This document shows, one piece after another, positions 1 through 64,000 of a stretch of 64,000 nucleotides of DNA (positions within the stretch are counted from its first letter, which is position 1; every line of letters begins with the position of its first letter). Source of the stretch: Noviherbaspirillum cavernae (GTDB taxonomy: Bacteria; Pseudomonadota; Gammaproteobacteria; Burkholderiales; Burkholderiaceae_D); NCBI RefSeq assembly GCF_003590875.1, contig NZ_QYUN01000002.1, positions 2,418,001 through 2,482,000 on the forward strand, read 5' to 3'. A program made the position numbers and the translations under genes. The notes beneath the pieces were generated by a model. The model was not told where the DNA came from. It searched no databases and saw only the letters and a list, made by a program, of their open reading frames with translations.

Positions 1-2
1 CG

Positions 3-1961
3 CTGAAGGCGAACTTCGGCCACTTCAATATCGCGGCGGGCATCATCGGCCTGATCAAGGCGGCCCTGATACTGAAGCACAAGAAGATTCCTGCGACCCT
101 TCATGTGAAAGAGGTCAATCCGAACCTTGGGCTCGAACAATCGCGCTTCTATGTGACCGGCCGCAGCACGGAGCTCGATACCTCGAGACCGCAGATCGTG
201 GCCGTCAGCGCGTTCGGCATGGGCGGCACCAACAGCCATGTGATCCTGCAGAACCATGAAGACCGGAGGGAGGTGTCGTCGCCGTCGGAAGAGTCGTACA
301 GGATCTTCACGCTCTCCGCGAAATCGGAAGGTGCGCTGAACCGGCTGGCGGGAGATCATCAGGCGTATTTCTCCTCTGATCCTTTCGCTTCCTTTGCCGA
401 TGCCGCCCATACGGCGTATTTCTGCCGGCCCTTGCTGCCCAACCGGCTTGCGTTCGTCGCTAGGAGTCACAAGGAGGCGCTGTCGCGCTTGAAGTCCGGC
501 CAATACAACCGCCGCCTGAGCAAGGATTCCAGGCTGATGGCCTTCGTCTTCTCCGGCCAGGGCACGCAGAACGTCGACATGGGTTCGACGCTCGCCGGCG
601 AATCGCCGCAATTCAAGCAGCAGCTGGATCGCGTGCTGGCGGTCTTCAAGGTCGAACACGGACTCGATCTGTCGGCCTATCTTTGGAACCGGGATAAAGA
701 GCAGGATATTTCGTCGACGCTCATCACGCAGCCTCTCCTGTTCGCCGTTGAGTTCGCACTTGCCCGCACGCTGCTCGATATCGGGGTCGCGCCCAACTAC
801 GTGTTCGGCCACAGCCTCGGCGAACTGATCGCCGCCGCCGTCTCCGGCGTGTTCGATCTGCAGACCGCGGCCGCGGTGGTGATGAAGCGAGCGCAGTCCA
901 TGGTGCGCTGCGAACCTGGCGCCATGCTCGCCGCCGAAAGCCTCGACGGCTTGGAGGAGCTGCTGCAGGAGCGCGCCGTCTCGGTGGCCGCGCACAATTC
1001 GCCGAAGCAGTTCGTGGTGTCCGGCGGCTTCGAGCAGATCGATGCGGCGGCCGACATATTCAAATCGCGCGGTTTCGGGCATCAACGGCTCAAGACCTCG
1101 CATGCCTTCCACTCCCACATGATGCGCCAGGCAGCAGCCGAATTCCTGGAGTTCATGAAGGGCGTGCCGTTCAACGACGCGCGCATTCCGATCGTCTCCA
1201 ACATTACCGGCCGCATCCTGACGGAATACGAATACAAGAACCCGATCTATTGGTCGGACCACCTGCTGAGATCGGTCCAGTTTGCGAAATCCGTGCAAAC
1301 CCTGCATGAGCTGGGCGTCAGGAATTTCATCGAGATCGGCCATGGGTATGCCATGAGCAACCTGGTTCAAGCCAATCTCGCCACACGGCCGAACGGTGAA
1401 AGCAAGGTGGTGCAGGCGCTCGGCGGCGTGGACGAGGAGTACTCCTCCTTCCTGAATACGATCGCCGCCTACTGGACGATGTCGGACCGCGTGGCTCTCG
1501 ATCCCTTCGTCGTCGGCCGACGCAGGGCGGCTCTGCCGGCCTATCCCTTCGATCGCACGCGGCATTGGATAGAACCGGTCATCGGGTTCGGCAAGCGCGG
1601 CGCACGCATGGTCGAGACTCCCGCGTCGTGCCAGCAGATGGAGGCCGCGGCGAGCACGCCAGGCGCAAGCCAGGGTCCGACCCACCCCGCCCCGCAGCCG
1701 GTCGAACACGTCCAGGACAATCCGGTCGAATCGGTGGTGGCCGACATCTATGCGACCTATCTCGGCAGCGCCGACATCGACAGGCAGACTGCCTTCTTCG
1801 ATCTCGGCGGAAACTCCCTGATCGCCATCCAGCTGATCAACAAGCTGCGTGAAACCTTTCAGCTGGATATCCCGATGCGCGGCTTCTACGAGAACAGCTC
1901 GATTGCCGACATTTCTCTGCAGATCGCCAACAAGCTGCTGGAGGGCGCCAAGCATGGCTGA
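3..1961 (+). CDS. Type I polyketide synthase, C-terminal part (KS end, AT, ACP); runs off the left edge
   Basis: The reading frame is open from base 3, so the gene begins outside the window. The visible protein starts in the last third of a ketosynthase domain (NFGHFNIAAG with the catalytic His, then GTNSHVIL). An acyltransferase follows: GQGTQ, active-site GHSLGE near 819-836, and HAFHS near 1100, a motif that in this family goes with malonyl-CoA rather than methylmalonyl-CoA. It ends in an acyl carrier protein with the phosphopantetheine serine in DLGGNSL near 1801-1818. No ketoreductase, dehydratase or thioesterase domain lies between AT and ACP, so the product of this module should stay a beta-keto thioester unless a partner acts in trans. 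The stop overlaps the next gene by 8 bases, so the whole left block is probably one operon. Confidence 0.93.
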   Translation: MKANFGHFNIAAGIIGLIKAALILKHKKIPATLHVKEVNPNLGLEQSRFYVTGRSTELDTSRPQIVAVSAFGMGGTNSHVILQNHEDRREVSSPSEESYRIFTLSAKSEGALNRLAGDHQAYFSSDPFASFADAAHTAYFCRPLLPNRLAFVARSHKEALSRLKSGQYNRRLSKDSRLMAFVFSGQGTQNVDMGSTLAGESPQFKQQLDRVLAVFKVEHGLDLSAYLWNRDKEQDISSTLITQPLLFAVEFALARTLLDIGVAPNYVFGHSLGELIAAAVSGVFDLQTAAAVVMKRAQSMVRCEPGAMLAAESLDGLEELLQERAVSVAAHNSPKQFVVSGGFEQIDAAADIFKSRGFGHQRLKTSHAFHSHMMRQAAAEFLEFMKGVPFNDARIPIVSNITGRILTEYEYKNPIYWSDHLLRSVQFAKSVQTLHELGVRNFIEIGHGYAMSNLVQANLATRPNGESKVVQALGGVDEEYSSFLNTIAAYWTMSDRVALDPFVVGRRRAALPAYPFDRTRHWIEPVIGFGKRGARMVETPASCQQMEAAASTPGASQGPTHPAPQPVEHVQDNPVESVVADIYATYLGSADIDRQTAFFDLGGNSLIAIQLINKLRETFQLDIPMRGFYENSSIADISLQIANKLLEGAKHG

Positions 1962-3108
1962 CGCCAGTGTCCTCACGAAGAGCCAGCTGTCCTTCCTGAA
2001 TGCCAAGCTGCAGGGCCTCAAAACAGGTGAAGCACCCAAGACGCCGGTGCAGACCAGACGTGCCACCATCCCCGAATTGGGCGTCATCTTCTTTTCCGGC
2101 GTCGCCAATGGATGCGCGCCTTACGACCTGCTGTTGGACGTTGCGAAATTTGCCGATGCTCAAGGCTTCAAGGCGATCTGGACGCCCGAGCGGCATTTCA
2201 CCGAAGTCGGCGGCGCCTATCCGAATCCCGCGACGCTGGCGGCCGCCTTGGCCACCGTCACCCGCAATGTCAGGCTGCGTGCGGGCAGCATCAATCTGCC
2301 GCTGCACGATCCGATACGGGTGGCCGAAGAATGGTCGGTGGTGGACAACCTGTCAAACGGCCGCGTCGATCTCGCGGTCGCCCCGGGATGGCATGTGCGC
2401 GACTTCGTGCTCAAGCCCGAAAATTTCGCCGGCAAGTTCGACATTCTCAATGAGTATCGCGACCAATTGCGGCGCATGTGGCAAGGCGAGCCGATCGAGA
2501 AGACGGATGCCAACGGCGATATCCAGGCGATCGTCACCTATCCCCGGCCCGTGCAAAAGACCTTGCCGTTGTGGCTCACGACCTCGCAAAAAGAGGACGC
2601 ATGGCGTTTTGCCGGGGAAAACAACTTCAACGTCTTGTCGGCCTTGATCAATTTCGGGCCGAAGGATCTCGAGAAGCGCATCCGGATCTATCGGGAGGCG
2701 AGAGCGTCGGCCGGCTTGAATCCGGAATCCGGTGTCGTGTCGCTGATGCTGCATACCTATGTCGACGAAGATCCGCGGCGCGCCGTGGAACGGGTGAGGC
2801 CGGCGTTGACGGATTACCTGAAGTCCTTCGTCACTCAGCATCAGACCGCGAACACCTCGGCCGACGACAAGGTGAAGACCCTGAATTCCCTAGGCGAAGA
2901 CAGCGACGATTTTGTCGACATGGTGTTCACCCGCTACGTCAAGACCAGCTCATTGATCGGCGACGCGGAACAGGCGGAGTCGGTCCTCGCGAATTTCAAG
3001 GCCATGGGCGTCGATGAAGTCGCCTGCCTGGTCGATTTCGGATTGAAGAAGGAAGAAGTCCTGGGCAGCCTGCGCCTGCTGTCGGGACTCATGCGGAGCC
3101 AACGATGA
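1954..3108 (+). CDS. Luciferase-like FMN-dependent monooxygenase, MupA/Atu3671 type
   Basis: 384-residue protein; the ATG at 1954 overlaps the PKS stop, which argues for translational coupling. The fold is that of the bacterial-luciferase group: WTPERHF near residues 67-73, a long NLPLHDPIRVAEEW segment, NGRVDLAVAPGW, and a C-terminal helical part. Members of this natural-product subfamily are usually encoded next to, or fused into, PKS/NRPS assembly lines and need reduced FMN. They are thought to oxygenate a carrier-bound intermediate. Here it follows directly on a PKS ACP, and a flavin reductase gene at 6542 could supply the reduced flavin. The exact reaction cannot be read from sequence. 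It is a stand-alone protein here, not a fused domain. Confidence 0.88.
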   Translation: MADASVLTKSQLSFLNAKLQGLKTGEAPKTPVQTRRATIPELGVIFFSGVANGCAPYDLLLDVAKFADAQGFKAIWTPERHFTEVGGAYPNPATLAAALATVTRNVRLRAGSINLPLHDPIRVAEEWSVVDNLSNGRVDLAVAPGWHVRDFVLKPENFAGKFDILNEYRDQLRRMWQGEPIEKTDANGDIQAIVTYPRPVQKTLPLWLTTSQKEDAWRFAGENNFNVLSALINFGPKDLEKRIRIYREARASAGLNPESGVVSLMLHTYVDEDPRRAVERVRPALTDYLKSFVTQHQTANTSADDKVKTLNSLGEDSDDFVDMVFTRYVKTSSLIGDAEQAESVLANFKAMGVDEVACLVDFGLKKEEVLGSLRLLSGLMRSQR

Positions 3109-3635
3109 AAACCTATGCATTCAAGGGCATCGCCCCGCAAATCCACCCGAGCGCCTATGTCTTCGACGATGCGATCATCATCGGCGACGTTCTCATCGAA
3201 AAGAACGTGAGTATCTGGCCCGGCGTCACCATCCGGGGCGACAAGGAAAAGATCGTCATCAGGGAAGGGGCCAATATCCAGGAGCACTCGGTGCTCCATG
3301 CCGACCCCGGCTACCCGCTGGTGATCGAAAGAAACGCGACGATCGGCCACGGCGTGGTGCTGCACGGCTGCACGGTAGGCGCGCATACCGTCGTGGGCAT
3401 CGGCGCCATACTCCTGAACGGCGCGCAAGTCGGCGACGACTGCATGATCACCGCCGGCTCCATGCTCAGCTCAGGGCCGCGGTTCCCGTCCGGCAGCCTG
3501 CTCTCCGGCAGTCCGGCCAAGGTGCTCATGAGCTTGAGCGAAAGCGATATCCGGAACCTGCGGGATACCGCGATCGAATACCAGGACCTGGCGGCGGAGT
3601 ACCGGGAAAACCTGACGCCCACGCAGCCGCGATAG
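3105..3635 (+). CDS. Gamma-carbonic-anhydrase-like hexapeptide-repeat protein
   Basis: 176 residues, start overlapping the previous stop (ATGA). The protein is a left-handed beta-helix of hexapeptide repeats, with the family pattern IWPGVTIRGDKEKI near residue 36, NIQEHSVLH near 58 and IGHGVVLHGC near 79. The spaced histidines (EHSVLH, GHGVVLHG) are in the places where family members bind a metal. Relatives include YrdA, CaiE and PaaY; PaaY acts as a thioesterase in phenylacetate metabolism. In a PKS operon a thioesterase or acyl-handling role is as plausible as CO2 hydration, which is inference. The C-terminus ends in a helix (residues about 145-170), as is usual for this family. Confidence 0.85.
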   Translation: MKTYAFKGIAPQIHPSAYVFDDAIIIGDVLIEKNVSIWPGVTIRGDKEKIVIREGANIQEHSVLHADPGYPLVIERNATIGHGVVLHGCTVGAHTVVGIGAILLNGAQVGDDCMITAGSMLSSGPRFPSGSLLSGSPAKVLMSLSESDIRNLRDTAIEYQDLAAEYRENLTPTQPR

Positions 3636-3644
3636 GGTGGCGCG

Positions 3645-4403
3645 ATGTTCCGCGATACCCGGCTTCTTCGATTGCATGCATCGCCGCAGCCCGACCTACT
3701 GGTGTGCTTCCCGCATGCTGGCACGGGAGCGTCCGCCTTCCGGCCATGGACCGCGAAATTGAAGCTATCGGCGAGCGTCGCATTGGTGCAATTGCCGGGA
3801 CGCGAAGACCGGATGCACGAGGCCTTTTCCCAGACCCTGGCCGAAGTGTCCGTTCAGATCGCAGACGAATTGGCCGCCGTGCGCGCCGGAACGCTGTTCC
3901 TCTTCGGGCACAGCATGGGCGCGTCCATCGCATGGGCCGTCGCGGCACAGCTTTGGCGGCGGCATGGTCTCCGTCCGATCGTGATTCTTTCGGCGCAATC
4001 GCCAGATGTGCCGTTGCGGGACTTGGGTCGGCGGCCGGGCGATTTGCGCGAGTGGTTTGCATTGTTGGGCGAGGATTTTCCGAAGGCGCTGGAGAACCCG
4101 GAATTGCTGGAGATTTTCCAGAGGACGCTTTCCGCGGACTGCGCATGGATGGAGAGGGAGCTTGCCGAACCGCCCGCTGGTCGTCTCCCGATCGATCTGC
4201 ATTGCGTCTATGCCACACAAGACGGTTTGGCCACCAGGGAGGCGGTCGCCCGCTGGCGTGATCATACCAGCGCGTCATTCAGCATTACGCCGATGCGCGG
4301 CGGGCACATGTATTTTCTGAAGGAGTCGGAAGAACTTCTGGCTTTCGTTCATCACTTGATCGAGGTTTGCAAACACGATGCTGATTCAACCTGCATTGGA
4401 TAA
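3645..4403 (+). CDS. Type II (editing) thioesterase, GrsT/RifR family
   Basis: 252-residue alpha/beta hydrolase. It has LLVCFPHAGTGASAF at residues 19-33 (oxyanion region), the nucleophile elbow GHSMGAS near residues 88-94 and a late His in GGHMYF near residue 221, in the usual type II thioesterase arrangement. Such enzymes remove aberrant acyl groups from carrier proteins in PKS and NRPS lines. The ATG at 3645 is 9 bases after the previous stop with a GGTGG-like sequence in front. Its 3' end overlaps the next gene by 26 bases. A releasing rather than editing role cannot be excluded, because no integral TE domain is visible in the PKS part inside the window. Confidence 0.9.
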   Translation: MFRDTRLLRLHASPQPDLLVCFPHAGTGASAFRPWTAKLKLSASVALVQLPGREDRMHEAFSQTLAEVSVQIADELAAVRAGTLFLFGHSMGASIAWAVAAQLWRRHGLRPIVILSAQSPDVPLRDLGRRPGDLREWFALLGEDFPKALENPELLEIFQRTLSADCAWMERELAEPPAGRLPIDLHCVYATQDGLATREAVARWRDHTSASFSITPMRGGHMYFLKESEELLAFVHHLIEVCKHDADSTCIG

Positions 4404-5208
4404 GTTGAAGGAACGCGGTGCGCTCCATGTCGGATTCCAGCGGTACACGCCGCCGTTTTCCTATTCCGTCGACGAGACATTCGACCCCGTCGGCTATTCG
4501 GTTGATCTGTGCCGGCATGTCGTCGCCGCGATCGGCCGGCAATGCGGGCGCGACGAAGTGGAGATCGTTCCCGTCGAGGTCACCTCGTCGAATCGGCTGG
4601 CCTTCCTGGAGCAGGGCCTGATCGACATGGAATGCGGTTCCACGACGAATACCGTGGAGCGGCAACGGTATTCGCTGTTCAGCCGCTCGATCTTCTACAC
4701 TGCGCATCGGATCCTGTTGAAGGACTCGGCCGCGGATACGGACGGACGTCGCGCATTGACGATCACCGGCATCCAGGATTCCACGAGCCACCGCTCCTTG
4801 ATGGAATGTGAGCATCCCGATCCGGACCAACGTTTCGATTTCACGGGATGCCCCAGCATTTTTTCCGCATTCGAACGCTTCCGCGACGATCCGCAGGTCG
4901 ACGCCATCATCGCGGACGAAGTGATATTGAAATCCCTGCTGCTGCGTTCGCAGGCCGCAGGCGTGCGTTTCTTCCCCGACGGGCTGGGCGGTGAACCCTA
5001 CGGCTTCATGATCCGCATGGGAGAGGATGCGTTCAAGGCCGCGGTCGACGATCAATTGGCCTGTCTCTTCCGATCGGATGGCTTCGCATCCTTGTATGCG
5101 AAATGGTTCATGCAGCCGCTGCCCGACCTCGGATTCGATCTGAGCATGCCGATGTCCTCGGCCATGCGCGAAGTGGTCCGGTCGTCCGATGACCAGGTCC
5201 GGTTATGA
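4378..5208 (+). CDS. GltI-like solute-binding-protein fold without signal peptide
   Basis: 276 residues, type 3 (amino-acid) ABC substrate-binding fold. The middle carries ECGSTTNTVERQRYSLFS, the signature of glutamate/aspartate-binding proteins such as GltI, and the C-terminal part (PYGFMIRM ... YAKWFMQPLP ... LGFDLSMPMSSAM) follows GltI along its length. The protein starts directly with the mature-type N-terminus (MLIQPALDKLKERGALHVGF): there is no signal peptide, lipobox or membrane segment, and the start lies inside the thioesterase gene. No permease or ATPase genes accompany it. Family knowledge: this fold has been recruited to enzymes (cyclohexadienyl dehydratase) and to sensors. A cytoplasmic ligand-binding or catalytic role on an acidic amino acid or a derivative is inference. 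Confidence 0.85.
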   Translation: MLIQPALDKLKERGALHVGFQRYTPPFSYSVDETFDPVGYSVDLCRHVVAAIGRQCGRDEVEIVPVEVTSSNRLAFLEQGLIDMECGSTTNTVERQRYSLFSRSIFYTAHRILLKDSAADTDGRRALTITGIQDSTSHRSLMECEHPDPDQRFDFTGCPSIFSAFERFRDDPQVDAIIADEVILKSLLLRSQAAGVRFFPDGLGGEPYGFMIRMGEDAFKAAVDDQLACLFRSDGFASLYAKWFMQPLPDLGFDLSMPMSSAMREVVRSSDDQVRL

Positions 5209-5259
5209 TCGTGGTTCGCAAGCTCAAATTTGTTTATTGAAAAGGTGAGGGTGTTGCAT

Positions 5260-6558
5260 ATGAAGATAGGCGTATTGGGATTCGGCAACGTGGCCGCGGC
5301 GACGGTACAAAGATTCGTGTTCAACCGGGATCTGATCGCGTCGAAGCTCGAGACCGAGATCGAAATCGCCAAGGTGGCGACGCGAACCGTGAGCCGCGCG
5401 TCGGGCCTGGTGCCGCAAGCTTGCGTGCTGACGGACGATTGCTGGTCCGTGGTCGATGATCCCGAGATCGACGTCGTGATCGAACTGATCGGCGGCGTCG
5501 AGCTGGCCAAGGAGCTGGTGCTGCGCGCGATCGCCAACGGCAAGCACGTCATCACGGCGAACAAAGCCTTGCTTGCGACCAGCGGCGAGAAGATATTGCA
5601 GCTGGCGGACCAGAAGGGCGTATGCGTGCTGTTCGAAGGGGCGGTCGCCGTGTCGATCCCGATCATCAAGACGCTCAAGGAATCTGCCGCCGCCAATCGC
5701 GTCAGCTCCATCGTCGGCATCCTGAACGGCACCTCGAATTACATCCTGTCGCAGATGAGCGAACAGGGCGCCGACTTCGGCGACGCGCTGGCCCAGGCCC
5801 AGCAGAAGGGATATGCAGAAGCCGATCCCGCCCTCGACGTGAACGGCGAGGATGCGGCGCACAAGATCACGATCCTCGCCTCCCTGGCGTTCGGGGTTCC
5901 GGTCGATTTCGACATGGTGCGGTTCAAGGGGATCACCGAGATCGAGCGCGCCGATATCCAGGCCGCCAAGCGGCTGGGCTATGAATTGAAGCTCATCGCC
6001 CAGGCCCAGCTCAGGAACGACAAGGTCTCCATCTCGGTCGCGCCCACGCTGGTGCCGAACCATTCCATGCTGGCCCACGTGCGAGGTTCGATGAACGGCA
6101 TTTCGCTGGCCGGCGATCTGTTCGGTCCGGCATTCTTCTACGGTTCGGGCGCGGGCGGCGTGCAAACCGCCAGCGCCATTCTCGCCGACCTGATCGATCT
6201 TGCCCAGAGCACTCGGGACGGCAAGTATGTTGGCGCGCCCAACATGGGCTTCAAGAAAAGCGCTATGGCAGGAAAGGAATACCTGTCGTCCGACGAGTGC
6301 AGCAGCCAATTCTATTTGCGCCTCAAGGTCGAGGACAAGGTGGGCGTCCTCGCGGAAGTCAGCGCGATTTTCGCGAAGGCCGACGTATCTGTCAGCACGC
6401 TGCTGCAGGACGAAAGCCGGGAAGGCATGACTGACCTGATCGCGACGACGCATGCCATTTCGACGTCCAAGCTGCAGAGCATCCTGCCCCTCTTGCAGGA
6501 TGCAGCGGGCGGCCATCCCGTGGTGACCTATCCGGTGCTGGATGAACGTGCCGACTGA
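5260..6558 (+). CDS. hom: Homoserine dehydrogenase with C-terminal ACT domain
   Basis: 432 residues. Oxidoreductase that interconverts aspartate-4-semialdehyde and homoserine using NAD(P)H. Visible: Rossmann GFGNVAAATVQ at residues 7-17, ITANKALLA near 102, and the family block EADPALDVNGEDAAHK near 187-202, which contains the catalytic and substrate-binding Asp/Lys residues. An ACT-like regulatory region occupies residues about 350-425. The ATG at 5260 is preceded by AAGGTGAGGG at a good distance; a TTG 30 bases upstream is less likely. It sits between cluster genes and overlaps the next one by 17 bases, so it is probably a pathway-dedicated paralogue feeding homoserine or a derivative to the product. 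A housekeeping role is possible but would be an odd location. Confidence 0.9.
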   Translation: MKIGVLGFGNVAAATVQRFVFNRDLIASKLETEIEIAKVATRTVSRASGLVPQACVLTDDCWSVVDDPEIDVVIELIGGVELAKELVLRAIANGKHVITANKALLATSGEKILQLADQKGVCVLFEGAVAVSIPIIKTLKESAAANRVSSIVGILNGTSNYILSQMSEQGADFGDALAQAQQKGYAEADPALDVNGEDAAHKITILASLAFGVPVDFDMVRFKGITEIERADIQAAKRLGYELKLIAQAQLRNDKVSISVAPTLVPNHSMLAHVRGSMNGISLAGDLFGPAFFYGSGAGGVQTASAILADLIDLAQSTRDGKYVGAPNMGFKKSAMAGKEYLSSDECSSQFYLRLKVEDKVGVLAEVSAIFAKADVSVSTLLQDESREGMTDLIATTHAISTSKLQSILPLLQDAAGGHPVVTYPVLDERAD

Positions 6559-7273
6559 AGCCATGCATGTCGTCGACAAGGTGGCTTGCCGGATCTCCAG
6601 CGTGGAAGCGTTGTCCGCGGATATCCTGGGCATCAAGCTGGCATTGGCCGACGAAGGCTTCCTGCATCGTTCCGGGCAGTACCTCGACCTGGTGCTACCC
6701 GACGGATCGAAGCGCAGTTTTTCCATCGTCAACCGTCCGGATCGCGAGGGTACGGTCGAGTTGCATGTCAGGCAGCCGCCGGGCGGGGGCTTCATCCGCG
6801 AGGTGCTCGATACGCGGCAACGCGGCGGAGAGCTGGCGATCGAAGGTCCGTTCGGCGAATTCCATTTCCGCGACCGGCCGCAGGATCGTCATGTCCCCGT
6901 GATTTTCCTCGCTTCCGGAACCGGCTTCAGTCCGTTCAAGGCCATGATCGAGGACCTGGTCGCGGCACGCAATCGGCGACCCGTGCATCTGTATTGGGGC
7001 GGGCGCATCAAGGACGATTTCTACCTGCACGATTGGGTGACGCGGCAAGCGGAGGCGATGCCAGCATTGGCCTATGTGCCGGTGTTGAGCGAGGCGAAGG
7101 CCGGCGATGCTTGGACCGGACGCACGGGCTTCGTTCACCACGCCGTGATCGTCGATTTTCCCGATTTGCGCGATTTCCACGTGTATACCTGCGGCGCGCC
7201 GGTGGTCGTCGAATCGGCTCGGCGCGATTTCGTCACACGGTGCGGCTTGCCCGAGGACAGTTTCTTCAACTGA
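6542..7273 (+). CDS. FAD/NAD(P)-binding oxidoreductase, probable flavin reductase (Fre/LuxG-like)
   Basis: 243 residues with only the ferredoxin-reductase core: an FAD-binding barrel with RSFSIVNRP near residues 58-66 and GGGFIREV near 81, then an NAD(P)-binding half with ASGTGFSPFKA near 124, HLYWGGR near 148 and YTCGAPVVVESA near 218. No iron-sulphur domain is attached, and the length matches Fre/LuxG-type flavin reductases or the reductase part of CDP-glucoseen reductase. It overlaps the homoserine dehydrogenase gene. The simplest reading is that it reduces FMN for the luciferase-like monooxygenase encoded at 1954; this is inference from co-occurrence. Confidence 0.82.
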   Translation: MNVPTEAMHVVDKVACRISSVEALSADILGIKLALADEGFLHRSGQYLDLVLPDGSKRSFSIVNRPDREGTVELHVRQPPGGGFIREVLDTRQRGGELAIEGPFGEFHFRDRPQDRHVPVIFLASGTGFSPFKAMIEDLVAARNRRPVHLYWGGRIKDDFYLHDWVTRQAEAMPALAYVPVLSEAKAGDAWTGRTGFVHHAVIVDFPDLRDFHVYTCGAPVVVESARRDFVTRCGLPEDSFFN

Positions 7274-7512
7274 ACACCTCCTTTGTGTATTCCTCCCGTA
7301 TGGACCGGCGGTCATGCCCAGGTCGAAAATATGCGGTCGTGACGACGATCTGGAATCCGAGGCTTGAACAGACTCAGCCCGTGGAGCGATGCCCTATCGA
7401 GTTGTGCGGTCACACAGCCGTACATCTTGAGGGAAAGTGCATGCAAGACGCATTCGGCCATCCATAGGATCTGATCGCTTCAAGGTGTTGTTCTGCATCG
7501 ACAAAGACTGAA

Positions 7513-8319
7513 ATGTTAGACCACGCTCACCCTGCCGCCTGTAGGCGCGGTATTGACATATGGTTGACCTATTACCAAGACATTGTTGACACGCGATTGC
7601 TCTCGAATCTGCGAGAGCTGCTTAGCGATGCCGAGCGCGAGCGGGAGAAACACTTTTGTTTTGCTGATGACCGCCTGTGCTACCTCGTGACGCGGGCAAT
7701 GGTGCGGACGGTACTGTCACGCTATGCGCCAATCTCTCCTGTGAACTGGATATTCTCGGCAAATACCTACGGCCGCCCCGAGGTCGCGAATTGTGACATT
7801 GATGCAACGGACTTGTGCTTCAATATTTCGCATGCCCGTGGCCTGATCGCACTGGCAGTTTCACGGCGTTGCGCCTTGGGGATCGATGTCGAAAATCTCC
7901 AGACACGCCAAGCTTCAATTGACCTCGCAGAGCGGCACTTTTCGCCGGTAGAAATCGCCGATCTGGCCACCGTCCCAGCCGAACAGCGTCAGGATCGCTT
8001 TTTCGAATACTGGACGTTCAAGGAATCCTATATCAAGGCGCGCGGCATGGGGCTGTCGCTTCCTCTAGACCGGTTCAGCTTCCACTATCCGCGTGAGTGC
8101 ACTGTGCAGATTACCATCGATCAGAAATTGGGTGACGATGGTAATCGCTGGAGCTTCTGGCAATTCCGGCCGACCCAAGAGCACTTGCTCGCCGTTTGCG
8201 CAGAACGTTTGGATAATGAAGCGCCAGTCCTGAGCATACGAAAGATCGTACCGACAGTCGCGGATGAGGTGGTCGAAATACCGTTACTGAGGTCGTCGGA
8301 AATGCGTTCTGAACATTGA
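7513..8319 (+). CDS. 4'-phosphopantetheinyl transferase (Sfp/EntD superfamily)
   Basis: 268 residues. Transfers phosphopantetheine from CoA to the conserved serine of carrier proteins, which the PKS ACP in this cluster needs. Visible: NISHARGLIAL near residues 103-113, the magnesium-binding GIDVE near 123-127, and the FFEYWTFKESYIKARGMG block near 161-178, all typical of Sfp-type enzymes. It is separated from the preceding operon by 239 bases with no recognisable gene. Its base composition is visibly less GC-rich than that of the cluster proper, so it may have joined separately. Regulation is not evident. Confidence 0.92.
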   Translation: MLDHAHPAACRRGIDIWLTYYQDIVDTRLLSNLRELLSDAEREREKHFCFADDRLCYLVTRAMVRTVLSRYAPISPVNWIFSANTYGRPEVANCDIDATDLCFNISHARGLIALAVSRRCALGIDVENLQTRQASIDLAERHFSPVEIADLATVPAEQRQDRFFEYWTFKESYIKARGMGLSLPLDRFSFHYPRECTVQITIDQKLGDDGNRWSFWQFRPTQEHLLAVCAERLDNEAPVLSIRKIVPTVADEVVEIPLLRSSEMRSEH

Positions 8320-8552
8320 ACGCGCTTCGCGGCGCATTTCTCGGAGCACGCGTGCTGCAGCGCTTCAACACCTCTGCCCTATTTCCAGGGCGTTTGTATG
8401 TGGGCGTAGCGGGTCGCAGCTGTCGTTGTGACGCTTCCTTGATTCACAGGAATGTTCCCGGGCTCGACGGCATCGACATGAATGCCCTTTGGACGCTCGA
8501 GCCTCCAACACTCATTCATTAGCAGTAAGATTCTCGAGTAGTCCATCGGGGG

Positions 8553-8819
8553 ATGAATATGAGCATTTTCGGGTCTATTGAAGGGTGGGATTGCGGGCAG
8601 AGTGGTAATTACTGGGGGCAGTATGCGATGGATTGCTTACCCGAAGAGATCAAGAAAGCGTGCTACGGCAAATTAGCGTTTGTCAGCATGACCGAGTCTG
8701 ACGGGCGACGGCTCACTCAAAAATTCTGCGCTGGGCGCGACGTAATTGTGGTATCAGAACGCATTGTTCCTCAAGGCTACGCGAGCGAGGCTGACCTAGA
8801 GCGATTTTCAAATCAATGA
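8553..8819 (+). CDS. Small hypothetical protein, 3' end fused to IS630 sequence
   Basis: 88 residues, not recognised. A GGGGGA purine run stands immediately before the ATG at 8553; a second in-frame ATG at 8559 has better spacing from it. The sequence is Gly/Trp/Tyr-rich at the start (GSIEGWDCGQSGNYWGQYAM) with no signal peptide or membrane helix. The last codon and stop lie inside the probable left end of the IS630 element (from about 8814), so the natural C-terminus may have been lost. Low GC relative to the flanks fits recently acquired DNA. Confidence 0.45.
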   Translation: MNMSIFGSIEGWDCGQSGNYWGQYAMDCLPEEIKKACYGKLAFVSMTESDGRRLTQKFCAGRDVIVVSERIVPQGYASEADLERFSNQ

Positions 8820-9767
8820 ATGGAATAACCGCAGTGGGCGAACCAGCCGCTGGCATCGCTGTTGCTGATTCTGCCGATCACTTTGGTGAGCGCCTGATCA
8901 AGCGCCTCACGTGTCCGGGCCTTCATGCCGCGCAAGCGGGTTTTGATTTTGGACCAGCAAGGCTCGATCGGTGACCAGTCGGGAGAGTACGGCGGCAGGT
9001 AAATCAGTTGCGCGCCGGCGCCAGCAATCATGGCTTCAATGTCCGGGACCTTGTGGACGCTCAGGTTATCCATCACCACCACGTCACCTGAGCGCAGCGT
9101 CGGCACCAGAGCATGGGCAACACAAGCCCGGAATACCGCCGCATCGACCGCGCCTTCGACCGTCATGACGGCCTCCATGCCATGGCAGGAAAGCGAACCG
9201 GGAATGCTGACATTGCGCCCGAAGTTTCCCGGTACCGCGTCATGCACCCGCTGGCCGTGCATCGCCCGTCCATAACGACGCGTCATGGCAATGTTCAGGC
9301 CGGACTCGTCGATGAATTTCAGCCTTTTGACAGGACAGGATGCGATCTGCTTGCGGTAGCGACGACGTGCCAGACGTACGCGCGCCATGTCCCGTTCTGT
9401 GGCATGTACGGTCTTTTTTTCGGCGCAGGCCCATCCGATGCAGAACCCGGCACATGGTGGGTTCACTGACGGCAATGCCGGTACCGGCCTGCAATCGTCC
9501 GATCAACTCTTTCAAAGTCAGATCGGACTGTTCCAGCAGCCACTGCCGCAATTGCTCTCGGCAAGCCTCATCAAGCAGTACGCGTCGTCCGGATTTATGC
9601 CGCTGTCGAACCAGCTCGCCGCCACTGCGGCGATAGTGGCTCAACAGCGCTTCGACAAAGGACAGGCTGACATTGAAAAACCCGGCCACTTCGCGTTGCG
9701 ATTGTGTTCCTCGTTCGCACGCCTGCACGATTTTCCGCCGCAAATCCTCAGAATAGGGAGCCGCCAT
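8813..9767 (-). CDS. IS630-family transposase, two overlapping frames
   Basis: The first frame (ATG at 9767) gives an N-terminal helix-turn-helix part (MAAPYSEDLRRKIVQAC ... SGRRVLL). The second frame gives the DDE catalytic part: FIDESG, VVMDNLSVHK and SPDWSPIEPCWSKIK supply the Asp-Asp-Glu triad. The frames join at a run of seven A on the coding strand (T7 at 9414-9420). With six A the reading would be one continuous protein. Frameshifting by slippage is known in this family, but a one-base mutation or sequencing error would look the same. The stop is at 8813-8815. Confidence 0.85.
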
Positions 9768-9855
9768 GATTGCACCTTCGGCATTGCATATATGCCCATG
9801 GGACCCGCCCCCCTTACACATGCCGTGTTCAATTACCATGCGGTGATCTTCATTG
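8814..9855 (-). mobile_element. IS630-family insertion sequence (ends approximate)
   Basis: About 1.04 kb holding one frameshifted transposase gene. The ends are tentative: an imperfect inverted motif CAATGAA...ACCGCA is found at 8814-8833 and, reversed, at 9839-9855 (TGCGGTGATCTTCATTG). No TA target duplication, expected for this family, is visible next to these motifs, so the true ends may lie a few bases to tens of bases outside. Confidence 0.6.
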
Positions 9856-9988
9856 GGTGCAGCAGACTTGCCGTTGAATATACCAACAGCTAATGGATTT
9901 AGTAACTTCTAGCAGCCCAAATCAACCCAAAAAACACCCTAAATTTTGGGTATTTCGTGGTATCCCAAGACATATCGAAATATACTAA

Positions 9989-10900
9989 GAGCCTATCCCG
10001 GTAGGCCGTCGGCAAGGGAAATTGCGAGGTAAATGGTGGTCCAAGCGCATGTTGGCGAAGGAGGTTCGACATGGGCATGGTCAAGCAGGACGACGGCTGG
10101 CGTTTGCCAGACAGACTCTGGGCGCAAATGGAGCCGCTTTTACCGCCACGCAAGCCACATCCGCTGGGCTGCCATAACCCGCGTGTCTGCGACCGGGCAG
10201 CCATGGATGCGATCTTGTTCGTGTTGCGTACCGGTTGCCAGTGGAATGCATTGAACGGTACCGGCATTTGTTCCAGCAGTTCGGCGCATCGGCGCTTTCA
10301 GGAATGGGTTGATGCCGGCGTGTTCGAGGAGTTCTGGATGCATGGGCTGTTGTCGGCAGCGGCGTTGCGGGAAATCGACTGGTCCTGGCTGTCACTCGAC
10401 GGCGCGATGACCAAGGCTCCTCTGGGTGGGGAAAAAAATCGGCCCCAATCCAACGGATCGCGGCAAAGGCGGCGTCAAGCGCAGCCTGCTGACGGACGCA
10501 CACGGCATTCCCCTGGCCATCGTCATTGATGGTGCGAACCGCCATGACATGAAGCTGGCGCGACCGACACTGGAGTCGCTGGAAGTGGGGCGACCGTCAT
10601 TGCTTGCGGTGTGGCCACAAGGACTGTGCCTGGACAAGGGCTATGACTATCCGCAGATCCAGCAGTTGGCGCTTGAATTGGGCTACCGGGCGCACATCCG
10701 GTCACGCGGGGAGGAAGCGCAGCAGCGGCAGACGGGAACGAGAGCCCGCCGCTGGGTGGTGGAGCGTACGCATAGCTGGCTGAACCGGTTTCGTGGCTTG
10801 CTGATTCGTTGGGCCAAGAAGGCGAAGAACCATCTCGCGTTCCTTCATCTCGCCTGCGGCATTATCACCTGGCGAAGCATAGGCCTACTGGGATAGGCTC
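9989..10900 (+). mobile_element. IS5-family (IS427-like) insertion sequence with terminal repeats
   Basis: 912 bp bounded by 18-bp inverted repeats with one mismatch: GAGCCTATCCCGGTAGGC at 9989-10006 and its near-complement at 10883-10900. The bases TAA flank both ends (9986-9988 and 10901-10903), consistent with a short target duplication at a CTAA/TAAG-type site, as expected for this family. The right end is only 16 bp from the CCA end of the tRNA-Val gene. Confidence 0.9.
10071..10896 (+). CDS. IS5-family transposase in two frames joined at an A7 run
   Basis: Frame one starts at 10071 (MGMVKQDDGWRLPDRLW) and carries the N-terminal domain and the first catalytic Asp (WLSLDGA). Frame two carries GPNPTDRGKGG, VIDGANRHDMKL (second Asp region) and RRWVVERTHSWLNRFR (catalytic Glu region). 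The junction is a run of seven A at 10432-10438; deleting one A gives a continuous reading ...GGEKIGPNPTDRG. Two-frame organisation with slippage is common in this IS group, so the element may still be active. Confidence 0.88.
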
Positions 10901-10916
10901 TAAGTGCTTGATTTGA

Positions 10917-10991
10917 TGGTGGACGGTACTGGGATCGAACCAGTGACCCCTGCCGTGTGAAGGCAGTGCTCTACCCCTGAGCTAACCGTCC
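10917..10991 (-). tRNA. tRNA-Val (anticodon CAC)
   Basis: The complement folds into a full cloverleaf: 7-bp acceptor stem GGACGGT/ACCGTCC, D-arm GCTC...GAGC, anticodon stem CTGCC/GGCAG around loop TTCACAC (anticodon CAC), T-arm ACTGG/CCAGT with TTCGATC, discriminator A and encoded CCA at 10917-10919. The 3' end points at the IS elements and the biosynthetic cluster, which is the usual orientation for an island integrated at a tRNA. Confidence 0.97.
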
Positions 10992-11028
10992 AAAGCGACC
11001 CGAATTATCTCACAAAAGATGGGCCAGA

Positions 11029-11739
11029 TCAATTTCCGGGAGTGGCGCGCCAAATGCTGGCGCCTTTCACTTCCTTGTCCAGGCGGTCGAGGAGCGCTTC
11101 GTGTTCGGCGCACTCGTCTTCGGATGCCTGCATGACAATGATGTCCGCCATGGGAGCGTTTTCCAGCACCATGTCGCTGACGGTAGCGGTTTCGGCCACG
11201 GCAAGATCGATCGTCAGGCTGTTCTGGCCTCGCGTCATCGCAAGATAAACCTCGGCCAGCAATTCGGCATCGAGCAACGCGCCGTGGAGCGCGCGGTGCG
11301 CATTCGAGATGCCGTAGCGGTCGCACAATGCGTCGAGCGAATTGCGCTTGCCCGGATGCATTTCCTTCGCTTGCACCAGCGTGTCGGTGATCTCGCCTAC
11401 GTGATCGGCGAAGCGGGGAAAACTCAAGCGCTTGAATTCCGCATCCAGAAAGGCGAGGTCGAATGGCGCATTGTGAATGATGATTTCCGCGCCGCTGACG
11501 TAATCGCGCAGTTCATTGGCGATCTCGGCGAATTTCGGTTTGTCGCTGAGGAATTCGGTCGTCAATCCGTGCACGGCAAGCGCACCCTCTTCCGAGTCTC
11601 GTTCCGGATTGATATAGGTGTGAAAGTTGTTGCCGGTCAGGCGGCGGTTGATGATTTCGACGCAGCCAACTTCGATGATGCGGTCGCCGGAGCGCGGATT
11701 GAGACCTGTGGTTTCGGTATCGAGAACGATTTGTCGCAT
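11029..11739 (-). CDS. dnaQ: DNA polymerase III epsilon subunit (3'-5' proofreading exonuclease)
   Basis: 236 residues. Exonuclease motif I DTETTG at residues 7-12, motif II around NAPFDLAFLDAEF near 90-102, and motif III HGALLDAEL near 152-160 give the DEDDh catalytic set. The C-terminal about 60 residues form the linker and alpha-subunit-binding tail. The length is normal for beta-proteobacterial DnaQ. It lies 3 bases after the efflux permease on the same strand and downstream of rnhA, its common neighbour, from which it is here separated by the efflux pair. Confidence 0.96.
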   Translation of the reverse strand: MRQIVLDTETTGLNPRSGDRIIEVGCVEIINRRLTGNNFHTYINPERDSEEGALAVHGLTTEFLSDKPKFAEIANELRDYVSGAEIIIHNAPFDLAFLDAEFKRLSFPRFADHVGEITDTLVQAKEMHPGKRNSLDALCDRYGISNAHRALHGALLDAELLAEVYLAMTRGQNSLTIDLAVAETATVSDMVLENAPMADIIVMQASEDECAEHEALLDRLDKEVKGASIWRATPGN

Positions 11740-11742
11740 GAT

Positions 11743-14700
11743 TCAATGAGCAGTTACGGGGGACGCGACCGGCTGCGCGTCGGCCATGACGGCCGGCATG
11801 TGCGCTTTCTGACGCGACAGGAAGGTATAGACGGTCGGCACCACGAACAGGGTCAGCAGCGTGCCGAAGCTCATGCCGCCGACGATGACCCAGCCGATCT
11901 GGATGCGCGATTCCGCACCGGCGCCGGTCGCTAGCGCGAGCGGCATGGCACCCAACACCATCGCGCCGGTCGTCATCAGGATCGGACGCAAGCGCAATTC
12001 CGCCGCCTCCACAATGGCTTCGTGCATGGATTTTCCTTGCTCGCGCAACTGGTTCGTGAATTCCACGATCAGGATGCCGTGCTTGGTGATCAGTCCGACC
12101 AGCGTGATCAGGCCGATCTGGCTGTACACGTTGAGCGTGCCGCCGCTCAACTGCAATGCGCCCAGCGCTCCGGCCATCGACAACGGCACGGTCAGCATGA
12201 TGATGAACGGGTCGATGAAGCTTTCAAACTGTGCAGCCAGTACGAGATAGATGAATGCCAGCGCGAGTACGAAGGTCAGCATCAGGCTGCCGCTGGAGGT
12301 CTTGTATTCGCGCGACGAGCCCGACAAATCCGTGGCGTAGCCGGGCTTGATGTGTTTCTGCGCAGTCGCTTCCATGAAGTCCAGCGCTTCGCCTTGGGTG
12401 TAGCCATTGGCGAGGTTGGCGGAAATGACCACGGCCCGGCGCTGGCCAAAGTGATTCAGTTCGCGCGGCGCAACCGTTTCCTGCACCTTCAACAGACTCG
12501 CCAGCGCAATCATCTGGTCGTTCTTGCTGCGCACGAAAATGTTGTTGATGTCTTCCGGCGAATTCCGCTCGCCCTTGCCGATCTGGACCACCACATCGTA
12601 CTGCTCGCCGTCTTTCTTGAAGCGCGTGACATTGCGCCCGCCAAGCATGGTTTCCAGAATCCGGCCGACGGTTTCGATCTGCACGCCGGCATCCGCCGCC
12701 TTGTCGCGGTCGACCGTGACATTGACTTGCGGCTTGTTCAGGCGCAGATCGGTGTCGATATTGGCCAGACCGGGGTTCTTGCTCGCCTCGGCGACGATCT
12801 GCTGCACCACATCCTGCATTTCCTGATATGGCGCACTGCTCATCACCACGAGATTGACCGGACGTTCTCGCGCCGACTGTCCGAGCGAAGGCGGCGCATT
12901 CGGGAAGGCCAGCAAGCCGGGGATGCCCGCCATTTTCGGCTGCATTTCCTTGACCATCTGCAGCGTTGATCGATTGCGATCTTCCCAATCGACAGTGCGA
13001 AAAAATGCGATCCCGCGCTCCACCGTGGGCGAGCCGGACACGATGAAGATACGGTCGATTTCCTTCGTTTCCCTGGCGATGTCTTCGAGGCGCAGCGCAT
13101 ACTTCTGCGTATAGTCCAGCGAGGCGCCGTCCGGGCCGGAAAGTGAAGTGAAGATGACGCCGCGGTCCTCGATCGGAGCCAGCTCTTTCTTCATGCTCGT
13201 GCCCAGCCAGACCAGCCCGCCAATAACAATCACGTACACCAGCACGACCAGCCAGCGCGCCGACAACGACGTTACCAGCATGCGCCGATACGCAGCGGTG
13301 ATGGCGTTCAAGCCATTTTCGACGATGCGATAGACCGGGCCGTGCTTTTCCTGATGCTTGAGGAGGACGGAACACATCATGGGCGACAGCGTCAGCGCGA
13401 CGAAACCGGACACGATCACCGCACCTGCCAGCGTCAATGCGAATTCGATGAACAATCTTCCGGTACGCCCCGGCGTAAACGCGACCGGCGCATATACCGC
13501 GGCCAGCGTCATGGTCATCGCGATCACCGCGAAGCCGATTTCCTTTGCGCCTTTCAGGGCGGCATCAAACGGCTTCATCCCTTCTTCGATATGCCGGTAG
13601 ATGTTTTCGAGGACGACGATGGCATCGTCCACCACCAGGCCGATGGCAAGCACCAGTGCAAGCAGCGTCAGCGTATTGATTGAAAAGCCGGCCAGCGACA
13701 TCAGCGCGAACGCGCCGATCAGGGACACCGGGATCGTGACCAGCGGAATGATCGATGCACGGAATGAACGCAAGAACACGAAAATGACCAGCCCCACCAG
13801 CACCACCGCTTCACCGATGGTGTGGTACACCGATTTGATGGAGCGGTCGATGAACACGGTCGAGTCATACGAGATGCCGACTTCGATGCCTTGCGGTTTC
13901 AGCTCCTCGTTCAGTTTCGGCAGTTCGGCCTTCACATAGGCGGCCAGTTCCAGCGGATTCGCGGTGGCCTGCCGGATCACGCCGAGCGCCACTGCGTTGC
14001 CGCCATTGAAGCGCACCGATGAACGTTCTGCCGCCGGTCCGATTTCGACCCGCGCCACGTCCTTCAGACGCACCGCATAGCCGTTGACGTTGCGAACGAT
14101 GATGTTTTCGAATTCTTCCGGCGTCGTCAGGTCAGTTTGCGAGACGACCGAGAATTCGCGCTGCATCGATTCGATCCGGCCGGCGGGCACTTCAACATTC
14201 TGCCGGCGCAGTGCATCTTCGACATCCGGCGGGGTCAGGCGCTGGGCGGCGAGCTTGTTGCGGTCGAGCCAGATGCGCATGGAATATTTGCGGTCGCCGT
14301 TGATGCGCACATCGGCCGCACCCGGCAACAGCTGCATACGCGGCTTGACGATGCGGTTGGCGACATCGGTCAAGTCCAGTGACGACATCGTGGTGCTGGA
14401 AAAGGCCAGCCAGATGATCGGACTGGCATCGGCCTCAACCTTGGCGATGACGGGTTCCTCAATCGTCTGCGGCAGTTTCGAGCGCACGCGCGAGACGCGG
14501 TCGCGCACGTCGTTGGCACCGGAATCGGGGTTCTTTTCAAGGCGGAAGCGCACCGTGATCTGGCTTTGTTCCGCGCGCGAAATCGAAGTCAGGACATCGA
14601 TGCCGTCGATGCCGGCGATGGAATCCTCCAGCGGCTTGGTGATCTGCGATTCAACCACCTCCGAACTCGCGCCCGGATACTTGGTATCGACGGTCACCAC

Positions 14701-14829
14701 CGGCTCGTCGATCTTCGGATACTCGCGCACGGAGAGCTGCTTGTAGGAAACCAGCCCGACAAGCACGATGATGAGCGACATCACCGTCGCAAACACGGGA
14801 CGACGAATGCAGATATCGGATAAAACCAT
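11743..14829 (-). CDS. RND multidrug efflux permease (HAE-1 family)
   Basis: 1028 residues, the expected size for AcrB/MexB-type inner-membrane proton-drug antiporters. It opens with IRRPVFATVMSLIIVLVG (TM1). It has two porter/docking halves and the TM4 proton-relay aspartate pair in LVVDDAIVVLENIYRHIE near residues 400-417. Sequence details (MQLLPGAADVRINGDRKYSMRIWLD, SIKSVYHTIGEAVVLVG) are typical of the branch common in Burkholderiales and related to MexK/MexW types. It is translated 11 bases after the adaptor gene. No outer-membrane channel gene is adjacent, so it must borrow one. The substrates cannot be told from sequence. Confidence 0.94.
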   Translation of the reverse strand: MVLSDICIRRPVFATVMSLIIVLVGLVSYKQLSVREYPKIDEPVVTVDTKYPGASSEVVESQITKPLEDSIAGIDGIDVLTSISRAEQSQITVRFRLEKNPDSGANDVRDRVSRVRSKLPQTIEEPVIAKVEADASPIIWLAFSSTTMSSLDLTDVANRIVKPRMQLLPGAADVRINGDRKYSMRIWLDRNKLAAQRLTPPDVEDALRRQNVEVPAGRIESMQREFSVVSQTDLTTPEEFENIIVRNVNGYAVRLKDVARVEIGPAAERSSVRFNGGNAVALGVIRQATANPLELAAYVKAELPKLNEELKPQGIEVGISYDSTVFIDRSIKSVYHTIGEAVVLVGLVIFVFLRSFRASIIPLVTIPVSLIGAFALMSLAGFSINTLTLLALVLAIGLVVDDAIVVLENIYRHIEEGMKPFDAALKGAKEIGFAVIAMTMTLAAVYAPVAFTPGRTGRLFIEFALTLAGAVIVSGFVALTLSPMMCSVLLKHQEKHGPVYRIVENGLNAITAAYRRMLVTSLSARWLVVLVYVIVIGGLVWLGTSMKKELAPIEDRGVIFTSLSGPDGASLDYTQKYALRLEDIARETKEIDRIFIVSGSPTVERGIAFFRTVDWEDRNRSTLQMVKEMQPKMAGIPGLLAFPNAPPSLGQSARERPVNLVVMSSAPYQEMQDVVQQIVAEASKNPGLANIDTDLRLNKPQVNVTVDRDKAADAGVQIETVGRILETMLGGRNVTRFKKDGEQYDVVVQIGKGERNSPEDINNIFVRSKNDQMIALASLLKVQETVAPRELNHFGQRRAVVISANLANGYTQGEALDFMEATAQKHIKPGYATDLSGSSREYKTSSGSLMLTFVLALAFIYLVLAAQFESFIDPFIIMLTVPLSMAGALGALQLSGGTLNVYSQIGLITLVGLITKHGILIVEFTNQLREQGKSMHEAIVEAAELRLRPILMTTGAMVLGAMPLALATGAGAESRIQIGWVIVGGMSFGTLLTLFVVPTVYTFLSRQKAHMPAVMADAQPVASPVTAH

Positions 14830-14840
14830 GACGCGCCCCG

Positions 14841-16049
14841 TTAGTTCTTCGCGACGCGCATCGCCGGCGCAACGGCCGCGCCGCTGTCGTTGGCCTTGGC
14901 GGCATCGCTCGGTTTGCCGTTTCGTTCGCCGCCGTCCGCGATTCTGACCGGTACGCCGTTGCTCGACAGTCTCATCTGGCCGGCAGTCACGACTGTCTCG
15001 CCGAGTCGCAATCCTTCCGTGATCTCGACCTTCGCATCGCGGCGCATGCCGATCTTGACTTCGACACGCGCAGCCTTGCCGTCCACGACTTTCCAGACGG
15101 TCGCCTTGCCGCCCTGCGGCACGATCGCCTCCTCCGGCACGACCAGCGCATTCTCGCGCTGGCCAAGGATCAACTTGACACGCGCGAACATGCCTGGCTT
15201 CAGCCTGCCTTCGGGATTGGAGATGCGGCCGCGCAACAAGGCAGAACGGCCTGAACTGTCGACCTGCGGATCGATCGCGTCGACCTTGGCAGCAAAAGGC
15301 TTGTTCGGCAGCGCGTCGACCACGACCTCGATATCCTGGCCGGGCCGCACGATGTCAACGAATTTTTCCGGCACGCGAAAGTCGACTTTCACGCTGGAGA
15401 TGTCTTCGAGGTTGACGAGATCCGCGCCGTCCTTCACGTAGTCGCCCACGCTGACGCTGCGGATGCCGACCACGCCGGCAAACGGCGCCTTGATTTCCAG
15501 CTTGGACAGCTTCGCCTGCGCCAGCGCCAGCTTCGCCTCGAGAACCTGCACGTTCGATGCCGACTCGTCGCGGGCGCGGATGGAGATGAATTTCTGCTTC
15601 GCGAGATCGTCGTTGCGCTCAAAGTTGGCGCGTGCAATGTCGAGTTCGGCCTTCGCCTGCTGCACTTCCGCCTGATTGACCGCAGAATCGAAGGCAACCA
15701 GCACTTGTCCTTTCCTCACGCTCTGGCCATCGGCGAAATTGAGTCTGGTGATGCGGCCCGCGACCTCCGGCCGGATCACGACCGCCTCGTTCGAGCGGAT
15801 CGTGCCGGTCGCGTTGATGTCGTCGAGCAGGCGCGCCGCCGACACAATGGCCACATCAACCGCAATCGGGCCGTTGCCGCTGGCGCTCCTGGGCGCGGCA
15901 TTCGCGATACCTGCCGGTGCCGGCGGGACCGCTCCGGCGGTTTTCTCGTTGGGTCCCGAGGTTCCGCGTTGCGCGTAAAAGGCGTAAGTGCCGAGGGCTG
16001 CAATGCCGAGTGCGGCGATGCCGGAATAAACCAGTCTCCGTGCGTTCAT
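14841..16049 (-). CDS. RND efflux periplasmic adaptor (membrane fusion protein)
   Basis: 402 residues. The N-terminus MNARRLVYSGIAALGIAALG is a signal-anchor. Residues about 70-110 and 180-210 form the split lipoyl domain (RITRLNFADGQSVRKGQ, KLEIKAPFAGVVGIRSV), with a helical hairpin between them. A beta-barrel (VKVDFRVPEKFVD) and a membrane-proximal domain (LVVPEEAIVPQGGKATVWKV) follow. It bridges the permease to an outer-membrane channel. It lies 75 bases after rnhA and 11 bases before the permease start, so the pair is probably co-transcribed, perhaps also from the rnhA promoter. No dedicated regulator gene is nearby. Confidence 0.93.
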   Translation of the reverse strand: MNARRLVYSGIAALGIAALGTYAFYAQRGTSGPNEKTAGAVPPAPAGIANAAPRSASGNGPIAVDVAIVSAARLLDDINATGTIRSNEAVVIRPEVAGRITRLNFADGQSVRKGQVLVAFDSAVNQAEVQQAKAELDIARANFERNDDLAKQKFISIRARDESASNVQVLEAKLALAQAKLSKLEIKAPFAGVVGIRSVSVGDYVKDGADLVNLEDISSVKVDFRVPEKFVDIVRPGQDIEVVVDALPNKPFAAKVDAIDPQVDSSGRSALLRGRISNPEGRLKPGMFARVKLILGQRENALVVPEEAIVPQGGKATVWKVVDGKAARVEVKIGMRRDAKVEITEGLRLGETVVTAGQMRLSSNGVPVRIADGGERNGKPSDAAKANDSGAAVAPAMRVAKN

Positions 16050-16124
16050 GTGTTTGCTTGTTATTGGAAGAGTTGGGACAAGGATGCGTGCATGAGAGTC
16101 ATTGAATGTAGCACAAGGCCTGTT

Positions 16125-16562
16125 TCAGGACACGGAGGCAACGCCCAGGTTGGCAAGCGCGTCGGCGCGCTCGTTGCCCGCATGTCCGGCGTGGCCCTTG
16201 ACCCAGCGCCACTGGATCGCATGGTCCGCTTGCGCGGCATCGAGCGCCTGCCACAGATCGACGTTCTTGACCGGCGCCTTCGCCGCGGTTTTCCAGCCGC
16301 GCGCCTTCCAGCCGTGGATCCATTCGCTGATGCCCTTCTGGACGTACTGGCTGTCCGTATGGACGATCACCTCGCATGGACGCTTGAGCAAGGAGAGCGC
16401 TTCGATGACCGCCTTCAGTTCCATGCGGTTGTTGGTGGTATTCAGCTCGCCGCCGAAGAGTTCCTTGCGGTGTTCTCCGGCCACCAGCAACGCTCCCCAA
16501 CCGCCGGGGCCCGGATTTCCCTTGCAGGCGCCGTCGGTGTAAATCTCGATTTTTTCCATCAT
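16125..16562 (-). CDS. rnhA: Ribonuclease HI
   Basis: 145 residues. It cuts the RNA strand of RNA-DNA hybrids. The four catalytic acids are visible: Asp in [16 protein letters not shown], Glu in [10 protein letters not shown], Asp in VHTDSQYV and Asp in [11 protein letters not shown], with the basic handle segment [15 protein letters not shown] between them. The start overlaps the methyltransferase stop (ATGATGA); the first of two tandem ATG codons is taken. It is upstream of dnaQ as in many proteobacteria. Confidence 0.97.
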
Positions 16563-17341
16563 TGATCTGTATTCTTGTGTATGCGGTTAGTGGCGGGGAC
16601 CGCCTTGGGGGCGTTGGCCGGCCGCGTTTTCCATGCGGGACCGATCAGACGCATGCCCCTGACGCGCTTGATCGCCTGCACCATGTAGATGGCGCCGAGA
16701 TAAGGCCACCAGCGGTCGCCCGCTTTTTCCATGAATGAAAAACGGTCCAGCCACTTGGTGGTGATGAAAGGCGGCGCATAACAGCCGTAGTGGCCGCGAT
16801 TGACTTCCATGTTGAGGAGCTTCAGCCAGTCCTTCAGGCGCGGCAGGCTGATGAACTCCCCGTTCTGCGGCAGAAAATGCGCGCCGGTCAGACGACCCGC
16901 TGCCTGACGCAAGCCCCACAGACTGGCCGGATTGAAGCCGCAGACAATAACCTGCCCTTCGGGAATCAGCACCCGCTCCACTTCACGCAACACCTGGTGG
17001 GGCTCTTCGGTGAATTCCAGCACATGCGGCAAGACCAGCAGGTCGAGACTTTGTGACGCAAACGGCAACTCGGCAAAATCATGCACCACCACGATCGGCA
17101 CCGTATTGCCGTCTTCCGCAGCAGCGGGAAGATGCGTGTCGGTGAGCCATTTGTTGGGCATCCGATTGGCACTCAGGGCGTTAATCTGGGGCAAGCCGAT
17201 CTGCATCGCATTGAAGCCGAAAATATCCGCCGTCAGCATGTCCAGCCGCGCTTGCTGCCATGCCCGCACATAGCTTCCGGCTGGCGTTTCCAGCCATGCA
17301 CCGAGCGATATAATGGCTTTTTCGGCTGAAAGGTTATGCAT
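16559..17341 (-). CDS. Class I SAM-dependent methyltransferase (uncharacterised, rnhA-linked)
   Basis: 260 residues from the ATG at 17341, chosen because the conserved N-terminal block ([22 protein letters not shown]) starts soon after it. The methyltransferase-11 core is visible: [28 protein letters not shown] near residues 82-109 and [11 protein letters not shown] near 125. This conserved family sits beside rnhA and gloB in beta- and gamma-proteobacteria; its substrate is unknown to me. Its start is only 4 bases from the divergently read gloB start, so the promoter regions of the two genes must overlap the opposite coding sequence. Confidence 0.85.
17309..17314 (+). promoter_or_regulatory. 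TATAAT -10 box for gloB inside the methyltransferase gene
   Basis: A perfect TATAAT lies about 32 bases upstream of the gloB ATG, within the first codons of the oppositely read methyltransferase gene. No convincing -35 element is visible at 16-18 bases upstream. Confidence 0.45.
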
Positions 17342-17345
17342 CGTT

Positions 17346-18119
17346 ATGTTGGACGTTCTGACTGTTCCGGCGTTTGCAGACAATTACTTGTGGCTGATTC
17401 ACGATCGCACGCACGCTGCGGTCGTTGATCCTGGCGATGCGGCGCCGATTCTTGCCGCACTCGAGGCGCACAAGCTCTCCCTAGTAGCTATTCTACTGAC
17501 ACATCATCATGCTGACCATGCAGGCGGCGTGCCTGATTTGTTGAGACGATTCAAGGTCCCGGTCTTCGGGCCGCGCAAGGAAGCGATCCCCGGCGTGACG
17601 CATCCACTCGGCGAGGGTGACACAGTGACAATACCCGAACTCGGCCTGCATCTATCGGTGCTCGACGTGCCGGGCCATACGCGCGGTCACATTGCCTACG
17701 TTGCGCAAGATCAAAGCTGGCTGTTCTGTGGCGATACGCTGTTCGCGGGCGGTTGCGGACGCCTGTTCGAAGGCACGCCGGAACAGATGGTTGACTCGTT
17801 GGCAAAACTTTCAAGCCTGCCGGACGCAACCAGGGTGTATTGCGCACACGAATACACCTTGTCCAACCTGCGATTCGCACATGAAGTCGAACCGGGCAAC
17901 ACCGCCCTGCAGGAACGCATTCGCATCGAGCAAGCCAGGCGTGAGCAGGGCCAACCGACCGTACCCTCCACCATCGGCCTGGAAAAGGCGACCAACCCCT
18001 TCCTCAGATACCGCGAGAAAGACATCCTCGACAGATTGACGAAAGAGCAATTGATTTCCTCTACGGAACCAATTCCGGCATTCGCAGCTCTACGACAGTG
18101 GAAAAATTCCTACCGTTGA
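17346..18119 (+). CDS. gloB: Hydroxyacylglutathione hydrolase (glyoxalase II)
   Basis: 257 residues. Hydrolyses S-lactoylglutathione to lactate and glutathione, the second step of methylglyoxal detoxification. Metallo-beta-lactamase fold with metal motif THHHADH near residues 53-59, then GHTRGHIAY near 110, [17 protein letters not shown] near 130-146 and CAHEYTLSN near 169. The C-terminal domain carries the substrate-binding basic residues and the terminal RQWKNSYR. The ATG at 17346 is preferred over an upstream ATG, since the family begins with a short [14 protein letters not shown] strand. Confidence 0.96.
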
Positions 18120-18178
18120 AAAACCGCAAACTGATTATGTTTTTGTCATGTTAGTTTGGAAGCGTTTTGCAATAAGGC

Positions 18179-18208
18179 TTGACGCAAGGAAAAACCATTA
18201 CGTAAACT
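18179..18208 (+). promoter_or_regulatory. Probable sigma-70 promoter of mltD
   Basis: TTGACG at 18179-18184, an 18-base spacer, then TAAACT at 18203-18208, leading to a start about 53 bases later. The short inverted repeat CTGAC/GTCAG at about 18223-18237 lies between promoter and gene. Confidence 0.5.
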
Positions 18209-18260
18209 CCCTCGATTGCCGGCTGACAATAGGTCAGTCACTCTAAATTAGTGAGGACCT

Positions 18261-19757
18261 ATGCCCCTGCCGAAAACAAGAATAATCCCATTTGCAGCCC
18301 TGCTTCTCTGCACCTCCCTCACCTCCCACGCCGCCGATCTCTCTCTCCCGCTCTACAATTGGTCGCAGATCTCTGCGATGGAAGGGCCTTACGATCCGAA
18401 CGATCCGCTCGCGCAAGTGCTGGGGATGGAAGAGATTGATGTCTGGGGACGCATTCGCAAGGGCTTCGGCATTCCGGACCTGGACAATCCATTGGTCGCC
18501 AACCAGACCCAGTGGTACAGCTCGCGCCCGGACTACATCCAGCGCACCACGACCCGCGCTTCGCGCTATCTGTTCCACGTCGTGCAGGAACTGGAAAAGC
18601 GCAATATGCCGACCGAACTGGCTCTGCTGCCTTTCATCGAATCGGCATTCAATCCGCAAGCCTATTCCAGCGCCCATGCCGCCGGCATGTGGCAGTTCAT
18701 CCCGTCAACCGGCCGCGATTACAACCTGAAGCAGAACATGTTCAAGGACGAGCGCCGCGACGTGCTGGCCTCGACCGATGCGGCGCTGACCTACCTGCAA
18801 AAGCTGTACGGCATGTTCGGCGACTGGCAGCTCGCACTGGCCGCCTATAACTGGGGCGAAGGTTCGGTGCAGCGCGCGATCAACAAGAACCGCGCCGCCG
18901 GCTTGCCGACGGATTTCAACGGCCTGTCGCCGAACATGCCGCTGGAAACACGCAACTACGTGCCCAAGCTGCAGGCAGTCAAGAACATCATCGCCGCGCC
19001 GGCGCAATACAGCATCGTGCTGCCCAAGGTCGACAACCAGCCGTACTTCGTCACCATCGGCAAGACGCGCGATATCGACCTCAAGGTCGCCGCCCAGCTG
19101 GCCGAATTGTCGATCGACGAATTCAAGGCGCTCAATCCGCAATACAACCGCCCCGTCATCGTCGGCAGCGCGGATACGCGAATCCTGCTGCCCCAGTCCA
19201 ACGCCGAGAAGTTCAAGACCAACCTCTCGAAATGGGGGCGCGCCCTGTCGTCATGGAGCGCACACACGGTCACCAACGCACGCGAACGGATCGAGACGAT
19301 TGCATCGAAGTTCGGCACCACGCCGGAAGTCATCCGCGAGGTCAACAACATTCCGCCCAGGATGCGTCTGAAGGCCGGCTCGACGGTGCTGGTGCCGAAG
19401 ACCGAGGCTGCGATTGAAAAGGATATCTCGTCAGATCTGGCCGAAAACGCCATCATGGCGATCGAGCCGGATGTGCCCGATACGCGGCGCATCACCGTCA
19501 AGGTCGGCAAGCGCGACAGCTTGGCGTCGATCGCACAGCGCCACAAGGTAAGCGTCGCGCAAATCAAGTCATGGAACGATCTGCGCCAAGACAAGGTGGC
19601 GAACGGCCAGAGCCTGCACATTCAGGTGCCGTACAAGCCGGCAGCGCGCCCGGCCTCAAAACAGGCGACACGCACGCCTGTACGCAAAGTGGCCGCACCG
19701 CGCAACGCCACACAACGCAAGGCGGCTCCAACGACAGGCAAACCGCGCCGCAGCTGA
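18261..19757 (+). CDS. mltD: Membrane-bound lytic murein transglycosylase D with LysM repeats
   Basis: 498 residues. Signal peptide MPLPKTRIIPFAALLLCTSLTS with cleavage near HAA; no lipobox is evident. The SLT (GH23) catalytic domain spans about residues 110-225, with the catalytic Glu in LPFIESAFNP and the supporting motifs AAGMWQFIPSTGR and AAYNWGEGSV. Two LysM peptidoglycan-binding repeats follow at about 330-378 (VTNARERIETIASKFGTT) and 410-455 (VKVGKRDSLASIAQRH). The tail is basic, rich in Arg, Ala and Pro. It cuts murein glycan strands during wall turnover. Located downstream of gloB as in many proteobacteria. Confidence 0.93.
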   Translation: MPLPKTRIIPFAALLLCTSLTSHAADLSLPLYNWSQISAMEGPYDPNDPLAQVLGMEEIDVWGRIRKGFGIPDLDNPLVANQTQWYSSRPDYIQRTTTRASRYLFHVVQELEKRNMPTELALLPFIESAFNPQAYSSAHAAGMWQFIPSTGRDYNLKQNMFKDERRDVLASTDAALTYLQKLYGMFGDWQLALAAYNWGEGSVQRAINKNRAAGLPTDFNGLSPNMPLETRNYVPKLQAVKNIIAAPAQYSIVLPKVDNQPYFVTIGKTRDIDLKVAAQLAELSIDEFKALNPQYNRPVIVGSADTRILLPQSNAEKFKTNLSKWGRALSSWSAHTVTNARERIETIASKFGTTPEVIREVNNIPPRMRLKAGSTVLVPKTEAAIEKDISSDLAENAIMAIEPDVPDTRRITVKVGKRDSLASIAQRHKVSVAQIKSWNDLRQDKVANGQSLHIQVPYKPAARPASKQATRTPVRKVAAPRNATQRKAAPTTGKPRRS

Positions 19758-19870
19758 CGCAGGGAACTCGGGCGGCATTGTCGCCGGGCAGCAAAACGGC
19801 ACAGGTTTGCCATCTACCCACCCTCTGGGAAGATGGAAGAGCAAACGTCGACGCAGCCGCATATGCTGGA

Positions 19871-19895
19871 GATCCCTCGCTTCGCTCGGAATGAC
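19871..19895. repeat. Dispersed palindromic repeat copy
   Basis: The sequence CCTCGCTTCGCTCGGAATGAC belongs to the same short family as the copies at 48795-48821 and 23735-23801. It lies in the 223-base gap between the convergent mltD and yejF genes, in which I see no gene. Confidence 0.6.
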
Positions 19896-19980
19896 AGACC
19901 TGCGGCGGCAGCCCTTGACATCAGTTACATCAATGTGAAGGCTTCCATGCAGTCACGATCAGCTCGCGGCAAAATGCCGC

Positions 19981-21588
19981 TTACGAAGCGGATTCCACCC
20001 ATCCCGCATTGTCATTGACGGAATACGTCGAGGCCGCCAGCAGCCGCCTGGTGTATGGCTGCACCGGATTCGACAACACGTTTTCCGTCGCACCGCTTTC
20101 CACCACCTTGCCGTCCTTCATCACCATCACGCGATGCGCCATCGCCCGGATCACCGCCAGATCGTGGCTGATGAAAACATAGGCGATGCCGTGTTTGCGT
20201 TGCAGTTCGGCCAACAGCATCAGCACCTGCTGCTGCACCGACACATCCAGCGAGGATGTCGGCTCGTCCAGCAAAATCAGTTCAGGCTTCAATACCAGTG
20301 CGCGTGCGATGGCAATGCGCTGGCGCTGACCGCCCGAGAATTCATGCGGATAGCGCGCCATCATGTCGGGCGACAGTCCAACCTCGATCAAGCCATTCGC
20401 GACGGCATCGCGCAATCCATTGCGCCCCAACTGCGGCTGATGCAGCGCCAGCCCCTCGCCCACGATCTGTTCGATCGTGCGGCGCGGCGACAGCGACGCA
20501 AACGGGTCCTGGAACACCACCTGCATCTTCGCGCGCAACGGCCGCAATGCATCGCTGGACATGTCGCTGACCGGCTGTCCCTTGAACGCAATGCGTCCAT
20601 CGACGTGCGCCGATGACAGGCGCAGCAAGGCCATGCCGAGCGTCGATTTTCCCGAGCCCGATTCACCGACGATGCCGAGCGTCTCGTGCGGCTTCAGCTG
20701 CACATCGACATCATCGACCGCGACGAACGGCGTCTTCTTGAACCAGCCATGCTTGATGGAAAACGTGCAGCGCACGCGTTCCGCCGAGAGCAGCGGTTTG
20801 ACGTTTTCCTCGACCTCGCCGACGATGCGTTGCGGATGGCTCGCCAGCAGCTTGCGTGTGTATGCCTCGCGCGGATTGGCGAACAATTGCGCAGTCGTTG
20901 CTGTCTCGACCAGCCGCCCTTTCTCCATCACGCCAACCCGGTCCGCGAAATGTCGCACCAGATTCAGATCGTGGGAGATCATCAGCACCGCCATGTTTTC
21001 TTCGCGCTGCAGCTGATTGAGCAGTTCCAGGATTTGCACCTGGATCGTGACGTCCAGCGCAGTGGTCGGCTCGTCAGCGATCAGCAGTTTCGGCTTGCAT
21101 GCCAGCGCCATTGCGATCATCGCGCGTTGCCGCTGGCCACCCGACAATTGGTGCGGATAGGAGAGTGCGCGCCGTGCCGGGTCCGGGATATCAGTCTTGG
21201 CCAGCAACTCGACCGTGCGCTGTGCAGCGTGCTTCGCGTTGATGCCTTCATGCAGCATCAGCACCTCGGCAATCTGGTTGCCGATGGTGAACAGCGGATT
21301 CAGTGCCGTCATCGGCTCCTGAAAGATCATCGCGACATCCTTGCCGCGCACCGTGCGCATCGCCGGCTCGGTTTTTCGCAGAATGTCTTGCCCCTCGAAC
21401 AGGATGCGTCCTTCGTAATCGGCATCCTGATTCAGGCGCAGCACCGACAACGATGTCACCGTCTTGCCGGAGCCCGACTCGCCGACCAGTGCGAACTTTT
21501 CGCCGGGCGCGATCGACAGACTCACATCATCGACCACCGTCGTTGCACCGAATCGCACCGTCAAATGCTGAATATCGAGCAGCGTCAT
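19981..21588 (-). CDS. yejF: Peptide ABC transporter, fused double ATP-binding protein (YejF type)
   Basis: 535 residues with two complete ATPase halves. Half one: Walker A GESGSGKT near residue 37, signature LSGGQRQR near 149, Walker B LLIADEPT near 169. Half two: GESGSGKST near 313, [10 protein letters not shown] near 423, LILLDEPTS near 443. This tandem architecture is typical of YejF/DdpDF-type peptide importers. Its start overlaps the yejE stop (ATGA). Together with the next three genes it should import oligopeptides; in enterobacteria YejABEF takes up microcin C. Confidence 0.93.
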
Positions 21589-22628
21589 GCCTTCCTCCTG
21601 ACATCCAGCGCATTACGCAATGCGTCGCCGATATTGGTCAGCAGCAGCAAGGTCATGGTCAGCACCATGAACGTCGAAAGCGCGATCCACCATGCATCGA
21701 GGTTGTTTTTCCCCTGCGCCAGCAATTCGCCCAGGCTCGGCGTCGATGGCGGCACGCCGAGGCCGAGAAAATCGAGGCTGGTCAATGCCAGAATCGCCCC
21801 GCTCATGCGGAACGGCAGAAAGGTCACGACCGGTGTCATGCTGTTCGGCAACACATGACGCCAGATGATCTGGCCGTTCGACAGGCCGAGCGCGCGCGCC
21901 GCCTGTACGTATTCGAGATTGCGGTTGCGCAGAAAATCGGCGCGTACGTAATCGGACAGCCCCATCCAGCCGAACAGCGAAAGCAGAATCAGCAGCAAGC
22001 CGATGCTCGGCTCGAAGATCGATGCAAAGATGATCAGCAGGTAAAGCTCCGGCATCGAGCCCCAGATTTCCATGAAGCGCTGAAAAAACAGGTCGGTCTT
22101 GCCCGCGAAGTAACCCTGTATCGCGCCGGTGACCATGCCGAGCACGACGCCGGTGATCGTCAACGCCAGACCGAACAGCACCGATACCCGGAAGCCGTAC
22201 AGCAGCCGCGCGAACACGTCGCGGCCGCGGTCGTCCGTGCCCAGCCAGTTGTCGCCCGATGGCGGCGCGGGGTTTGGCGACTTGGCGAAGTAATTCAGCG
22301 TGTCGTAGCGATAATGGTTGAGCGGATAGATGGCCCAGTTGCCATCTTTCTTGAACTGGTCCTGGATGAAGGGATCGAGATAATCCGCAGGCGAATCGAA
22401 ATCGCCACCGAATACCGTTTCCGAGTAATTCTTCACGATCGGGAACACAAGCTGGCCGTTGTAGCGGGCGACGAGCGGCTTGTCATTCGACACGACTTCT
22501 GCCAGCAGACTGATCACGACCAGCACCGAAAATATGACGAGACTCCAGTAGCCGCGCCGGTTTTTCCGAAAGCGCAGCCATATGCGCCGCCAGGGAGAGA
22601 GGGAAGGTGTCGGTGTTGCTCTGTTCAT
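21585..22628 (-). CDS. yejE: Peptide ABC transporter permease (YejE type)
   Basis: 347 residues from the ATG at 22628, which overlaps the yejB stop (ATGA); an in-frame upstream start would run deep into yejB. It begins with the DppC/YejE pattern WRRIWLRFRKNRRGYWSLVIFSVLVV (first membrane helix), followed by a long periplasmic loop (PADYLDPFIQDQF, GTDDRGRDVFARLLYGFRVS). The transport domain includes the coupling loop EYVQAARALGLSNGQIIWRHVLPNS that contacts the ATPase. Confidence 0.93.
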   Translation of the reverse strand: MNRATPTPSLSPWRRIWLRFRKNRRGYWSLVIFSVLVVISLLAEVVSNDKPLVARYNGQLVFPIVKNYSETVFGGDFDSPADYLDPFIQDQFKKDGNWAIYPLNHYRYDTLNYFAKSPNPAPPSGDNWLGTDDRGRDVFARLLYGFRVSVLFGLALTITGVVLGMVTGAIQGYFAGKTDLFFQRFMEIWGSMPELYLLIIFASIFEPSIGLLLILLSLFGWMGLSDYVRADFLRNRNLEYVQAARALGLSNGQIIWRHVLPNSMTPVVTFLPFRMSGAILALTSLDFLGLGVPPSTPSLGELLAQGKNNLDAWWIALSTFMVLTMTLLLLTNIGDALRNALDVRRKA

Positions 22629-23683
22629 CGGCTCAGGCTCTCGAACTGGACACGCGGATCGGCCCACACGTAGCAAAGATCGCCCAGCAGCTTCACTACC
22701 AGGCCGATCAGCGTAAATAGATACAGCGTGCCCATCACGACCGGATAGTCGCGCCGCACGACGGATTCATATGACAGCAGGCCGAGCCCGTCGAGCGAAA
22801 ACAGCGTCTCGATCAGCAGGCTGCCGGCGAAGAATGCGCCGATGAACGCCGCCGGGAAACCCGTCACCAGCGGGATCAGCGCATTGCGGAAGACATGCTT
22901 GTACAGCACGTTCTTCTCGCTCAAGCCCTTGGCGCGCGCGGTCAATACATACTGCTTGCGAATCTCTTCCAGAAAGGTGTTCTTGGTCAGCATCGTCATC
23001 ACCGCGAACGAGCCGGCGACCGAGGCCGTGACCGGCAAGGTGATGTGCCACAGATAATCGGTGACCTTGCCGAACCAGGACAAGGTCTCCCAGTTATCCG
23101 AAGTCAGGCCGCGCAACGGAAACCACTGCACGAAACTGCCGCCGCCGAACATCACGAGGAGGAAGACGCCAAGCACGAAGCCGGGAATCGAATAGCCGAC
23201 CAGCACCACGATGCTGGTAATCGCATCGTAGCGGGTGCCTTCCCGTATCGCCTTGGCGATACCCAACGGGACCGAGATGAAATACGTGAGGAAGAAAGTC
23301 CACAGGCCGATGGTGATGGACACCGGAAGCTTCGACTTCACCAGCGACCAGACGTCCTTGTGGTGATAGAAACTCTTGCCGAGGTCGAAGGTCGCGAAGC
23401 CTTTCAGCATTTGCCAGAAGCGTTCCAGCGGCGGCTTGTCGAAGCCGTACAGCGCCTGGATTTCCTTGACTCGCTCGGCGTCGAGGCCCTGCCGTCCGCG
23501 ATAGTCGGCTGCGCCCCTGCCGGACGCCTCGCCGCCGCCGATCTGGCCTTTCAACTCCATCATCGCCTGTTCGACCGGACCGCCGGGAACGAACTGGATC
23601 ACGGCAAACGTGATGGCGACGACACCGAACAGGGTCGGCAACATCAACAGCATTCGCTTCGCAATATAGGACCAGATATTCAT
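22625..23683 (-). CDS. yejB: Peptide ABC transporter permease (YejB type)
   Basis: 352 residues. N-terminal helix IAKRMLLMLPTLFGVVAITFAVIQFVPGGP is the DppB/OppB hallmark. A periplasmic insert (residues about 40-95) is followed by five further helices and the coupling loop YVLTARAKGLSEKNVLYKHVFRNALIPL. It is separated from yejA by a 128-base gap that contains a strong hairpin, so the permease and ATPase genes may be transcribed less than the binding-protein gene. Confidence 0.93.
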   Translation of the reverse strand: MNIWSYIAKRMLLMLPTLFGVVAITFAVIQFVPGGPVEQAMMELKGQIGGGEASGRGAADYRGRQGLDAERVKEIQALYGFDKPPLERFWQMLKGFATFDLGKSFYHHKDVWSLVKSKLPVSITIGLWTFFLTYFISVPLGIAKAIREGTRYDAITSIVVLVGYSIPGFVLGVFLLVMFGGGSFVQWFPLRGLTSDNWETLSWFGKVTDYLWHITLPVTASVAGSFAVMTMLTKNTFLEEIRKQYVLTARAKGLSEKNVLYKHVFRNALIPLVTGFPAAFIGAFFAGSLLIETLFSLDGLGLLSYESVVRRDYPVVMGTLYLFTLIGLVVKLLGDLCYVWADPRVQFESLSR

Positions 23684-23734
23684 GTCAGCATCTCATTATG
23701 TGCATCTGCATCGACTGTCGTTCAATGCCACTCT

Positions 23735-23801
23735 GTCATTCCAAACGAATGCGAGGAATCTTCATTTGCACCGGAGACTCCTCACATTCGTTCGGAATGA
23801 C
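23735..23801. repeat. Palindromic repeat between yejA and yejB (possible attenuating hairpin)
   Basis: An imperfect 23-bp inverted repeat, arms 23735-23757 and 23779-23801 (outer GTCATTCC/GGAATGAC), with a 21-base loop. It belongs to the same dispersed family as 19871-19895 and 48795-48821. A hairpin here in the yej mRNA could stop or slow read-through from yejA into yejBEF or protect the yejA message end. There is no T-run for a classical terminator. Confidence 0.7.
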
Positions 23802-23811
23802 AAGCCGATAG

Positions 23812-25611
23812 TCATCGCGGCTTCTTCTGCCACCACGTCGAAATCACGTACGGATCGGCCTGAAAATACAGCGGCGCCACTTCCGGAATGCCGAACCGGT
23901 CGCGGTAGGCGACACGATGCGTAGACGAGAACCAGTGCGGAACGACGATGAATTTATTCAGCAAGACCCGATCCAATGCCCGCGAGGCAGCGACCAGCTC
24001 CTTGCGCGTCGTCGCCGTGACCAGCGTCCCGACCAGCTTGTCCACCGCGGGGTCCTTCAAGCCCCAGGCATTGCTCGAACCTTTTTCATCCGCCGCCTTG
24101 GACCCGAACATGTCGAACATTTCGTTGCCAGGACTCGTCACATCGGGAAAGCGGATGCTCGTCATGTCGAAATCGAACTCATCCATCCGCCGCTGCACCA
24201 GGGCGAAATCGGCAGTACGCTGATTGACCTGGATGCCGAGTTTTTGCAGGTTGCGTATATAGACGCTGATGATGCGCGACAGCGCCGACTGGTCGTCCAG
24301 AATTTCGAACGTGAACGGCTCGCCCTTCGCGTTGCGCAACGCGCCATCCTTGTATTCCCAGCCCGCTTCCTTGAACAGGGTTTTCGCCTGCAGCAGGTTG
24401 GCACGCAGCGAGGCTGGCGGATCGGTGCGCGGCGGCACGGGAGCGGGTCCGAAGACTGCAGGGGCCAGTTGGGAGCGCAGGGATTCCAGCAACTTCAGCT
24501 CCCCGTCGGTCGGCACACCGGTCGCACCGAGTTCGCTGTTGTTGAAGAAGGAATAGATGCGCGTGTACTGGCCGTAGAACAACTGCCGGTTCATCCATTC
24601 GAAATCGAGTGCGAGGCCGAGCGCCTTGCGCACGCGAATGTCGGCAAATTGCGGGCGGCGCAGATTCATCACGAAGCCCTGCATGCCCGCGCCATTAGAG
24701 TGCGTCAGTGTGCGCTTGACGATCTCGCCGCTTTCGAATTTCGGTCCGGTGTAGCTGCGCGCCCAGTTCTTGGCGCTGTATTCGACCACGACATCGAACT
24801 CACCCGCCTTGAACGCCTCCAGCCGCGCGACATCGTCCTTGTAGAAGCGATAGTTGATGCGTCCGAAATTGAACATTCCCCTGCGGGACGGAACATCGTC
24901 CCCCCAATACGCGGGATTGCGCTTGTAATTGATCGAACGGCCGACATCGAAGCGGTCGATCAGATACGGACCGGAGGCAATCGGCGCTTCCAGCTGGATG
25001 TTGTCAAACGACGTTTTTGCGCCCCACTTGCGCGAGAACACCGGCACACCACCCACGATCAATGGCAGTTCGTGATTGAGCGATTTGAAATCGAAGCGCA
25101 CGGTGCGATCGTCGACGACCACGCATTGCTTGACGTCGGCAAAGATCGTCTTGAACTGCGGCGCGCCCTTGGTGACGAGGCTATCGAACGAATGCTTGAC
25201 GTCGGCGGCCGTCACCGGATCGCCATTGTTGAATTTCGCTTTGGGATTGAGGCGGAAGGTCATCGACATCCGGTCCGGTGCCAGTTCCATGTCCTCGGCC
25301 AGCAGGCCGTACATGGTCGCCACCTCGTCCGAAGAAGCGGCAGCCAGGGTCTCGAACATCAGATTTGAGACGCCCGCCGCAGCCACCCCCTTCAGCGTGA
25401 ACGGATTGAACTTGTCGAAGCTGGTGCGGCGGTCCGGGTTGGCGAGGAACAACTCGCCGCCCTTGGGCGCATCCGGATTCACGTAATCGAAGTGCTTGAA
25501 CCCGGCCGGATATTTCGGTGTGTCGTACAGGGAAAATGCGTGAGCGGCGACTGCGCTGCCGCCATGGCAAAGAATTCCGACGAGCAGGATAGGGAGAAGG
25601 AGTTTATGCAT
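23812..25611 (-). CDS. yejA: Peptide ABC transporter periplasmic binding protein (YejA type)
   Basis: 599 residues. Signal peptide MHKLLLPILLVGILCHGGSA, cut near AVAA|HA. The rest is a family 5 solute-binding protein, with FSLYDTPKYPAGFKHFDYVNPDAPKGG characteristic of YejA/MppA-like proteins, AEDMELAPDRMSMTFRL, and the C-terminal VPHWFSSTHRVAYRDRFG. It delivers peptides to YejBEF. First gene of the transporter unit, with 331 bases upstream to the divergent fabI. Confidence 0.93.
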   Translation of the reverse strand: MHKLLLPILLVGILCHGGSAVAAHAFSLYDTPKYPAGFKHFDYVNPDAPKGGELFLANPDRRTSFDKFNPFTLKGVAAAGVSNLMFETLAAASSDEVATMYGLLAEDMELAPDRMSMTFRLNPKAKFNNGDPVTAADVKHSFDSLVTKGAPQFKTIFADVKQCVVVDDRTVRFDFKSLNHELPLIVGGVPVFSRKWGAKTSFDNIQLEAPIASGPYLIDRFDVGRSINYKRNPAYWGDDVPSRRGMFNFGRINYRFYKDDVARLEAFKAGEFDVVVEYSAKNWARSYTGPKFESGEIVKRTLTHSNGAGMQGFVMNLRRPQFADIRVRKALGLALDFEWMNRQLFYGQYTRIYSFFNNSELGATGVPTDGELKLLESLRSQLAPAVFGPAPVPPRTDPPASLRANLLQAKTLFKEAGWEYKDGALRNAKGEPFTFEILDDQSALSRIISVYIRNLQKLGIQVNQRTADFALVQRRMDEFDFDMTSIRFPDVTSPGNEMFDMFGSKAADEKGSSNAWGLKDPAVDKLVGTLVTATTRKELVAASRALDRVLLNKFIVVPHWFSSTHRVAYRDRFGIPEVAPLYFQADPYVISTWWQKKPR

Positions 25612-25942
25612 TCGCCTGGTTATGTAATTGCGTTGCGCTCAGTCCCGAGAGTTGGGTTATTGTACCGAAAGGGTCATGCTGCGGCGCGATTTTATGGCCG
25701 GCAAGGTGCAATGCGTTGGCGGCGCGGTCTTGCGCCTCGTCACGACGAAACGAACCGGATACCGGCATCCCCTCTTTTCCCGTCAAGGCAAAGGTTGCCG
25801 TGACCGCGGCAAGCACCTACAATCTTGGCCAGTTTGAGACCCGAGTAACGCACAACAACCCTCCCCCGCCTGTTCATGCGACTTCCCGGCCGATTTGCGG
25901 CTGCGAGCATCCAACACACGCGGGACACATTTGGAGTCATTC
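25612..25942. other. Divergent yejA-fabI intergenic region
   Basis: 331 bases carrying the promoters for yejA (leftward) and fabI (rightward). I see no convincing gene, strong terminator or recognisable operator. A GGAG sequence at 25933-25936 just before the fabI ATG is its ribosome binding site. Confidence 0.5.
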
Positions 25943-26731
25943 ATGGCATTCCTGCAAGGCAAAAAAATCCTGATCACCGGCCTCTTGTCGAACCGCTCCA
26001 TCGCCTACGGCATCGCACAGGCATGCAAGCGCGAAGGTGCGGAACTGGCATTCACCTACGTCGGCGATCGCTTCAAGGACCGCATCACCGATTTCGCGAA
26101 GGAATTCGACAGCAATCTGATATTCGATTGCGATGTCGGCAGCGATGAACAGATCAACGCGCTGTTCGCCGATCTCGGCAAATCCTGGGATCGTCTGGAT
26201 GGCCTGGTGCATGCGATCGGCTTTGCGCCGCGCGAAGCGATTGCCGGCGATTTTCTTGACGGCCTGTCGCGCGAAGGATTCAAGATCGCGCACGATATTT
26301 CGGCCTACAGCTTCCCGGCGATGGCGAAGGCCGCATTGCCGATGCTGAGCCCGAACGCGGCGCTGCTGACCCTGACCTATCTCGGCTCGGTGCGCGCCCT
26401 GCCGAACTACAACACCATGGGCCTGGCCAAGGCATCGCTGGAAGCCAGCGTGCGTTACCTGGCGGAATCACTCGGCCCGAAAGGCATCCGTGTCAATGGC
26501 GTGTCAGCCGGCCCGATCAAGACGCTGGCTGCCAGCGGCATCAAGGATTTCGGCAAGATCCTGAATTTCGTGAAGGCAAATGCGCCGCTGCGCCGCAACG
26601 TCACCATCGAAGATGTCGGCAATGCGTCCGCCTTCCTTCTGTCCGATCTGGCGGGTGGCATTACCGGCGAAATCACCTATGTCGATGGCGGCTTCTCGCA
26701 TGTGGTCGCCGGCATGGGCGAAACCGAATAA
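25943..26731 (+). CDS. fabI: Enoyl-[acyl-carrier-protein] reductase (NADH)
   Basis: 262 residues. Last reduction step of each fatty-acid elongation cycle. It has the short-chain dehydrogenase fold with the FabI features [19 protein letters not shown] at the nucleotide site, IGFAPRE near residue 95, and the catalytic Tyr-x6-Lys pattern in [11 protein letters not shown] near 155-165. The C-terminus is [18 protein letters not shown]. The ATG at 25943 follows TTTGGAGTCATTC. This is the triclosan- and isoniazid-type target form, not FabV or FabK. Confidence 0.96.
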
Positions 26732-26743
26732 ACGCTGCGACCC

Positions 26744-26777
26744 AATGCGGACGGGCAATTTTTTACCTGTCCGCATT
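26744..26777 (+). terminator. Hairpin downstream of fabI
   Basis: A 9-bp perfect stem AATGCGGAC/GTCCGCATT (26744-26752 and 26769-26777) with a 16-base loop containing a T6 run, 13 bases after the fabI stop. There is no T-tract after the stem, so it may be a processing or stability hairpin rather than a classical terminator. Confidence 0.45.
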
Positions 26778-26832
26778 TGGCAATGCAACATTCCAGCCGC
26801 CAAATACCTCGGCAGTGATTTGATTTAGTCGG

Positions 26833-27075
26833 TATAATTCGCCGCTGTGCACTGCAACATGACTTGCACAATCGCAGCATCGCGAACCCTTAGCAATAAC
26901 GATAAAGCCCTCCCGCCCTTTGGTGTTGATTCTTGAACACCGTCCCGGCGCAAAGCTTTTGTGCCGAAATCTCTCAGATTCTTTCTCAGCAGTTTCGTTG
27001 GTTGGCGTTGCATTTTTACGTGCGCGCATTGCCCTGTAACAAGGCGGCGTGCCGTTGATTCTACGAAGGAACACA
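26833..27075 (+). promoter_or_regulatory. rhlE promoter -10 box and long structured 5' leader
   Basis: A perfect TATAAT at 26833-26838 would give an mRNA leader of about 230 bases before rhlE. The leader contains two small stems: GGTGTT/GAACACC near 26919-26938, and a CGGCGCAAA/TTTGTGCCG-type stem with G-U pairs near 26945-26965. Long leaders of DEAD-box helicase genes often take part in cold response or autoregulation; that role here is inference. No clear -35 box is visible. Confidence 0.4.
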
Positions 27076-28476
27076 ATGACTTTTGAAGCACTAGGCCTAC
27101 ACGCGTCCATTCTCAAAGCACTGACCGACGCCGGCTATACCGCGCCGACCCCTGTCCAGGCGCAAGCCGTTCCGGCAGCGATGGCGGGACGCGACTTGCT
27201 GGTTTCGTCACAAACCGGCTCCGGCAAGACAGCAGCATTCATGCTGCCGGCATTGCACACGTTTGCCGAAGAGGAACAACAAAATGCGGGCGGCAAAACA
27301 GCGAACCAGGAGCGCCAGTCCGCCCGTTCGCGCGGCGAGCGTCCGCGTTTTCAACCGGCACAACCAAAGATGCTGGTCTTGACCCCAACCCGCGAACTCG
27401 CCTTGCAGGTGACGACCGCAACCGAAAAATACGGTATCAATCTGCGCCGTGTGCGCGCCGTGTCGATTCTCGGCGGCATGCCGTATCCGAAACAGATGCA
27501 ATTGCTGGCGAAGAATCCGGAAATTCTGGTTGCCACGCCAGGCCGGCTGATCGATCACATGGAATCCGGCAAGATCAATTTCTCGCAGCTGCAGATGCTG
27601 GTGCTGGACGAAGCCGACCGCATGCTCGACATGGGCTTCATCGACGATATCGAAAAGATCGTCGAAGCGACGCCGGAAACGCGTCAAACCATGCTGTTCT
27701 CCGCCACGCTGGACGGCGTCGTGGGCAACATGGCCAAGCGCATCACGCGCGATCCGCTCACCATCCAGATCGCCGGCTCTGCCACCAAGCATGAAAACAT
27801 CCAGCAGCGCGTCCATTTCGTGGACGACCTGTCGCACAAGAATCGCATTCTCGACCATCTGCTGCGCGACACGACAATCGACCAGGCCGTGGTCTTCACC
27901 GCGACCAAACGCGATGCCGACACGATCGCCGACCGTCTGAACATCGCCGGTTTTGCCGCCGCCGCATTGCATGGCGACATGCACCAGGGTGCGCGTAACC
28001 GCACGCTGAACGCATTGCGCCGCAAGCAGGTTCAAGTGCTGGTCGCCACCGACGTGGCCGCACGCGGCATCGACGTGCCGGGCATCACGCACGTGGTCAA
28101 TTACGATCTGCCGAAGTTCCCGGAAGATTACGTGCACCGGATCGGTCGTACCGGCCGTGCGGGTCGCAACGGTCTGGCGATCTCCCTAGTGAACCACAGC
28201 GAGAACATCAACATCAAGCGCATCGAACGCTTTACCAAGCAGACGATCCCGGTCGATGTGATCGAAGGCTTCGAGCCGAAGAAAACGGCGTCCGCGCCGC
28301 GTTCGAACCGCAAACCGGGTGGCTGGAAGCCCGGCGACAATCGCGGCAATTCGGGCAACGCCGGCAAGCCGGGTCAACGCACCTTCAGCAAACCGGGCGG
28401 ACCGCGCAAGGAAGGCGGCTTTGGCAAGGGCTCCGGCGATGGCTACAATTCGCGCCGCAGCTACGGCGATCGCTGA
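27076..28476 (+). CDS. rhlE: DEAD-box ATP-dependent RNA helicase, RhlE type
   Basis: 466 residues. Motifs in order: Q motif region (GYTAPTPVQAQAVPA), Walker A SQTGSGKTAAF, PTRELALQ, TPGRLIDH, DEAD box VLDEADRML, SAT in LFSATL, and HRIGRTGRAGR. The C-terminal about 75 residues are a disordered basic tail rich in Gly, Lys, Arg and Asn (KPGGWKPGDNRGNSGNAGKPG), which helps RNA binding in RhlE proteins. There is a small insert between Walker A and motif Ia (QNAGGKTANQERQSARSRGE). The ATG at 27076 follows GAAGGA. It unwinds RNA duplexes in ribosome maturation and RNA decay. Confidence 0.95.
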   Translation: MTFEALGLHASILKALTDAGYTAPTPVQAQAVPAAMAGRDLLVSSQTGSGKTAAFMLPALHTFAEEEQQNAGGKTANQERQSARSRGERPRFQPAQPKMLVLTPTRELALQVTTATEKYGINLRRVRAVSILGGMPYPKQMQLLAKNPEILVATPGRLIDHMESGKINFSQLQMLVLDEADRMLDMGFIDDIEKIVEATPETRQTMLFSATLDGVVGNMAKRITRDPLTIQIAGSATKHENIQQRVHFVDDLSHKNRILDHLLRDTTIDQAVVFTATKRDADTIADRLNIAGFAAAALHGDMHQGARNRTLNALRRKQVQVLVATDVAARGIDVPGITHVVNYDLPKFPEDYVHRIGRTGRAGRNGLAISLVNHSENINIKRIERFTKQTIPVDVIEGFEPKKTASAPRSNRKPGGWKPGDNRGNSGNAGKPGQRTFSKPGGPRKEGGFGKGSGDGYNSRRSYGDR

Positions 28477-28494
28477 TCGCCATAGCGCTTGAAG

Positions 28495-28530
28495 AACGAC
28501 CGCTTCGGCATTGCCGAGCGGTCGTTTTTT
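28495..28530 (+). terminator. Intrinsic terminator of rhlE
   Basis: GC-rich stem AACGACCGC.../...GCGGTCGTT, with an inner TCGGC-ATT-GCCGA extension, followed by a T6 run at 28525-28530, 19 bases after the rhlE stop. Confidence 0.85.
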
Positions 28531-28566
28531 ATTGGGCCGCGGATTCGTAGAGTGTTCGTGGCGCTG

Positions 28567-29766
28567 TTACAGTGCACAGGTGCGGAACCCCGCAAACATG
28601 TCGTTGCGTTCCGGCGCATGGAAATTGCGGAATTTCGGTGAACGCATCCGCAACGGTGTCGCAAACGACGCGCCTCGCAAGACCTGGTGCGTCATGAAAT
28701 GCGGTTCGGAATATTCGCGATAACCGTCTGCCGAAAACCCCGGATACGGCTCGAAGGGTGAGCACGTCCACTCCCACAGATCGCCCCAGCGTAACGCGGC
28801 ATGGCCGGACAGCGCTGCGAATTCCCATTCCGCTTCGCTCGGCAGACGCCGTCCCGCCCACATGCAATACGCCTGCGCCTCGTAGAGCGAGACATGGCGC
28901 ACCGGCTCGTCGAGCGGCAGCGCGAAATGCCGGCCGAAGCGCTCGCATCGCCAGCGCTTGCCGTCACGCAGCCAATCGCGCGGCGCGGAGCGACACTGTT
29001 GCATCAGCCATTGCCGTCCCGCCGCCGACCAGAACTGCGGATGCTGATAGCCTCCGTCCGCGATGAAATCGCTGTACTGCGCATTGTTCACCAAAGTGGA
29101 ATCCATCGAGAACGACGGCACGTAACATGCATGTGCCCATTTCTCGTTGTCGAATACGAATCCTGCGTCACGTTTACTGCCGAGCTCTATCGTGCCGCCG
29201 GGAAAACGGATCTCTCCTTGTGCCCATGCCGGGATCGTGCGTTCAGCGAGACGCGGCGGCAGGATCACACCTAGGGTCTGCAGCATCTGCGCCAGAGCTT
29301 CGCCGCGCTGGTCTTCGTACGCCAGTGCGAGTCGGTACGGATACAACGCAGCATCGTCGTCAGCAGAGCGGTTTAACTTGTCGAGTTTGTCGAGCACACG
29401 ATCAAGCACTTCATGGCAATAGGTCTTGAGTGCGCCCGCGCCGGGAAGCCCGAGCGTCCAGCGGGCACGGTGCGGCACCGTGTTGGCGTCGAACCAGTCA
29501 TCGCCCTTGGTCAGCAGCGACGCGCGCTGCGCCGCCACCGGCGCACTCGATTGCGCTTCACGCAGCACGTACCATTCGGCAAACCACGCAATGTGTCCCA
29601 GTTCCCATAGCGGCGGATTAACAGTTGGCAACATCGGCACATTGACCGGCGCATCCATGCCGGCCTGCGCAAAACACTCGAAGGTGGCAAGCGTATCGTC
29701 ACGCGCATCCTGCAAAGCGTCAGCCAGCTCATCGCGGGAGGCGGTTCGAAATGAAAGATTCATCAA
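28567..29766 (-). CDS. EgtB/SenA-like protein with altered HxxxHxE iron-ligand motif
   Basis: 399 residues, two parts: an N-terminal DinB-like four-helix domain (about 1-165) and a C-terminal FGE/SUMF1 domain (about 170-399; [58 protein letters not shown]). This is the architecture of EgtB, which adds a thiol to trimethylhistidine, and of SenA, which makes selenoneine. [17 protein letters not shown] keeps the first ligand His, but the HxxxHxE motif reads YEDQRGE ([10 protein letters not shown] near 150): both His are replaced, each one base away from a His codon. The linked egtDB operon has a canonical EgtB, so this paralogue may be inactive, use another metal site or do other chemistry. No senB or senC lies nearby. 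Confidence 0.75.
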
Positions 29767-29894
29767 GGAGCAGGTGGAATGAAAAGGAATGGATGTCGAG
29801 GTCAGTATTCGCGCTCATTATCGGCCTCGGCAAGCGTGCTGTCGATTGAACAACTTCCCGCCTTGACATGAATCTGTTGCCAACCAGTCCATTA

Positions 29895-29924
29895 TTGACA
29901 AGGAGTGGCAGCTTCTCTTACAGT
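29895..29924 (+). promoter_or_regulatory. Candidate promoter of the leu leader
   Basis: TTGACA at 29895-29900, an 18-base spacer, then TACAGT at 29919-29924. Transcription would start at about 29931, exactly where the leader peptide ATG lies, so the leader mRNA could be leaderless. A second TTGACA at about 29862 lacks an evident -10. Confidence 0.5.
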
Positions 29925-29930
29925 CGCACA

Positions 29931-30017
29931 ATGTTCTCCGGAAAATTTTCCTCCTCGCTACTACTGCTACCCGCCAGCGCTCCGCTAGCGGCGTCGCTGC
30001 TGCGCCTGGCGCGCTGA
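29931..30017 (+). CDS. leuL: Candidate leucine leader peptide (28 residues) before leuA
   Basis: The short ORF encodes MFSGKFSSSLLLLPASAP followed by LAASLLRLAR and a TGA. It has eight Leu in 28 codons, four of them consecutive, and four use CTA, a rare codon in such GC-rich genomes (cta cta ctg cta ... cta). A leucine-codon run in a short ORF before a leucine-biosynthesis gene, with rare CTA codons, is how enterobacterial leuL senses charged tRNA-Leu. Translation stops 266 bases before leuA. A second Leu-rich frame with CTA codons ends at 30219 (ATG at 30073 or 30103). I could not identify one clear terminator/antiterminator pair, so attenuation is inference. Confidence 0.5.
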   Translation: MFSGKFSSSLLLLPASAPLAASLLRLAR

Positions 30018-30283
30018 CACTCCCCCTTCCTTGTTGTTTGCGAGCGCTGCTCCGCCATTCCGGCCGGTGCGGATGTTGAAAATTTCAGAAAGCTTCCGGT
30101 CCATGCATTTCAAGTCGATTCCCGTAACGTTCATCAGCGGCGATGCCATCGCCTTGATGATCTTTGCGCGTTCGCTTGCTCTGCTACCGCTACCGATCGG
30201 TTGCCTGGCCTCGCGCTAGTGGCAGTCAGGCAGCCATTCCGCCACATCTGATCCATTCAACACCCTCACAAAAAGGATGCACC

Positions 30284-31981
30284 ATGATGTTGCCGAATCC
30301 GGCGGCGAAGTACCGCCCGTTCTCCCCTGTTCAGCTCACCGATCGTACCTGGCCGGACCATGTCATTTCCAGACCGCCGATCTGGATGAGCACCGATCTG
30401 CGCGACGGCAATCAGTCGCTGATCGAACCCATGAGCCCGGAACGCAAGCTGCGTTTCTTCGAGATGCTGGTGAAGATCGGCCTGAAGGAAATCGAGGTCG
30501 CCTTTCCGTCCGCTTCGCAAACCGATTACGACTTCGTGCGCAAGCTGATCGAGGAAGAGCGCATCCCGCGTGACGTCACGATCGAAGTGCTGACGCAATC
30601 GCGCGAAGACCTGATCCGCCGCACGGTGGATTCCGCGACCGGTGCGCGGCGCGCCATCGTGCACCTGTACAACGCGATCTGTCCGCAATTCCGCCGCATC
30701 GTGTTCGGCATGTCGCGCAAGGAAGTCAAAGAGATCGCCGTGTCGGGAGTGAAGCTGATCAAGCAGCTGACGGACGAACGTCCGCAAACGGAATGGGTGT
30801 TCCAGTATTCGCCGGAAACCTTCAGCATGGCCGAACTCGATTTCGCCAAGGAAGTGTGCGACGCGGTATCCGAAGTCTGGCAACCGACACCGCAGCGCAA
30901 GATGATCATCAACCTGCCCACCACAGTCGAGTGCAGCACGCCAAACGTGTATGCAGACCAGATCGAATGGATGCACCGCCATCTCGCGCGCCGCGATTCC
31001 ATCATTCTCAGCGTGCATCCGCACAATGACCGCGGCACGGCGGTCGCGGCGGCGGAACAGGCGGTCATGGCCGGCGCGGATCGCGTCGAAGGCTGCCTGT
31101 TCGGCAACGGCGAACGCACCGGCAATGTAGATCTCGTCACGCTCGCCTTGAACCTGTATACGCAAGGCGTGCATCCGGGCCTCGATTTTTCGGATATCGA
31201 CGAAGTGCGCAAATGCGTGGAAGAGTGCAACCAGTTGCCGGTGCATCCGCGCCATCCGTATGTGGGCGATCTGGTGTTCACTGCATTCTCCGGCTCGCAT
31301 CAGGATGCGATCAAAAAAGGTTTCGCGCAGCAACAGCCTGACTCGATATGGGAAGTGCCTTATCTTCCGATCGACCCGGCAGACTTGGGGCGCAGCTACG
31401 ATGCGGTGATCCGCGTCAACAGCCAGTCTGGCAAGGGTGGCATGTCGTATCTGCTGGAGCAGGAATATGGTTTGGCTTTGCCGCGCCGCCTGCAGATCGA
31501 GTTCAGCCGCGCGGTACAACGCGTGACGGACGATACCGGCAGGGAAGTCGCGGCGGAAGATATCTACGCCATCTTCAAGCGGGAATATCTGGATGCGCAA
31601 TCCCCCTGCATCTACCGTTCGCACCGAATGGTGGATGACGGACAGCCCGGCGAAGTGATGGTCGAGGCGAGCATCGTGCATGCCGGCAAGGCGATGGATG
31701 TGCATGGACGCGGCAATGGTCCAATCGATGCGTTTGTCGCTGCCTTGTTCACGGCGCTCGGCATGAATATCCGGGTCATGGATTACAGCGAACACGCCAT
31801 CGGCACAGGTGCCGATTCCCGCGCAGCCTGCTATGTCGAACTGCGGCTGGATAACGGCCCTACCCTGTTCGGCGTCGGCATCGACGCCAATATCGTGACA
31901 GCTTCATTCAAGGCAATACTGGGCGCGGTGAATCGGCAGATTGCGGCGGAGGGACGGAGTGTGCAGATTCGGGCGGCATAG
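30284..31981 (+). CDS. leuA: 2-isopropylmalate synthase (LeuA type 2)
   Basis: 565 residues. First committed step of leucine synthesis: acetyl-CoA plus 2-oxoisovalerate gives 2-isopropylmalate. TIM barrel with the metal- and substrate-binding [11 protein letters not shown] near residues 38-48, [13 protein letters not shown] near 243, and [16 protein letters not shown] near 268. The LeuA dimer/regulatory domain fills the C-terminal about 130 residues ([20 protein letters not shown]). The long form, with N-terminal [13 protein letters not shown], is the type found in actinobacteria and many Burkholderiales. The ATG at 30284 follows AAAAGG. Upstream lies a candidate leucine attenuator. Confidence 0.96.
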
Positions 31982-31992
31982 CAATGCGATGC

Positions 31993-32022
31993 GCGTTCAC
32001 TGTCCCACACGGCAGTGAACGC
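31993..32022. terminator. Hairpin between convergent leuA and egtB
   Basis: 10-bp perfect stem GCGTTCACTG/CAGTGAACGC with a 10-base loop, 12 bases after leuA and 7 bases after the egtB stop on the other strand. Probably shared by both convergent genes, though neither side has a strong T-run. Confidence 0.55.
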
Positions 32023-32028
32023 GTTGCA

Positions 32029-33279
32029 TCACGACTTTGCCAACCGTATTCCCGTGAACTGCCAGCGCGCACTCGCGGGGAAAAAATTGCGATAGGTGAT
32101 GCGCGCATGCTTCGGCGGCGTCACGCATGAAGATCCGCGCAACACATACTGGTTCACCATGAACTTGCCGTTGTATTCGCCGATCGCGCCGGCTGCCGTG
32201 ATGTAGCCCGGATACGGCGCGTAGCTGCTGGAAGTCCATTGCCACACCGCGCCGAAAAGCTGCGTCAATCCGCTGCCGGACATTGCCGATGCCGCGGACG
32301 GGTGTGGCGCATTTGTTTCCGGGATCATTGCGATGCCCGCGGCAGCGCGTTCCCACTCCGCTTCGGTGGGGAGCCGTGCACCCGCCCAGCGAGCATAGGC
32401 ATCCGCCTCGAAATACGATATATGCGTTGCCGGCCGCTCCGGATCGAGCGGCTGCAATCCATGCAGCGTGAACTCATTCCATCCCGATGCATCGGGCCGC
32501 CAATACATTGGATGCGCCAGCTGATTCGCCCGCACCCAGTCCCATCCTTCCGACAGCCAGAGCGCCGGTTTGTCGTATCCGCCGTCCTCGACGAACGCGA
32601 GAAACTCGCCATTGGTGACCAATCGCGATGCGAGCGAAAACCTTTCGACGAATTCCCTGTGTCGCGGCGTTTCATTGTCGAAGCAAAAGGCACCGCCCGC
32701 ATGCCCGATCTCAATGAGCGCAGCGTCGAAATGCTGCCACGTCAAGGGCGACACCCTGCCGGACGGTTCAAGCAATCTCTGCGCATATGACGGTGCAAGC
32801 GGATTGAGCGACAGCAAATGCTTGAGGTCGGTGAGGATCAATTCCTGATGCTGCTGCTCATGCTGCAAGCCAAGCTCCACCAGTTCGCGCAGCATGCCGG
32901 ACATCTCGCTGCGCATCAGCCGGGGAAGAAGCCGGCCCACGCGTTCATCGACGTTCCTGCGGTATGCACGCACCTCATCGAGCGAAGGACGCGTCAGCAT
33001 GCCGCGCTGCGGGCGAGGATGCTTTTCGCCGATGCCGTTGTAGTAGGAATTGAAGAGCACCCGAAACATCGGATGAAAGGGCCGGAATCCCGGTTCGAAA
33101 CGCTCCAGGATGAAGGTCTCGAAGAACCACGTGGTATGCGCGAGGTGCCATTTGACGGGACTGGCGTCCGGCATCGATTGCACGCAGCAATCCTCGTCCG
33201 ACAACGGCTCGGACAGCGCCACGGTATATCGGCGCACCGCGTCGTACTCGGCAATCAGGCTGTCAGCGTCATTTCTCAT
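32029..33279 (-). CDS. egtB: Ergothioneine biosynthesis sulfoxide synthase EgtB
   Basis: 416 residues. Non-haem iron enzyme joining a thiol to N-alpha-trimethylhistidine (hercynine) with oxygen. The three iron ligands are intact: His in VKWHLAHTTWFFE near residue 51, and the HxxxHxE motif QHEQQHQEL near 138-146. The C-terminal FGE domain shows NGEFLAFVEDGGYDKPALW, RLPTEAEWERAA and FGAVWQWTSSSYAPYPGY. It follows egtD by 14 bases on the same strand. Ergothioneine is an antioxidant thiol. Thiol donor preference (gamma-Glu-Cys or Cys) cannot be read from sequence. Confidence 0.92.
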   Translation of the reverse strand: MRNDADSLIAEYDAVRRYTVALSEPLSDEDCCVQSMPDASPVKWHLAHTTWFFETFILERFEPGFRPFHPMFRVLFNSYYNGIGEKHPRPQRGMLTRPSLDEVRAYRRNVDERVGRLLPRLMRSEMSGMLRELVELGLQHEQQHQELILTDLKHLLSLNPLAPSYAQRLLEPSGRVSPLTWQHFDAALIEIGHAGGAFCFDNETPRHREFVERFSLASRLVTNGEFLAFVEDGGYDKPALWLSEGWDWVRANQLAHPMYWRPDASGWNEFTLHGLQPLDPERPATHISYFEADAYARWAGARLPTEAEWERAAAGIAMIPETNAPHPSAASAMSGSGLTQLFGAVWQWTSSSYAPYPGYITAAGAIGEYNGKFMVNQYVLRGSSCVTPPKHARITYRNFFPASARWQFTGIRLAKS

Positions 33280-33293
33280 TTTTCCGCATCACA

Positions 33294-34304
33294 CTACACC
33301 GCTCTCGCATGACAGACCATGAACCATCCGCGCTCATCGGTCCAGGTGCGGGCATCGGCAAAGCCTGCGCGCGCCAGCAGTTGCCTGAAACTGTCCTGCG
33401 TGTACTTGTAGCTGTTCTCCGTATGAATGCGCTGCCCTTCGCGGAAATGCCGATGGCCCTGTGACCACTTCACATCGATATCTCGCCTGGCTTCGAGATG
33501 CATTTCGATTCGGCTTTTCCGCTCGTTGAAGAAAGCACGATGCCGCCATTCTCGCGGGTCAAAGTTTGCGCCGAGCAGATTGTTCAAATGCACCAGCAGA
33601 TTCAGGTTGAATGCACCAGTCAGACCGAGCGCATCGTCGTAGGCCGCATTCAGCACATGTGTGTCCTTGACCAGATCGACGCCGATCAGCAGGCCGCCAT
33701 CGTTGCGGCAGGCCTCACGAATGCGCGCCAGAAAAACAGTCGCCTGCTCCGGCGTGTAGTTACCGATGGACGATCCGGGATAGAAGAACAGGCGTCGGTC
33801 ATGACCGATTTCTGCCGGCAGGCTCAGCGCGCTGGAGAAATCCATCCCCACTCCGGTCATCTTGATCTGCGGAAAACGGCTTTGCAGGCAGGTGACCGAC
33901 TCCTGCAGGAAATCCACCGAGATATCGATGGCGACATATTCTGACGGGTGCAGAAAGGAAAACATGCGCGCTGCCTTTGCGCAATTTCCCGCACCGAGAT
34001 CGATCAGTATGCTGCCCGGCTCCACCGAACGCGCGATGTCGGGCAGATGCCTGCTGAATATCGCCGCTTCGGTGCGTGTGGGGTAGTACTCCGGCAGTTC
34101 GCAGATGGCTTCGAACAATTTCGAGCCAAGGACGTCGTAAAGATATTTGGAGGATGCAAAAGGAATTTCCGCGAGCAGTCCTGCGCTCAATTCGTTGCGA
34201 ATGGCGGCGGCGTCCTGGCGATAGAGTTGAATAAATCCGTTTTGCAACGTTTCAGCACCATTGGGTGCGCCGTTGATCCGCAAACGCTGAATCGCACGAC
34301 ACAC
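33294..34304 (-). CDS. egtD: Histidine N-alpha-methyltransferase EgtD
   Basis: 336 residues. Adds three methyl groups from SAM to histidine to make hercynine, the EgtB substrate. The family features are visible: ICELPEYYPTRTEAAIF near residues 67-83, SAM-binding ILIDLGAGNCAKAA near 99-112, FFYPGSSIGN near 171 and FNLNLLVHLNNLLGANFDPREW near 231. First gene of a two-gene egtDB operon. The start at 34304 is the first in-frame ATG; a somewhat later start is possible because the extreme N-terminus is not conserved. Confidence 0.93.
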   Translation of the reverse strand: MCRAIQRLRINGAPNGAETLQNGFIQLYRQDAAAIRNELSAGLLAEIPFASSKYLYDVLGSKLFEAICELPEYYPTRTEAAIFSRHLPDIARSVEPGSILIDLGAGNCAKAARMFSFLHPSEYVAIDISVDFLQESVTCLQSRFPQIKMTGVGMDFSSALSLPAEIGHDRRLFFYPGSSIGNYTPEQATVFLARIREACRNDGGLLIGVDLVKDTHVLNAAYDDALGLTGAFNLNLLVHLNNLLGANFDPREWRHRAFFNERKSRIEMHLEARRDIDVKWSQGHRHFREGQRIHTENSYKYTQDSFRQLLARAGFADARTWTDERGWFMVCHARAV

Positions 34305-34471
34305 GATTGTGAGGAATGCTTCCAGCTATCATAAGAAACAAAAAACACGAGCCCTTGATGCGACACAAGCGGAAGCCAATCGAATGGCCGATTTCGGCAT
34401 CGCTTCTGTTGTGCAGGAATTCATTCGTTGTGGCAATGTTGTACTGCCTGTGGCATCCCCGCAACCGACCC

Positions 34472-35131
34472 ATGCCCGAATCCATGCTTGAACTGCGCCG
34501 CCTCACCAAATCCTATGCAAACGGCAGACGGGTTCTGACCGATCTCTCGTATACCCTGAATGCAGGCGAGTATGTGGCGATCATGGGCGACTCCGGCGTC
34601 GGCAAATCGACGCTGCTGAATCTGATTGCCGGTCTTGATGCGCCCGATGCGGGCGACATCCTGATCGACGGCACGCCGCTGTCGGCGCTCGATGACGACG
34701 CGACCACCACCTTGCGGCGCGAGAAGTTCGGATTCATCTTTCAGGCCTTCCATGTGTTGCCGCACCTCACGCTGATCCAGAACGTCGCGCTACCGTTGTT
34801 GCTGAACGGCGATACGACGCAACGCGCGCAAGACATGCTGATTGCGGTCGGTCTGGACGGGCGCGGCAGCGATTTTCCGCGCCAGCTTTCCGGCGGCGAA
34901 CTGCAGCGCGTCGCCATTGCGCGCGCGCTGGTTCATCGTCCCCGGCTCCTCCTCGCCGACGAACCGACCGGCAATCTCGATCCCGATACCGCGCATGAAG
35001 TGTTGATGCTGCTGCGGCGCGAACTCAAGGACAATGGCGCGTCCGGCATCATCGTCACCCATTCGCCGGCGGCGGCGGAAACGGCGGATCGCGTACTGCT
35101 GCTGACCCGGGACGGCCTGCAGCCGAAATGA
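34472..35131 (+). CDS. ABC transporter ATP-binding protein (LolD/MacB-like; AttE-like)
   Basis: 219 residues from the ATG at 34472; a second ATG 12 bases later also fits. Walker [10 protein letters not shown] near residue 42, Q-loop [14 protein letters not shown] near 88, signature LSGGELQR near 138, Walker [10 protein letters not shown] near 158. Together with the next gene it forms a type VII (MacB/LolCDE-like) mechanotransmission transporter. Its stop overlaps the permease start (ATGA). In many proteobacteria this pair is followed by an AttH/CrtC-type lipocalin-like gene, as here after an IS element. Confidence 0.88.
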
Positions 35132-37686
35132 GCGCCCTGCCCTTGCATTCATCCTCCTCTCGCTGGCAGCTGCGGCGCTGGCTGATCGGCGGCGAGTGGC
35201 GCACGCATCCGGTGCGGGCGCTGGTCGCGATCGGCGCGATTGCATTGGGTGTGGCGCTGGGCTTCGCGATTCATTTGATCAACGCCGCGGCCTTCAACGA
35301 ATTTTCCGCCGCCGTCAAAAGCCTGTCCGGGCAATCCGACCTGCAGGTGCGCGCTGTACAGCCGTTCTTCGACGAGGCGCTCTATCCGCAGCTTGCACAG
35401 CGCGACGGCATCGCGGTCGCCAGTCCAGTGCTGGAACTCGATGCCGTCGCGCCCGGCGAAACCAGCGCATTGAAAATCATCGGCATCGACGTGTTCCGTT
35501 CCGCCGCGATTGCGCCCGATCTGGTGGGGCAGGCGGCAGCAGACAAGCCGTTCGACACATTGGCGGACGATGCGGTTTTTCTTTCTCCGGCGGCGATGGA
35601 ATGGCTGCGGGTGAAAGCGGGCGACACACTGGAGCTTCGCAGCGGCACGCAGGTATTCGCGATGCGCGTCGCCGGCGGCCTGGTACGGGCGCATCCGGGC
35701 CAGCGCATCGGCGTGATGGATATCGCCGCCGCGCAATGGCGATTCAACAGGATCGGGCAGATTTCGCGCGTCGATCTGAAGCTGACGGAAGGTGTGGACC
35801 GGCCGGCATTCAAGGCATCCTTGTCGCAGGATCTGGGCGCATCCTTTCTTGTTACCGAAACCGCGGATCAGGAAGCAAGGGCCTCGAACATGTCGCGCGC
35901 CTATCGCGTCAACCTGAACATGCTGGCCATGATCGCCCTGTTTACCGGCGCATTTCTGGTGTTCTCCACGCAGGCCTTGTCCGTGCTGCGGCGGCGCAGC
36001 GAGCTTGCGCTGTTGCGCGTGGTCGGGCTGACGCGCCGGCAGTTGCTGACGCAGATTCTGCTGGAAGGCGCGGTGCTGGGCGTCATCGGCTCGCTGCTCG
36101 GTCTTGCCATTGGTTACGCAATGGCGGCAGCGGCGCTCCATCTCTTCGGCGGCGACCTCGGCGGCGGCTACTTTCCCGGTGTGAAGCCGACGGCGCATTT
36201 CTCATTGAGCGCCGCCGCACTATTTTTCCTGCTCGGCACCACAGTCGCCTTGCTCGGCTGTGCCAGTCCGGCACTCGAAGCGGCGCGTGCCAGGCCCGCA
36301 CAGGCGCTCAAATCCGGCAGCGAGGACGTGGCGCTGGCGCGACTGGCAACGCCGTGGCCGGCCATCGCCAGTCTCGTGCTCGGGGCCTTGTGCACACAGT
36401 TTCCTCCTGTCATGGGCTTGCCGATATTCGGCTATGTCGCCATCGCCCTGCTGCTGATCGGTGCCATTGCATTGATGCCGCCGCTGGCCGCGCTGGTGTT
36501 CTCGGCCTTGTCGGCGCTTGCAGAACGCCATTCGGCAAATGCCGTGGTCCGCCTCACGCTGGCGCGGCTGGCGAATGCGCCGAATCAGGCTTCCATCGCG
36601 CTGGGCGGCGTGCTGACGAGCTTCAGCCTGATGGTGGCGATGGCGATCATGGTGTCGAGCTTTCGCGTCTCGGTGAACGACTGGCTGACGCATCTGCTGT
36701 CGGCCGATCTCTACGTGCGTTCGGCGGCAGGCGGCAACACCGGCGGCTTGAATCCTGCGGAGCAGCAAGCCATCGTGGCGATACCCGGCGTGGCGCGCGG
36801 CGAATTCCAGCGCCACATGCAACTGGCGCTCGATCCCGCCCGCCCCAATGTCGCACTCATTGCGCGACGGATCGATGCGGATGATCCCGGCAAGGTCTTG
36901 CCGATGGCGGGCGAGTCCGTCTCGCCGACCCTCCACGCAGGCGCGATGCCGATATGGGTGTCGGAAGCCATGCTCGACCTCTACGGGTATACGGTCGGCC
37001 AACGGGTGATACTGCCGGTCGGCGTCCAGCCACGGGAGTTCATCGTCGCGGGCGTGTGGCGCGACTATGCGCGGCAATCGGGCGCGATCCAGATGCGGCT
37101 CGCCGACTATCAACTACTGACGGCCGACAAGGATGTAAACGATGTGGCGCTCTGGCTGCAAGCGGATGTGCCTGCGGCGCAAGTCGTCGATGCATTGAAG
37201 CGACTGCCCTTCGGCGGAGCGCTGGAGTTTGCGGAACCGAGCGAGATCCGCGCGATCAGCATGCGCATTTTCGATCGGAGTTTTGCAGTGACTTACCTGC
37301 TGGAGCTGGTGGCGATCGTGATCGGCCTGTTCGGCGTGGCGGCGACCTTCTCGGCGCAAACGCTGGCGCGGGCGAAGGAGTTCGGCATGTTGCGGCATAT
37401 CGGCGTGACGCGGCAGCAGATTCTGGCGATGCTGGCGGCGGAAGGCGGATTGCTGGCGCTGCTGGGGATTGTGGTGGGGTTTGTACTGGGAGGCGGCATC
37501 AGCCTGATCCTGGTGTTCATCGTGAATCCGCAGTCGTTTCATTGGACGATGCAGTTGCATTTGCCGTGGGGTGGGTTGTTGTTGGCTGCGGTGGTGCTGC
37601 TTGTTTCGGCGGCGGCGACGGCGCTGGCGGCGGGGAGGTATGCGGTGTCGGGGGAGGTGGTGAGGGCTGTGAGGGAGGATTGGTGA
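35128..37686 (+). CDS. FtsX-like ABC transporter permease (AttFG-like, fused, 852 aa)
   Basis: 852 residues. Membrane helix near residues 30-48 (ALVAIGAIALGVALGFAIHLI), a large periplasmic domain to about 260, then three helices of a FtsX core (about 265-400). More helices and a second periplasmic domain (about 505-700) come next, then a second FtsX core (about 705-845; ELVAIVIGLFGVAATFSAQTLARAKEFGMLRHIGVTRQQIL). Two FtsX cores in one chain mean a single polypeptide supplies both permease halves. Likely moves lipids or lipoproteins or pulls on an envelope substrate rather than pumping ions. Its 3' end is followed by a repeat and an IS481 insertion that separate it from the AttH-like gene. Confidence 0.87.
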   Translation: MSALPLHSSSSRWQLRRWLIGGEWRTHPVRALVAIGAIALGVALGFAIHLINAAAFNEFSAAVKSLSGQSDLQVRAVQPFFDEALYPQLAQRDGIAVASPVLELDAVAPGETSALKIIGIDVFRSAAIAPDLVGQAAADKPFDTLADDAVFLSPAAMEWLRVKAGDTLELRSGTQVFAMRVAGGLVRAHPGQRIGVMDIAAAQWRFNRIGQISRVDLKLTEGVDRPAFKASLSQDLGASFLVTETADQEARASNMSRAYRVNLNMLAMIALFTGAFLVFSTQALSVLRRRSELALLRVVGLTRRQLLTQILLEGAVLGVIGSLLGLAIGYAMAAAALHLFGGDLGGGYFPGVKPTAHFSLSAAALFFLLGTTVALLGCASPALEAARARPAQALKSGSEDVALARLATPWPAIASLVLGALCTQFPPVMGLPIFGYVAIALLLIGAIALMPPLAALVFSALSALAERHSANAVVRLTLARLANAPNQASIALGGVLTSFSLMVAMAIMVSSFRVSVNDWLTHLLSADLYVRSAAGGNTGGLNPAEQQAIVAIPGVARGEFQRHMQLALDPARPNVALIARRIDADDPGKVLPMAGESVSPTLHAGAMPIWVSEAMLDLYGYTVGQRVILPVGVQPREFIVAGVWRDYARQSGAIQMRLADYQLLTADKDVNDVALWLQADVPAAQVVDALKRLPFGGALEFAEPSEIRAISMRIFDRSFAVTYLLELVAIVIGLFGVAATFSAQTLARAKEFGMLRHIGVTRQQILAMLAAEGGLLALLGIVVGFVLGGGISLILVFIVNPQSFHWTMQLHLPWGGLLLAAVVLLVSAAATALAAGRYAVSGEVVRAVREDW

Positions 37687-37885
37687 TGGATGTCCTGATG
37701 TCATTCCGGCAGTTGATGTCATTGCGGCGCAGGGTGCAGCAGGGAATTTGGACAGCATGCTGTCCGCCTGCGGAACGGTTTGCGCTTGCAAGCGCAAACG
37801 CGCCGTGCAAGGGGGAATCCAGTGGCGTTCGCGGCGTAACGATGTCGCCGCTTCGTGGGGACAGGCCGGGGGTGGCCCGGCAGCC

Positions 37886-37905
37886 GGTTACTTTCTTTGC
37901 TTCGC
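37886..37905. repeat. Left arm of an extragenic palindrome split by IS481
   Basis: GGTTACTTTCTTTG (37886-37899) plus the 6-base target duplication CTTCGC (37900-37905). The other arm, CAAAGAAAGTAACC, is at 39201-39214, so before insertion the sequence was a perfect 14-bp stem with CTTCGC as the loop. The preceding bases 37740-37885 (GC-rich, with GGGGACAGGCCGGGGGTGGC) look like the rest of an extragenic repeat unit and hold no gene. Confidence 0.8.
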
Positions 37906-39194
37906 TGTATAGACCGGAGACATAGGTGACACTTGTGCCGGGACATAGGTAACACTTTCGGTATCCCAAAGATGCCGGAAGGATCATCCACCCATGTCCT
38001 GGAAAGCGATAGACACGATGACTCTGCGTCAGGAATTTCTCTCATTGGCCCGTCAGGAGGGAGTGAACATGAGTGCGCTATGTGCGCAGTTCGGCATCAG
38101 CCGCAAGACCGGCTACAGGCTATTGGCCCGCGTGGCCGAAGAGGGATTGGCCGGAATGGCTGACCGCTCGCGCCGGCCATTGCACAGCCCGCAGCGCACG
38201 GATGCCGACGTCGAGGAGCTGGTGGTCGGACTGCGCAAGGAACATCCGGCCTGGGGTGCACGCAAGCTGCAGCGGCGCTTGCGCGATCTGGGCCATCAAG
38301 GCATCCCGACACCCAGCACCATCACTCGCATCCTGCACCGGCACCATCTGGTCGATCCGCAGGCCAGTGAAGACAGTACGCCATGGACACGTTTCGAGCA
38401 TGCCGCACCCAACGATCTGTGGCAAATGGACTTCAAGGGCTGCTTCGAGACGGCCTCGGCTACCTGCCATCCGCTGACCGTCATTGACGACCACTCGCGC
38501 TACAACCTGACGCTTGCAGCCTGTGCCCGCCCCAACCGGGAACACGTACAGGCAGCACTGCAGGATGTGTTTCGCCGCCATGGCATGCCGGTCCGCATCA
38601 ACGCCGACAACGGCTCCCCCTGGGGCAGCCCGTCACGACATGAGCACGGCATCACCAGACTGACCATCTGGCTGATCCAGCTGGGCATCCAGATCAGCCA
38701 TAGTCGTCCAGCGCACCCGCAGACCAATGGCAAGAACGAACGCTTCCATCGCAGCCTGAAGCGCGAAGTGCTGCGAGGACAATGCTTCCGTGATCTGGAC
38801 GAGGCGCAGGAGGCGTTCGATGGCTGGCGGCAAGTGTACAACCATGAACGGCCGCATGAGGCGCTGGGACTGGCCACGCCGGTGACGCGTTACCGGCCCA
38901 GCCGGCGGGTCTATCCGGAGACATTGCCGGAGATTCATTACCGCGATGGCGATCTGGTACAGGTAGTGGGGTGGGACGGCAAGATCGTTGTGCAGGGGCG
39001 CCGCTTCAGGGTCTCCAATGCCTTGCACACGCATCCGATTGCGGCTCGTCCGCATCCTCGGCAGGACGGCGTGTTCGATCTGTACTTTGCGCACCATCGC
39101 TTCGGCCAGATCGACTTGCGCACGACAAAAGGAGACGATTAAATGTGTTACCTATGTCCCGGCACATCTGTTACCCATGTCCCGAGTCTGTACA
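37906..39194 (+). mobile_element. IS481-family insertion sequence with 50-bp terminal repeats and 6-bp target duplication
   Basis: 1289 bp. Terminal inverted repeats of 50 bp (37906-37955, starting TGTATAGACC; 39145-39194, ending TCTGTACA) are imperfect in the outer half and identical over the inner stretch GTGCCGGGACATAGGTAACAC (minus one base here). Both begin TGT and end ACA as expected. CTTCGC is duplicated at 37900-37905 and 39195-39200. One intact transposase gene lies inside, so the copy looks recent and potentially active. Confidence 0.93.
37994..39142 (+). CDS. IS481-family transposase
   Basis: 382 residues. N-terminal helix-turn-helix (MSALCAQFGISRKTGYRLL near residues 26-44), HTH_29/32-like middle part, then an rve integrase core: Asp in LWQMDFKG, Asp in INADNGSPW and Glu in NGKNERFHRSLKREVL form the DDE triad. 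The C-terminus has YNHERPHEALGLATPVTRY and a basic tail. The reading frame is complete between the two terminal repeats. Confidence 0.95.
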   Translation: MSWKAIDTMTLRQEFLSLARQEGVNMSALCAQFGISRKTGYRLLARVAEEGLAGMADRSRRPLHSPQRTDADVEELVVGLRKEHPAWGARKLQRRLRDLGHQGIPTPSTITRILHRHHLVDPQASEDSTPWTRFEHAAPNDLWQMDFKGCFETASATCHPLTVIDDHSRYNLTLAACARPNREHVQAALQDVFRRHGMPVRINADNGSPWGSPSRHEHGITRLTIWLIQLGIQISHSRPAHPQTNGKNERFHRSLKREVLRGQCFRDLDEAQEAFDGWRQVYNHERPHEALGLATPVTRYRPSRRVYPETLPEIHYRDGDLVQVVGWDGKIVVQGRRFRVSNALHTHPIAARPHPRQDGVFDLYFAHHRFGQIDLRTTKGDD

Positions 39195-39255
39195 CTTCGC
39201 CAAAGAAAGTAACCAAAGAAAGGCGACCGCAAGCCGCTGCCCCTTCGGGGTCCCC

Positions 39256-39349
39256 GAACAAACGGGAGCCAAAGCGGGAAGCGAAACGAACTCGCCCTTC
39301 GGGCTCAGACATGTTTCGCTTCTTTATCCGCTTTGGCTCCCGTTTGTTC
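39256..39349. repeat. Long inverted repeat upstream of the AttH-like gene
   Basis: A perfect 22-bp arm GAACAAACGGGAGCCAAAGC (plus GG) at 39256-39277 pairs with 39328-39349. An inner pair AGCGAAAC/GTTTCGCT at 39280-39287 and 39313-39320 extends the hairpin. It is part of the extragenic repeat unit whose left part was split by IS481. It lies across the apparent start of the next gene. Confidence 0.85.
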
Positions 39350-40480
39350 GGCAGCGTCCCAGCGGATGAACGACAACTGCTGGGGACACGACCGGCATGG
39401 TGTTTAAAAAACTGTATCGGATGGCTTGCGTACCTGCTTATCGTTTTTTCCTCAATCGCATTCGCCGCTCCTCCGCAATTCTCTCCAGTCCTGCCCGACT
39501 CTCCCCTCACCTTCCCCCGCGACTTCGGCGCTCATCCCGACTTCCGCATCGAATGGTGGTACGCCACCGGCTGGCTGGAAACACCTGACAAGAAGCCGCT
39601 CGGCTTCCAGATCACGTTCTTCCGCTCCGCCACGGAGCACGATGCGGACAATCCAAGCCGCTTCGCGCCGCGCCAGTTGATCATCGCGCATGCGGCTATT
39701 TTCGATCACGCCGTCGGCAGGCTGCTGCACGATCAACGATCTGCACGGCAAGGTTTTGATCTTGCCTATGCACGTGAAGGCAATACGGATGTCAAGCTGG
39801 ATGACTGGCGGCTCGTGCGCGGCGACGACGGACAATATCGCGCGATCATCAAGGCGCGTGATTTCACGCTGGAGCTCTCGCTCACGCCGTCGCAGGCACC
39901 ACTGCCGCAAGGCGATGGCGGATTTTCGCGCAAGGGGCCGAAGCCCGAACAGGCCAGTTATTACTACAGCGAGCCGCATTTGCAGGTGACGGGTACAGTC
40001 GTTCGCAATGGCAAGCGCGTCAAGGTGAGCGGCACGGCCTGGCTCGACCATGAGTGGTCAACCAGCGTGCTTGATCCCGACGCCGCTGGATGGGATTGGA
40101 TTGGCATCAATCTGGATGACGGTTCGGCGCTGATGGCATTCCGGATTCGCGGCAAGAGCGGTGATAAGCTGTGGGCGCATGCGGCGCTGCGCGACAAGTC
40201 CGGCAGACTCAAGCAATTCGCGCCGGACCAGGTGGAGTTCATCCCGCAACGCAACTGGCGCTCGCCGCGCACCAATGCAACCTATCCGGTGGCGATGCGG
40301 ATCCGCACCGGCGACATGACGTGGGAACTGAACCCTTTGCAGGACGACCAGGAACTCGACTCGCGGCAATCGACCGGGGCGGTGTATTGGGAGGGTGCCG
40401 TCACAGTCACGCGCGATGGAAGGCCCGCCGGGCGCGGCTATCTTGAAATGACCGGCTACGTGAAACCACTGAAACTATGA
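39311..40480 (+). CDS. AttH / carotenoid-1,2-hydratase-like lipocalin protein, start uncertain
   Basis: The conserved part has a signal-like segment (WLAYLLIVFSSIAFA) followed by the AttH/CrtC lipocalin-type fold (FRIEWWYATGWLE, FQITFFRSATEHD, GTAWLDHEWSTSVLDPDAAGWDWIG, GAVYWEGAV). The first ATG in this frame after the IS is at 39311, inside the repeat hairpin, giving 389 residues with an odd N-terminal extension. In the next frame, ATG at 39397 reads MVFKKLYR, a good positively charged signal-peptide start. Removing one A from the A6 run at 39406-39411 would join it to the conserved frame, so a one-base indel or sequencing error is likely. Functionally it belongs with the ABC pair at 34472 and 35128. 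It overlaps the next gene (ATGA). Confidence 0.7.
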   Translation: MFRFFIRFGSRLFGSVPADERQLLGTRPAWCLKNCIGWLAYLLIVFSSIAFAAPPQFSPVLPDSPLTFPRDFGAHPDFRIEWWYATGWLETPDKKPLGFQITFFRSATEHDADNPSRFAPRQLIIAHAAIFDHAVGRLLHDQRSARQGFDLAYAREGNTDVKLDDWRLVRGDDGQYRAIIKARDFTLELSLTPSQAPLPQGDGGFSRKGPKPEQASYYYSEPHLQVTGTVVRNGKRVKVSGTAWLDHEWSTSVLDPDAAGWDWIGINLDDGSALMAFRIRGKSGDKLWAHAALRDKSGRLKQFAPDQVEFIPQRNWRSPRTNATYPVAMRIRTGDMTWELNPLQDDQELDSRQSTGAVYWEGAVTVTRDGRPAGRGYLEMTGYVKPLKL

Positions 40481-42270
40481 GCGAAACCAATTCCAGAGAA
40501 CTCAAAAAAGGCAGCCTGGCGATGCTCGGCAAGCTGTTGCCGTTTCTTGCCCCCTACAAGAAGCAGTTCGTACTCGCAGGCATCGCACTGGTGGTAGCGG
40601 CCGGAGCGACGCTCGCAATTCCCTATGCCTTCAAGCAGATGATCGATATCGGCTTCGGACTCGGCGCGGCGAATTCGAACGACCCGACGCACATCGACCG
40701 CTATTTCCTTGCGCTGTTCGGCGTTGCCTGCGTGCTTGCGCTGGCGACGGCGGCGCGCTTTTACACGGTGTCGTGGCTGGGCGAGCGCGTGACCGCCGAT
40801 CTGCGCAACAGCGTGTACAGCCATGTGGTCACGCAAAGCCCGGCATTTTTCGAAACCACGCAGACCGGCGAAGTCCTGTCGCGCCTGACCACCGACACCA
40901 CCCTGATCCAGACGCTGGTCGGCACCAGCATTTCGATGGCGCTACGCAACGCACTGCTGTTCGTCGGCGGACTCGTGATGTTGTTCGTGACCAGCGTCAA
41001 ATTGAGCTCGATCATCGTCGTGCTGCTGGCCGCCGTCGTGCTGCCGATCGTGTTCTTCGGCCGCCGCGTGCGCAAGCTGTCGCGCGACTCGCAGGACCGG
41101 GTGGCCGACGCATCCGCACTGGCCGGCGAGATACTGAACGCGATGCCAACCGTACAGGCCTTCACCAGCGAGAAGGAAGAAGCCGGGCGCTTCGGCGCAT
41201 CGGTCGAACGCGCCTTCGGCACCGCCATGCAGCGCATCCGCGCCCGCTCCCAGTTGACGGCCATCGCCATCCTGCTGGTGTTCGGCGCAATCGTGTTCGT
41301 GCTGTGGCTGGGCGCGCATGCGGTACTTCAAGGACGCATGACGGCGGGCGAGCTGGGACAGTTCGTCCTCTACGCCACCCTCGTGGCAGGCGCGATCGGC
41401 GCCCTGTCCGAAGTGATGGGCGACGCACAGCGTGCCGCCGGTGCGGCCGAACGCCTGCTGGAACTGGTCGCGTTACGCTCGGCGATACAGTCCCCCGCAC
41501 AGCCCCGCGTCTTGCCGCCGCGTACGGAAAACGGCGCGGCGCTGAACATGGACAACGTCACCTTCCATTACCCTTCCCGCCCGCAGGACGCGGCGCTGTC
41601 GCACTTCTCGCTGGATATCCGGCCGGGCGAAACGGTCGCCATCGTCGGCCCCTCCGGCGCAGGCAAGACCACCCTGTTCCAGCTGCTGCTGCGCTTCTAC
41701 GATCCGCAGCAAGGCACGATCACGCTCGACGGCATCGACATCCGGCAACTCGACCTGCACGTGCTGCGCGGCGCGATCGGCGTGGTGCCGCAGGACACCG
41801 TCATCTTTTCCGCCAACGCGATGGAAAACATCCGCTACGGCCGCGCGCACGCGACCGATGCCGAAGTCATCGCCACCGCCAAACTGGCCGCCGCGCACGA
41901 ATTCATCGAACGCCTGCCCGACGGCTACCACTCCTTCCTCGGCGAACGCGGCGTGCGCCTGTCCGGCGGACAGCGCCAGCGCATCGCCATCGCCCGCGCC
42001 CTGTTGAAAAATCCCCCGCTCCTGCTGCTCGACGAAGCCACCAGTGCACTCGACGCGGAATCCGAACGGCTGGTGCAGGGAGCGCTGGAAGCGGCGATGA
42101 TAGACCGCACCACACTCGTCATCGCACACCGCCTCGCAACCGTGCAGCGCGCCGACCGCATCATCGTGATGGAGTATGGCCGCATCGTGGAAAGCGGGAC
42201 GCATGCCTCGCTGGTGACGCAAGGCGGTTTGTATGCGAGTCTGGCGGCCTTGCAATTCGGGCAAGCATAA
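40477..42270 (+). CDS. ABC transporter, fused permease-ATPase (MsbA/BmrA-like half-transporter)
   Basis: 597 residues. N-terminal six-helix type IV exporter domain (about 20-310; FLAPYKKQFVLAGIALVVAAGATLAIPYAFKQM as first helix, TTDTTLIQTLVG intracellular loop). The ATPase domain follows: Walker A GPSGAGKTT near 391, Q-loop PQDTVIFSANAMENIRYG near 432, signature LSGGQRQR near 492, Walker B LLLLDEATSALD near 512, H-loop VIAHRLAT near 545. It works as a homodimer and probably flips or exports a lipid or hydrophobic compound. Translationally coupled to the AttH-like gene. Confidence 0.92.
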   Translation: MSETNSRELKKGSLAMLGKLLPFLAPYKKQFVLAGIALVVAAGATLAIPYAFKQMIDIGFGLGAANSNDPTHIDRYFLALFGVACVLALATAARFYTVSWLGERVTADLRNSVYSHVVTQSPAFFETTQTGEVLSRLTTDTTLIQTLVGTSISMALRNALLFVGGLVMLFVTSVKLSSIIVVLLAAVVLPIVFFGRRVRKLSRDSQDRVADASALAGEILNAMPTVQAFTSEKEEAGRFGASVERAFGTAMQRIRARSQLTAIAILLVFGAIVFVLWLGAHAVLQGRMTAGELGQFVLYATLVAGAIGALSEVMGDAQRAAGAAERLLELVALRSAIQSPAQPRVLPPRTENGAALNMDNVTFHYPSRPQDAALSHFSLDIRPGETVAIVGPSGAGKTTLFQLLLRFYDPQQGTITLDGIDIRQLDLHVLRGAIGVVPQDTVIFSANAMENIRYGRAHATDAEVIATAKLAAAHEFIERLPDGYHSFLGERGVRLSGGQRQRIAIARALLKNPPLLLLDEATSALDAESERLVQGALEAAMIDRTTLVIAHRLATVQRADRIIVMEYGRIVESGTHASLVTQGGLYASLAALQFGQA

Positions 42271-42469
42271 CGATCGCCGCTGCAGGGCACGGAATGTGCG
42301 GTCCTCGACGAACCGCTGTGCAGAATTTGCGGGAACGTCCGTATTTCGCGGTTGATATTGCGTTCTACAACGCACTTGCAATCTTGACAATCAAGCCTCG
42401 CCCCGCTGATCGCCTCGAACAAGGGAATCAAAGAAGAACCGTTGGAAACTATGCGTTTCAAGTTCCGCC

Positions 42470-42648
42470 ATGAATAAAGTTGAAGCGTTTCATAATTTGG
42501 TAAGCGGATTGATATCGAAGATTCATAAGAACAATAGTCAAATCCGGATACTCGAAATCCTCCGTGACACCCTCCCCCCAAACTGATGAGCGGCGAAGTA
42601 CGGGTGGCGCTCACCGAACCTCGCAGCAGGAATCTGGTTTATGGATAA
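42470..42648 (+). pseudogene. hsdS: hsdS remnant: C-terminal end of a type I restriction specificity subunit
   Basis: From 42470 the frame reads KVEAFHNLVSGLISKIHKN and then NSQIRILEILRDTLPP, the coiled-coil and tail of HsdS proteins. It stops early; in the next frame, after a run of six C (42573-42579 region), it continues as KLMSGEVRVALTEPRSRNL and ends at 42648, overlapping the next start. One more C would make it continuous (RDTLPPKLMSGEVRV). The DNA-recognition domains are missing. Together with the RhuM and hsdR pieces it marks a decayed type I restriction locus. Confidence 0.75.
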
Positions 42649-43579
42649 ACAAAATCAAATCCAGATCTATCAGTCCAACGATGGCAAGACGCAAATCGAG
42701 GTCCGGCTGGGGCAAGAGTCCGTCTGGCTGACGCAGGCCCAAATGGTCGATTTGTTCGGACGTGACCAGTCGGTGGTCTCCCGTCATATCCGCAATGCCT
42801 TGAGCGAGGGCGAAGTGTCCGAAAAAAGCAATATGCAAAAAGTGCATATTGCAAATTCCGACAAGCCGGTTGCCTTATATGACCTTGATGTTGTGATTTC
42901 GGTGGGCTACCGCATCAAATCCGCGCAAGGCGTCCAGTTCCGCCGTTGGGCCACCAATATCCTGCGCCAGCATCTGGTTCAGGGCTACACGCTGCATCAG
43001 ACCCGTTTCGAGCAAAACGCCGCCGAGCTAGAGCAGGCTCTGGCGCTGATCCGCAAAGCGGCCCGCTCGCCGGCCATCACTGCGGAGATGGGTAGCGGCT
43101 TGGTGGAGATCGTCAGTCGCTATACCCAGACCTTCCTCTGGCTGCAACGCTACGATGAGGGCATGTTGAACGAACCCGATGGCCAGACCGCTGGCCAGTT
43201 GTCCACAGAGAAAGAGGCGATGGCTGCGCTGGGTGCCTTGAAGATGTCGCTGATCGGGCGCGGAGAAACGACGGACCTGTTCGCCCGACCACGTGGCGAT
43301 GGCTTGGGGGCGTTGCTGGGCAATCTGGACCAGTCTGTTTTCGGCGAGCCGGCCTATCCAACAGTGAAGAGCAAGGCCGCACACCTGCTCTATTTCGTGG
43401 TCAAGAATCATCCTTTTGCTGATGGCAACAAGCGCAGCGGCGCGTTTCTGTTCGTCGATTTTCTTTATCGCAATGGCCGCCTGCTGGATGCGCGGGGCAG
43501 CCGCTCATCAACGACACAGGCCTGGCGGCGCTCACTCTACTGGTGGCGGAGTCGGCCCCCAAGCAGAAGGAAACGCTGA
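42641..43579 (+). CDS. RhuM-Fic protein (virulence-RhuM N-domain plus Fic/DOC domain), C-terminus frameshifted
   Basis: 312 residues. Residues about 1-120 are the RhuM-type domain (VWLTQAQMVDLFGRDQSVVSRHIRNAL, ALYDLDVVISVGYRIKSAQGVQFRRWA). The C-terminal part is a Fic/DOC fold with the full motif HPFADGNKRSGAFLF. Such proteins lie commonly between hsdS and hsdR. The frame changes after LLDARG: with one extra G in the G4 run at 43494-43497 it would continue QPLINDTGLAALTLLVAES and end at 43621-43623. So the last about 40 residues are aberrant, while the Fic motif is intact. Function (AMPylation, or accessory to the restriction system) is unproven. Confidence 0.8.
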   Translation: MDKQNQIQIYQSNDGKTQIEVRLGQESVWLTQAQMVDLFGRDQSVVSRHIRNALSEGEVSEKSNMQKVHIANSDKPVALYDLDVVISVGYRIKSAQGVQFRRWATNILRQHLVQGYTLHQTRFEQNAAELEQALALIRKAARSPAITAEMGSGLVEIVSRYTQTFLWLQRYDEGMLNEPDGQTAGQLSTEKEAMAALGALKMSLIGRGETTDLFARPRGDGLGALLGNLDQSVFGEPAYPTVKSKAAHLLYFVVKNHPFADGNKRSGAFLFVDFLYRNGRLLDARGSRSSTTQAWRRSLYWWRSRPPSRRKR

Positions 43580-43635
43580 TCCGTTTGATCATGAACATGC
43601 TGGCGTCCCCAAAAAACGCATAAGAGAGAGCCACT

Positions 43636-43851
43636 TTGAGCAGACTCACCGAATCCGCCATTGAAGAGTTCGCCATTCGGCAGTTGGAGCGCCTGGGATA
43701 TACGCATCTCCGCGGCCCTGACATCGCTCCCGATAGCGAACGCCCCGAGCGCGGTAACTACGCCGAGGTATTCCTGAGCGGACGGCTGGAGCAGGCGGTC
43801 AGGCGCATCAACTCCAGGCGGCCTGACCCTGAAAGCCGCATACCCATTTAA
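43636..43851 (+). pseudogene. hsdR: hsdR remnant: N-terminal end of a type I restriction endonuclease
   Basis: 71 codons whose first about 60 (LTESAIEEFAIRQLERLGY, then LRGPDIAPDSERPERGNYAEV and LEQAVRRIN) match the start of HsdR proteins. Normal HsdR exceeds 900 residues. The match ends around 43815, and the remaining codons run into the thyA upstream region, so a deletion removed the rest of the gene. No nuclease or helicase motif remains. Confidence 0.8.
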
Positions 43852-43881
43852 AATAGCGTCACCCAACGAAAAGACCTTCCC

Positions 43882-44676
43882 ATGCGCCAATACCTCGACT
43901 TCATGCGCCATGTCCAAGACCATGGCACCGAAAAAACCGACCGTACCGGCACCGGCACCCGCTCGGTGTTCGGTTACCAGATGCGTTTCAACCTGCAGGA
44001 AGGTTTTCCGCTCCTGACGACCAAGAAGCTGCACTTGAAGTCGATCATCCATGAACTGATCTGGTTTCTGGCCGGCTCCACCAACACAAAATACCTGAAA
44101 GACAACGGCGTTTCGATCTGGGATGAGTGGGCTGATGAAAAAGGCAACCTCGGGCCGATCTACGGCTATCAGTGGCGCTCCTGGCCTGCGCCCAACGGCC
44201 AGCACATCGACCAGATCGCGCAGGTGCTGGATCAGATCAAGAACAATCCCGACTCCCGCCGCCTGATCGTGTCGGCGTGGAACGTGGCCGACATCCCGCA
44301 GATGAAGCTGCCGCCTTGCCACGCCTTCTTTCAGTTCTACGTGGCCGACGGCAAGCTGTCGTGCCAGCTGTATCAGCGCAGCGCGGACATCTTCCTCGGC
44401 GTGCCGTTCAACATCGCGTCCTACGCCCTGCTCACGCACATGGTGGCAGAACAGACCGGGCTGGACGTGGGCGATTTCGTCTGGACCGGCGGCGACTGCC
44501 ACCTCTATTCCAATCACATGGAGCAGGTGAAGGAACAACTCTCGCGCACGCCGTTTGCATTGCCGAAGCTGCTCATCAAGCGCAAGCCGGAGTCGATCTT
44601 CGACTACAGGTTCGAGGATTTCGAGATCGCGGATTACCAGTCGCATCCGCACATCAAGGCTCCGGTGGCGGTCTGA
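43882..44676 (+). CDS. thyA: Thymidylate synthase
   Basis: 264 residues, the standard short bacterial form. Methylates dUMP to dTMP using methylenetetrahydrofolate. Visible: [16 protein letters not shown] near residue 21, [15 protein letters not shown], the nucleophilic Cys in [12 protein letters not shown] near residue 146, [19 protein letters not shown] near 166, and HLYSNHMEQ near 207. The stop is immediately followed by the folA start (TGA ATG). The hsdR remnant ends 30 bases upstream, so the promoter region may have been rearranged. Confidence 0.97.
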
Positions 44677-45162
44677 ATGGAACGCCATCTCACCATCGTC
44701 GTCGCCGTCGATGCCCAGCGCGGCATCGGCATCAACAACACCCTGCCCTGGCATCTGAAGGAAGACCTGGCACACTTCAAGCGCGTCACGACCGGGCACC
44801 CGATCATCATGGGCCGCAAGACCTTCGACTCGATCGGACGCGCCTTGCCGAACCGCCGCAATATCGCCATCACGCGCAATCCGGCGTGGCAGCACGATGG
44901 CGTGGAGACGGCGGCATCGCTCGAAGCCGCGCTCGCGCTGGTGGGCGAAGTACAGTCCTTCATCATTGGCGGTGCGCAAATCTTTGCCGAGGCATTCCCG
45001 CACGCCGAGCGCCTTATCGTCACGCACATCGACAAGAGTTTTGATTGCGATACTTTCTTTCCGCCAATCGATCCGCAACAATGGAAAGAAGTTGAACACG
45101 AGCAGCATCATTCCGCCGAGAACAACTGCGACTACGCATTTGTGATTTATCAGCGCGCATAG
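44677..45162 (+). CDS. folA: Dihydrofolate reductase
   Basis: 161 residues. Regenerates tetrahydrofolate used up by ThyA, so the pair is a functional operon. Visible: VVAVDAQRGIGINNTLPWHLKEDLAHFK (catalytic acid in the LPWHLKEDL stretch), GHPIIMGRKTFDSIGRALPNRRNI, and SFIIGGAQIFAEAFP. The start abuts the thyA stop without a gap, indicating coupled translation. The normal chromosomal, trimethoprim-type target. Confidence 0.97.
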   Translation: MERHLTIVVAVDAQRGIGINNTLPWHLKEDLAHFKRVTTGHPIIMGRKTFDSIGRALPNRRNIAITRNPAWQHDGVETAASLEAALALVGEVQSFIIGGAQIFAEAFPHAERLIVTHIDKSFDCDTFFPPIDPQQWKEVEHEQHHSAENNCDYAFVIYQRA

Positions 45163-45498
45163 GCGCGTTCATGCGTCGGGGAAAACTTCCCCGCCGTACT
45201 CACCCTCCATCCCCTCCCGCATTCGCACCGCACCACGCGTGTAGCAGCGACAGATTCCCTTCCGCCATTCCCCATTCTGCGGTGTCTGCAAATGACCGTC
45301 CGCGCGCAACGTTTGCGTTTTCGTCATGTCCAACCAACGGGTTTCCATGGAATAGCGTTGTTGAGCGTCATCCGATTGATCAATCACCGAAGACGATGAA
45401 GTCCGAAATTGAGGGCGAATGCCAACGGTCATGGTTTATGCGATGCAAGCACATCCCATTTCGAGCCGCGCTTTCAGGTCGATCGGCAGGTGACGTTC
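45163..45498. other. Intergenic region after folA; doubtful small reverse ORF
   Basis: 336 bases. On the reverse strand 45169-45327 could encode about 52 residues (MTKTQTLRADGHLQTPQNGEW ... with a Gly/Glu-rich end), but no convincing ribosome binding site precedes it and I recognise no family. An AGGTGA at about 45488-45493 serves as ribosome binding site of the next gene. No terminator with a T-run is visible. Confidence 0.3.
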
Positions 45499-46263
45499 AT
45501 GTGGCTGCACATGATTGAAAAGCGTTTCAAAAACCGGATTCATGCGGGCAAGCTGCTGGCGAAAGAGTTGAGCGCTTATGGGCAGCGTTCCGACGTGCTG
45601 GTGCTGGCGCTGCCGCGTGGTGGTGTACCTGTTGCATTTGCGATCGCGAACTCGCTTGATGCTCCGCTGGACGTCATGCTGGTGCGCAAGCTCGGTGTGC
45701 CCGGCAACGAGGAATTGGCGATGGGCGCGATTGCTTGCGGCGGCAAGCCGGTGATGACTTCCGACGTGGTGCAGATGTACGGGATCACGGCCGACGTGAT
45801 CGACGCCGCCGCTGCACGCGAGTTGCGCGAGATTGAACGGCGCGAGCGTGTCTACCGGCCCGACGCCGCACCGCCTGAACTGCGTGGTCGTGTCGTGATT
45901 CTGGTGGACGACGGCGTGGCAACCGGCGCGACCATGCTGGCCGCCGTGCAAGCCGCGCGCAGCGACGCACCCGCGCACCTGGTCGTGGCCATCCCGGTGG
46001 GCGCGGCGGAGACGTGCGACATGCTGAGACGGGAAGCCGATGAGCTCGTTTGCCTCAGCACCCCGCACCCCTTCTTTGCGGTCGGTCAGTGGTATGCGGA
46101 TTTCACCCAAACTAGCGATGAGGAAGTCGTCAAGCTGCTCAGGGAAGCGCGGCAGCATGAACGCGAACTGCGGAAGCACGGGCGCTCGGATAGCGGATCG
46201 GGGAACGGGTCGGTCAGCGCCGAAGGTCAAGCCGATGCATCGCAGCAAAGGAGCAAGGCATGA
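45499..46263 (+). CDS. Phosphoribosyltransferase-domain protein
   Basis: 254 residues from the ATG at 45499, chosen for the AGGTGA before it; a second ATG lies 12 bases later. PRTase fold: LALPRGGVPVAFAIAN near residues 38-53, VRKLGVPGNEELAMGAIA near 62, and the PRPP-binding VVILVDDGVATGATM near 136-150. The C-terminal about 40 residues are a polar tail. The stop overlaps the start of the hydrolase gene (ATGA). The same two domains occur fused in one protein in other bacteria, often in stress-related clusters, so they likely work together; the substrate is unknown. Confidence 0.82.
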   Translation: MWLHMIEKRFKNRIHAGKLLAKELSAYGQRSDVLVLALPRGGVPVAFAIANSLDAPLDVMLVRKLGVPGNEELAMGAIACGGKPVMTSDVVQMYGITADVIDAAAARELREIERRERVYRPDAAPPELRGRVVILVDDGVATGATMLAAVQAARSDAPAHLVVAIPVGAAETCDMLRREADELVCLSTPHPFFAVGQWYADFTQTSDEEVVKLLREARQHERELRKHGRSDSGSGNGSVSAEGQADASQQRSKA

Positions 46264-46934
46264 CAGCGCCGATGCAGAAAGCGCTGGTGAGAATCGCATG
46301 TGATGAGGTCGAGGTGGAAGGCATGCTGGAACTGCCGGCCACGCCGATCGGCATCGTCCTGTTCGCCCATGGCAGCGGCAGCAGCCGGTTGAGCCCGCGC
46401 AACAACTACGTCGCAAGCATTCTGCGCGGCGCGAGGATGGGAACCCTGCTGATGGATTTGCTCACGCCGCAGGAAGATCAGGCATACCAGACGCGTTTCA
46501 ACATCGCCCTCCTGACGCTGCGGCTGCGAACGGCGGCAGCATGGCTGCGGCAGCACAGCGATACGCGCGCGCTGCCGCTCGGGCTGTTTGGCGCAAGCAC
46601 GGGAGCGGCGGCGGCATTGCAGCTGTGCGCGCAACCGGACGTCGCCATCGCCGCAGTCGTGTCGCGCGGCGGCCGGCCCGACATGGCCGGACCGCAGATG
46701 CTGCAGCAGGTGCGCACGCCGACGCTGCTGATCGTGGGCGGACTCGACGAGGTCGTGATCGGCCTGAATCGCGATGCATTTGCACTGCTTTCCTGCGACA
46801 AGCAGATCGTGATCGTGCCGGGCGCGACACATCTGTTCGAAGAGCCTGGCAAGCTTGAAATCGTTGCGGGCCTTGCCAAAGACTGGTTTGCCACACGAAT
46901 GGGAATGCCCGCTCTGCATGCTGCGGACAACTGA
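46260..46934 (+). CDS. Dienelactone-hydrolase-like alpha/beta hydrolase
   Basis: 224 residues. Alpha/beta hydrolase with VLFAHGSGSSRLSPRN near residues 33-48 (oxyanion region), nucleophile elbow GLFGASTGAAAAL near 108-120 (Ser in GAST), acidic residue in IVGGLDEVV near 163 and the late His in ATHLFEEPG near 193. Coupled to the phosphoribosyltransferase gene by a 4-base overlap. No signal peptide, so cytoplasmic. A specific substrate cannot be assigned. Confidence 0.82.
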   Translation: MTAPMQKALVRIACDEVEVEGMLELPATPIGIVLFAHGSGSSRLSPRNNYVASILRGARMGTLLMDLLTPQEDQAYQTRFNIALLTLRLRTAAAWLRQHSDTRALPLGLFGASTGAAAALQLCAQPDVAIAAVVSRGGRPDMAGPQMLQQVRTPTLLIVGGLDEVVIGLNRDAFALLSCDKQIVIVPGATHLFEEPGKLEIVAGLAKDWFATRMGMPALHAADN

Positions 46935-46967
46935 CTTTCAAAACACATCGACGGAAAGGATATGGTC

Positions 46968-48152
46968 ATGAATCGACGTTCAAGACACTCTTCGGCATGG
47001 GTAACATGGCTCGGCGGCGCGGCGCTTGGGGCGGTTGCGATGTATCTGTCGGACCCCGACCGCGGAAAGCGCCGGCGCGCGCTGGCGAAGAACAAGATGC
47101 AAAGCCTGATGTCGCAGACCGGCAGCGCCATCGATGTCGCGTCGCGCGACCTTGGCAACCGCATGCAGGGATTGCGCGCGCAGGCGAACCGGATGATGAG
47201 GACGCGCCACGAAGAGATCGACGACGACATTCTGGTGGCCCGCGTGCGCTCGAAAATCGGGCGTGCCATTTCGCACCCGCATGCAATCAAGGTGCATGCC
47301 GAGCAAGGCAGTGTGATATTGAGCGGACCGATTCTGCCGAACGAAAAGAAATCGCTGGTGGCAGCGGCGCGTTCCGTTCCTGGCGCGATCGCGGTCGAAG
47401 ATCACACCGAAGTGCACGAAACGCCCGACGTTCCCAGCCTGCAGGGTCAGGGCCGGCTGCGCCAGGCGCGTCCGATTCTCCTGCACGACAACTGGCCGCC
47501 GGCATTGCGCGCGTGCGCCACGCTGGGTGGCGGGATAATGGGTTTGTACGGACTGGCGCGCCGTTCTCCGACGAGCGTGATGCTGGCGGCTCTCGGTCTT
47601 GGGCTGGTGGCGCGCGGGGTATCAAACACACCGCTGACGCGCATGGCCGGACGACAGATGCGCAGGCAACCGATTCTTCTCGAAAGGTCGGTCTACATTG
47701 CGGCGTCGCCGGAAGCGGTATTCGACGTCTGGAGCAACTATGAAAATTTCCCGCGCTTCATGTCCAACGTGAAGGAAGTCAGCGACATGGGAAACAGGAA
47801 TTCGCACTGGAGCGTGAGCGGCCCGGCCGGCGCGCAGATCGAATGGGATGCGGAACTGACGCACGCGGAGCGCGGCCGGATGCTTGCATGGAAGACCAGG
47901 CCCGGATCGACGATCGAGCACATGGGAGCGGTACGCTTCGCACCGGAAGCCGAAGGGACGCGCGTCGATGTGGAGATGTCCTACCACATGCCCGCCGGCG
48001 CAGCAGGAGATGCGATGGCCTCCTTGTTCAATGGCAATCCGGAGCGGCAAATGGAGGATGATCTGATGCAAATGAAGACATTCATCGAAAGCGGAATGCC
48101 GTCGTCAGGCGCGGCCCGGTCTGTCGAACAATCGAATCAGATGCTGCATTAG
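46968..48152 (+). CDS. Membrane-associated BON-domain and START/cyclase-domain protein
   Basis: 394 residues from the ATG at 46968; GGAAAGG at 46956 is too close to the ATG at 46962 but well spaced for this one. Parts: N-terminal helix WVTWLGGAALGAVAMYLSDPD (YtxH-like anchor), BON domain about residues 82-140 (DILVARVRSKIGRAISHPHAIKVHAEQGSVILSGPIL), two hydrophobic helices about 165-205 (DUF2892-like), and a polyketide-cyclase/COQ10 START domain about 222-365 (RSVYIAASPEAVFDVWSNYENFPRFMSNVKEV). This combination recurs in environmental beta-proteobacteria. The role is unknown; BON domains suggest envelope stress. Confidence 0.75.
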   Translation: MNRRSRHSSAWVTWLGGAALGAVAMYLSDPDRGKRRRALAKNKMQSLMSQTGSAIDVASRDLGNRMQGLRAQANRMMRTRHEEIDDDILVARVRSKIGRAISHPHAIKVHAEQGSVILSGPILPNEKKSLVAAARSVPGAIAVEDHTEVHETPDVPSLQGQGRLRQARPILLHDNWPPALRACATLGGGIMGLYGLARRSPTSVMLAALGLGLVARGVSNTPLTRMAGRQMRRQPILLERSVYIAASPEAVFDVWSNYENFPRFMSNVKEVSDMGNRNSHWSVSGPAGAQIEWDAELTHAERGRMLAWKTRPGSTIEHMGAVRFAPEAEGTRVDVEMSYHMPAGAAGDAMASLFNGNPERQMEDDLMQMKTFIESGMPSSGAARSVEQSNQMLH

Positions 48153-48229
48153 GCCATTCCGATATTGCGCCTTTCAGCAATGCCTGTCGGCTCCATCGGC
48201 GCGGCGCGCTTTCAGTACCATCTGCGGCA

Positions 48230-48463
48230 GTGCTTTGTTTTCTCAAGGGGATGGTGCTGAAGCGGCCAGAAGGCATGATCCCCGCCGCCGGTGCGAAGTT
48301 CGACGAGCAAGGCCGGCTCGTCGATGGAAAAACCAGGGAGTTCATCCAGCAGCTGCTTGTGTCACTTGCCGACTGGACCCGACACTTGAAGAACAGCGAC
48401 GCCAAGAGCGCGGCTTCATGGCGCGAGTGTGACGCAGCCCTGCATTACGAATGGACAACATGA
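48230..48463 (+). pseudogene. Remnant of an NAD(P)H-dependent FMN reductase (C-terminal end)
   Basis: The frame reads VLKRPEGMIPAAGAKFD then EQGRLVDGKTREFIQQLL, which matches the last about 50 residues of NADPH-dependent FMN reductases. The flavodoxin-like core and start are absent. No plausible independent function is seen. Confidence 0.6.
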
Positions 48464-48687
48464 ACTATCGAGGCTATCAGATCGTTGCCAAACCGATTTG
48501 CCCGGGCGGCAGCGGCAGCATGTGGTACGGCGGATACGACATATTGAAGGATGGCAAAACCGTTGCGAGCCGGACCAATATCTTTCCCGCCACCCTGTAT
48601 TTCAGGGCAGCCTGTTCGGACAGCATAGAAACCGCGAAAACCGAGGTGGATAATCTGGCTGGCAGGGCAAGCGGCGGCGTTGGGTAG
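48451..48687 (+). CDS. Small hypothetical protein (78 aa)
   Basis: 78 residues, not recognised. MNYRGYQIVAKPICPG followed by SMWYGGYDILKDGKTV suggests a compact beta-hairpin protein of the kind found as single-domain conserved hypotheticals in Burkholderiales. Start at 48451 or the second ATG at 48460. No signal peptide. It overlaps the end of the FMN reductase remnant. Confidence 0.5.
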   Translation: MDNMNYRGYQIVAKPICPGGSGSMWYGGYDILKDGKTVASRTNIFPATLYFRAACSDSIETAKTEVDNLAGRASGGVG

Positions 48688-48794
48688 ATTGGGTAGAGGC
48701 GTTTTCTTCAAGGGCGGCGGCAGGAATTGCGGCGCGGCAGAGCGCGAATATGTTCGCCTGCCGTGTACGTGCACCTCCCACGCGTGGCAGGCTT

Positions 48795-48821
48795 GTCATT
48801 CCGAGCGAAGCGAGGAATGAC
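48795..48821. repeat. Dispersed palindromic repeat downstream of dnaK
   Basis: GTCATTCC...GGAATGAC, an 8-bp stem around GAGCGAAGCGA, in the gap between the small ORF at 48451 and the convergent dnaK end. Same family as 19871-19895 and 23735-23801. Confidence 0.7.
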
Positions 48822-48896
48822 AGGATCGGTTGCAGCGGCGCACCTCGCCTGTCGTCGCTGCCCCGCTCATGAACAACCCGGACCGGCGGCGTCCCC

Positions 48897-50822
48897 CTAT
48901 TTCACTTCCTTGAAGTCGGCATCGACCACATCGTCCGGCTTGCCCTGTTGCTGCGCGCCGGCATCGGCATCCGCCGCCGCACCGGCTGCCTGCTGCGCCT
49001 GCGTGTCGCCATACATCTTCTCGCCGAGTTTTTGCGCGGCGGTCGACAATGCGGAAACCTTGGCATCGATGGCGGACTTGTCGTTGCCCTTCAGGCTGTC
49101 CTCGAGCTCCTTGATCGCCGCTTCGATCTTGTCCTTCTCGCCCGCGTCCAGCTTGTCGCCATACTCGGTCATCGATTTCCTGACTGAATGCACCAGCGCG
49201 TCGCCCTGGTTGCGCGAATCGGTCAGTTCTTTCGCCTTGCGATCCTCGTCCGCGTGCAGCTCGGCATCCTTCACCATCTTCTGGATTTCGTCTTCCGTCA
49301 GGCCGGAGTTGGCCTTGATGGTGATCTTGTTTTCCTTGCCGGACGCCTTGTCCTTCGCGCCGACGTGCAGAATGCCGTTGGCGTCGATGTCGAACGTGAC
49401 CTCGATCTGCGGGATGCCGCGCGGCGCGGGCGGGATGCCTTCGAGATTGAATTCGCCGAGCAGCTTGTTGCCGGTCGCCATTTCGCGTTCGCCCTGGTAG
49501 ACCTTCACCGTCACTGCGGGCTGATTGTCTTCCGCAGTCGAATACACCTGGCTGAACTTGGTCGGGATGGTGGTGTTCTTCTGGATCATCTTGGTCATCA
49601 CGCCGCCCAGCGTCTCGATGCCGAGCGACAGCGGAGTCACATCCAGCAGCAGCACATCCTTGCGTTCGCCTGACAAGACCGAACCCTGGATCGCCGCGCC
49701 GACCGCCACCGCCTCGTCCGGATTGACATCCTTGCGCGCTTCGCGGCCGAAGAATGCCTTCACCTTCTCCTGCACCTTCGGCATGCGTGTCTGACCACCG
49801 ACCAGGATGACGTCGTTGATGGCGTCCACCTTCAGGCCGGCATCCTTGATCGCGATACGGCATGGTTCGATCGTCGATTCGATCAGATCTTCGACGAGAG
49901 ACTCCAGCTTGGCGCGCGTGATCTTCATCGTCATGTGGACCGGCGCGCCGTTGGCCATCGCGATGTAGGGTTCATTCAACTCGGTCTGCTGGGTCGAGGA
50001 CAACTCGATCTTGGCACGCTCGGCGGCGCTCTTGATGCGCTGCAGGGCAATCGGGTCCTTCGACAGATCAAGGCCGTTGATCTTCTTGAATTCCTCGATG
50101 ATGTAGTTGATGATGCGCTGGTCGAAGTCTTCGCCGCCGAGAAAGGTATTGCCGTTGGTAGACAGCACTTCGAACTGCTTTTCGCCGCCGACGTCGGCGA
50201 TTTCGATGATGGAGATATCGAAGGTGCCACCGCCCAGATCGTACACCGCGATCTTGTGATCACCCCTGGTGTCCTTGTCGAGCCCGAAAGCCAGTGCCGC
50301 CGCGGTCGGTTCGTTGATGATGCGCTTGACGTCGAGCCCCGCGATGCGGCCGGCGTCCTTGGTCGCCTGGCGCTGCGAATCGTTGAAGTAGGCCGGCACG
50401 GTGATGACGGCCTCGGTCACTTCCTCGCCGAGATAGTCTTCGGCGGTCTTCTTCATCTTGCGCAGGATTTCCGCAGAAACCTGCTGCGGCGCAAGCTTCT
50501 TGCCGCGCACCTGCACCCAGGCGTCACCGTTGTCCGCCTTGATGATCTGGTAGGGCATCAGTTTGATGTCCTTCTGCACTTCCGCTTCGTCGAACTTGCG
50601 TCCGATCAGCCGTTTGACGGCATAGATCGTGTTCTGCGAATTTGTCACCGCCTGCCGCTTGGCCGGCGCGCCGACAAGGACTTCGCCATCTTCCTGATAG
50701 GCGACGACGGACGGCGTGGTGCGCGCGCCTTCTGAGTTTTCAATCACCTTCGGCTGCGTCCCTTCCAGAATGGAAACACAGGAATTGGTCGTACCCAGAT
50801 CGATGCCGATGATTTTTGCCAT
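48897..50822 (-). CDS. dnaK: Chaperone DnaK (Hsp70)
   Basis: 641 residues. Nucleotide-binding domain with [13 protein letters not shown] near residue 5, [19 protein letters not shown] near 139, [13 protein letters not shown] near 197 and [12 protein letters not shown] near 339. Substrate-binding domain [14 protein letters not shown] near 392. Lid and Ala/Gln-rich tail end in [11 protein letters not shown]. Folds and refolds proteins with GrpE and a J-protein. It lies 71 bases after grpE on the same strand. Downstream there is no dnaJ, which usually follows in beta-proteobacteria, so this may be a second dnaK copy or a rearranged locus. Confidence 0.96.
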
Positions 50823-50893
50823 GATTTACCTCGTGTCAAATGGTTGCCTTGCTTGAAGTTGAAAACGAATGCGGCCTTTCGTTGCGGTCGGAC

Positions 50894-51448
50894 TCAGGAC
50901 GGCCTGGGTTGCGGCTTGGGTTGAGATACCGTCACCAATGCCGGACGCAACAAGCGATCGGCAATCATGTAGCCCTTTTGCAAGACGCTGACGATGGTGT
51001 TCGCCTCCTGGTCCGCGGGCACCATCGATATCGCATGGTGCCTGGCCGGATCGAGCTTTTCGCCAGAGGGAGGATTGATTTCAATCAGGCGGTTCTTCGC
51101 GAATGCTGACGTCATCTGCTTCAAGGTCATGTCCACACCTTCACGCAGGGACTCGACCGATGAGGAATCCACATCCAGCGCACGCTCCAGGTTGTCCTTC
51201 ACCGGCACCAGCGATTCGGCAAATTCCTCGATGGCAAACTTGCTGGCGCGCGCGACATCCTCCTGTGCCCGCCGCCGCGCGTTCTCCGCATCCGCCCTTG
51301 CCCGCAGATACGCATCCTGCATTTCAGCAACGCGCGCTTCCGCACTCGCGAGCCGTTCTTCGATGTCTGGCGGCGGCTGCCCTTCTCCATTCACCGCGTC
51401 TCCTGCTGCAACCTCTTCCTGTTCCTTCAGCTTTTCCCGATCCTGCAT
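50894..51448 (-). CDS. grpE: Nucleotide exchange factor GrpE
   Basis: 184 residues from the ATG at 51448, preceded by a strong GGAGG on the coding strand. The N-terminal acidic, coiled-coil part (about 15-80; [33 protein letters not shown]) leads to the beta-domain ([21 protein letters not shown], then [41 protein letters not shown]) that opens the DnaK nucleotide cleft. Operon grpE-dnaK. I did not find a convincing heat-shock (sigma-32) promoter in the 517 bases upstream. Confidence 0.94.
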
Positions 51449-51759
51449 ATAAGAGCCTCCATACCGATAAGTCGAAATGAACGAAATGAACCTTGCCAAG
51501 ATGAAAATGCATGTTTGACATGCTTTTTTCGACAGCGGTTTGCAGACAAATATCCGTGGATTTTTGCGTTTGCCGTGTTTCAGAGGCAGTGCATGCGCGA
51601 CAACAAATGAAGAATTGAAAGCTTCGGGTGCGCCTGCAACCAGCGCGCCATGAGACGCGCAGGGAAATGCGAAAAAGACAATGCCCAGTCGCGTCAAACG
51701 AGAGGCGCGCCCGAGACAGGTCCGGCCCTGACCGCCAGGAGACAGGAAATGCAGTGCAT

Positions 51760-51969
51760 ATGTTTCGTTTTTTGACGAATCACATGTCAGGCGCAGGCAT
51801 AACGGCCTGTTTTTTCCCATGCCCGCCCCATATCTGCGAAAATTCGGTTTTTGAATTTTTCGGCGCGCAAGCGGTTGTCACCACGACTTGCCCAGGCGTC
51901 TCCCGAGGGACCGCCCCGGTATTACACCGCGGGACGGTCCCTCACCCTTTGCATTGGAGACATCGATGA
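51760..51969 (+). CDS. Possible upstream ORF coupled to the decarboxylase (69 aa)
   Basis: An open frame from ATG 51760 ([19 protein letters not shown]) to a TGA at 51967-51969 that overlaps the decarboxylase ATG (ATGA). It spans all three hairpins of the leader. A GGAGACAGGAAA stretch lies 11-22 bases upstream. It resembles no family I know. It could be a translated leader that couples translation to the decarboxylase, or simply a chance frame. Confidence 0.3.
51794..51815 (+). terminator. Terminator-like hairpin in the decarboxylase leader
   Basis: CAGGC-ATAACG-GCCTG followed by T6 (51810-51815). No complete gene ends just before it on this strand, so it is either the end of a small RNA or an attenuator within the 5' leader of the decarboxylase, whose ATG is 151 bases further on. 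Confidence 0.5.
51905..51943 (+). promoter_or_regulatory. Strong hairpin immediately upstream of the decarboxylase ribosome binding site
   Basis: 14-bp stem GAGGGACCGCCCCG/CGGGACGGTCCCTC (one G-U pair in RNA) with an 11-base loop GTATTACACCG; it ends about 10 bases before the TTGGAG ribosome binding site. A weaker A/T-rich stem (CGAAAATTC/GAATTTTTCG, about 51837-51862) precedes it. Confidence 0.6.
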
Positions 51970-54215
51970 AATTCCGCTTCCCCATCGTCATCATCGACGA
52001 AGACTTCCGCTCCGAAAACACGTCCGGCCTGGGCATCCGCGCACTCGCGCAAGCGATGGAAAACGAAGGCATGGAAGTGCTGGGCGTGACCAGCTACGGC
52101 GACCTGTCGCAGTTCGCGCAGCAGCAATCGCGCGCGTCCGCCTTCATCATGTCGATCGACGATGAGGAATTCGGCGGCGGGTCGTCCGAAGAAATCGACA
52201 ACGCGCTGAAATCGCTGCGCGCATTCGTGGAGGAAATCCGCTACAAGAACGCCGACATCCCGATCTACCTGTACGGCGAGACCCGCACCTCGCGCCACAT
52301 CCCGAACGACATCCTGCGCGAGCTGCACGGCTTCATCCACATGTTCGAGGACACGCCGGAATTCGTCGCGCGCCACATCATCCGCGAAGCGAAGTCCTAT
52401 CTCGACGGCCTCGCGCCGCCCTTCTTCCGCGCGCTGGTGCACTACGCACAGGACGGTTCGTATTCGTGGCACTGCCCCGGCCATTCGGGCGGCGTGGCCT
52501 TCCTGAAATCGCCGATCGGCCAGATGTTCCACCAGTTCTTCGGCGAGAACATGCTGCGCGCCGACGTCTGCAACGCGGTCGAGGAACTCGGCCAGCTGCT
52601 CGATCACACCGGCCCGGTTGCCGCCTCCGAGCGCAACGCGGCGCGCATCTTCAACGCCGACCATTGCTATTTCGTCACCAACGGCACCTCGACCTCGAAC
52701 AAAATGGTCTGGCACTCGACCGTCGGCCCCGGCGACATCGTCGTGGTGGACCGCAACTGCCACAAGTCGATCCTGCACTCGATCATCATGACCGGCGCCA
52801 TTCCCGTGTTCCTGATGCCGACGCGGAACCACCTCGGCATCATCGGCCCGATCCCGCTGGACGAGTTCAAGCCGGAAAACATCCAGAAGAAGATCGAGGC
52901 CAACCCGTTCGCGCGCGAAGCGAAGAACAAGAAGCCGCGCATCCTGACCATCACGCAATCGACCTACGACGGCGTGGTGTACAACGTCAAGACCATCCAG
53001 GAGATGCTGGACGGGAAGATCGACACGCTGCACTTCGATGAAGCCTGGCTGCCGCACGCGACCTTCCACGAGTTCTACAAGGACATGCACGCGATCGAGA
53101 AGGAGCGCCCGCGCGCCAAGGAATCGCTGATCTTCTCCACGCAATCGACGCACAAGCTGCTGGCCGGCCTGTCGCAAGCTTCGCAGATCCTCGTGCGCGA
53201 TTCCGAGACGGTCAAGCTGGATCAGGACACCTTCAACGAGGCCTACCTGATGCATACCTCGACGTCGCCGCAATACTCGATCATCGCCTCGTGCGACGTC
53301 GCCGCCGCGATGATGGAGCCGCCCGGCGGCACCGCGCTGGTGGAGGAAAGCATTCTCGAAGCACTCGACTTCCGCCGTGCGATGAAGAAGGTCGATCAGG
53401 AATATGGCCAGGACTGGTGGTTCCAGGTATGGGGCCCGGACAATTTCGCGGAAGACGGCATCGGCTCGCGCGAGGACTGGATGATCCGCGCCGAGGACGA
53501 CTGGCATGGTTTCGGCAAGCTCGCGCCGGGCTTCAACATGCTCGACCCGATCAAGGCCACCATCGTCACGCCGGGCCTCGCGCTGGACGGCAAGTTCGGC
53601 GACAGCGGCATCCCGGCATCGATCGTCACCAAGTACCTCGCCGAGCACGGCGTCATCGTCGAGAAGTGCGGCCTGTATTCCTTCTTCATCATGTTCACCA
53701 TCGGCATCACGAAGGGCCGCTGGAACACGCTCCTCACCGCGCTGCAGCAGTTCAAGGACGACTACGACAAGAACCAGCCGATCTGGCGCATTTTGCCCGA
53801 GTTCGCCGCCGCCAACCCGCGCTACGAGCGCATCGGCCTGCGCGACCTGAGCCAGCAGATCCACGACATGTACAAGACCTACAACGTCGCACGCCTGACC
53901 ATGGAAATGTATCTGTCCGACATGCAGCCGTCGATGAAGCCGTCGGACGCCTTTGCGAAAATGGCACACCGTGAAATCGAGCGCGTCGCCATCGACGAAC
54001 TCGAAGGCCGCGTCACCGCGATCCTGCTGACGCCCTACCCGCCGGGCATCCCGCTGCTGATCCCGGGCGAGCGATTCAACAAGACGATCGTGGACTACCT
54101 GCGCTTTGCACGCGACTTCAACGAGCGCTTCCCCGGCTTCGAAACCGATGTGCATGGGCTGGTGACGCAAGAGAAGGACGGCAGGCGCGGGTATTACGTG
54201 GATTGCGTGAAGTAA
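51966..54215 (+). CDS. Orn/Lys/Arg decarboxylase, class III PLP (fold type I)
   Basis: 749 residues. N-terminal receiver-like wing domain (1-130; IVIIDEDFRSENTSGLGIRAL), then the large PLP domain: WHCPGHSGGVAF near 175, VVDRNCHKS near 260, TLHFDEAWLPHA near 355 and the PLP-lysine in STQSTHKLLAGLSQASQ near 393-409. The C-terminal domain ends GRRGYYVDCVK. It removes the carboxyl group from ornithine, lysine or arginine to make a polyamine or its precursor; which one cannot be decided by eye (AdiA/LdcC/SpeC-like). It starts with TTGGAG-8-ATG behind a structured leader. Its last about 150 bases are duplicated 2040 bases downstream. Confidence 0.9.
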   Translation: MKFRFPIVIIDEDFRSENTSGLGIRALAQAMENEGMEVLGVTSYGDLSQFAQQQSRASAFIMSIDDEEFGGGSSEEIDNALKSLRAFVEEIRYKNADIPIYLYGETRTSRHIPNDILRELHGFIHMFEDTPEFVARHIIREAKSYLDGLAPPFFRALVHYAQDGSYSWHCPGHSGGVAFLKSPIGQMFHQFFGENMLRADVCNAVEELGQLLDHTGPVAASERNAARIFNADHCYFVTNGTSTSNKMVWHSTVGPGDIVVVDRNCHKSILHSIIMTGAIPVFLMPTRNHLGIIGPIPLDEFKPENIQKKIEANPFAREAKNKKPRILTITQSTYDGVVYNVKTIQEMLDGKIDTLHFDEAWLPHATFHEFYKDMHAIEKERPRAKESLIFSTQSTHKLLAGLSQASQILVRDSETVKLDQDTFNEAYLMHTSTSPQYSIIASCDVAAAMMEPPGGTALVEESILEALDFRRAMKKVDQEYGQDWWFQVWGPDNFAEDGIGSREDWMIRAEDDWHGFGKLAPGFNMLDPIKATIVTPGLALDGKFGDSGIPASIVTKYLAEHGVIVEKCGLYSFFIMFTIGITKGRWNTLLTALQQFKDDYDKNQPIWRILPEFAAANPRYERIGLRDLSQQIHDMYKTYNVARLTMEMYLSDMQPSMKPSDAFAKMAHREIERVAIDELEGRVTAILLTPYPPGIPLLIPGERFNKTIVDYLRFARDFNERFPGFETDVHGLVTQEKDGRRGYYVDCVK

Positions 54216-54311
54216 TGGTGGTGGCGGGTAGAGCCCGCCCTGACCAGACTTGCATGAGACATGGCATCTCTGGTTGCAGCCGCCAACGAATTCAGCAGCG
54301 GAACGTCCATC

Positions 54312-54545
54312 ATGGCAAAAGCAATCATTCACCGCAGCATCAAGATCGTTACTCTCGCACCGGGAGAGAGTATTGCCACTCATTGCGAGCAGGATGACAT
54401 AGCGCTGCTACCGGATCAACAGAATTGGTGGGTGCACTTTGTCGGTGAGAACGGAGCAAGCGAGACGTACGATGCGCCGTTCGAAAGTTACGAGAAAGCC
54501 TTATGGACAGCCAAAGCGGCAGCCGAATTCAACGCCAGTCTGTGA
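54312..54545 (+). CDS. Small hypothetical protein (77 aa)
   Basis: 77 residues from ATG 54312 (MAKAIIHRSIKIVTLAPGES). Acidic-aromatic core with ALLPDQQNWWVHFVGEN, and a C-terminal helix (EKALWTAKAAAEF). Not recognised. It lies in the stretch bracketed by the two copies of the decarboxylase 3' end. A weak GGAAC precedes the ATG. A small palindrome GGCGGGTAGAGCCCGCC near 54225-54242 sits between it and the decarboxylase. Confidence 0.5.
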   Translation: MAKAIIHRSIKIVTLAPGESIATHCEQDDIALLPDQQNWWVHFVGENGASETYDAPFESYEKALWTAKAAAEFNASL

Positions 54546-54632
54546 CGATGCACCGTGCGTAGAGCGCAGGCTGATTGAAGAGACCTCACCAAAAGGCGGC
54601 ACGCCCAGTAGTTTTTCAACAGCCTGCTAACC

Positions 54633-55838
54633 ATGAAAAAAGCGAAAAGCACGTCCACAGCGAAAACTGTCTCATCCACCGAAGAAAGGGATGAGGTATT
54701 GGCCAACCGCCTGGTCGAACTGGCGCTCGGCCAGCGCGAGCATGACACCTACGCCGAACTCCCGACTGCGCTCCAGAAGATGAACGCCGATCTGCGCAAG
54801 ACGATCAAGAAATGTTTGCAGCAACGACGCGAACAGGCGCTGGACGAGGCCATTGAGCGCACCTGCGAGGAAGACATCAAGGCCTGGCGCGTATTACGCG
54901 AGAACGTGGAAGACCTGTCCGGCACCATCCTGTTCCGCCGCGACGAGGGCGCAGACGTGGAGGTGAATGCCTTCGTGGTACCGCTCTTCGTGCATACCAC
55001 TGGCGGTCTGCGCAGCGATCAATGTTTCCAGGATGAGGAAGCGTTCGAGCACTTGCGCGACAGCTTCCAGGATGGCGGTCTGGAGAGCAGCAAGGCGAGC
55101 GTGGTGCTCGTCAGCCATGCCTATCACCTCGACGAGATCGAGTGCATAGGTTATTGCCATCTGAACGAGATGGTGCACGAAGCATTCGATGCGATGACAC
55201 GCAAGAAGACCTCTGCGGCCGATGCCATCGCTCGCAGCATGCGTGGCTGGCCGCAATCTTCCTTCGCTCCTGACGACAATGCGATAGAGCTGCGTTTCCT
55301 GCTGGGTTTTGTGCTGAAGAAAATGGACGATCCGTTCTACCACGTGCCGGAAAAGGAAGCCGCGGCCGACCGCTACTTCGAGGCACGTGCTGCGCGCTTT
55401 CGAAAATGGTCGCAACAGGTAATGCCGTTACTGCAACGCAGTCTCGTGATCGACGGACGCAACGTGCAAATTGATTTCCTTTACCAGGATCTGTTTCATG
55501 GTGGCGTAGAAGCGGCGTTGGCGGAGCTGGAGATGCTTCGACTGCTATCCGAGCTGCAGCATGCAATGGAGGCAAACGGCGTCGCGCCGGAAGAGGTGAA
55601 GGCCATCGTTGGGCCAATGGAAACAGATGAGGCGGTGATGTTGCGTGTAAGCCTTCATGCAATGGCAAACGACACGCCGATCGGCGCCATCGACACACCT
55701 CTCAATCGGATGGAAAACATGCAAAACGCGATTGCCGAAATCGCGGATGGCTTGGCAAACGCAGGGATTCGCAACATACAGATCGCCAAGCTGTTTGACG
55801 CCAATGGCGCGCCAGGCGCAGTCCGTCAGTGGAGTTGA
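54633..55838 (+). CDS. Uncharacterised protein (401 aa)
   Basis: 401 residues, no signal peptide or membrane helix. A basic, Ser/Thr-rich N-terminus (MKKAKSTSTAKTVSST) leads into a helical region (LVELALGQREHDTYAELPTALQKMNADLRKTIKKCLQQ), then a mixed domain with VVLVSHAYHLDEIECIGY near 151 and a helical C-terminal half. The start LVELALG recalls the DUF2863-type proteins of Burkholderiales, but I am not confident of that match. Its codon use looks somewhat less GC-biased than the decarboxylase. It is the main gene of the 2-kb segment bounded by the duplicated decarboxylase 3' end. Confidence 0.65.
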   Translation: MKKAKSTSTAKTVSSTEERDEVLANRLVELALGQREHDTYAELPTALQKMNADLRKTIKKCLQQRREQALDEAIERTCEEDIKAWRVLRENVEDLSGTILFRRDEGADVEVNAFVVPLFVHTTGGLRSDQCFQDEEAFEHLRDSFQDGGLESSKASVVLVSHAYHLDEIECIGYCHLNEMVHEAFDAMTRKKTSAADAIARSMRGWPQSSFAPDDNAIELRFLLGFVLKKMDDPFYHVPEKEAAADRYFEARAARFRKWSQQVMPLLQRSLVIDGRNVQIDFLYQDLFHGGVEAALAELEMLRLLSELQHAMEANGVAPEEVKAIVGPMETDEAVMLRVSLHAMANDTPIGAIDTPLNRMENMQNAIAEIADGLANAGIRNIQIAKLFDANGAPGAVRQWS

Positions 55839-56104
55839 GTAGCGCCCGACGCCACGCTGGCCCACGCCCTGCCGCATCGCCTGCGCAGCGCAGCACCGCT
55901 CCGTGCCTTCCCCGAACCAGATTCTCCTTGGCGCAACTTCCAATGCAATAATGCTATTCACTCATTTGTGAGTGAATCATTCATTGCCATTTTTCTGGAG
56001 CTGCGCATGCAAGAAGGACCGGAAACAGATGTCAGCGATTTAGTGCCTCAGTCCGTCGTCACGACGAACGCCGCCATCACCCGCCTTGCCATCGGTTTGG
56101 TCCA

Positions 56105-56255
56105 GGGCGAGCGATTCAACAAGACGATCGTCGATTCCCTGCGCTTCGCGCGCGATTTCAACGAGCGTTTCCCGGGCTTCGAAACCGATGTGCATGGACT
56201 GGTGACGCAGGAGAAGAACGGCAGGCGCGGGTATTACGTGGATTGCGTGAAGTAA
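56105..56255 (+). pseudogene. Diverged second copy of the decarboxylase 3' end
   Basis: 151 bases matching 54065-54215 with 11 differences by my count, nine of them synonymous. Both encode GERFNKTIVD...GRRGYYVDCVK and end in the same TAA. The fragment is embedded in a 95-codon frame starting around 55968 whose upstream part has no similarity to the decarboxylase. The mostly third-position differences show that this copy derives from a functional gene of a related lineage rather than from a fresh local duplication. Confidence 0.85.
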
Positions 56256-56573
56256 TACGCAAGACATGCGCGGCAGGCGGGCTCCCGGTAAAGCCGGGAA
56301 CGGTCCGCTGCTGCGCGAGAAGATGTGATACGCGGATTCTCGCGAGTACCTCGCGGTCTGAAATCGAAGAGATTTCCCCCATTGGCGCAACGCCACGCTT
56401 GCAATAGATTCGTGCATTGCGCGAAATATTACCGCCGAACAAGCAGATCGATGGCGTTCGTGATGTTACGCAGGCTTCGAGAGACATTCCGATATTCCGC
56501 CCGTCCGGGCGGAACTCCACGCCATTCCAAAACTCACATTTTTATCTGTCCCGGCATCATGTGGAGGTATTCC
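56256..56573. other. Intergenic region before the sorbosone-dehydrogenase-like gene
   Basis: 318 bases. Contains a short stem CTCCCGG-TAAAG-CCGGGA near 56281-56298 close after the duplicated decarboxylase end, and GTGGAGG at 56561-56567, the ribosome binding site of the next gene. I see no gene, promoter or riboswitch that I would name. Confidence 0.4.
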
Positions 56574-57893
56574 ATGCGCTCGTCAGCCGTATACCTGCTG
56601 CCTGCAATCATGGCACTTGGCGCGTGCGCTCATGGCGAACAGGCAAGCTTGCCGGTCGAAGCCGGCATGGGGCCGAATCCGACGCTGCCGCCTCCGAACC
56701 ACACGGTCATTCCCACGATTAACGTCGCTCCGGCGAAAGGCTGGCCAGCGGGCACCAAGCCGACTGCGGCACCGGGTTTTACAGTGATGCCCTATGCGAC
56801 CGGACTGGACCACCCGCGCTGGCTGTATGTCCTTCCCAACGGCGACGTGCTTGTCGCGGAAACCAATGCGCCTCCCAAGCCTGAAGACGGCAAAGGGATA
56901 AAGGCATTTTTCACGAAACGGGCCATGAAGAATGCGGGGGCTGCCACACCGAGTGCAAACCGGATCACGCTCATGCGAGATGTCGACGGCAACGGTGTCG
57001 CAGAAACGAAAACCGTATTGCTGACAGACCTGAATTCCCCTTTCGGCATGGCTCTCATCGGCAATGATTTTTACGTTGCCAACACCGATGCGGTCCTGCG
57101 CTTTCCCTACAAAACAGGTCAAACGCAGATCAGCGAGCGGGGGGTAAAGATTGCCGACCTGCCAGCCGGCCCGCTCAACCATCACTGGACCAAGAACATC
57201 ATCGCCAGCCGGGACGGAAAGTATTTATATGCGACGGTCGGATCCAATAGCAACGTCGGCGAAAACGGATTGGACAAGGAAGCCAATCGTGCCGCCATTC
57301 TCGAGATCGAAGTCGCCACCGGGACGACGCGTCTGTTCGCCTCCGGTCTGCGCAATCCGAACGGGATGGGCTGGCAACCGCAGAGTGGCGTACTTTGGAC
57401 TGCGGTCAATGAACGCGACGAGCTTGGCAGCGACCTGGTGCCGGACTACATGACCTCGGTCAAGGACGGCGGCTTTTACGGCTGGCCTTACAGCTACTTT
57501 GGGCAGCATGTCGATACCCGCGTGAAGCGGCAGAAACCCGAGATGGTGACCAAGGCGCTTGTGCCCGATTATGCTCTGGGGCCGCATACCGCCTCACTGG
57601 GAATGGCGTTTTACAATGGGAACCTGTTTCCGAAACAGTACGCGGGCGGCGTATTCATCGGCCAGCATGGTTCATGGAACCGCAATCCCCGCAGCGGCTA
57701 CAAGGTGATTTTCGTTCCCTTCGCCAATGGCAATCCGTCGGGAATGCCGCAGGACGTGTTGACCGGATTTCTCAATGAAAACGGCGATGCGCTTGGCAGG
57801 CCGGTAGGCGTGGCAGTCGATAAAGCGGGAGCGCTGCTCGTTGCCGACGATGTCGGCAACACGATATGGAGAGTGATGCCTTCAGCCAAATAA
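56574..57893 (+). CDS. Sorbosone-dehydrogenase / PQQ-type beta-propeller lipoprotein
   Basis: 439 residues from ATG 56574, after GTGGAGG. N-terminus MRSSAVYLLPAIMALGAC is a lipoprotein signal with lipobox LGAC, so the mature protein should be membrane-anchored in the periplasm. The rest is a six-bladed propeller of the glucose/sorbosone dehydrogenase family: GLDHPRWLYVLPNGDVLVAET near 77, LNHHWTKNIIASRDGKYLYATVGS near 201, ASGLRNPNGMGWQPQSGVLW near 258, and GFYGWPYSYFGQHVD near 300. It may oxidise a sugar or aldehyde with PQQ; no PQQ genes are in the window. Confidence 0.85.
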   Translation: MRSSAVYLLPAIMALGACAHGEQASLPVEAGMGPNPTLPPPNHTVIPTINVAPAKGWPAGTKPTAAPGFTVMPYATGLDHPRWLYVLPNGDVLVAETNAPPKPEDGKGIKAFFTKRAMKNAGAATPSANRITLMRDVDGNGVAETKTVLLTDLNSPFGMALIGNDFYVANTDAVLRFPYKTGQTQISERGVKIADLPAGPLNHHWTKNIIASRDGKYLYATVGSNSNVGENGLDKEANRAAILEIEVATGTTRLFASGLRNPNGMGWQPQSGVLWTAVNERDELGSDLVPDYMTSVKDGGFYGWPYSYFGQHVDTRVKRQKPEMVTKALVPDYALGPHTASLGMAFYNGNLFPKQYAGGVFIGQHGSWNRNPRSGYKVIFVPFANGNPSGMPQDVLTGFLNENGDALGRPVGVAVDKAGALLVADDVGNTIWRVMPSAK

Positions 57894-57944
57894 GAGCGTC
57901 TGACAAAATGATTCTCGGGGTGTTGCGCCGCCTTGCCGCCAGTT

Positions 57945-57967
57945 GTAGGGCGGGTCCCACCCGCCAT
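57945..57967 (+). repeat. REP palindrome downstream of the RAYT gene
   Basis: A 23-base REP with core GGCGGGTCCCACCCGCC, identical to the two copies at 58514-58574. It lies 3 bases beyond the transposase stop, on its 3' side. Confidence 0.9.
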
Positions 57968-57969
57968 TC

Positions 57970-58506
57970 TCATTCGCCCAGATCCCCTTCCACACCGTCG
58001 CCGCCCCAATCCATAGGGTAAATCCCGTTCCTCGCAAACCGGTGAAAGCTCGAATAAGGCCAATCCATCGCCCGGTCTGCGAACCCATGCTTGACCGGAT
58101 TCCAATGTATGTAATCCACATGCCGTGCATAATCCGCCTCGTCGCGTAGCCGATGCTCCCAGAAGCGGTTTTGCCACAGAGTGCTTTGACCTTTTGAAGC
58201 GCGTCGCTGAGACAGATATTCAGGATTTTCGACCCGATGGCGGCATGCCTGCGTGACGAACGTCTTGATCAGTCGCCAGCGCATTCCATAATCCGTATCG
58301 CCGTCGGGCAACGTCCATATGCAATGCAAGTGATCGGGAAGGAGCACGAAAGCGTCGATCCGAAATGGTGCGATCGTCCTGACCTGCTCAATGGCTGCGC
58401 GTAGCGCCTGCCTGACATCTTCGTCGAGAAGGAAGCGCTGACGCTGATGCGTCACGACCGTGAAGAAATAGCTGCTGCCTTCGGTCGCTCGGCGATAGTT
58501 GGGCAT
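57970..58506 (-). CDS. REP-associated tyrosine transposase (RAYT, Y1/HUH family)
   Basis: 178 residues. Single-strand DNA transposase related to IS200/IS605: N-terminal YRRATEGSSYFFTVVTHQR, the HUH-type pair in LLPDHLHCIWTLP near residues 56-68, and the catalytic Tyr in HVDYIHWNPVKHG near 128-140. RAYTs act on REP palindromes; identical REP sequences lie at both ends of this gene, so it probably forms one functional unit with them. The frame is intact. Confidence 0.93.
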   Translation of the reverse strand: MPNYRRATEGSSYFFTVVTHQRQRFLLDEDVRQALRAAIEQVRTIAPFRIDAFVLLPDHLHCIWTLPDGDTDYGMRWRLIKTFVTQACRHRVENPEYLSQRRASKGQSTLWQNRFWEHRLRDEADYARHVDYIHWNPVKHGFADRAMDWPYSSFHRFARNGIYPMDWGGDGVEGDLGE

Positions 58507-58513
58507 TGTGGGA

Positions 58514-58574
58514 ATGGCGGGTGGGACCCGCCCTACTCCTTGTTGTGGAGTGTAGGGCGGGTCCCACCCGCCAT
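58514..58574. repeat. REPIN: two inverted REP palindromes upstream of the RAYT gene
   Basis: A reversed REP at 58514-58536 and a forward REP at 58552-58574, both with the core GGCGGGT(C/G)GGACCCGCC-type palindrome, separated by 15 bases. This paired arrangement is the mobile REPIN form. Confidence 0.9.
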
Positions 58575-58585
58575 GTGCCTTGTAC

Positions 58586-59152
58586 TCAGGTCTTCGGCAG
58601 CGTCACTCCATGCTGCCCCTGGTATTTGCCACCCCGATCCTTGTACGAGGTCTCGCACACCTCGTCGCTCTCGAAGAACAACACCTGTGCGCAGCCCTCG
58701 CCCGCATAGATCTTCGCAGGCAGCGGCGTGGTATTCGAAAACTCCAGCGTCACATAGCCTTCCCATTCCGGCTCAAACGGCGTCACGTTGACGATGATGC
58801 CGCAGCGCGCGTAGGTCGATTTGCCGAGGCAGATGGTCAGCACCGTGCGCGGAATGCGGAAGTACTCCATCGTGCGCGCCAGCGCGAAGGAATTGGGCGG
58901 GATGATGCAGACGTCGCCCTTGAAATCGACGAAGGATTTTTCGTCGAAATTCTTCGGGTCGACGATGGTGCTGTTGATGTTCGTGAAAATCTTGAATTCA
59001 TCGGCGCAGCGGATGTCGTAGCCGTAGGATGAGGTCCCGTAGCTGACGATCTTGTGCCCGTTGGCGTGGCGCACCTGGCCCGGCTCGAAGGGTTCGATCA
59101 TGCCGTGTTCCTGCGCCATCCGGCGGATCCATTTGTCGGATTTGATGCTCAT
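58586..59152 (-). CDS. dcd: dCTP deaminase
   Basis: 188 residues from ATG 59152, the standard length. Converts dCTP to dUTP, the precursor for ThyA substrate. Visible: [19 protein letters not shown] start, [13 protein letters not shown] near 43, [31 protein letters not shown] near 110-140 with the catalytic Glu in PFEPEWEG, and [10 protein letters not shown] near 155. The REPIN lies just after its stop. Confidence 0.96.
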
Positions 59153-59432
59153 TGTTTTCGCGATTTTCAAGGTGGAGGGGTGTCCGCTTCAACGAGGGCG
59201 AACATGCTGCTGCGCGTTCCATCGCCGCAGTCGTGCCGTTATTGGCGAATGGCTGCGATTTTACGCGAAAACACAGGCCCGGCGGCGGCCCTGGCTTCCA
59301 AGTCTGACGCATGGATGAGGCGTGTCGGGCACGCCGCCGCACGATGCGATCGCCGCCTTGCGCCACGGGGCATTACAAAACGACATGTCCCCGTGCTCCC
59401 GGAAAGTCATGGTTCCAGCATGACATCACGGC

Positions 59433-60854
59433 TCACGACGGATTTCCGAAGCGTGCCGGCGGAGGCCGACGAGCGGCATTGGAGATTGTCCGATAAGCAA
59501 TTGCGGCAACGGTTTCCGGCGATGCCTGGCCGCGCATCATGTCCTGCATCGTTGAACGCATGATGTCCTGATCGGCGATGTCAGCGTTTGCGCCGCCGTG
59601 CCGCCGCACGCATGCGCGATAAGCGTCACTTATGTGTGCGGGATTGCGCAGCAGCCGGTCTTTCCACTCACCCAGGGCCACCTGATGCTGAACCAGATCG
59701 CGCAGCATTCCATGCTGTTCCCTCAGACCGACGGCATTCGCCCCGACCAGCACATCCTTGCGAAACTCCAGACGCAGATACCGGTAGTTGCGCTCATCGC
59801 TTGCCTCCACCCATTGCCCGCCCGGCAGTCCGTGCCATTCGCCGAACGACGACGTGACCAGCCCCATCGTGGCAAGCACCTCGATCCGCCGCACATGATG
59901 CTGGAAGGCGGATTTGCCGATCATGTTCAAGGCCGCGCAACAGGCTTGATCGACGGCATTCGGCAAGACGCCCGCGATCACCATGCGCCCGGATGCGGCA
60001 TCGAAGGTTTCTGCGCAATCGCCGGCGGCATAGATGCCCGGCACGCTGGTCTGCATCGACGCATCGACCAGGATGCCTTGCGTGCATGCGATGCCGCTGC
60101 CGCGCAGGAAGCCGATGTTCGGCTGCGCGCCGGTCGCGCAAACGATCAGGTCCGCGAACAGGCATTCGCCGTTCGACAGGCGGGCGACGAGGCGCGGGCC
60201 GCCGGCCATGCCCTGATTGATGCGCTCGATGGCGAGGATGCGGGTCGACGTGCAGATCCTGACGCCTTTGCTTTCGCACCAGCGCTTGAGCATGCCGGCC
60301 GCGCCTGCCGGCATCATGTTCGATGCCATGCGTTCGTTCTGCTCGATCACGGCAAGATGGACGTGGCGCGCCGCCAGCGCCTCCATCAAGACACAGCCGG
60401 TCAATCCGGCCCCGACCAGAACCACATGCGCGCGCGGCCTCGCCAGCGCGACGATCCTGCGGGCATCCTGCAAGGTCCGGCAAGCATGCACGCCAGGGGA
60501 ATGGATGCCGGGTATCGTCGGGATGCATGCGCTGGCTCCTGTTGCAATCAGCAGGCGGTCGTATCCGAACGCGACGCCGTCTTCCATCAGCACCTTGTGC
60601 GCCTTGCTGTCGATGCGGCTGATGCGACCGAATCGCTGCTCGATGCGCAGCCGGTAAAAGTGGTCGGACTCGCTTCGCAGATGGCAACCGGATTCTCCGA
60701 TATCGCCGCTCACCAGGCGCGGGAGCAAGCTGAGCGAATAAGACGGACCCGGCTCGTTGCCGAGAAGCATGATCGAATCGCATGGCGCATGCTTGCGGAT
60801 CATTTCCGCAGCGACCACGCCCGCCGCACCGTTGCCGATGACGAGGTGCTTCAC
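59433..60854 (-). CDS. NAD(P)/FAD-dependent oxidoreductase (rubredoxin/nitrite-reductase-like), FNR-regulated
   Basis: 473 residues from a GTG at 60854 (VKHLVIGNGAAGVVAAE), chosen because AGCGAGG precedes it and the Rossmann motif follows at once; a TTG 45 bases upstream is possible. FAD site GNGAAGVVAAE, NAD site VVLVGAGLTGCVLMEAL near residue 148, and VPGIYAAGDCAE near 274 for the flavin tail. It resembles the FAD part of assimilatory nitrite reductase and rubredoxin reductases. The C-terminal about 100 residues (VALGEWKDRLLRNPAHISDAY) are extra and of unknown role. An FNR-type box at the right place suggests induction at low oxygen. Confidence 0.85.
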   Translation of the reverse strand: MKHLVIGNGAAGVVAAEMIRKHAPCDSIMLLGNEPGPSYSLSLLPRLVSGDIGESGCHLRSESDHFYRLRIEQRFGRISRIDSKAHKVLMEDGVAFGYDRLLIATGASACIPTIPGIHSPGVHACRTLQDARRIVALARPRAHVVLVGAGLTGCVLMEALAARHVHLAVIEQNERMASNMMPAGAAGMLKRWCESKGVRICTSTRILAIERINQGMAGGPRLVARLSNGECLFADLIVCATGAQPNIGFLRGSGIACTQGILVDASMQTSVPGIYAAGDCAETFDAASGRMVIAGVLPNAVDQACCAALNMIGKSAFQHHVRRIEVLATMGLVTSSFGEWHGLPGGQWVEASDERNYRYLRLEFRKDVLVGANAVGLREQHGMLRDLVQHQVALGEWKDRLLRNPAHISDAYRACVRRHGGANADIADQDIMRSTMQDMMRGQASPETVAAIAYRTISNAARRPPPARFGNPS

Positions 60855-60950
60855 GCGCGTGCCTCGCTGCTTTGGTCCGAATGGTGCTGCCGCGAACAAG
60901 CGGCGCTGGATTTTTGCACTGCATCCTCCTGTCGGGATCGGATGTCACAC

Positions 60951-60999
60951 AAAAATCACTATACTGAATCGCGGAAACTTGTCAGTTGAACAATATCAA
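60951..60999 (-). promoter_or_regulatory. FNR/ANR-type class II promoter
   Basis: On the reverse strand TTGATATTGTTCAA (60986-60999) matches the FNR consensus TTGAT-N4-ATCAA with one mismatch. It is followed after 22 bases by a TATAGT -10 box (60958-60963). A start at about 60951 would place the box centre at -41.5, the standard position for FNR activation. Leader length to the GTG is about 97 bases. Confidence 0.75.
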
Positions 61000-61090
61000 C
61001 GGCGCGCGATGATCCCTGTCAAAGGGCTTGCGCGGGTACTTCGCAGCCGGACCATGTGTCAGGCCGATGCATCCTGACCGCAGCGCGCAA

Positions 61091-64000
61091 TCAGCGCTGC
61101 ATCGACTCCCACACCTTTTGCAGACGCTTGGTCGACACCGGCATCGGCGTGCGCAATTCCTGCGCGAACAGCGAGACGCGCAACTCCTCCAGCAGCCAGC
61201 GGAACTCGGTCATCTTCGGATCGCCGCGTCTGTCCTTTTGCGCGCGCTGCCACGGCGTCGCCGCCTGCGTCCACTCCGCCATCAGCCGTGCATCGCGCGC
61301 AGGATCGGCGCGCAGCTTTTCCAGCCGCACGTTGATCGCCTTCAGGTAGCGCGGGAAGTGCGACAGCTGCACGTAGTCGTTATCGGCGATGAAGCGCTTG
61401 CCGATCAATGCCTGCAATTGCGCCTGCATGTCGGCCATGCTTTGCGCATGGGCCTTTGCGCCTTGCAGCTTCTTCGGCAGCGTGTAGTACTCGGCCAGTA
61501 TCTGCGACGCCAGCCGCGCGATTTCGTTCACCAGCAGATTGAGCCGCGACTTGCCCTCCTCCTTGCGGCGGGTGAATTCCTCGGCATTCTTCGGCAGCGG
61601 CTCCTGCAGGCAGGCGCGCTCCAGACCGGCCTGGATGATCTGCTCGCGCAGCTCCTCCTGCGAGCCGAGCGACATGAATTGCATGCCCATCTGCTGCAGG
61701 CCGGGGACGTTCTTCTCCAGGTATTTGAGCTGCTCCTTCAACTGCAAGGAAAACAGGCGTCGCAGGCCGAGACGGTGGACACGAGCGGCCTCGGCAGGAT
61801 CATCGAATACCTCGAGGTCGCAGTGGGTGGTTTTGTCCACCAGCGCGGGAAAGCCGATCATGGTTTGCTTTCCCTGCTGGATTTCCAGCAGTTCGGGCAG
61901 CTCGCCGAAGGACCAGGCGGTGAGGTTGTGGTGCGATGACGCTGGCATACCCGCTTTCGCCCCTCCCCCTTCAAGGGGGAGGTTGGGTGGGGGATGGGTT
62001 TTGCCGGACACGACACCCATCCCCTCCCCATCCCTCCCCTTGAAGGGGAGGGCGTCAGGCGCATCCTCGCCAGAAACGGCGCTCGCCAGCTTCTGGAAAC
62101 TCTCCCGCGCCTTGCCACCAAATTCCGCCTGCAAGGCGGCCAGATTGCGCCCCAGCTCCAGCTGCCGTCCGTGCTCATCGACGATCTTGAAGTTCATGAA
62201 GTGATGCGCGGGCAGAGTCTCCAGTTTGAAATCGGTGGTTTTGGTGGCAATGCCGGTCTGTTCACGCACGTCGGCGATGACGGCATCCAGCAGGCTGCCC
62301 CGGCCGAAGGTCGCGCGCTCGGCGAACCCGGCAGCGTAATCCGGCAGCGGCACGCAATGGCGGCGCAGCTTCTGCGGCAGCGACTTCAGCAGCAGATGCA
62401 CTTTCTCCTTCAGCATGCCGGGCACCAGCCATTCGCTGCGCTCGGCGGACACCTGGTTCAATGCATACAGCGGCACGATCAGCGTCACGCCGTCGCGCGG
62501 ACTGCCCGGTTCGAAGTGATACGTCAGCGTCATCGCAACGCCGGCCACGTTCATCGTCTTCGGAAACAGATCGGTCGTCACGCCCGCCGCCTCGTGGCGC
62601 ATCAGGTCGTCACGGTTCAGATACAGCAGCTTCGGGTTCTTCGCCGTGGCATCCTTGTGCCACTTCTCGAACGCAATGCCGTTGCAGACGTCTTCAGGGA
62701 TCAGCTTGTCGTAGAAGGCGGCAATCAATTCATCGTCGACCAGCACATCGAGCCGGCGCGACTTGTGTTCCAGATTCTCGATTTCGCGCACCAGGCGCTG
62801 ATTGTGCGCGAGGAAGGGTGCGCGGGTATCGAACTCGCCGCCGACCAGTGCGTCGCGGATGAAAATCTCCCGCGCCTCCTTCGGATTGATCAATCCGAAG
62901 TTGATGCGCCGCTGGCTGTACACCACCAGCCCGTAGAGCGTCGCGCGCTCGCTGGCCGATACCTGCGCAGTGCGTTTTTCCCAACGCGGCTCGCCCCAGG
63001 ATTTCTTCAGCAGGTGGCCACCGACACGCTCCAGCCATTCCGGCTGAATCTGCGCGATGCAGCGCGCGTACAGCCGCGTCGTTTCCACCAGTTCCGCCGC
63101 CACGATCCAGCGTCCGGCCTTTTTCGCCAGATGCGATCCGGGCCAGATGTGGAACTTGATGCTGCGCGCGCCGAGATATTGCGGCTCGTCCTCCGACTTG
63201 AAGCCGGCATTGCCGAGCAGGCCGGTCAGCAGCGCCGTGTGCAACTGTTCATAGCTCGCCGGCAGCTCGTTCAGGCGCCAGCCCTGCTCCCGCACGAGGG
63301 TCAGGAGTTGCGAATGCACGTCGCGCCATTCGCGCAGGCGCAACTGCGACAGGAAACTGGCGCGGCAGTTTTCCATCAGCTGCTTGTTCGATTTCTTGTG
63401 CTCGATGGCGTCCTCGAACCATTTCCAGATTTTCAGATAACTCTGGAACTCCGATTTTTCATCGGCGAATTTCTTGTGCGCATTATCAGCCGCGTTCTGC
63501 GCCTCCATCGGACGCTCGCGCGGATCCTGCACCGACAGCGCCGAGGCGATGATGAGCATTTCGGAGAGGCAGACATTGTCGCGGGCGGCAAGAATCATGC
63601 GTCCGACACGCGGGTCGAGCGGCAGTCTGCCGAGCTGCTTACCAAGCGCCGTGAGCTGGTTGCCGTCATCGACCGCGCCAAGTTCCTGCAGAAGCTGATA
63701 GCCGTCCGCGATCGCGCGGCCCAGGGGCGGTTCGATAAACGGGAACGTCTCGACATCCGCCAGCCGCAGCGATTTCATCCGCAGGATGACCGCAGCCAGC
63801 GACGAACGCAGGATTTCCGGGTCGGTGAATTTCGGCCGCTGCTGATAATCCTTCTCGTCGTACAAACGGATGCAGACACCGGCCGCGACCCGGCCGCAAC
63901 GCCCTGCGCGCTGGTTCGCCGCCGATTGCGCCACCGGCTCGATCTGCAACTGCTCGACCTTGTTGCGGTAGCTGTAGCGCTTGACACGCGCCAGTCCGGC
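61091..64000 (-). CDS. hrpA: ATP-dependent RNA helicase HrpA, C-terminal part; 5' end beyond the window
   Basis: The frame is open to base 64000, so the DEAH motor start is missing. Visible: helicase motif VI (AANQRAGRCGRVAAG), the HA2 region (LRMKSLRLADVETFPFIEPP, GRLPLDPRVGRMILAA), an OB-like part (SIKFHIWPGSHLAKK) and the long HrpA-specific C-terminal domain (DUF3418), ending near WESMQR. Unusually, residues encoded by about 61962-62052 (LPFKGRDGEGMGVVSGKT and PPPNLPLEGGG) are the translation of a palindromic repeat inserted in frame. HrpA-type helicases rescue stalled ribosomes and process mRNA. Confidence 0.93.
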   Translation of the reverse strand, partial: AGLARVKRYSYRNKVEQLQIEPVAQSAANQRAGRCGRVAAGVCIRLYDEKDYQQRPKFTDPEILRSSLAAVILRMKSLRLADVETFPFIEPPLGRAIADGYQLLQELGAVDDGNQLTALGKQLGRLPLDPRVGRMILAARDNVCLSEMLIIASALSVQDPRERPMEAQNAADNAHKKFADEKSEFQSYLKIWKWFEDAIEHKKSNKQLMENCRASFLSQLRLREWRDVHSQLLTLVREQGWRLNELPASYEQLHTALLTGLLGNAGFKSEDEPQYLGARSIKFHIWPGSHLAKKAGRWIVAAELVETTRLYARCIAQIQPEWLERVGGHLLKKSWGEPRWEKRTAQVSASERATLYGLVVYSQRRINFGLINPKEAREIFIRDALVGGEFDTRAPFLAHNQRLVREIENLEHKSRRLDVLVDDELIAAFYDKLIPEDVCNGIAFEKWHKDATAKNPKLLYLNRDDLMRHEAAGVTTDLFPKTMNVAGVAMTLTYHFEPGSPRDGVTLIVPLYALNQVSAERSEWLVPGMLKEKVHLLLKSLPQKLRRHCVPLPDYAAGFAERATFGRGSLLDAVIADVREQTGIATKTTDFKLETLPAHHFMNFKIVDEHGRQLELGRNLAALQAEFGGKARESFQKLASAVSGEDAPDALPFKGRDGEGMGVVSGKTHPPPNLPLEGGGAKAGMPASSHHNLTAWSFGELPELLEIQQGKQTMIGFPALVDKTTHCDLEVFDDPAEAARVHRLGLRRLFSLQLKEQLKYLEKNVPGLQQMGMQFMSLGSQEELREQIIQAGLERACLQEPLPKNAEEFTRRKEEGKSRLNLLVNEIARLASQILAEYYTLPKKLQGAKAHAQSMADMQAQLQALIGKRFIADNDYVQLSHFPRYLKAINVRLEKLRADPARDARLMAEWTQAATPWQRAQKDRRGDPKMTEFRWLLEELRVSLFAQELRTPMPVSTKRLQKVWESMQR
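61962..62052. repeat. Palindromic repeat pair inserted in the hrpA coding sequence
   Basis: Two short palindromes, CCTCCCCCTT-C-AAGGGGGAGG (61962-61982) and CCCTCCCCTT-G-AAGGGGAGGG (62032-62052), with a partly complementary GGGTGGGGGATGGGT/ACCCATCCCC linker. 91 bases in all; it reads in frame on the hrpA strand and gives a Pro/Gly-rich segment absent from normal HrpA. Confidence 0.85.

Follow-up and report, generated by a model that had tools for sequence, protein, structure and literature searches.

The amino acid 5-hydroxy-4-oxo-L-norvaline (HON, also RI-331), reported from Streptomyces akiyoshiensis, has long been known to act against fungi and mycobacteria; it is aimed at homoserine dehydrogenase (HSD), an enzyme that animals lack. 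Passages on HON in two papers describe it as a suicide inhibitor of HSD (PMC4302243, PMC9293202), and those of the latter have its C5 forming an adduct with NAD+ in the enzyme. The titles and abstract openings listed in searches of the open-licence literature yielded neither a gene cluster for HON nor a description of the cluster reported here. The mupirocin oxygenase MupA, in the parts of PMC10952193 that treat it, acts on ACP-bound β-ketothioesters and requires an FMN reductase; the same parts place no such reductase in the mupirocin cluster itself.

Here we analyse a 64,000-nucleotide stretch of Noviherbaspirillum cavernae DNA (the window), at whose left edge lies a biosynthetic gene set that a preliminary description could match to no nameable pathway. 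On our reading the gene set does suggest a product that can be named, HON/RI-331, a known HSD inhibitor. We believe, with somewhat more conviction than doubt, that the cluster makes HON or another hydroxymethyl-ketone amino acid very close to it.

Cluster organization

All of the genes named in the preliminary description (PKS, luciferase-like oxygenase, γ-CA-like protein, GltI-like protein, HSD and phosphopantetheinyl transferase) are present on the + strand (Table 1). The ORF coordinates also bear out its six tightly overlapping genes after the PKS, with overlaps of 4–26 nt at four junctions (PKS/LLM, 8 nt; LLM/γ-CA, 4 nt; TE/SBP, 26 nt; HSD/reductase, 17 nt); the sixth gene is a flavin reductase, missing from its title. 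The window edge cuts through the cluster. Extending the sequence to the left, a check that the description had proposed, recovered an A-PCP didomain and an RhtB-like exporter upstream; the full-length PKS is 996 aa, starting at window-relative -1029. The cluster is flanked by two IS630-like copies (99.8% identity across 1017 bases), and no tRNA was found at the island edge within L003:9000-20000.

Table 1 Features of the cluster and its flanks (positions in the window unless marked otherwise).
Feature	Position	Strand	Remarks
IS630-like copy, left	window-relative -5138..-4122	same orientation as right copy	outside window
RhtB/LysE-like exporter	window-relative -3583..-2954; L003:16417-17046		outside window
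A-PCP didomain (adenylation + carrier)	window-relative -2932..-1061; L003:17068-18939		outside window
PKS end: KS C-terminus, malonyl-type AT, ACP	1..1961 (ORF 3-1961)	+	cut by window edge
MupA/Atu3671 luciferase-like monooxygenase (LLM), FMNH2-dependent type	1954..3108, ATG at 1954	+	TIGR04020
γ-CA/PaaY-like hexapeptide protein	3105..3635	+	RGD and three His positions kept
Type II thioesterase (TE)	3645..4403	+	Ser/His motifs kept
SBP_bac_3, GltI-like amino-acid-binding protein (SBP), predicted cytoplasmic	4378..5208	+	no signal peptide
HSD, ACT domain	5260..6558	+	second HSD of genome
Fre/LuxG-type flavin reductase	6542..7273	+	proposed FMNH2 source for LLM
Sfp-type phosphopantetheinyl transferase (PPTase)	7513..8319	+	proposed activator of both carrier domains
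IS630-like copy, right	8793..9808	-	pair with left copy

Related loci in other genomes

Five further genomes, four of Streptomyces and one of Rathayibacter, carry the A-PCP, PKS, LLM, γ-CA-like and signal-less SBP genes in an identical arrangement, a core gene order common to six loci in two phyla. The preliminary description would have given way had the genes after the thioesterase not been conserved with the PKS; in each of the five other loci the SBP and γ-CA genes lie beside the PKS and an HSD gene is present, at the opposite end of the cluster in Rathayibacter. The LLM and a LysE- or EamA-type exporter gene occur in 6/6 loci. A thioesterase is found in four of the five other loci (L104 being the one of the six where it was not detected), and a flavin reductase, from one of two families, in five of the six (not found in L018); the four Streptomyces loci carry an HpaC/HsaB-type reductase between SBP and HSD in place of the Fre/LuxG type. 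No Sfp-type PPTase was found in the five other loci.

A profile search of contigs with the SBP alignment, followed by tblastn on 80 of 582 confirmed loci, identified at least two carriers (L006 and L018), and there may be further carriers beyond those 80. Every one of 43 plasmid records with an LLM relative falls below 60% identity, hence no close plasmid copy of the cluster LLM. The LLM-bearing stretches of relatives L132–L135 and the short locus L087 were without the SBP, HSD, γ-CA and TE of the cluster at E 1e-8. The cluster is probably a rare, mobile, horizontally acquired NRPS–PKS set.

Assembly-line enzymes

The PKS amounts to one extension module, with KS, AT and ACP active-site motifs intact in 6/6 loci. 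Its AT motifs, GHSLGE and HAFH, are kept in all six and agree with a malonyl extender, as the preliminary description had it. LLM scores 402.1 bits against TIGR04020 (above the curated cut-off of 244.45), with PuwE (6ket) as the nearest solved structure, and we propose that it is an α-hydroxylase of a β-ketoacyl-ACP. The γ-CA-like protein reaches 168.6 bits against the γ carbonic anhydrase family NF050158, under the curated cut-off of 250; its RGD and three His positions are kept in 6/6 loci. Of seven families matched by the exporter, RhtB (homoserine efflux, NF007812) is the best, at 180.2 bits and under the cut-off of 209.

The A-domain code, DVRHFALLAK, is the same in all six loci though the proteins are merely 43–45% identical, and is shared by 66 of 67 clade proteins. 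Of 53 A domains that lie further away, 34 have it as well, and it is thus not pathway-defining. Arg239 and His278 of the code may mark side-chain-carboxyl activation. A literature search on A-domain code strings and Arg239 gave nothing that explains the code or confirms this meaning of R239/H278; the PARAS paper, where it touches on aspartate, has some A domains tethering this amino acid via its side-chain carboxyl (PMC13126170).

A binding protein without a signal peptide

The signal-less character of the amino-acid-binding protein, already noted in the preliminary description, is a clade-wide feature: 0–11 residues precede query residue 7, versus a median of 29 in other members, and there is no hydrophobic run. 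A periplasmic import operon was considered and rejected, there being no permease and no signal peptide. The side-chain pocket is altered at two positions (2ia4 numbering). R24 becomes Q in 37/37 readable clade rows (R in 81/81 comparison rows) and H164 becomes I in 39/39 (H in 78/81), while the backbone-binding positions are kept, with those of R75, S90, T92, R97 and D182 retained. R24 and H164 are, we assume, the residues that bind acidic side chains in the GltI-type site; having lost both, the SBP may hold the product.

A second homoserine dehydrogenase in every carrier

The window HSD scores 218.6 bits against Pfam Homoserine_dh (cut-off 22.9) and has the NGT[ST]N and GYAE..DP...K motifs. 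All six carriers possess two or three HSDs each; among 20 non-carriers, 19 have one and the other (G102) none at the cut-off. On a tree, the cluster HSDs have at least three separate origins, the window HSD forming a long branch, and such recruitment from several lineages is what one would expect if the copies of a target serve self-resistance. The cluster HSD is most likely a spare target copy protecting the host, a self-resistance role proposed from sequence.

An ordinary housekeeping function for the cluster HSD was rejected, given the second HSD, 45% identical to it, at G000:C2:2180934. Of 116 columns conserved among 25 housekeeping HSDs, 41 are changed in one or more of the cluster lineages; judged by eye, these substitutions are not evidently concentrated in the GYAEADP loop and show no clear active-site pile-up. 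The window-type HSD clade has GxGxxA instead of GxGxxG in 79/79 readable of 84 rows, as against 1/33 readable of 36 comparison rows. This change, which we set aside, belongs to a single clade (perhaps one event) and is absent from the Streptomyces and Rathayibacter copies.

Proposed pathway and alternatives

In the proposed route, the A domain would activate aspartate, most likely at the β-carboxyl, and load its own PCP, after which KS-AT-ACP would condense the aspartyl unit once with malonate. LLM, supplied with FMNH2 by the flavin reductase, would then hydroxylate the α-carbon of the β-ketoacyl-ACP, a reaction known for MupA. Release by the thioesterase, or perhaps by the γ-CA-like protein, with loss of CO2 would give HOOC-CH(NH2)-CH2-CO-CH2OH, and the RhtB-like exporter would expel it. 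The second HSD would sustain threonine and methionine synthesis while the housekeeping enzyme is poisoned, and the cytoplasmic SBP would bind product or intermediate. The carbon that LLM would hydroxylate is C5 of HON.

One alternative concerns the substrate. The A domain might use another amino acid, or the α-carboxyl of aspartate (leading to 3-amino-5-hydroxy-4-oxopentanoate), and the product would then be a new hydroxymethyl-ketone amino acid acting on HSD or another aspartate-family enzyme. The code does retain D235, presumably the usual binder of an α-amine, and many A domains that are not part of the cluster have an identical one. However, an R/H pair is generally unusual for α-activation, and the duplicated HSD, together with HON as a known inhibitor of that enzyme, fits β-activation best; we regard the variant as rather unlikely. 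HSD could alternatively be a tailoring enzyme: by reducing the intermediate at its 4-oxo group it would yield an amino alcohol such as 4,5-dihydroxynorvaline, or one similar to it, for export. The substrate of HSD is similar to the proposed ketone, the intermediate being a homologue of aspartate semialdehyde, and HSD is found in 6/6 loci with NGT[ST]N retained. Yet the core genes are orthologous while the HSDs derive from at least three lineages, odd for a shared step but expected for resistance, and the location of the Rathayibacter gene at the other cluster end is odd in the same way. HSD is on both counts probably not a pathway enzyme, which leaves tailoring decidedly improbable. The preliminary description, in suggesting a new aspartate-family-linked polyketide, had the direction right; its HSD is probably a copy of the target.

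Least probable is that the cluster supplies a larger product, assembled elsewhere, with a starter or side-chain unit, HSD merely boosting precursors (homoserine, threonine). Extra copies of primary-metabolism genes are generally known in biosynthetic clusters, but the ORF lists around the Streptomyces and Rathayibacter sets (20 kb each) contain no further common large synthetase, and a line of one module that brings along both an exporter and a release enzyme gives the impression of being complete.

Returning to HON or a close analogue as the product, we tentatively suggest, with distinctly more reserve, that no genetic locus for an amino acid that poisons HSD (HON or a new analogue) may have been found before this one, and that its immunity has two unusual parts. 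One would be a second HSD, replaceable and recruited repeatedly; the other a periplasmic-type SBP that has moved to the cytoplasm, its pocket re-tuned (R24Q, H164I) for holding the product or passing it to the exporter. The cluster would also show how a small antimetabolite is made by a one-module NRPS–PKS line, and would provide an example of a solute-binding protein put to use in the cytoplasm, in a pathway or in immunity.

Comparison with known systems

Target-duplication self-resistance in antibiotic clusters likewise involves an enzyme of primary metabolism present in a second copy, seen here in every carrier and recruited from several lineages. No case in which the enzyme is homoserine dehydrogenase is known to us, and a search of the open-licence literature found no paper on one. 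GltI/DEBP (PDB 2ia4, 2vha) belongs to the same fold family as the cluster SBP, which differs in having no signal peptide, in the two pocket substitutions and in being encoded inside a biosynthetic operon. PuwE of cyanobacterial lipopeptide lines was compared with the present system by LLM sequence, in which the two are similar. α-Hydroxylation by mupirocin MupA, as set out in the relevant parts of PMC10952193, shares a TIGR04020 oxygenase, a partner reductase and an ACP-bound β-ketoacyl substrate (the last proposed here); unlike that system, the present one has one cis-AT module working on an aminoacyl starter, and no KS0 bimodule. HON/RI-331 of Streptomyces akiyoshiensis matches the product predicted here, its known target corresponds to the duplicated gene, and related clusters occur in Streptomyces; the window host differs in being a proteobacterium, and its product is predicted from genes alone. 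A compact cluster in Streptomyces and proteobacteria makes the biosynthesis of HON, resistance to it and its natural range directly testable.

Gene content and genomic setting of the cluster

The genes named in the preliminary description were all found on the forward strand of the window, and extending the sequence to the left, as it had proposed, recovered the rest of the polyketide synthase (PKS), an adenylation–carrier didomain (A-PCP) and an exporter gene. The window spans G000:C2:2418001-2482000. From the PKS through to the flavin reductase, neighbours overlap or lie at most 51 bases apart; a gap of 239 bases precedes the phosphopantetheinyl transferase (PPTase).

Features of the cluster and its surroundings (negative positions lie left of the window; L003 is the stretch extending it leftwards, L103 a Streptomyces locus)
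Feature	Position	Strand	Remarks
Phage-like remnants	L003:11400-14500		between minE and left IS copy; integrase-like ORFs in two frames, helicase-like ORF (by eye)
IS630-like, left copy	-5138..-4122 (L003)		same orientation as right copy; transposase in two frames
Exporter	-3583 to -2954		209 aa; top NCBIfam model RhtB (homoserine efflux), 180.2 bits, under the cut-off of 209
A-PCP	-2932 to -1061		623 aa; without condensation domain
PKS, complete	start -1029		996 aa; KS-AT-ACP
PKS end	3-1961	+	KS C-terminus, AT, ACP
MupA/Atu3671 luciferase-like monooxygenase (LLM)	1954-3108	+	
Gamma-carbonic-anhydrase (gamma-CA)/PaaY-like hexapeptide protein	3105-3635	+	
Type II thioesterase	3645-4403	+	
SBP_bac_3 amino-acid-binding protein (SBP)	4378-5208	+	
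Homoserine dehydrogenase (HSD)	5260-6558	+	with ACT domain
Fre/LuxG-type flavin reductase	6542-7273	+	
Sfp-type PPTase	7513-8319	+	
ORF, 88 aa	8553-8819		between PPTase and right IS copy
IS630-like, right copy	8793-9808		transposase in two frames
IS5-like transposase	10071-10896		immediately right of cluster; two overlapping frames (named by eye)
HpaC/HsaB-type flavin reductase	L103:13002-13499		equivalents in Streptomyces loci L104, L105 and L106

Two directly oriented IS630-like copies (99.8% identity across 1017 bases) bracket the cluster, an arrangement like that of a composite transposon. Left of them lie integrase-like and further phage-like ORFs, then minE and minD (phage-like ORFs and minE named by eye). 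Relatives of minD and dnaQ are ~21 kb apart here versus ~5 kb in a one-contig genome of the same genus (G003), and ~24, ~34 and ~67 kb apart in three other genomes (G002, G005 and G010); this site varies. At E 1e-100 or better, no LLM match turned up in the 14 other genomes of the genus, where the best other match is 43% identical, or in the other genomes of a 369-genome class sample. The cluster looks recently acquired by its host.

Conservation across six loci

Searching with the SBP gave 515 proteins, the best 120 of which were compared: the top 39 of these, query included, form a clade at 43–68% identity, with the remaining 81 at 28–39%. A search of genome contigs with the SBP alignment kept 80 of 582 confirmed loci; by tblastn, two of the 80 hold the gene set, in Streptomyces sp. 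KL109B (L106, also L006) and Rathayibacter iranicus (L018). The LLM search located the cluster in at least 4 of 392 Streptomyces genomes, KL109B among them (possibly a lower bound, as four candidates were scored per genome), and, among 199 genomes of the family to which Rathayibacter belongs, in that of R. iranicus alone. Across the broader sets of proteins, matching lengths of the longest contig, an indication and no more, point to linkage of SBP with HSD on seven contigs, of SBP with A-PCP on ten and of HSD with A-PCP on five (own genome excluded).

All five other loci (L018 and Streptomyces L103–L106) share the order A-PCP, PKS, LLM, gamma-CA, (thioesterase), SBP. Their identity to the window is 43–45% for A-PCP, 51–53% for PKS, 59–66% for LLM, 55–58% for gamma-CA, 38–40% for thioesterase and 40–48% for SBP. 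The exporter is of LysE type in the window, L018 and L105, and EamA type in L103, L104 and L106; that of L103 matches carboxylate/amino acid/amine transporters with a score under cut-off. All four Streptomyces loci place an HpaC/HsaB-kind reductase (70–75% mutual identity) between SBP and HSD, of a different protein family from the Fre type of the window; two unrelated families apparently fill one role. L018 yielded neither type, and no PPTase turned up in any of the five. We conclude that the cluster is real, conserved and horizontally moving.

No thioesterase is detectable in L104, where the gamma-CA gene overlaps the SBP gene (L104:10907-12230), and the enzyme may therefore be dispensable. 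Its absence makes the gamma-CA-like protein a candidate for release. This protein retains its RGD, Q[ED]H and H....H motifs in all six loci; its solved relatives include gamma-CAs, and its NCBIfam gamma-CA score is under cut-off. Our guess is a metal-dependent hydrolase, or an aid to CO2 loss.

Homoserine dehydrogenase as a probable duplicated target

Five of the six carrier genomes encode two HSDs and that of Rathayibacter three, versus one in 19 of 20 non-carriers (none at cut-off in the remaining genome, G102). The third Rathayibacter HSD (L097, contig 1 of G101), shorter at 328 aa, groups with its cluster copy. In a 32-sequence tree, three changes are needed to account for the six cluster copies, the same number as is forced by starred branches, and none of 200 bootstrap trees (0%) unites these copies in a single group. 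The window copy is placed on the proteobacterial side, the four from Streptomyces make up a separate clade and the Rathayibacter copy lies inside its family; the window branch is long (1.87), and the tree program warns that joins of such branches may be false. Were HSD a common pathway enzyme, it might be expected to correspond between clusters as the core genes do, one to one. The HSDs do not, and the pattern thus looks like target duplication for self-resistance.

The window copy belongs to a group of ~84 listed proteins (48–83% identity for full-length ones), not every one of which need belong to such a cluster; ordinary HSDs stand apart at ~47%. Named members come from Burkholderia, Trinickia, Marinobacterium and Rhodococcoides. 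In this group (P0121-P0204), GxGxxA replaces GxGxxG in all 79 readable sequences, possibly altering NAD(P) binding.

Substrate and ligand specificity

Ten A-domain code positions, assigned by GrsA numbering and placed by eye with the aid of LgrA alignments, spell DVRHFALLAK at each of the six loci. Of 67 clade proteins, 66 carry this code unchanged and one deviates at the final letter. Given this constancy, the family likely shares one substrate and one product class. The code also occurs in 34 of 53 listed, more distant A domains and is thus not unique to this pathway; outside the clade it would represent a widespread, uncharacterised specificity. Many of these 34 domains (among P0308-P0360) accompany C or TE domains and come from other phyla. 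We take Arg239 and His278 to be reminiscent of A domains activating side-chain carboxyls, a mark for which we found no backing in open-licence papers. A domains that tether aspartate via its side chain do exist, according to excerpts of PMC13126170.

Clade SBPs have neither an N-terminal extension nor a hydrophobic run. The cluster SBP is the sole match at E 1e-15 in the KL109B and Rathayibacter genomes; the genome holding the window has two more relatives elsewhere (31–33% identity). Compared with solved 2ia4/2vha, equivalents of R75, S90, T92, R97 and D182 are retained (T92 is Ser in two rows). At the R24 equivalent, all 37 readable clade rows have Gln (two gaps) and all 81 others Arg; at that of H164, all 39 clade rows have Ile, and 78 of the 81 others His. 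R24 and H164 presumably bind the acidic side chain. Judged by its residues, the pocket would fit a ligand with an amino-acid backbone and no acidic side chain, such as homoserine or 5-hydroxy-4-oxonorvaline (HON); sequestration, delivery and catalysis are all candidate roles.

Proposed product and relation to known systems

Excerpts of PMC10952193 describe MupA as acting on a beta-ketothioester carried by an ACP, which it hydroxylates at the alpha-carbon, rather than on the beta-hydroxy form, and as requiring an FMN reductase (Fre was employed) and a matching ACP. In the cluster, aspartate and one malonate would give a beta-ketothioester, which alpha-hydroxylation, hydrolysis and CO2 loss would convert to a hydroxymethyl ketone; were aspartate activated at its beta-carboxyl, this ketone would be HON. 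Labelling work reportedly derived HON from aspartate and acetate. We found no HON gene cluster in an open-licence paper library; prior publication, in subscription journals or MIBiG, is possible.

HON (RI-331), from Streptomyces akiyoshiensis, is described in excerpts of PMC9293202 and PMC4302243 as a mechanism-based HSD inhibitor, its C5 joining nicotinamide C4 in the HON–NAD+ adduct (PMC9293202). That C5 is the carbon the LLM would hydroxylate. On balance, the cluster most likely makes an amino-acid antibiotic directed at HSD, either HON itself or a compound closely related to it, and we class it with antimetabolite clusters that carry a second copy of their target.
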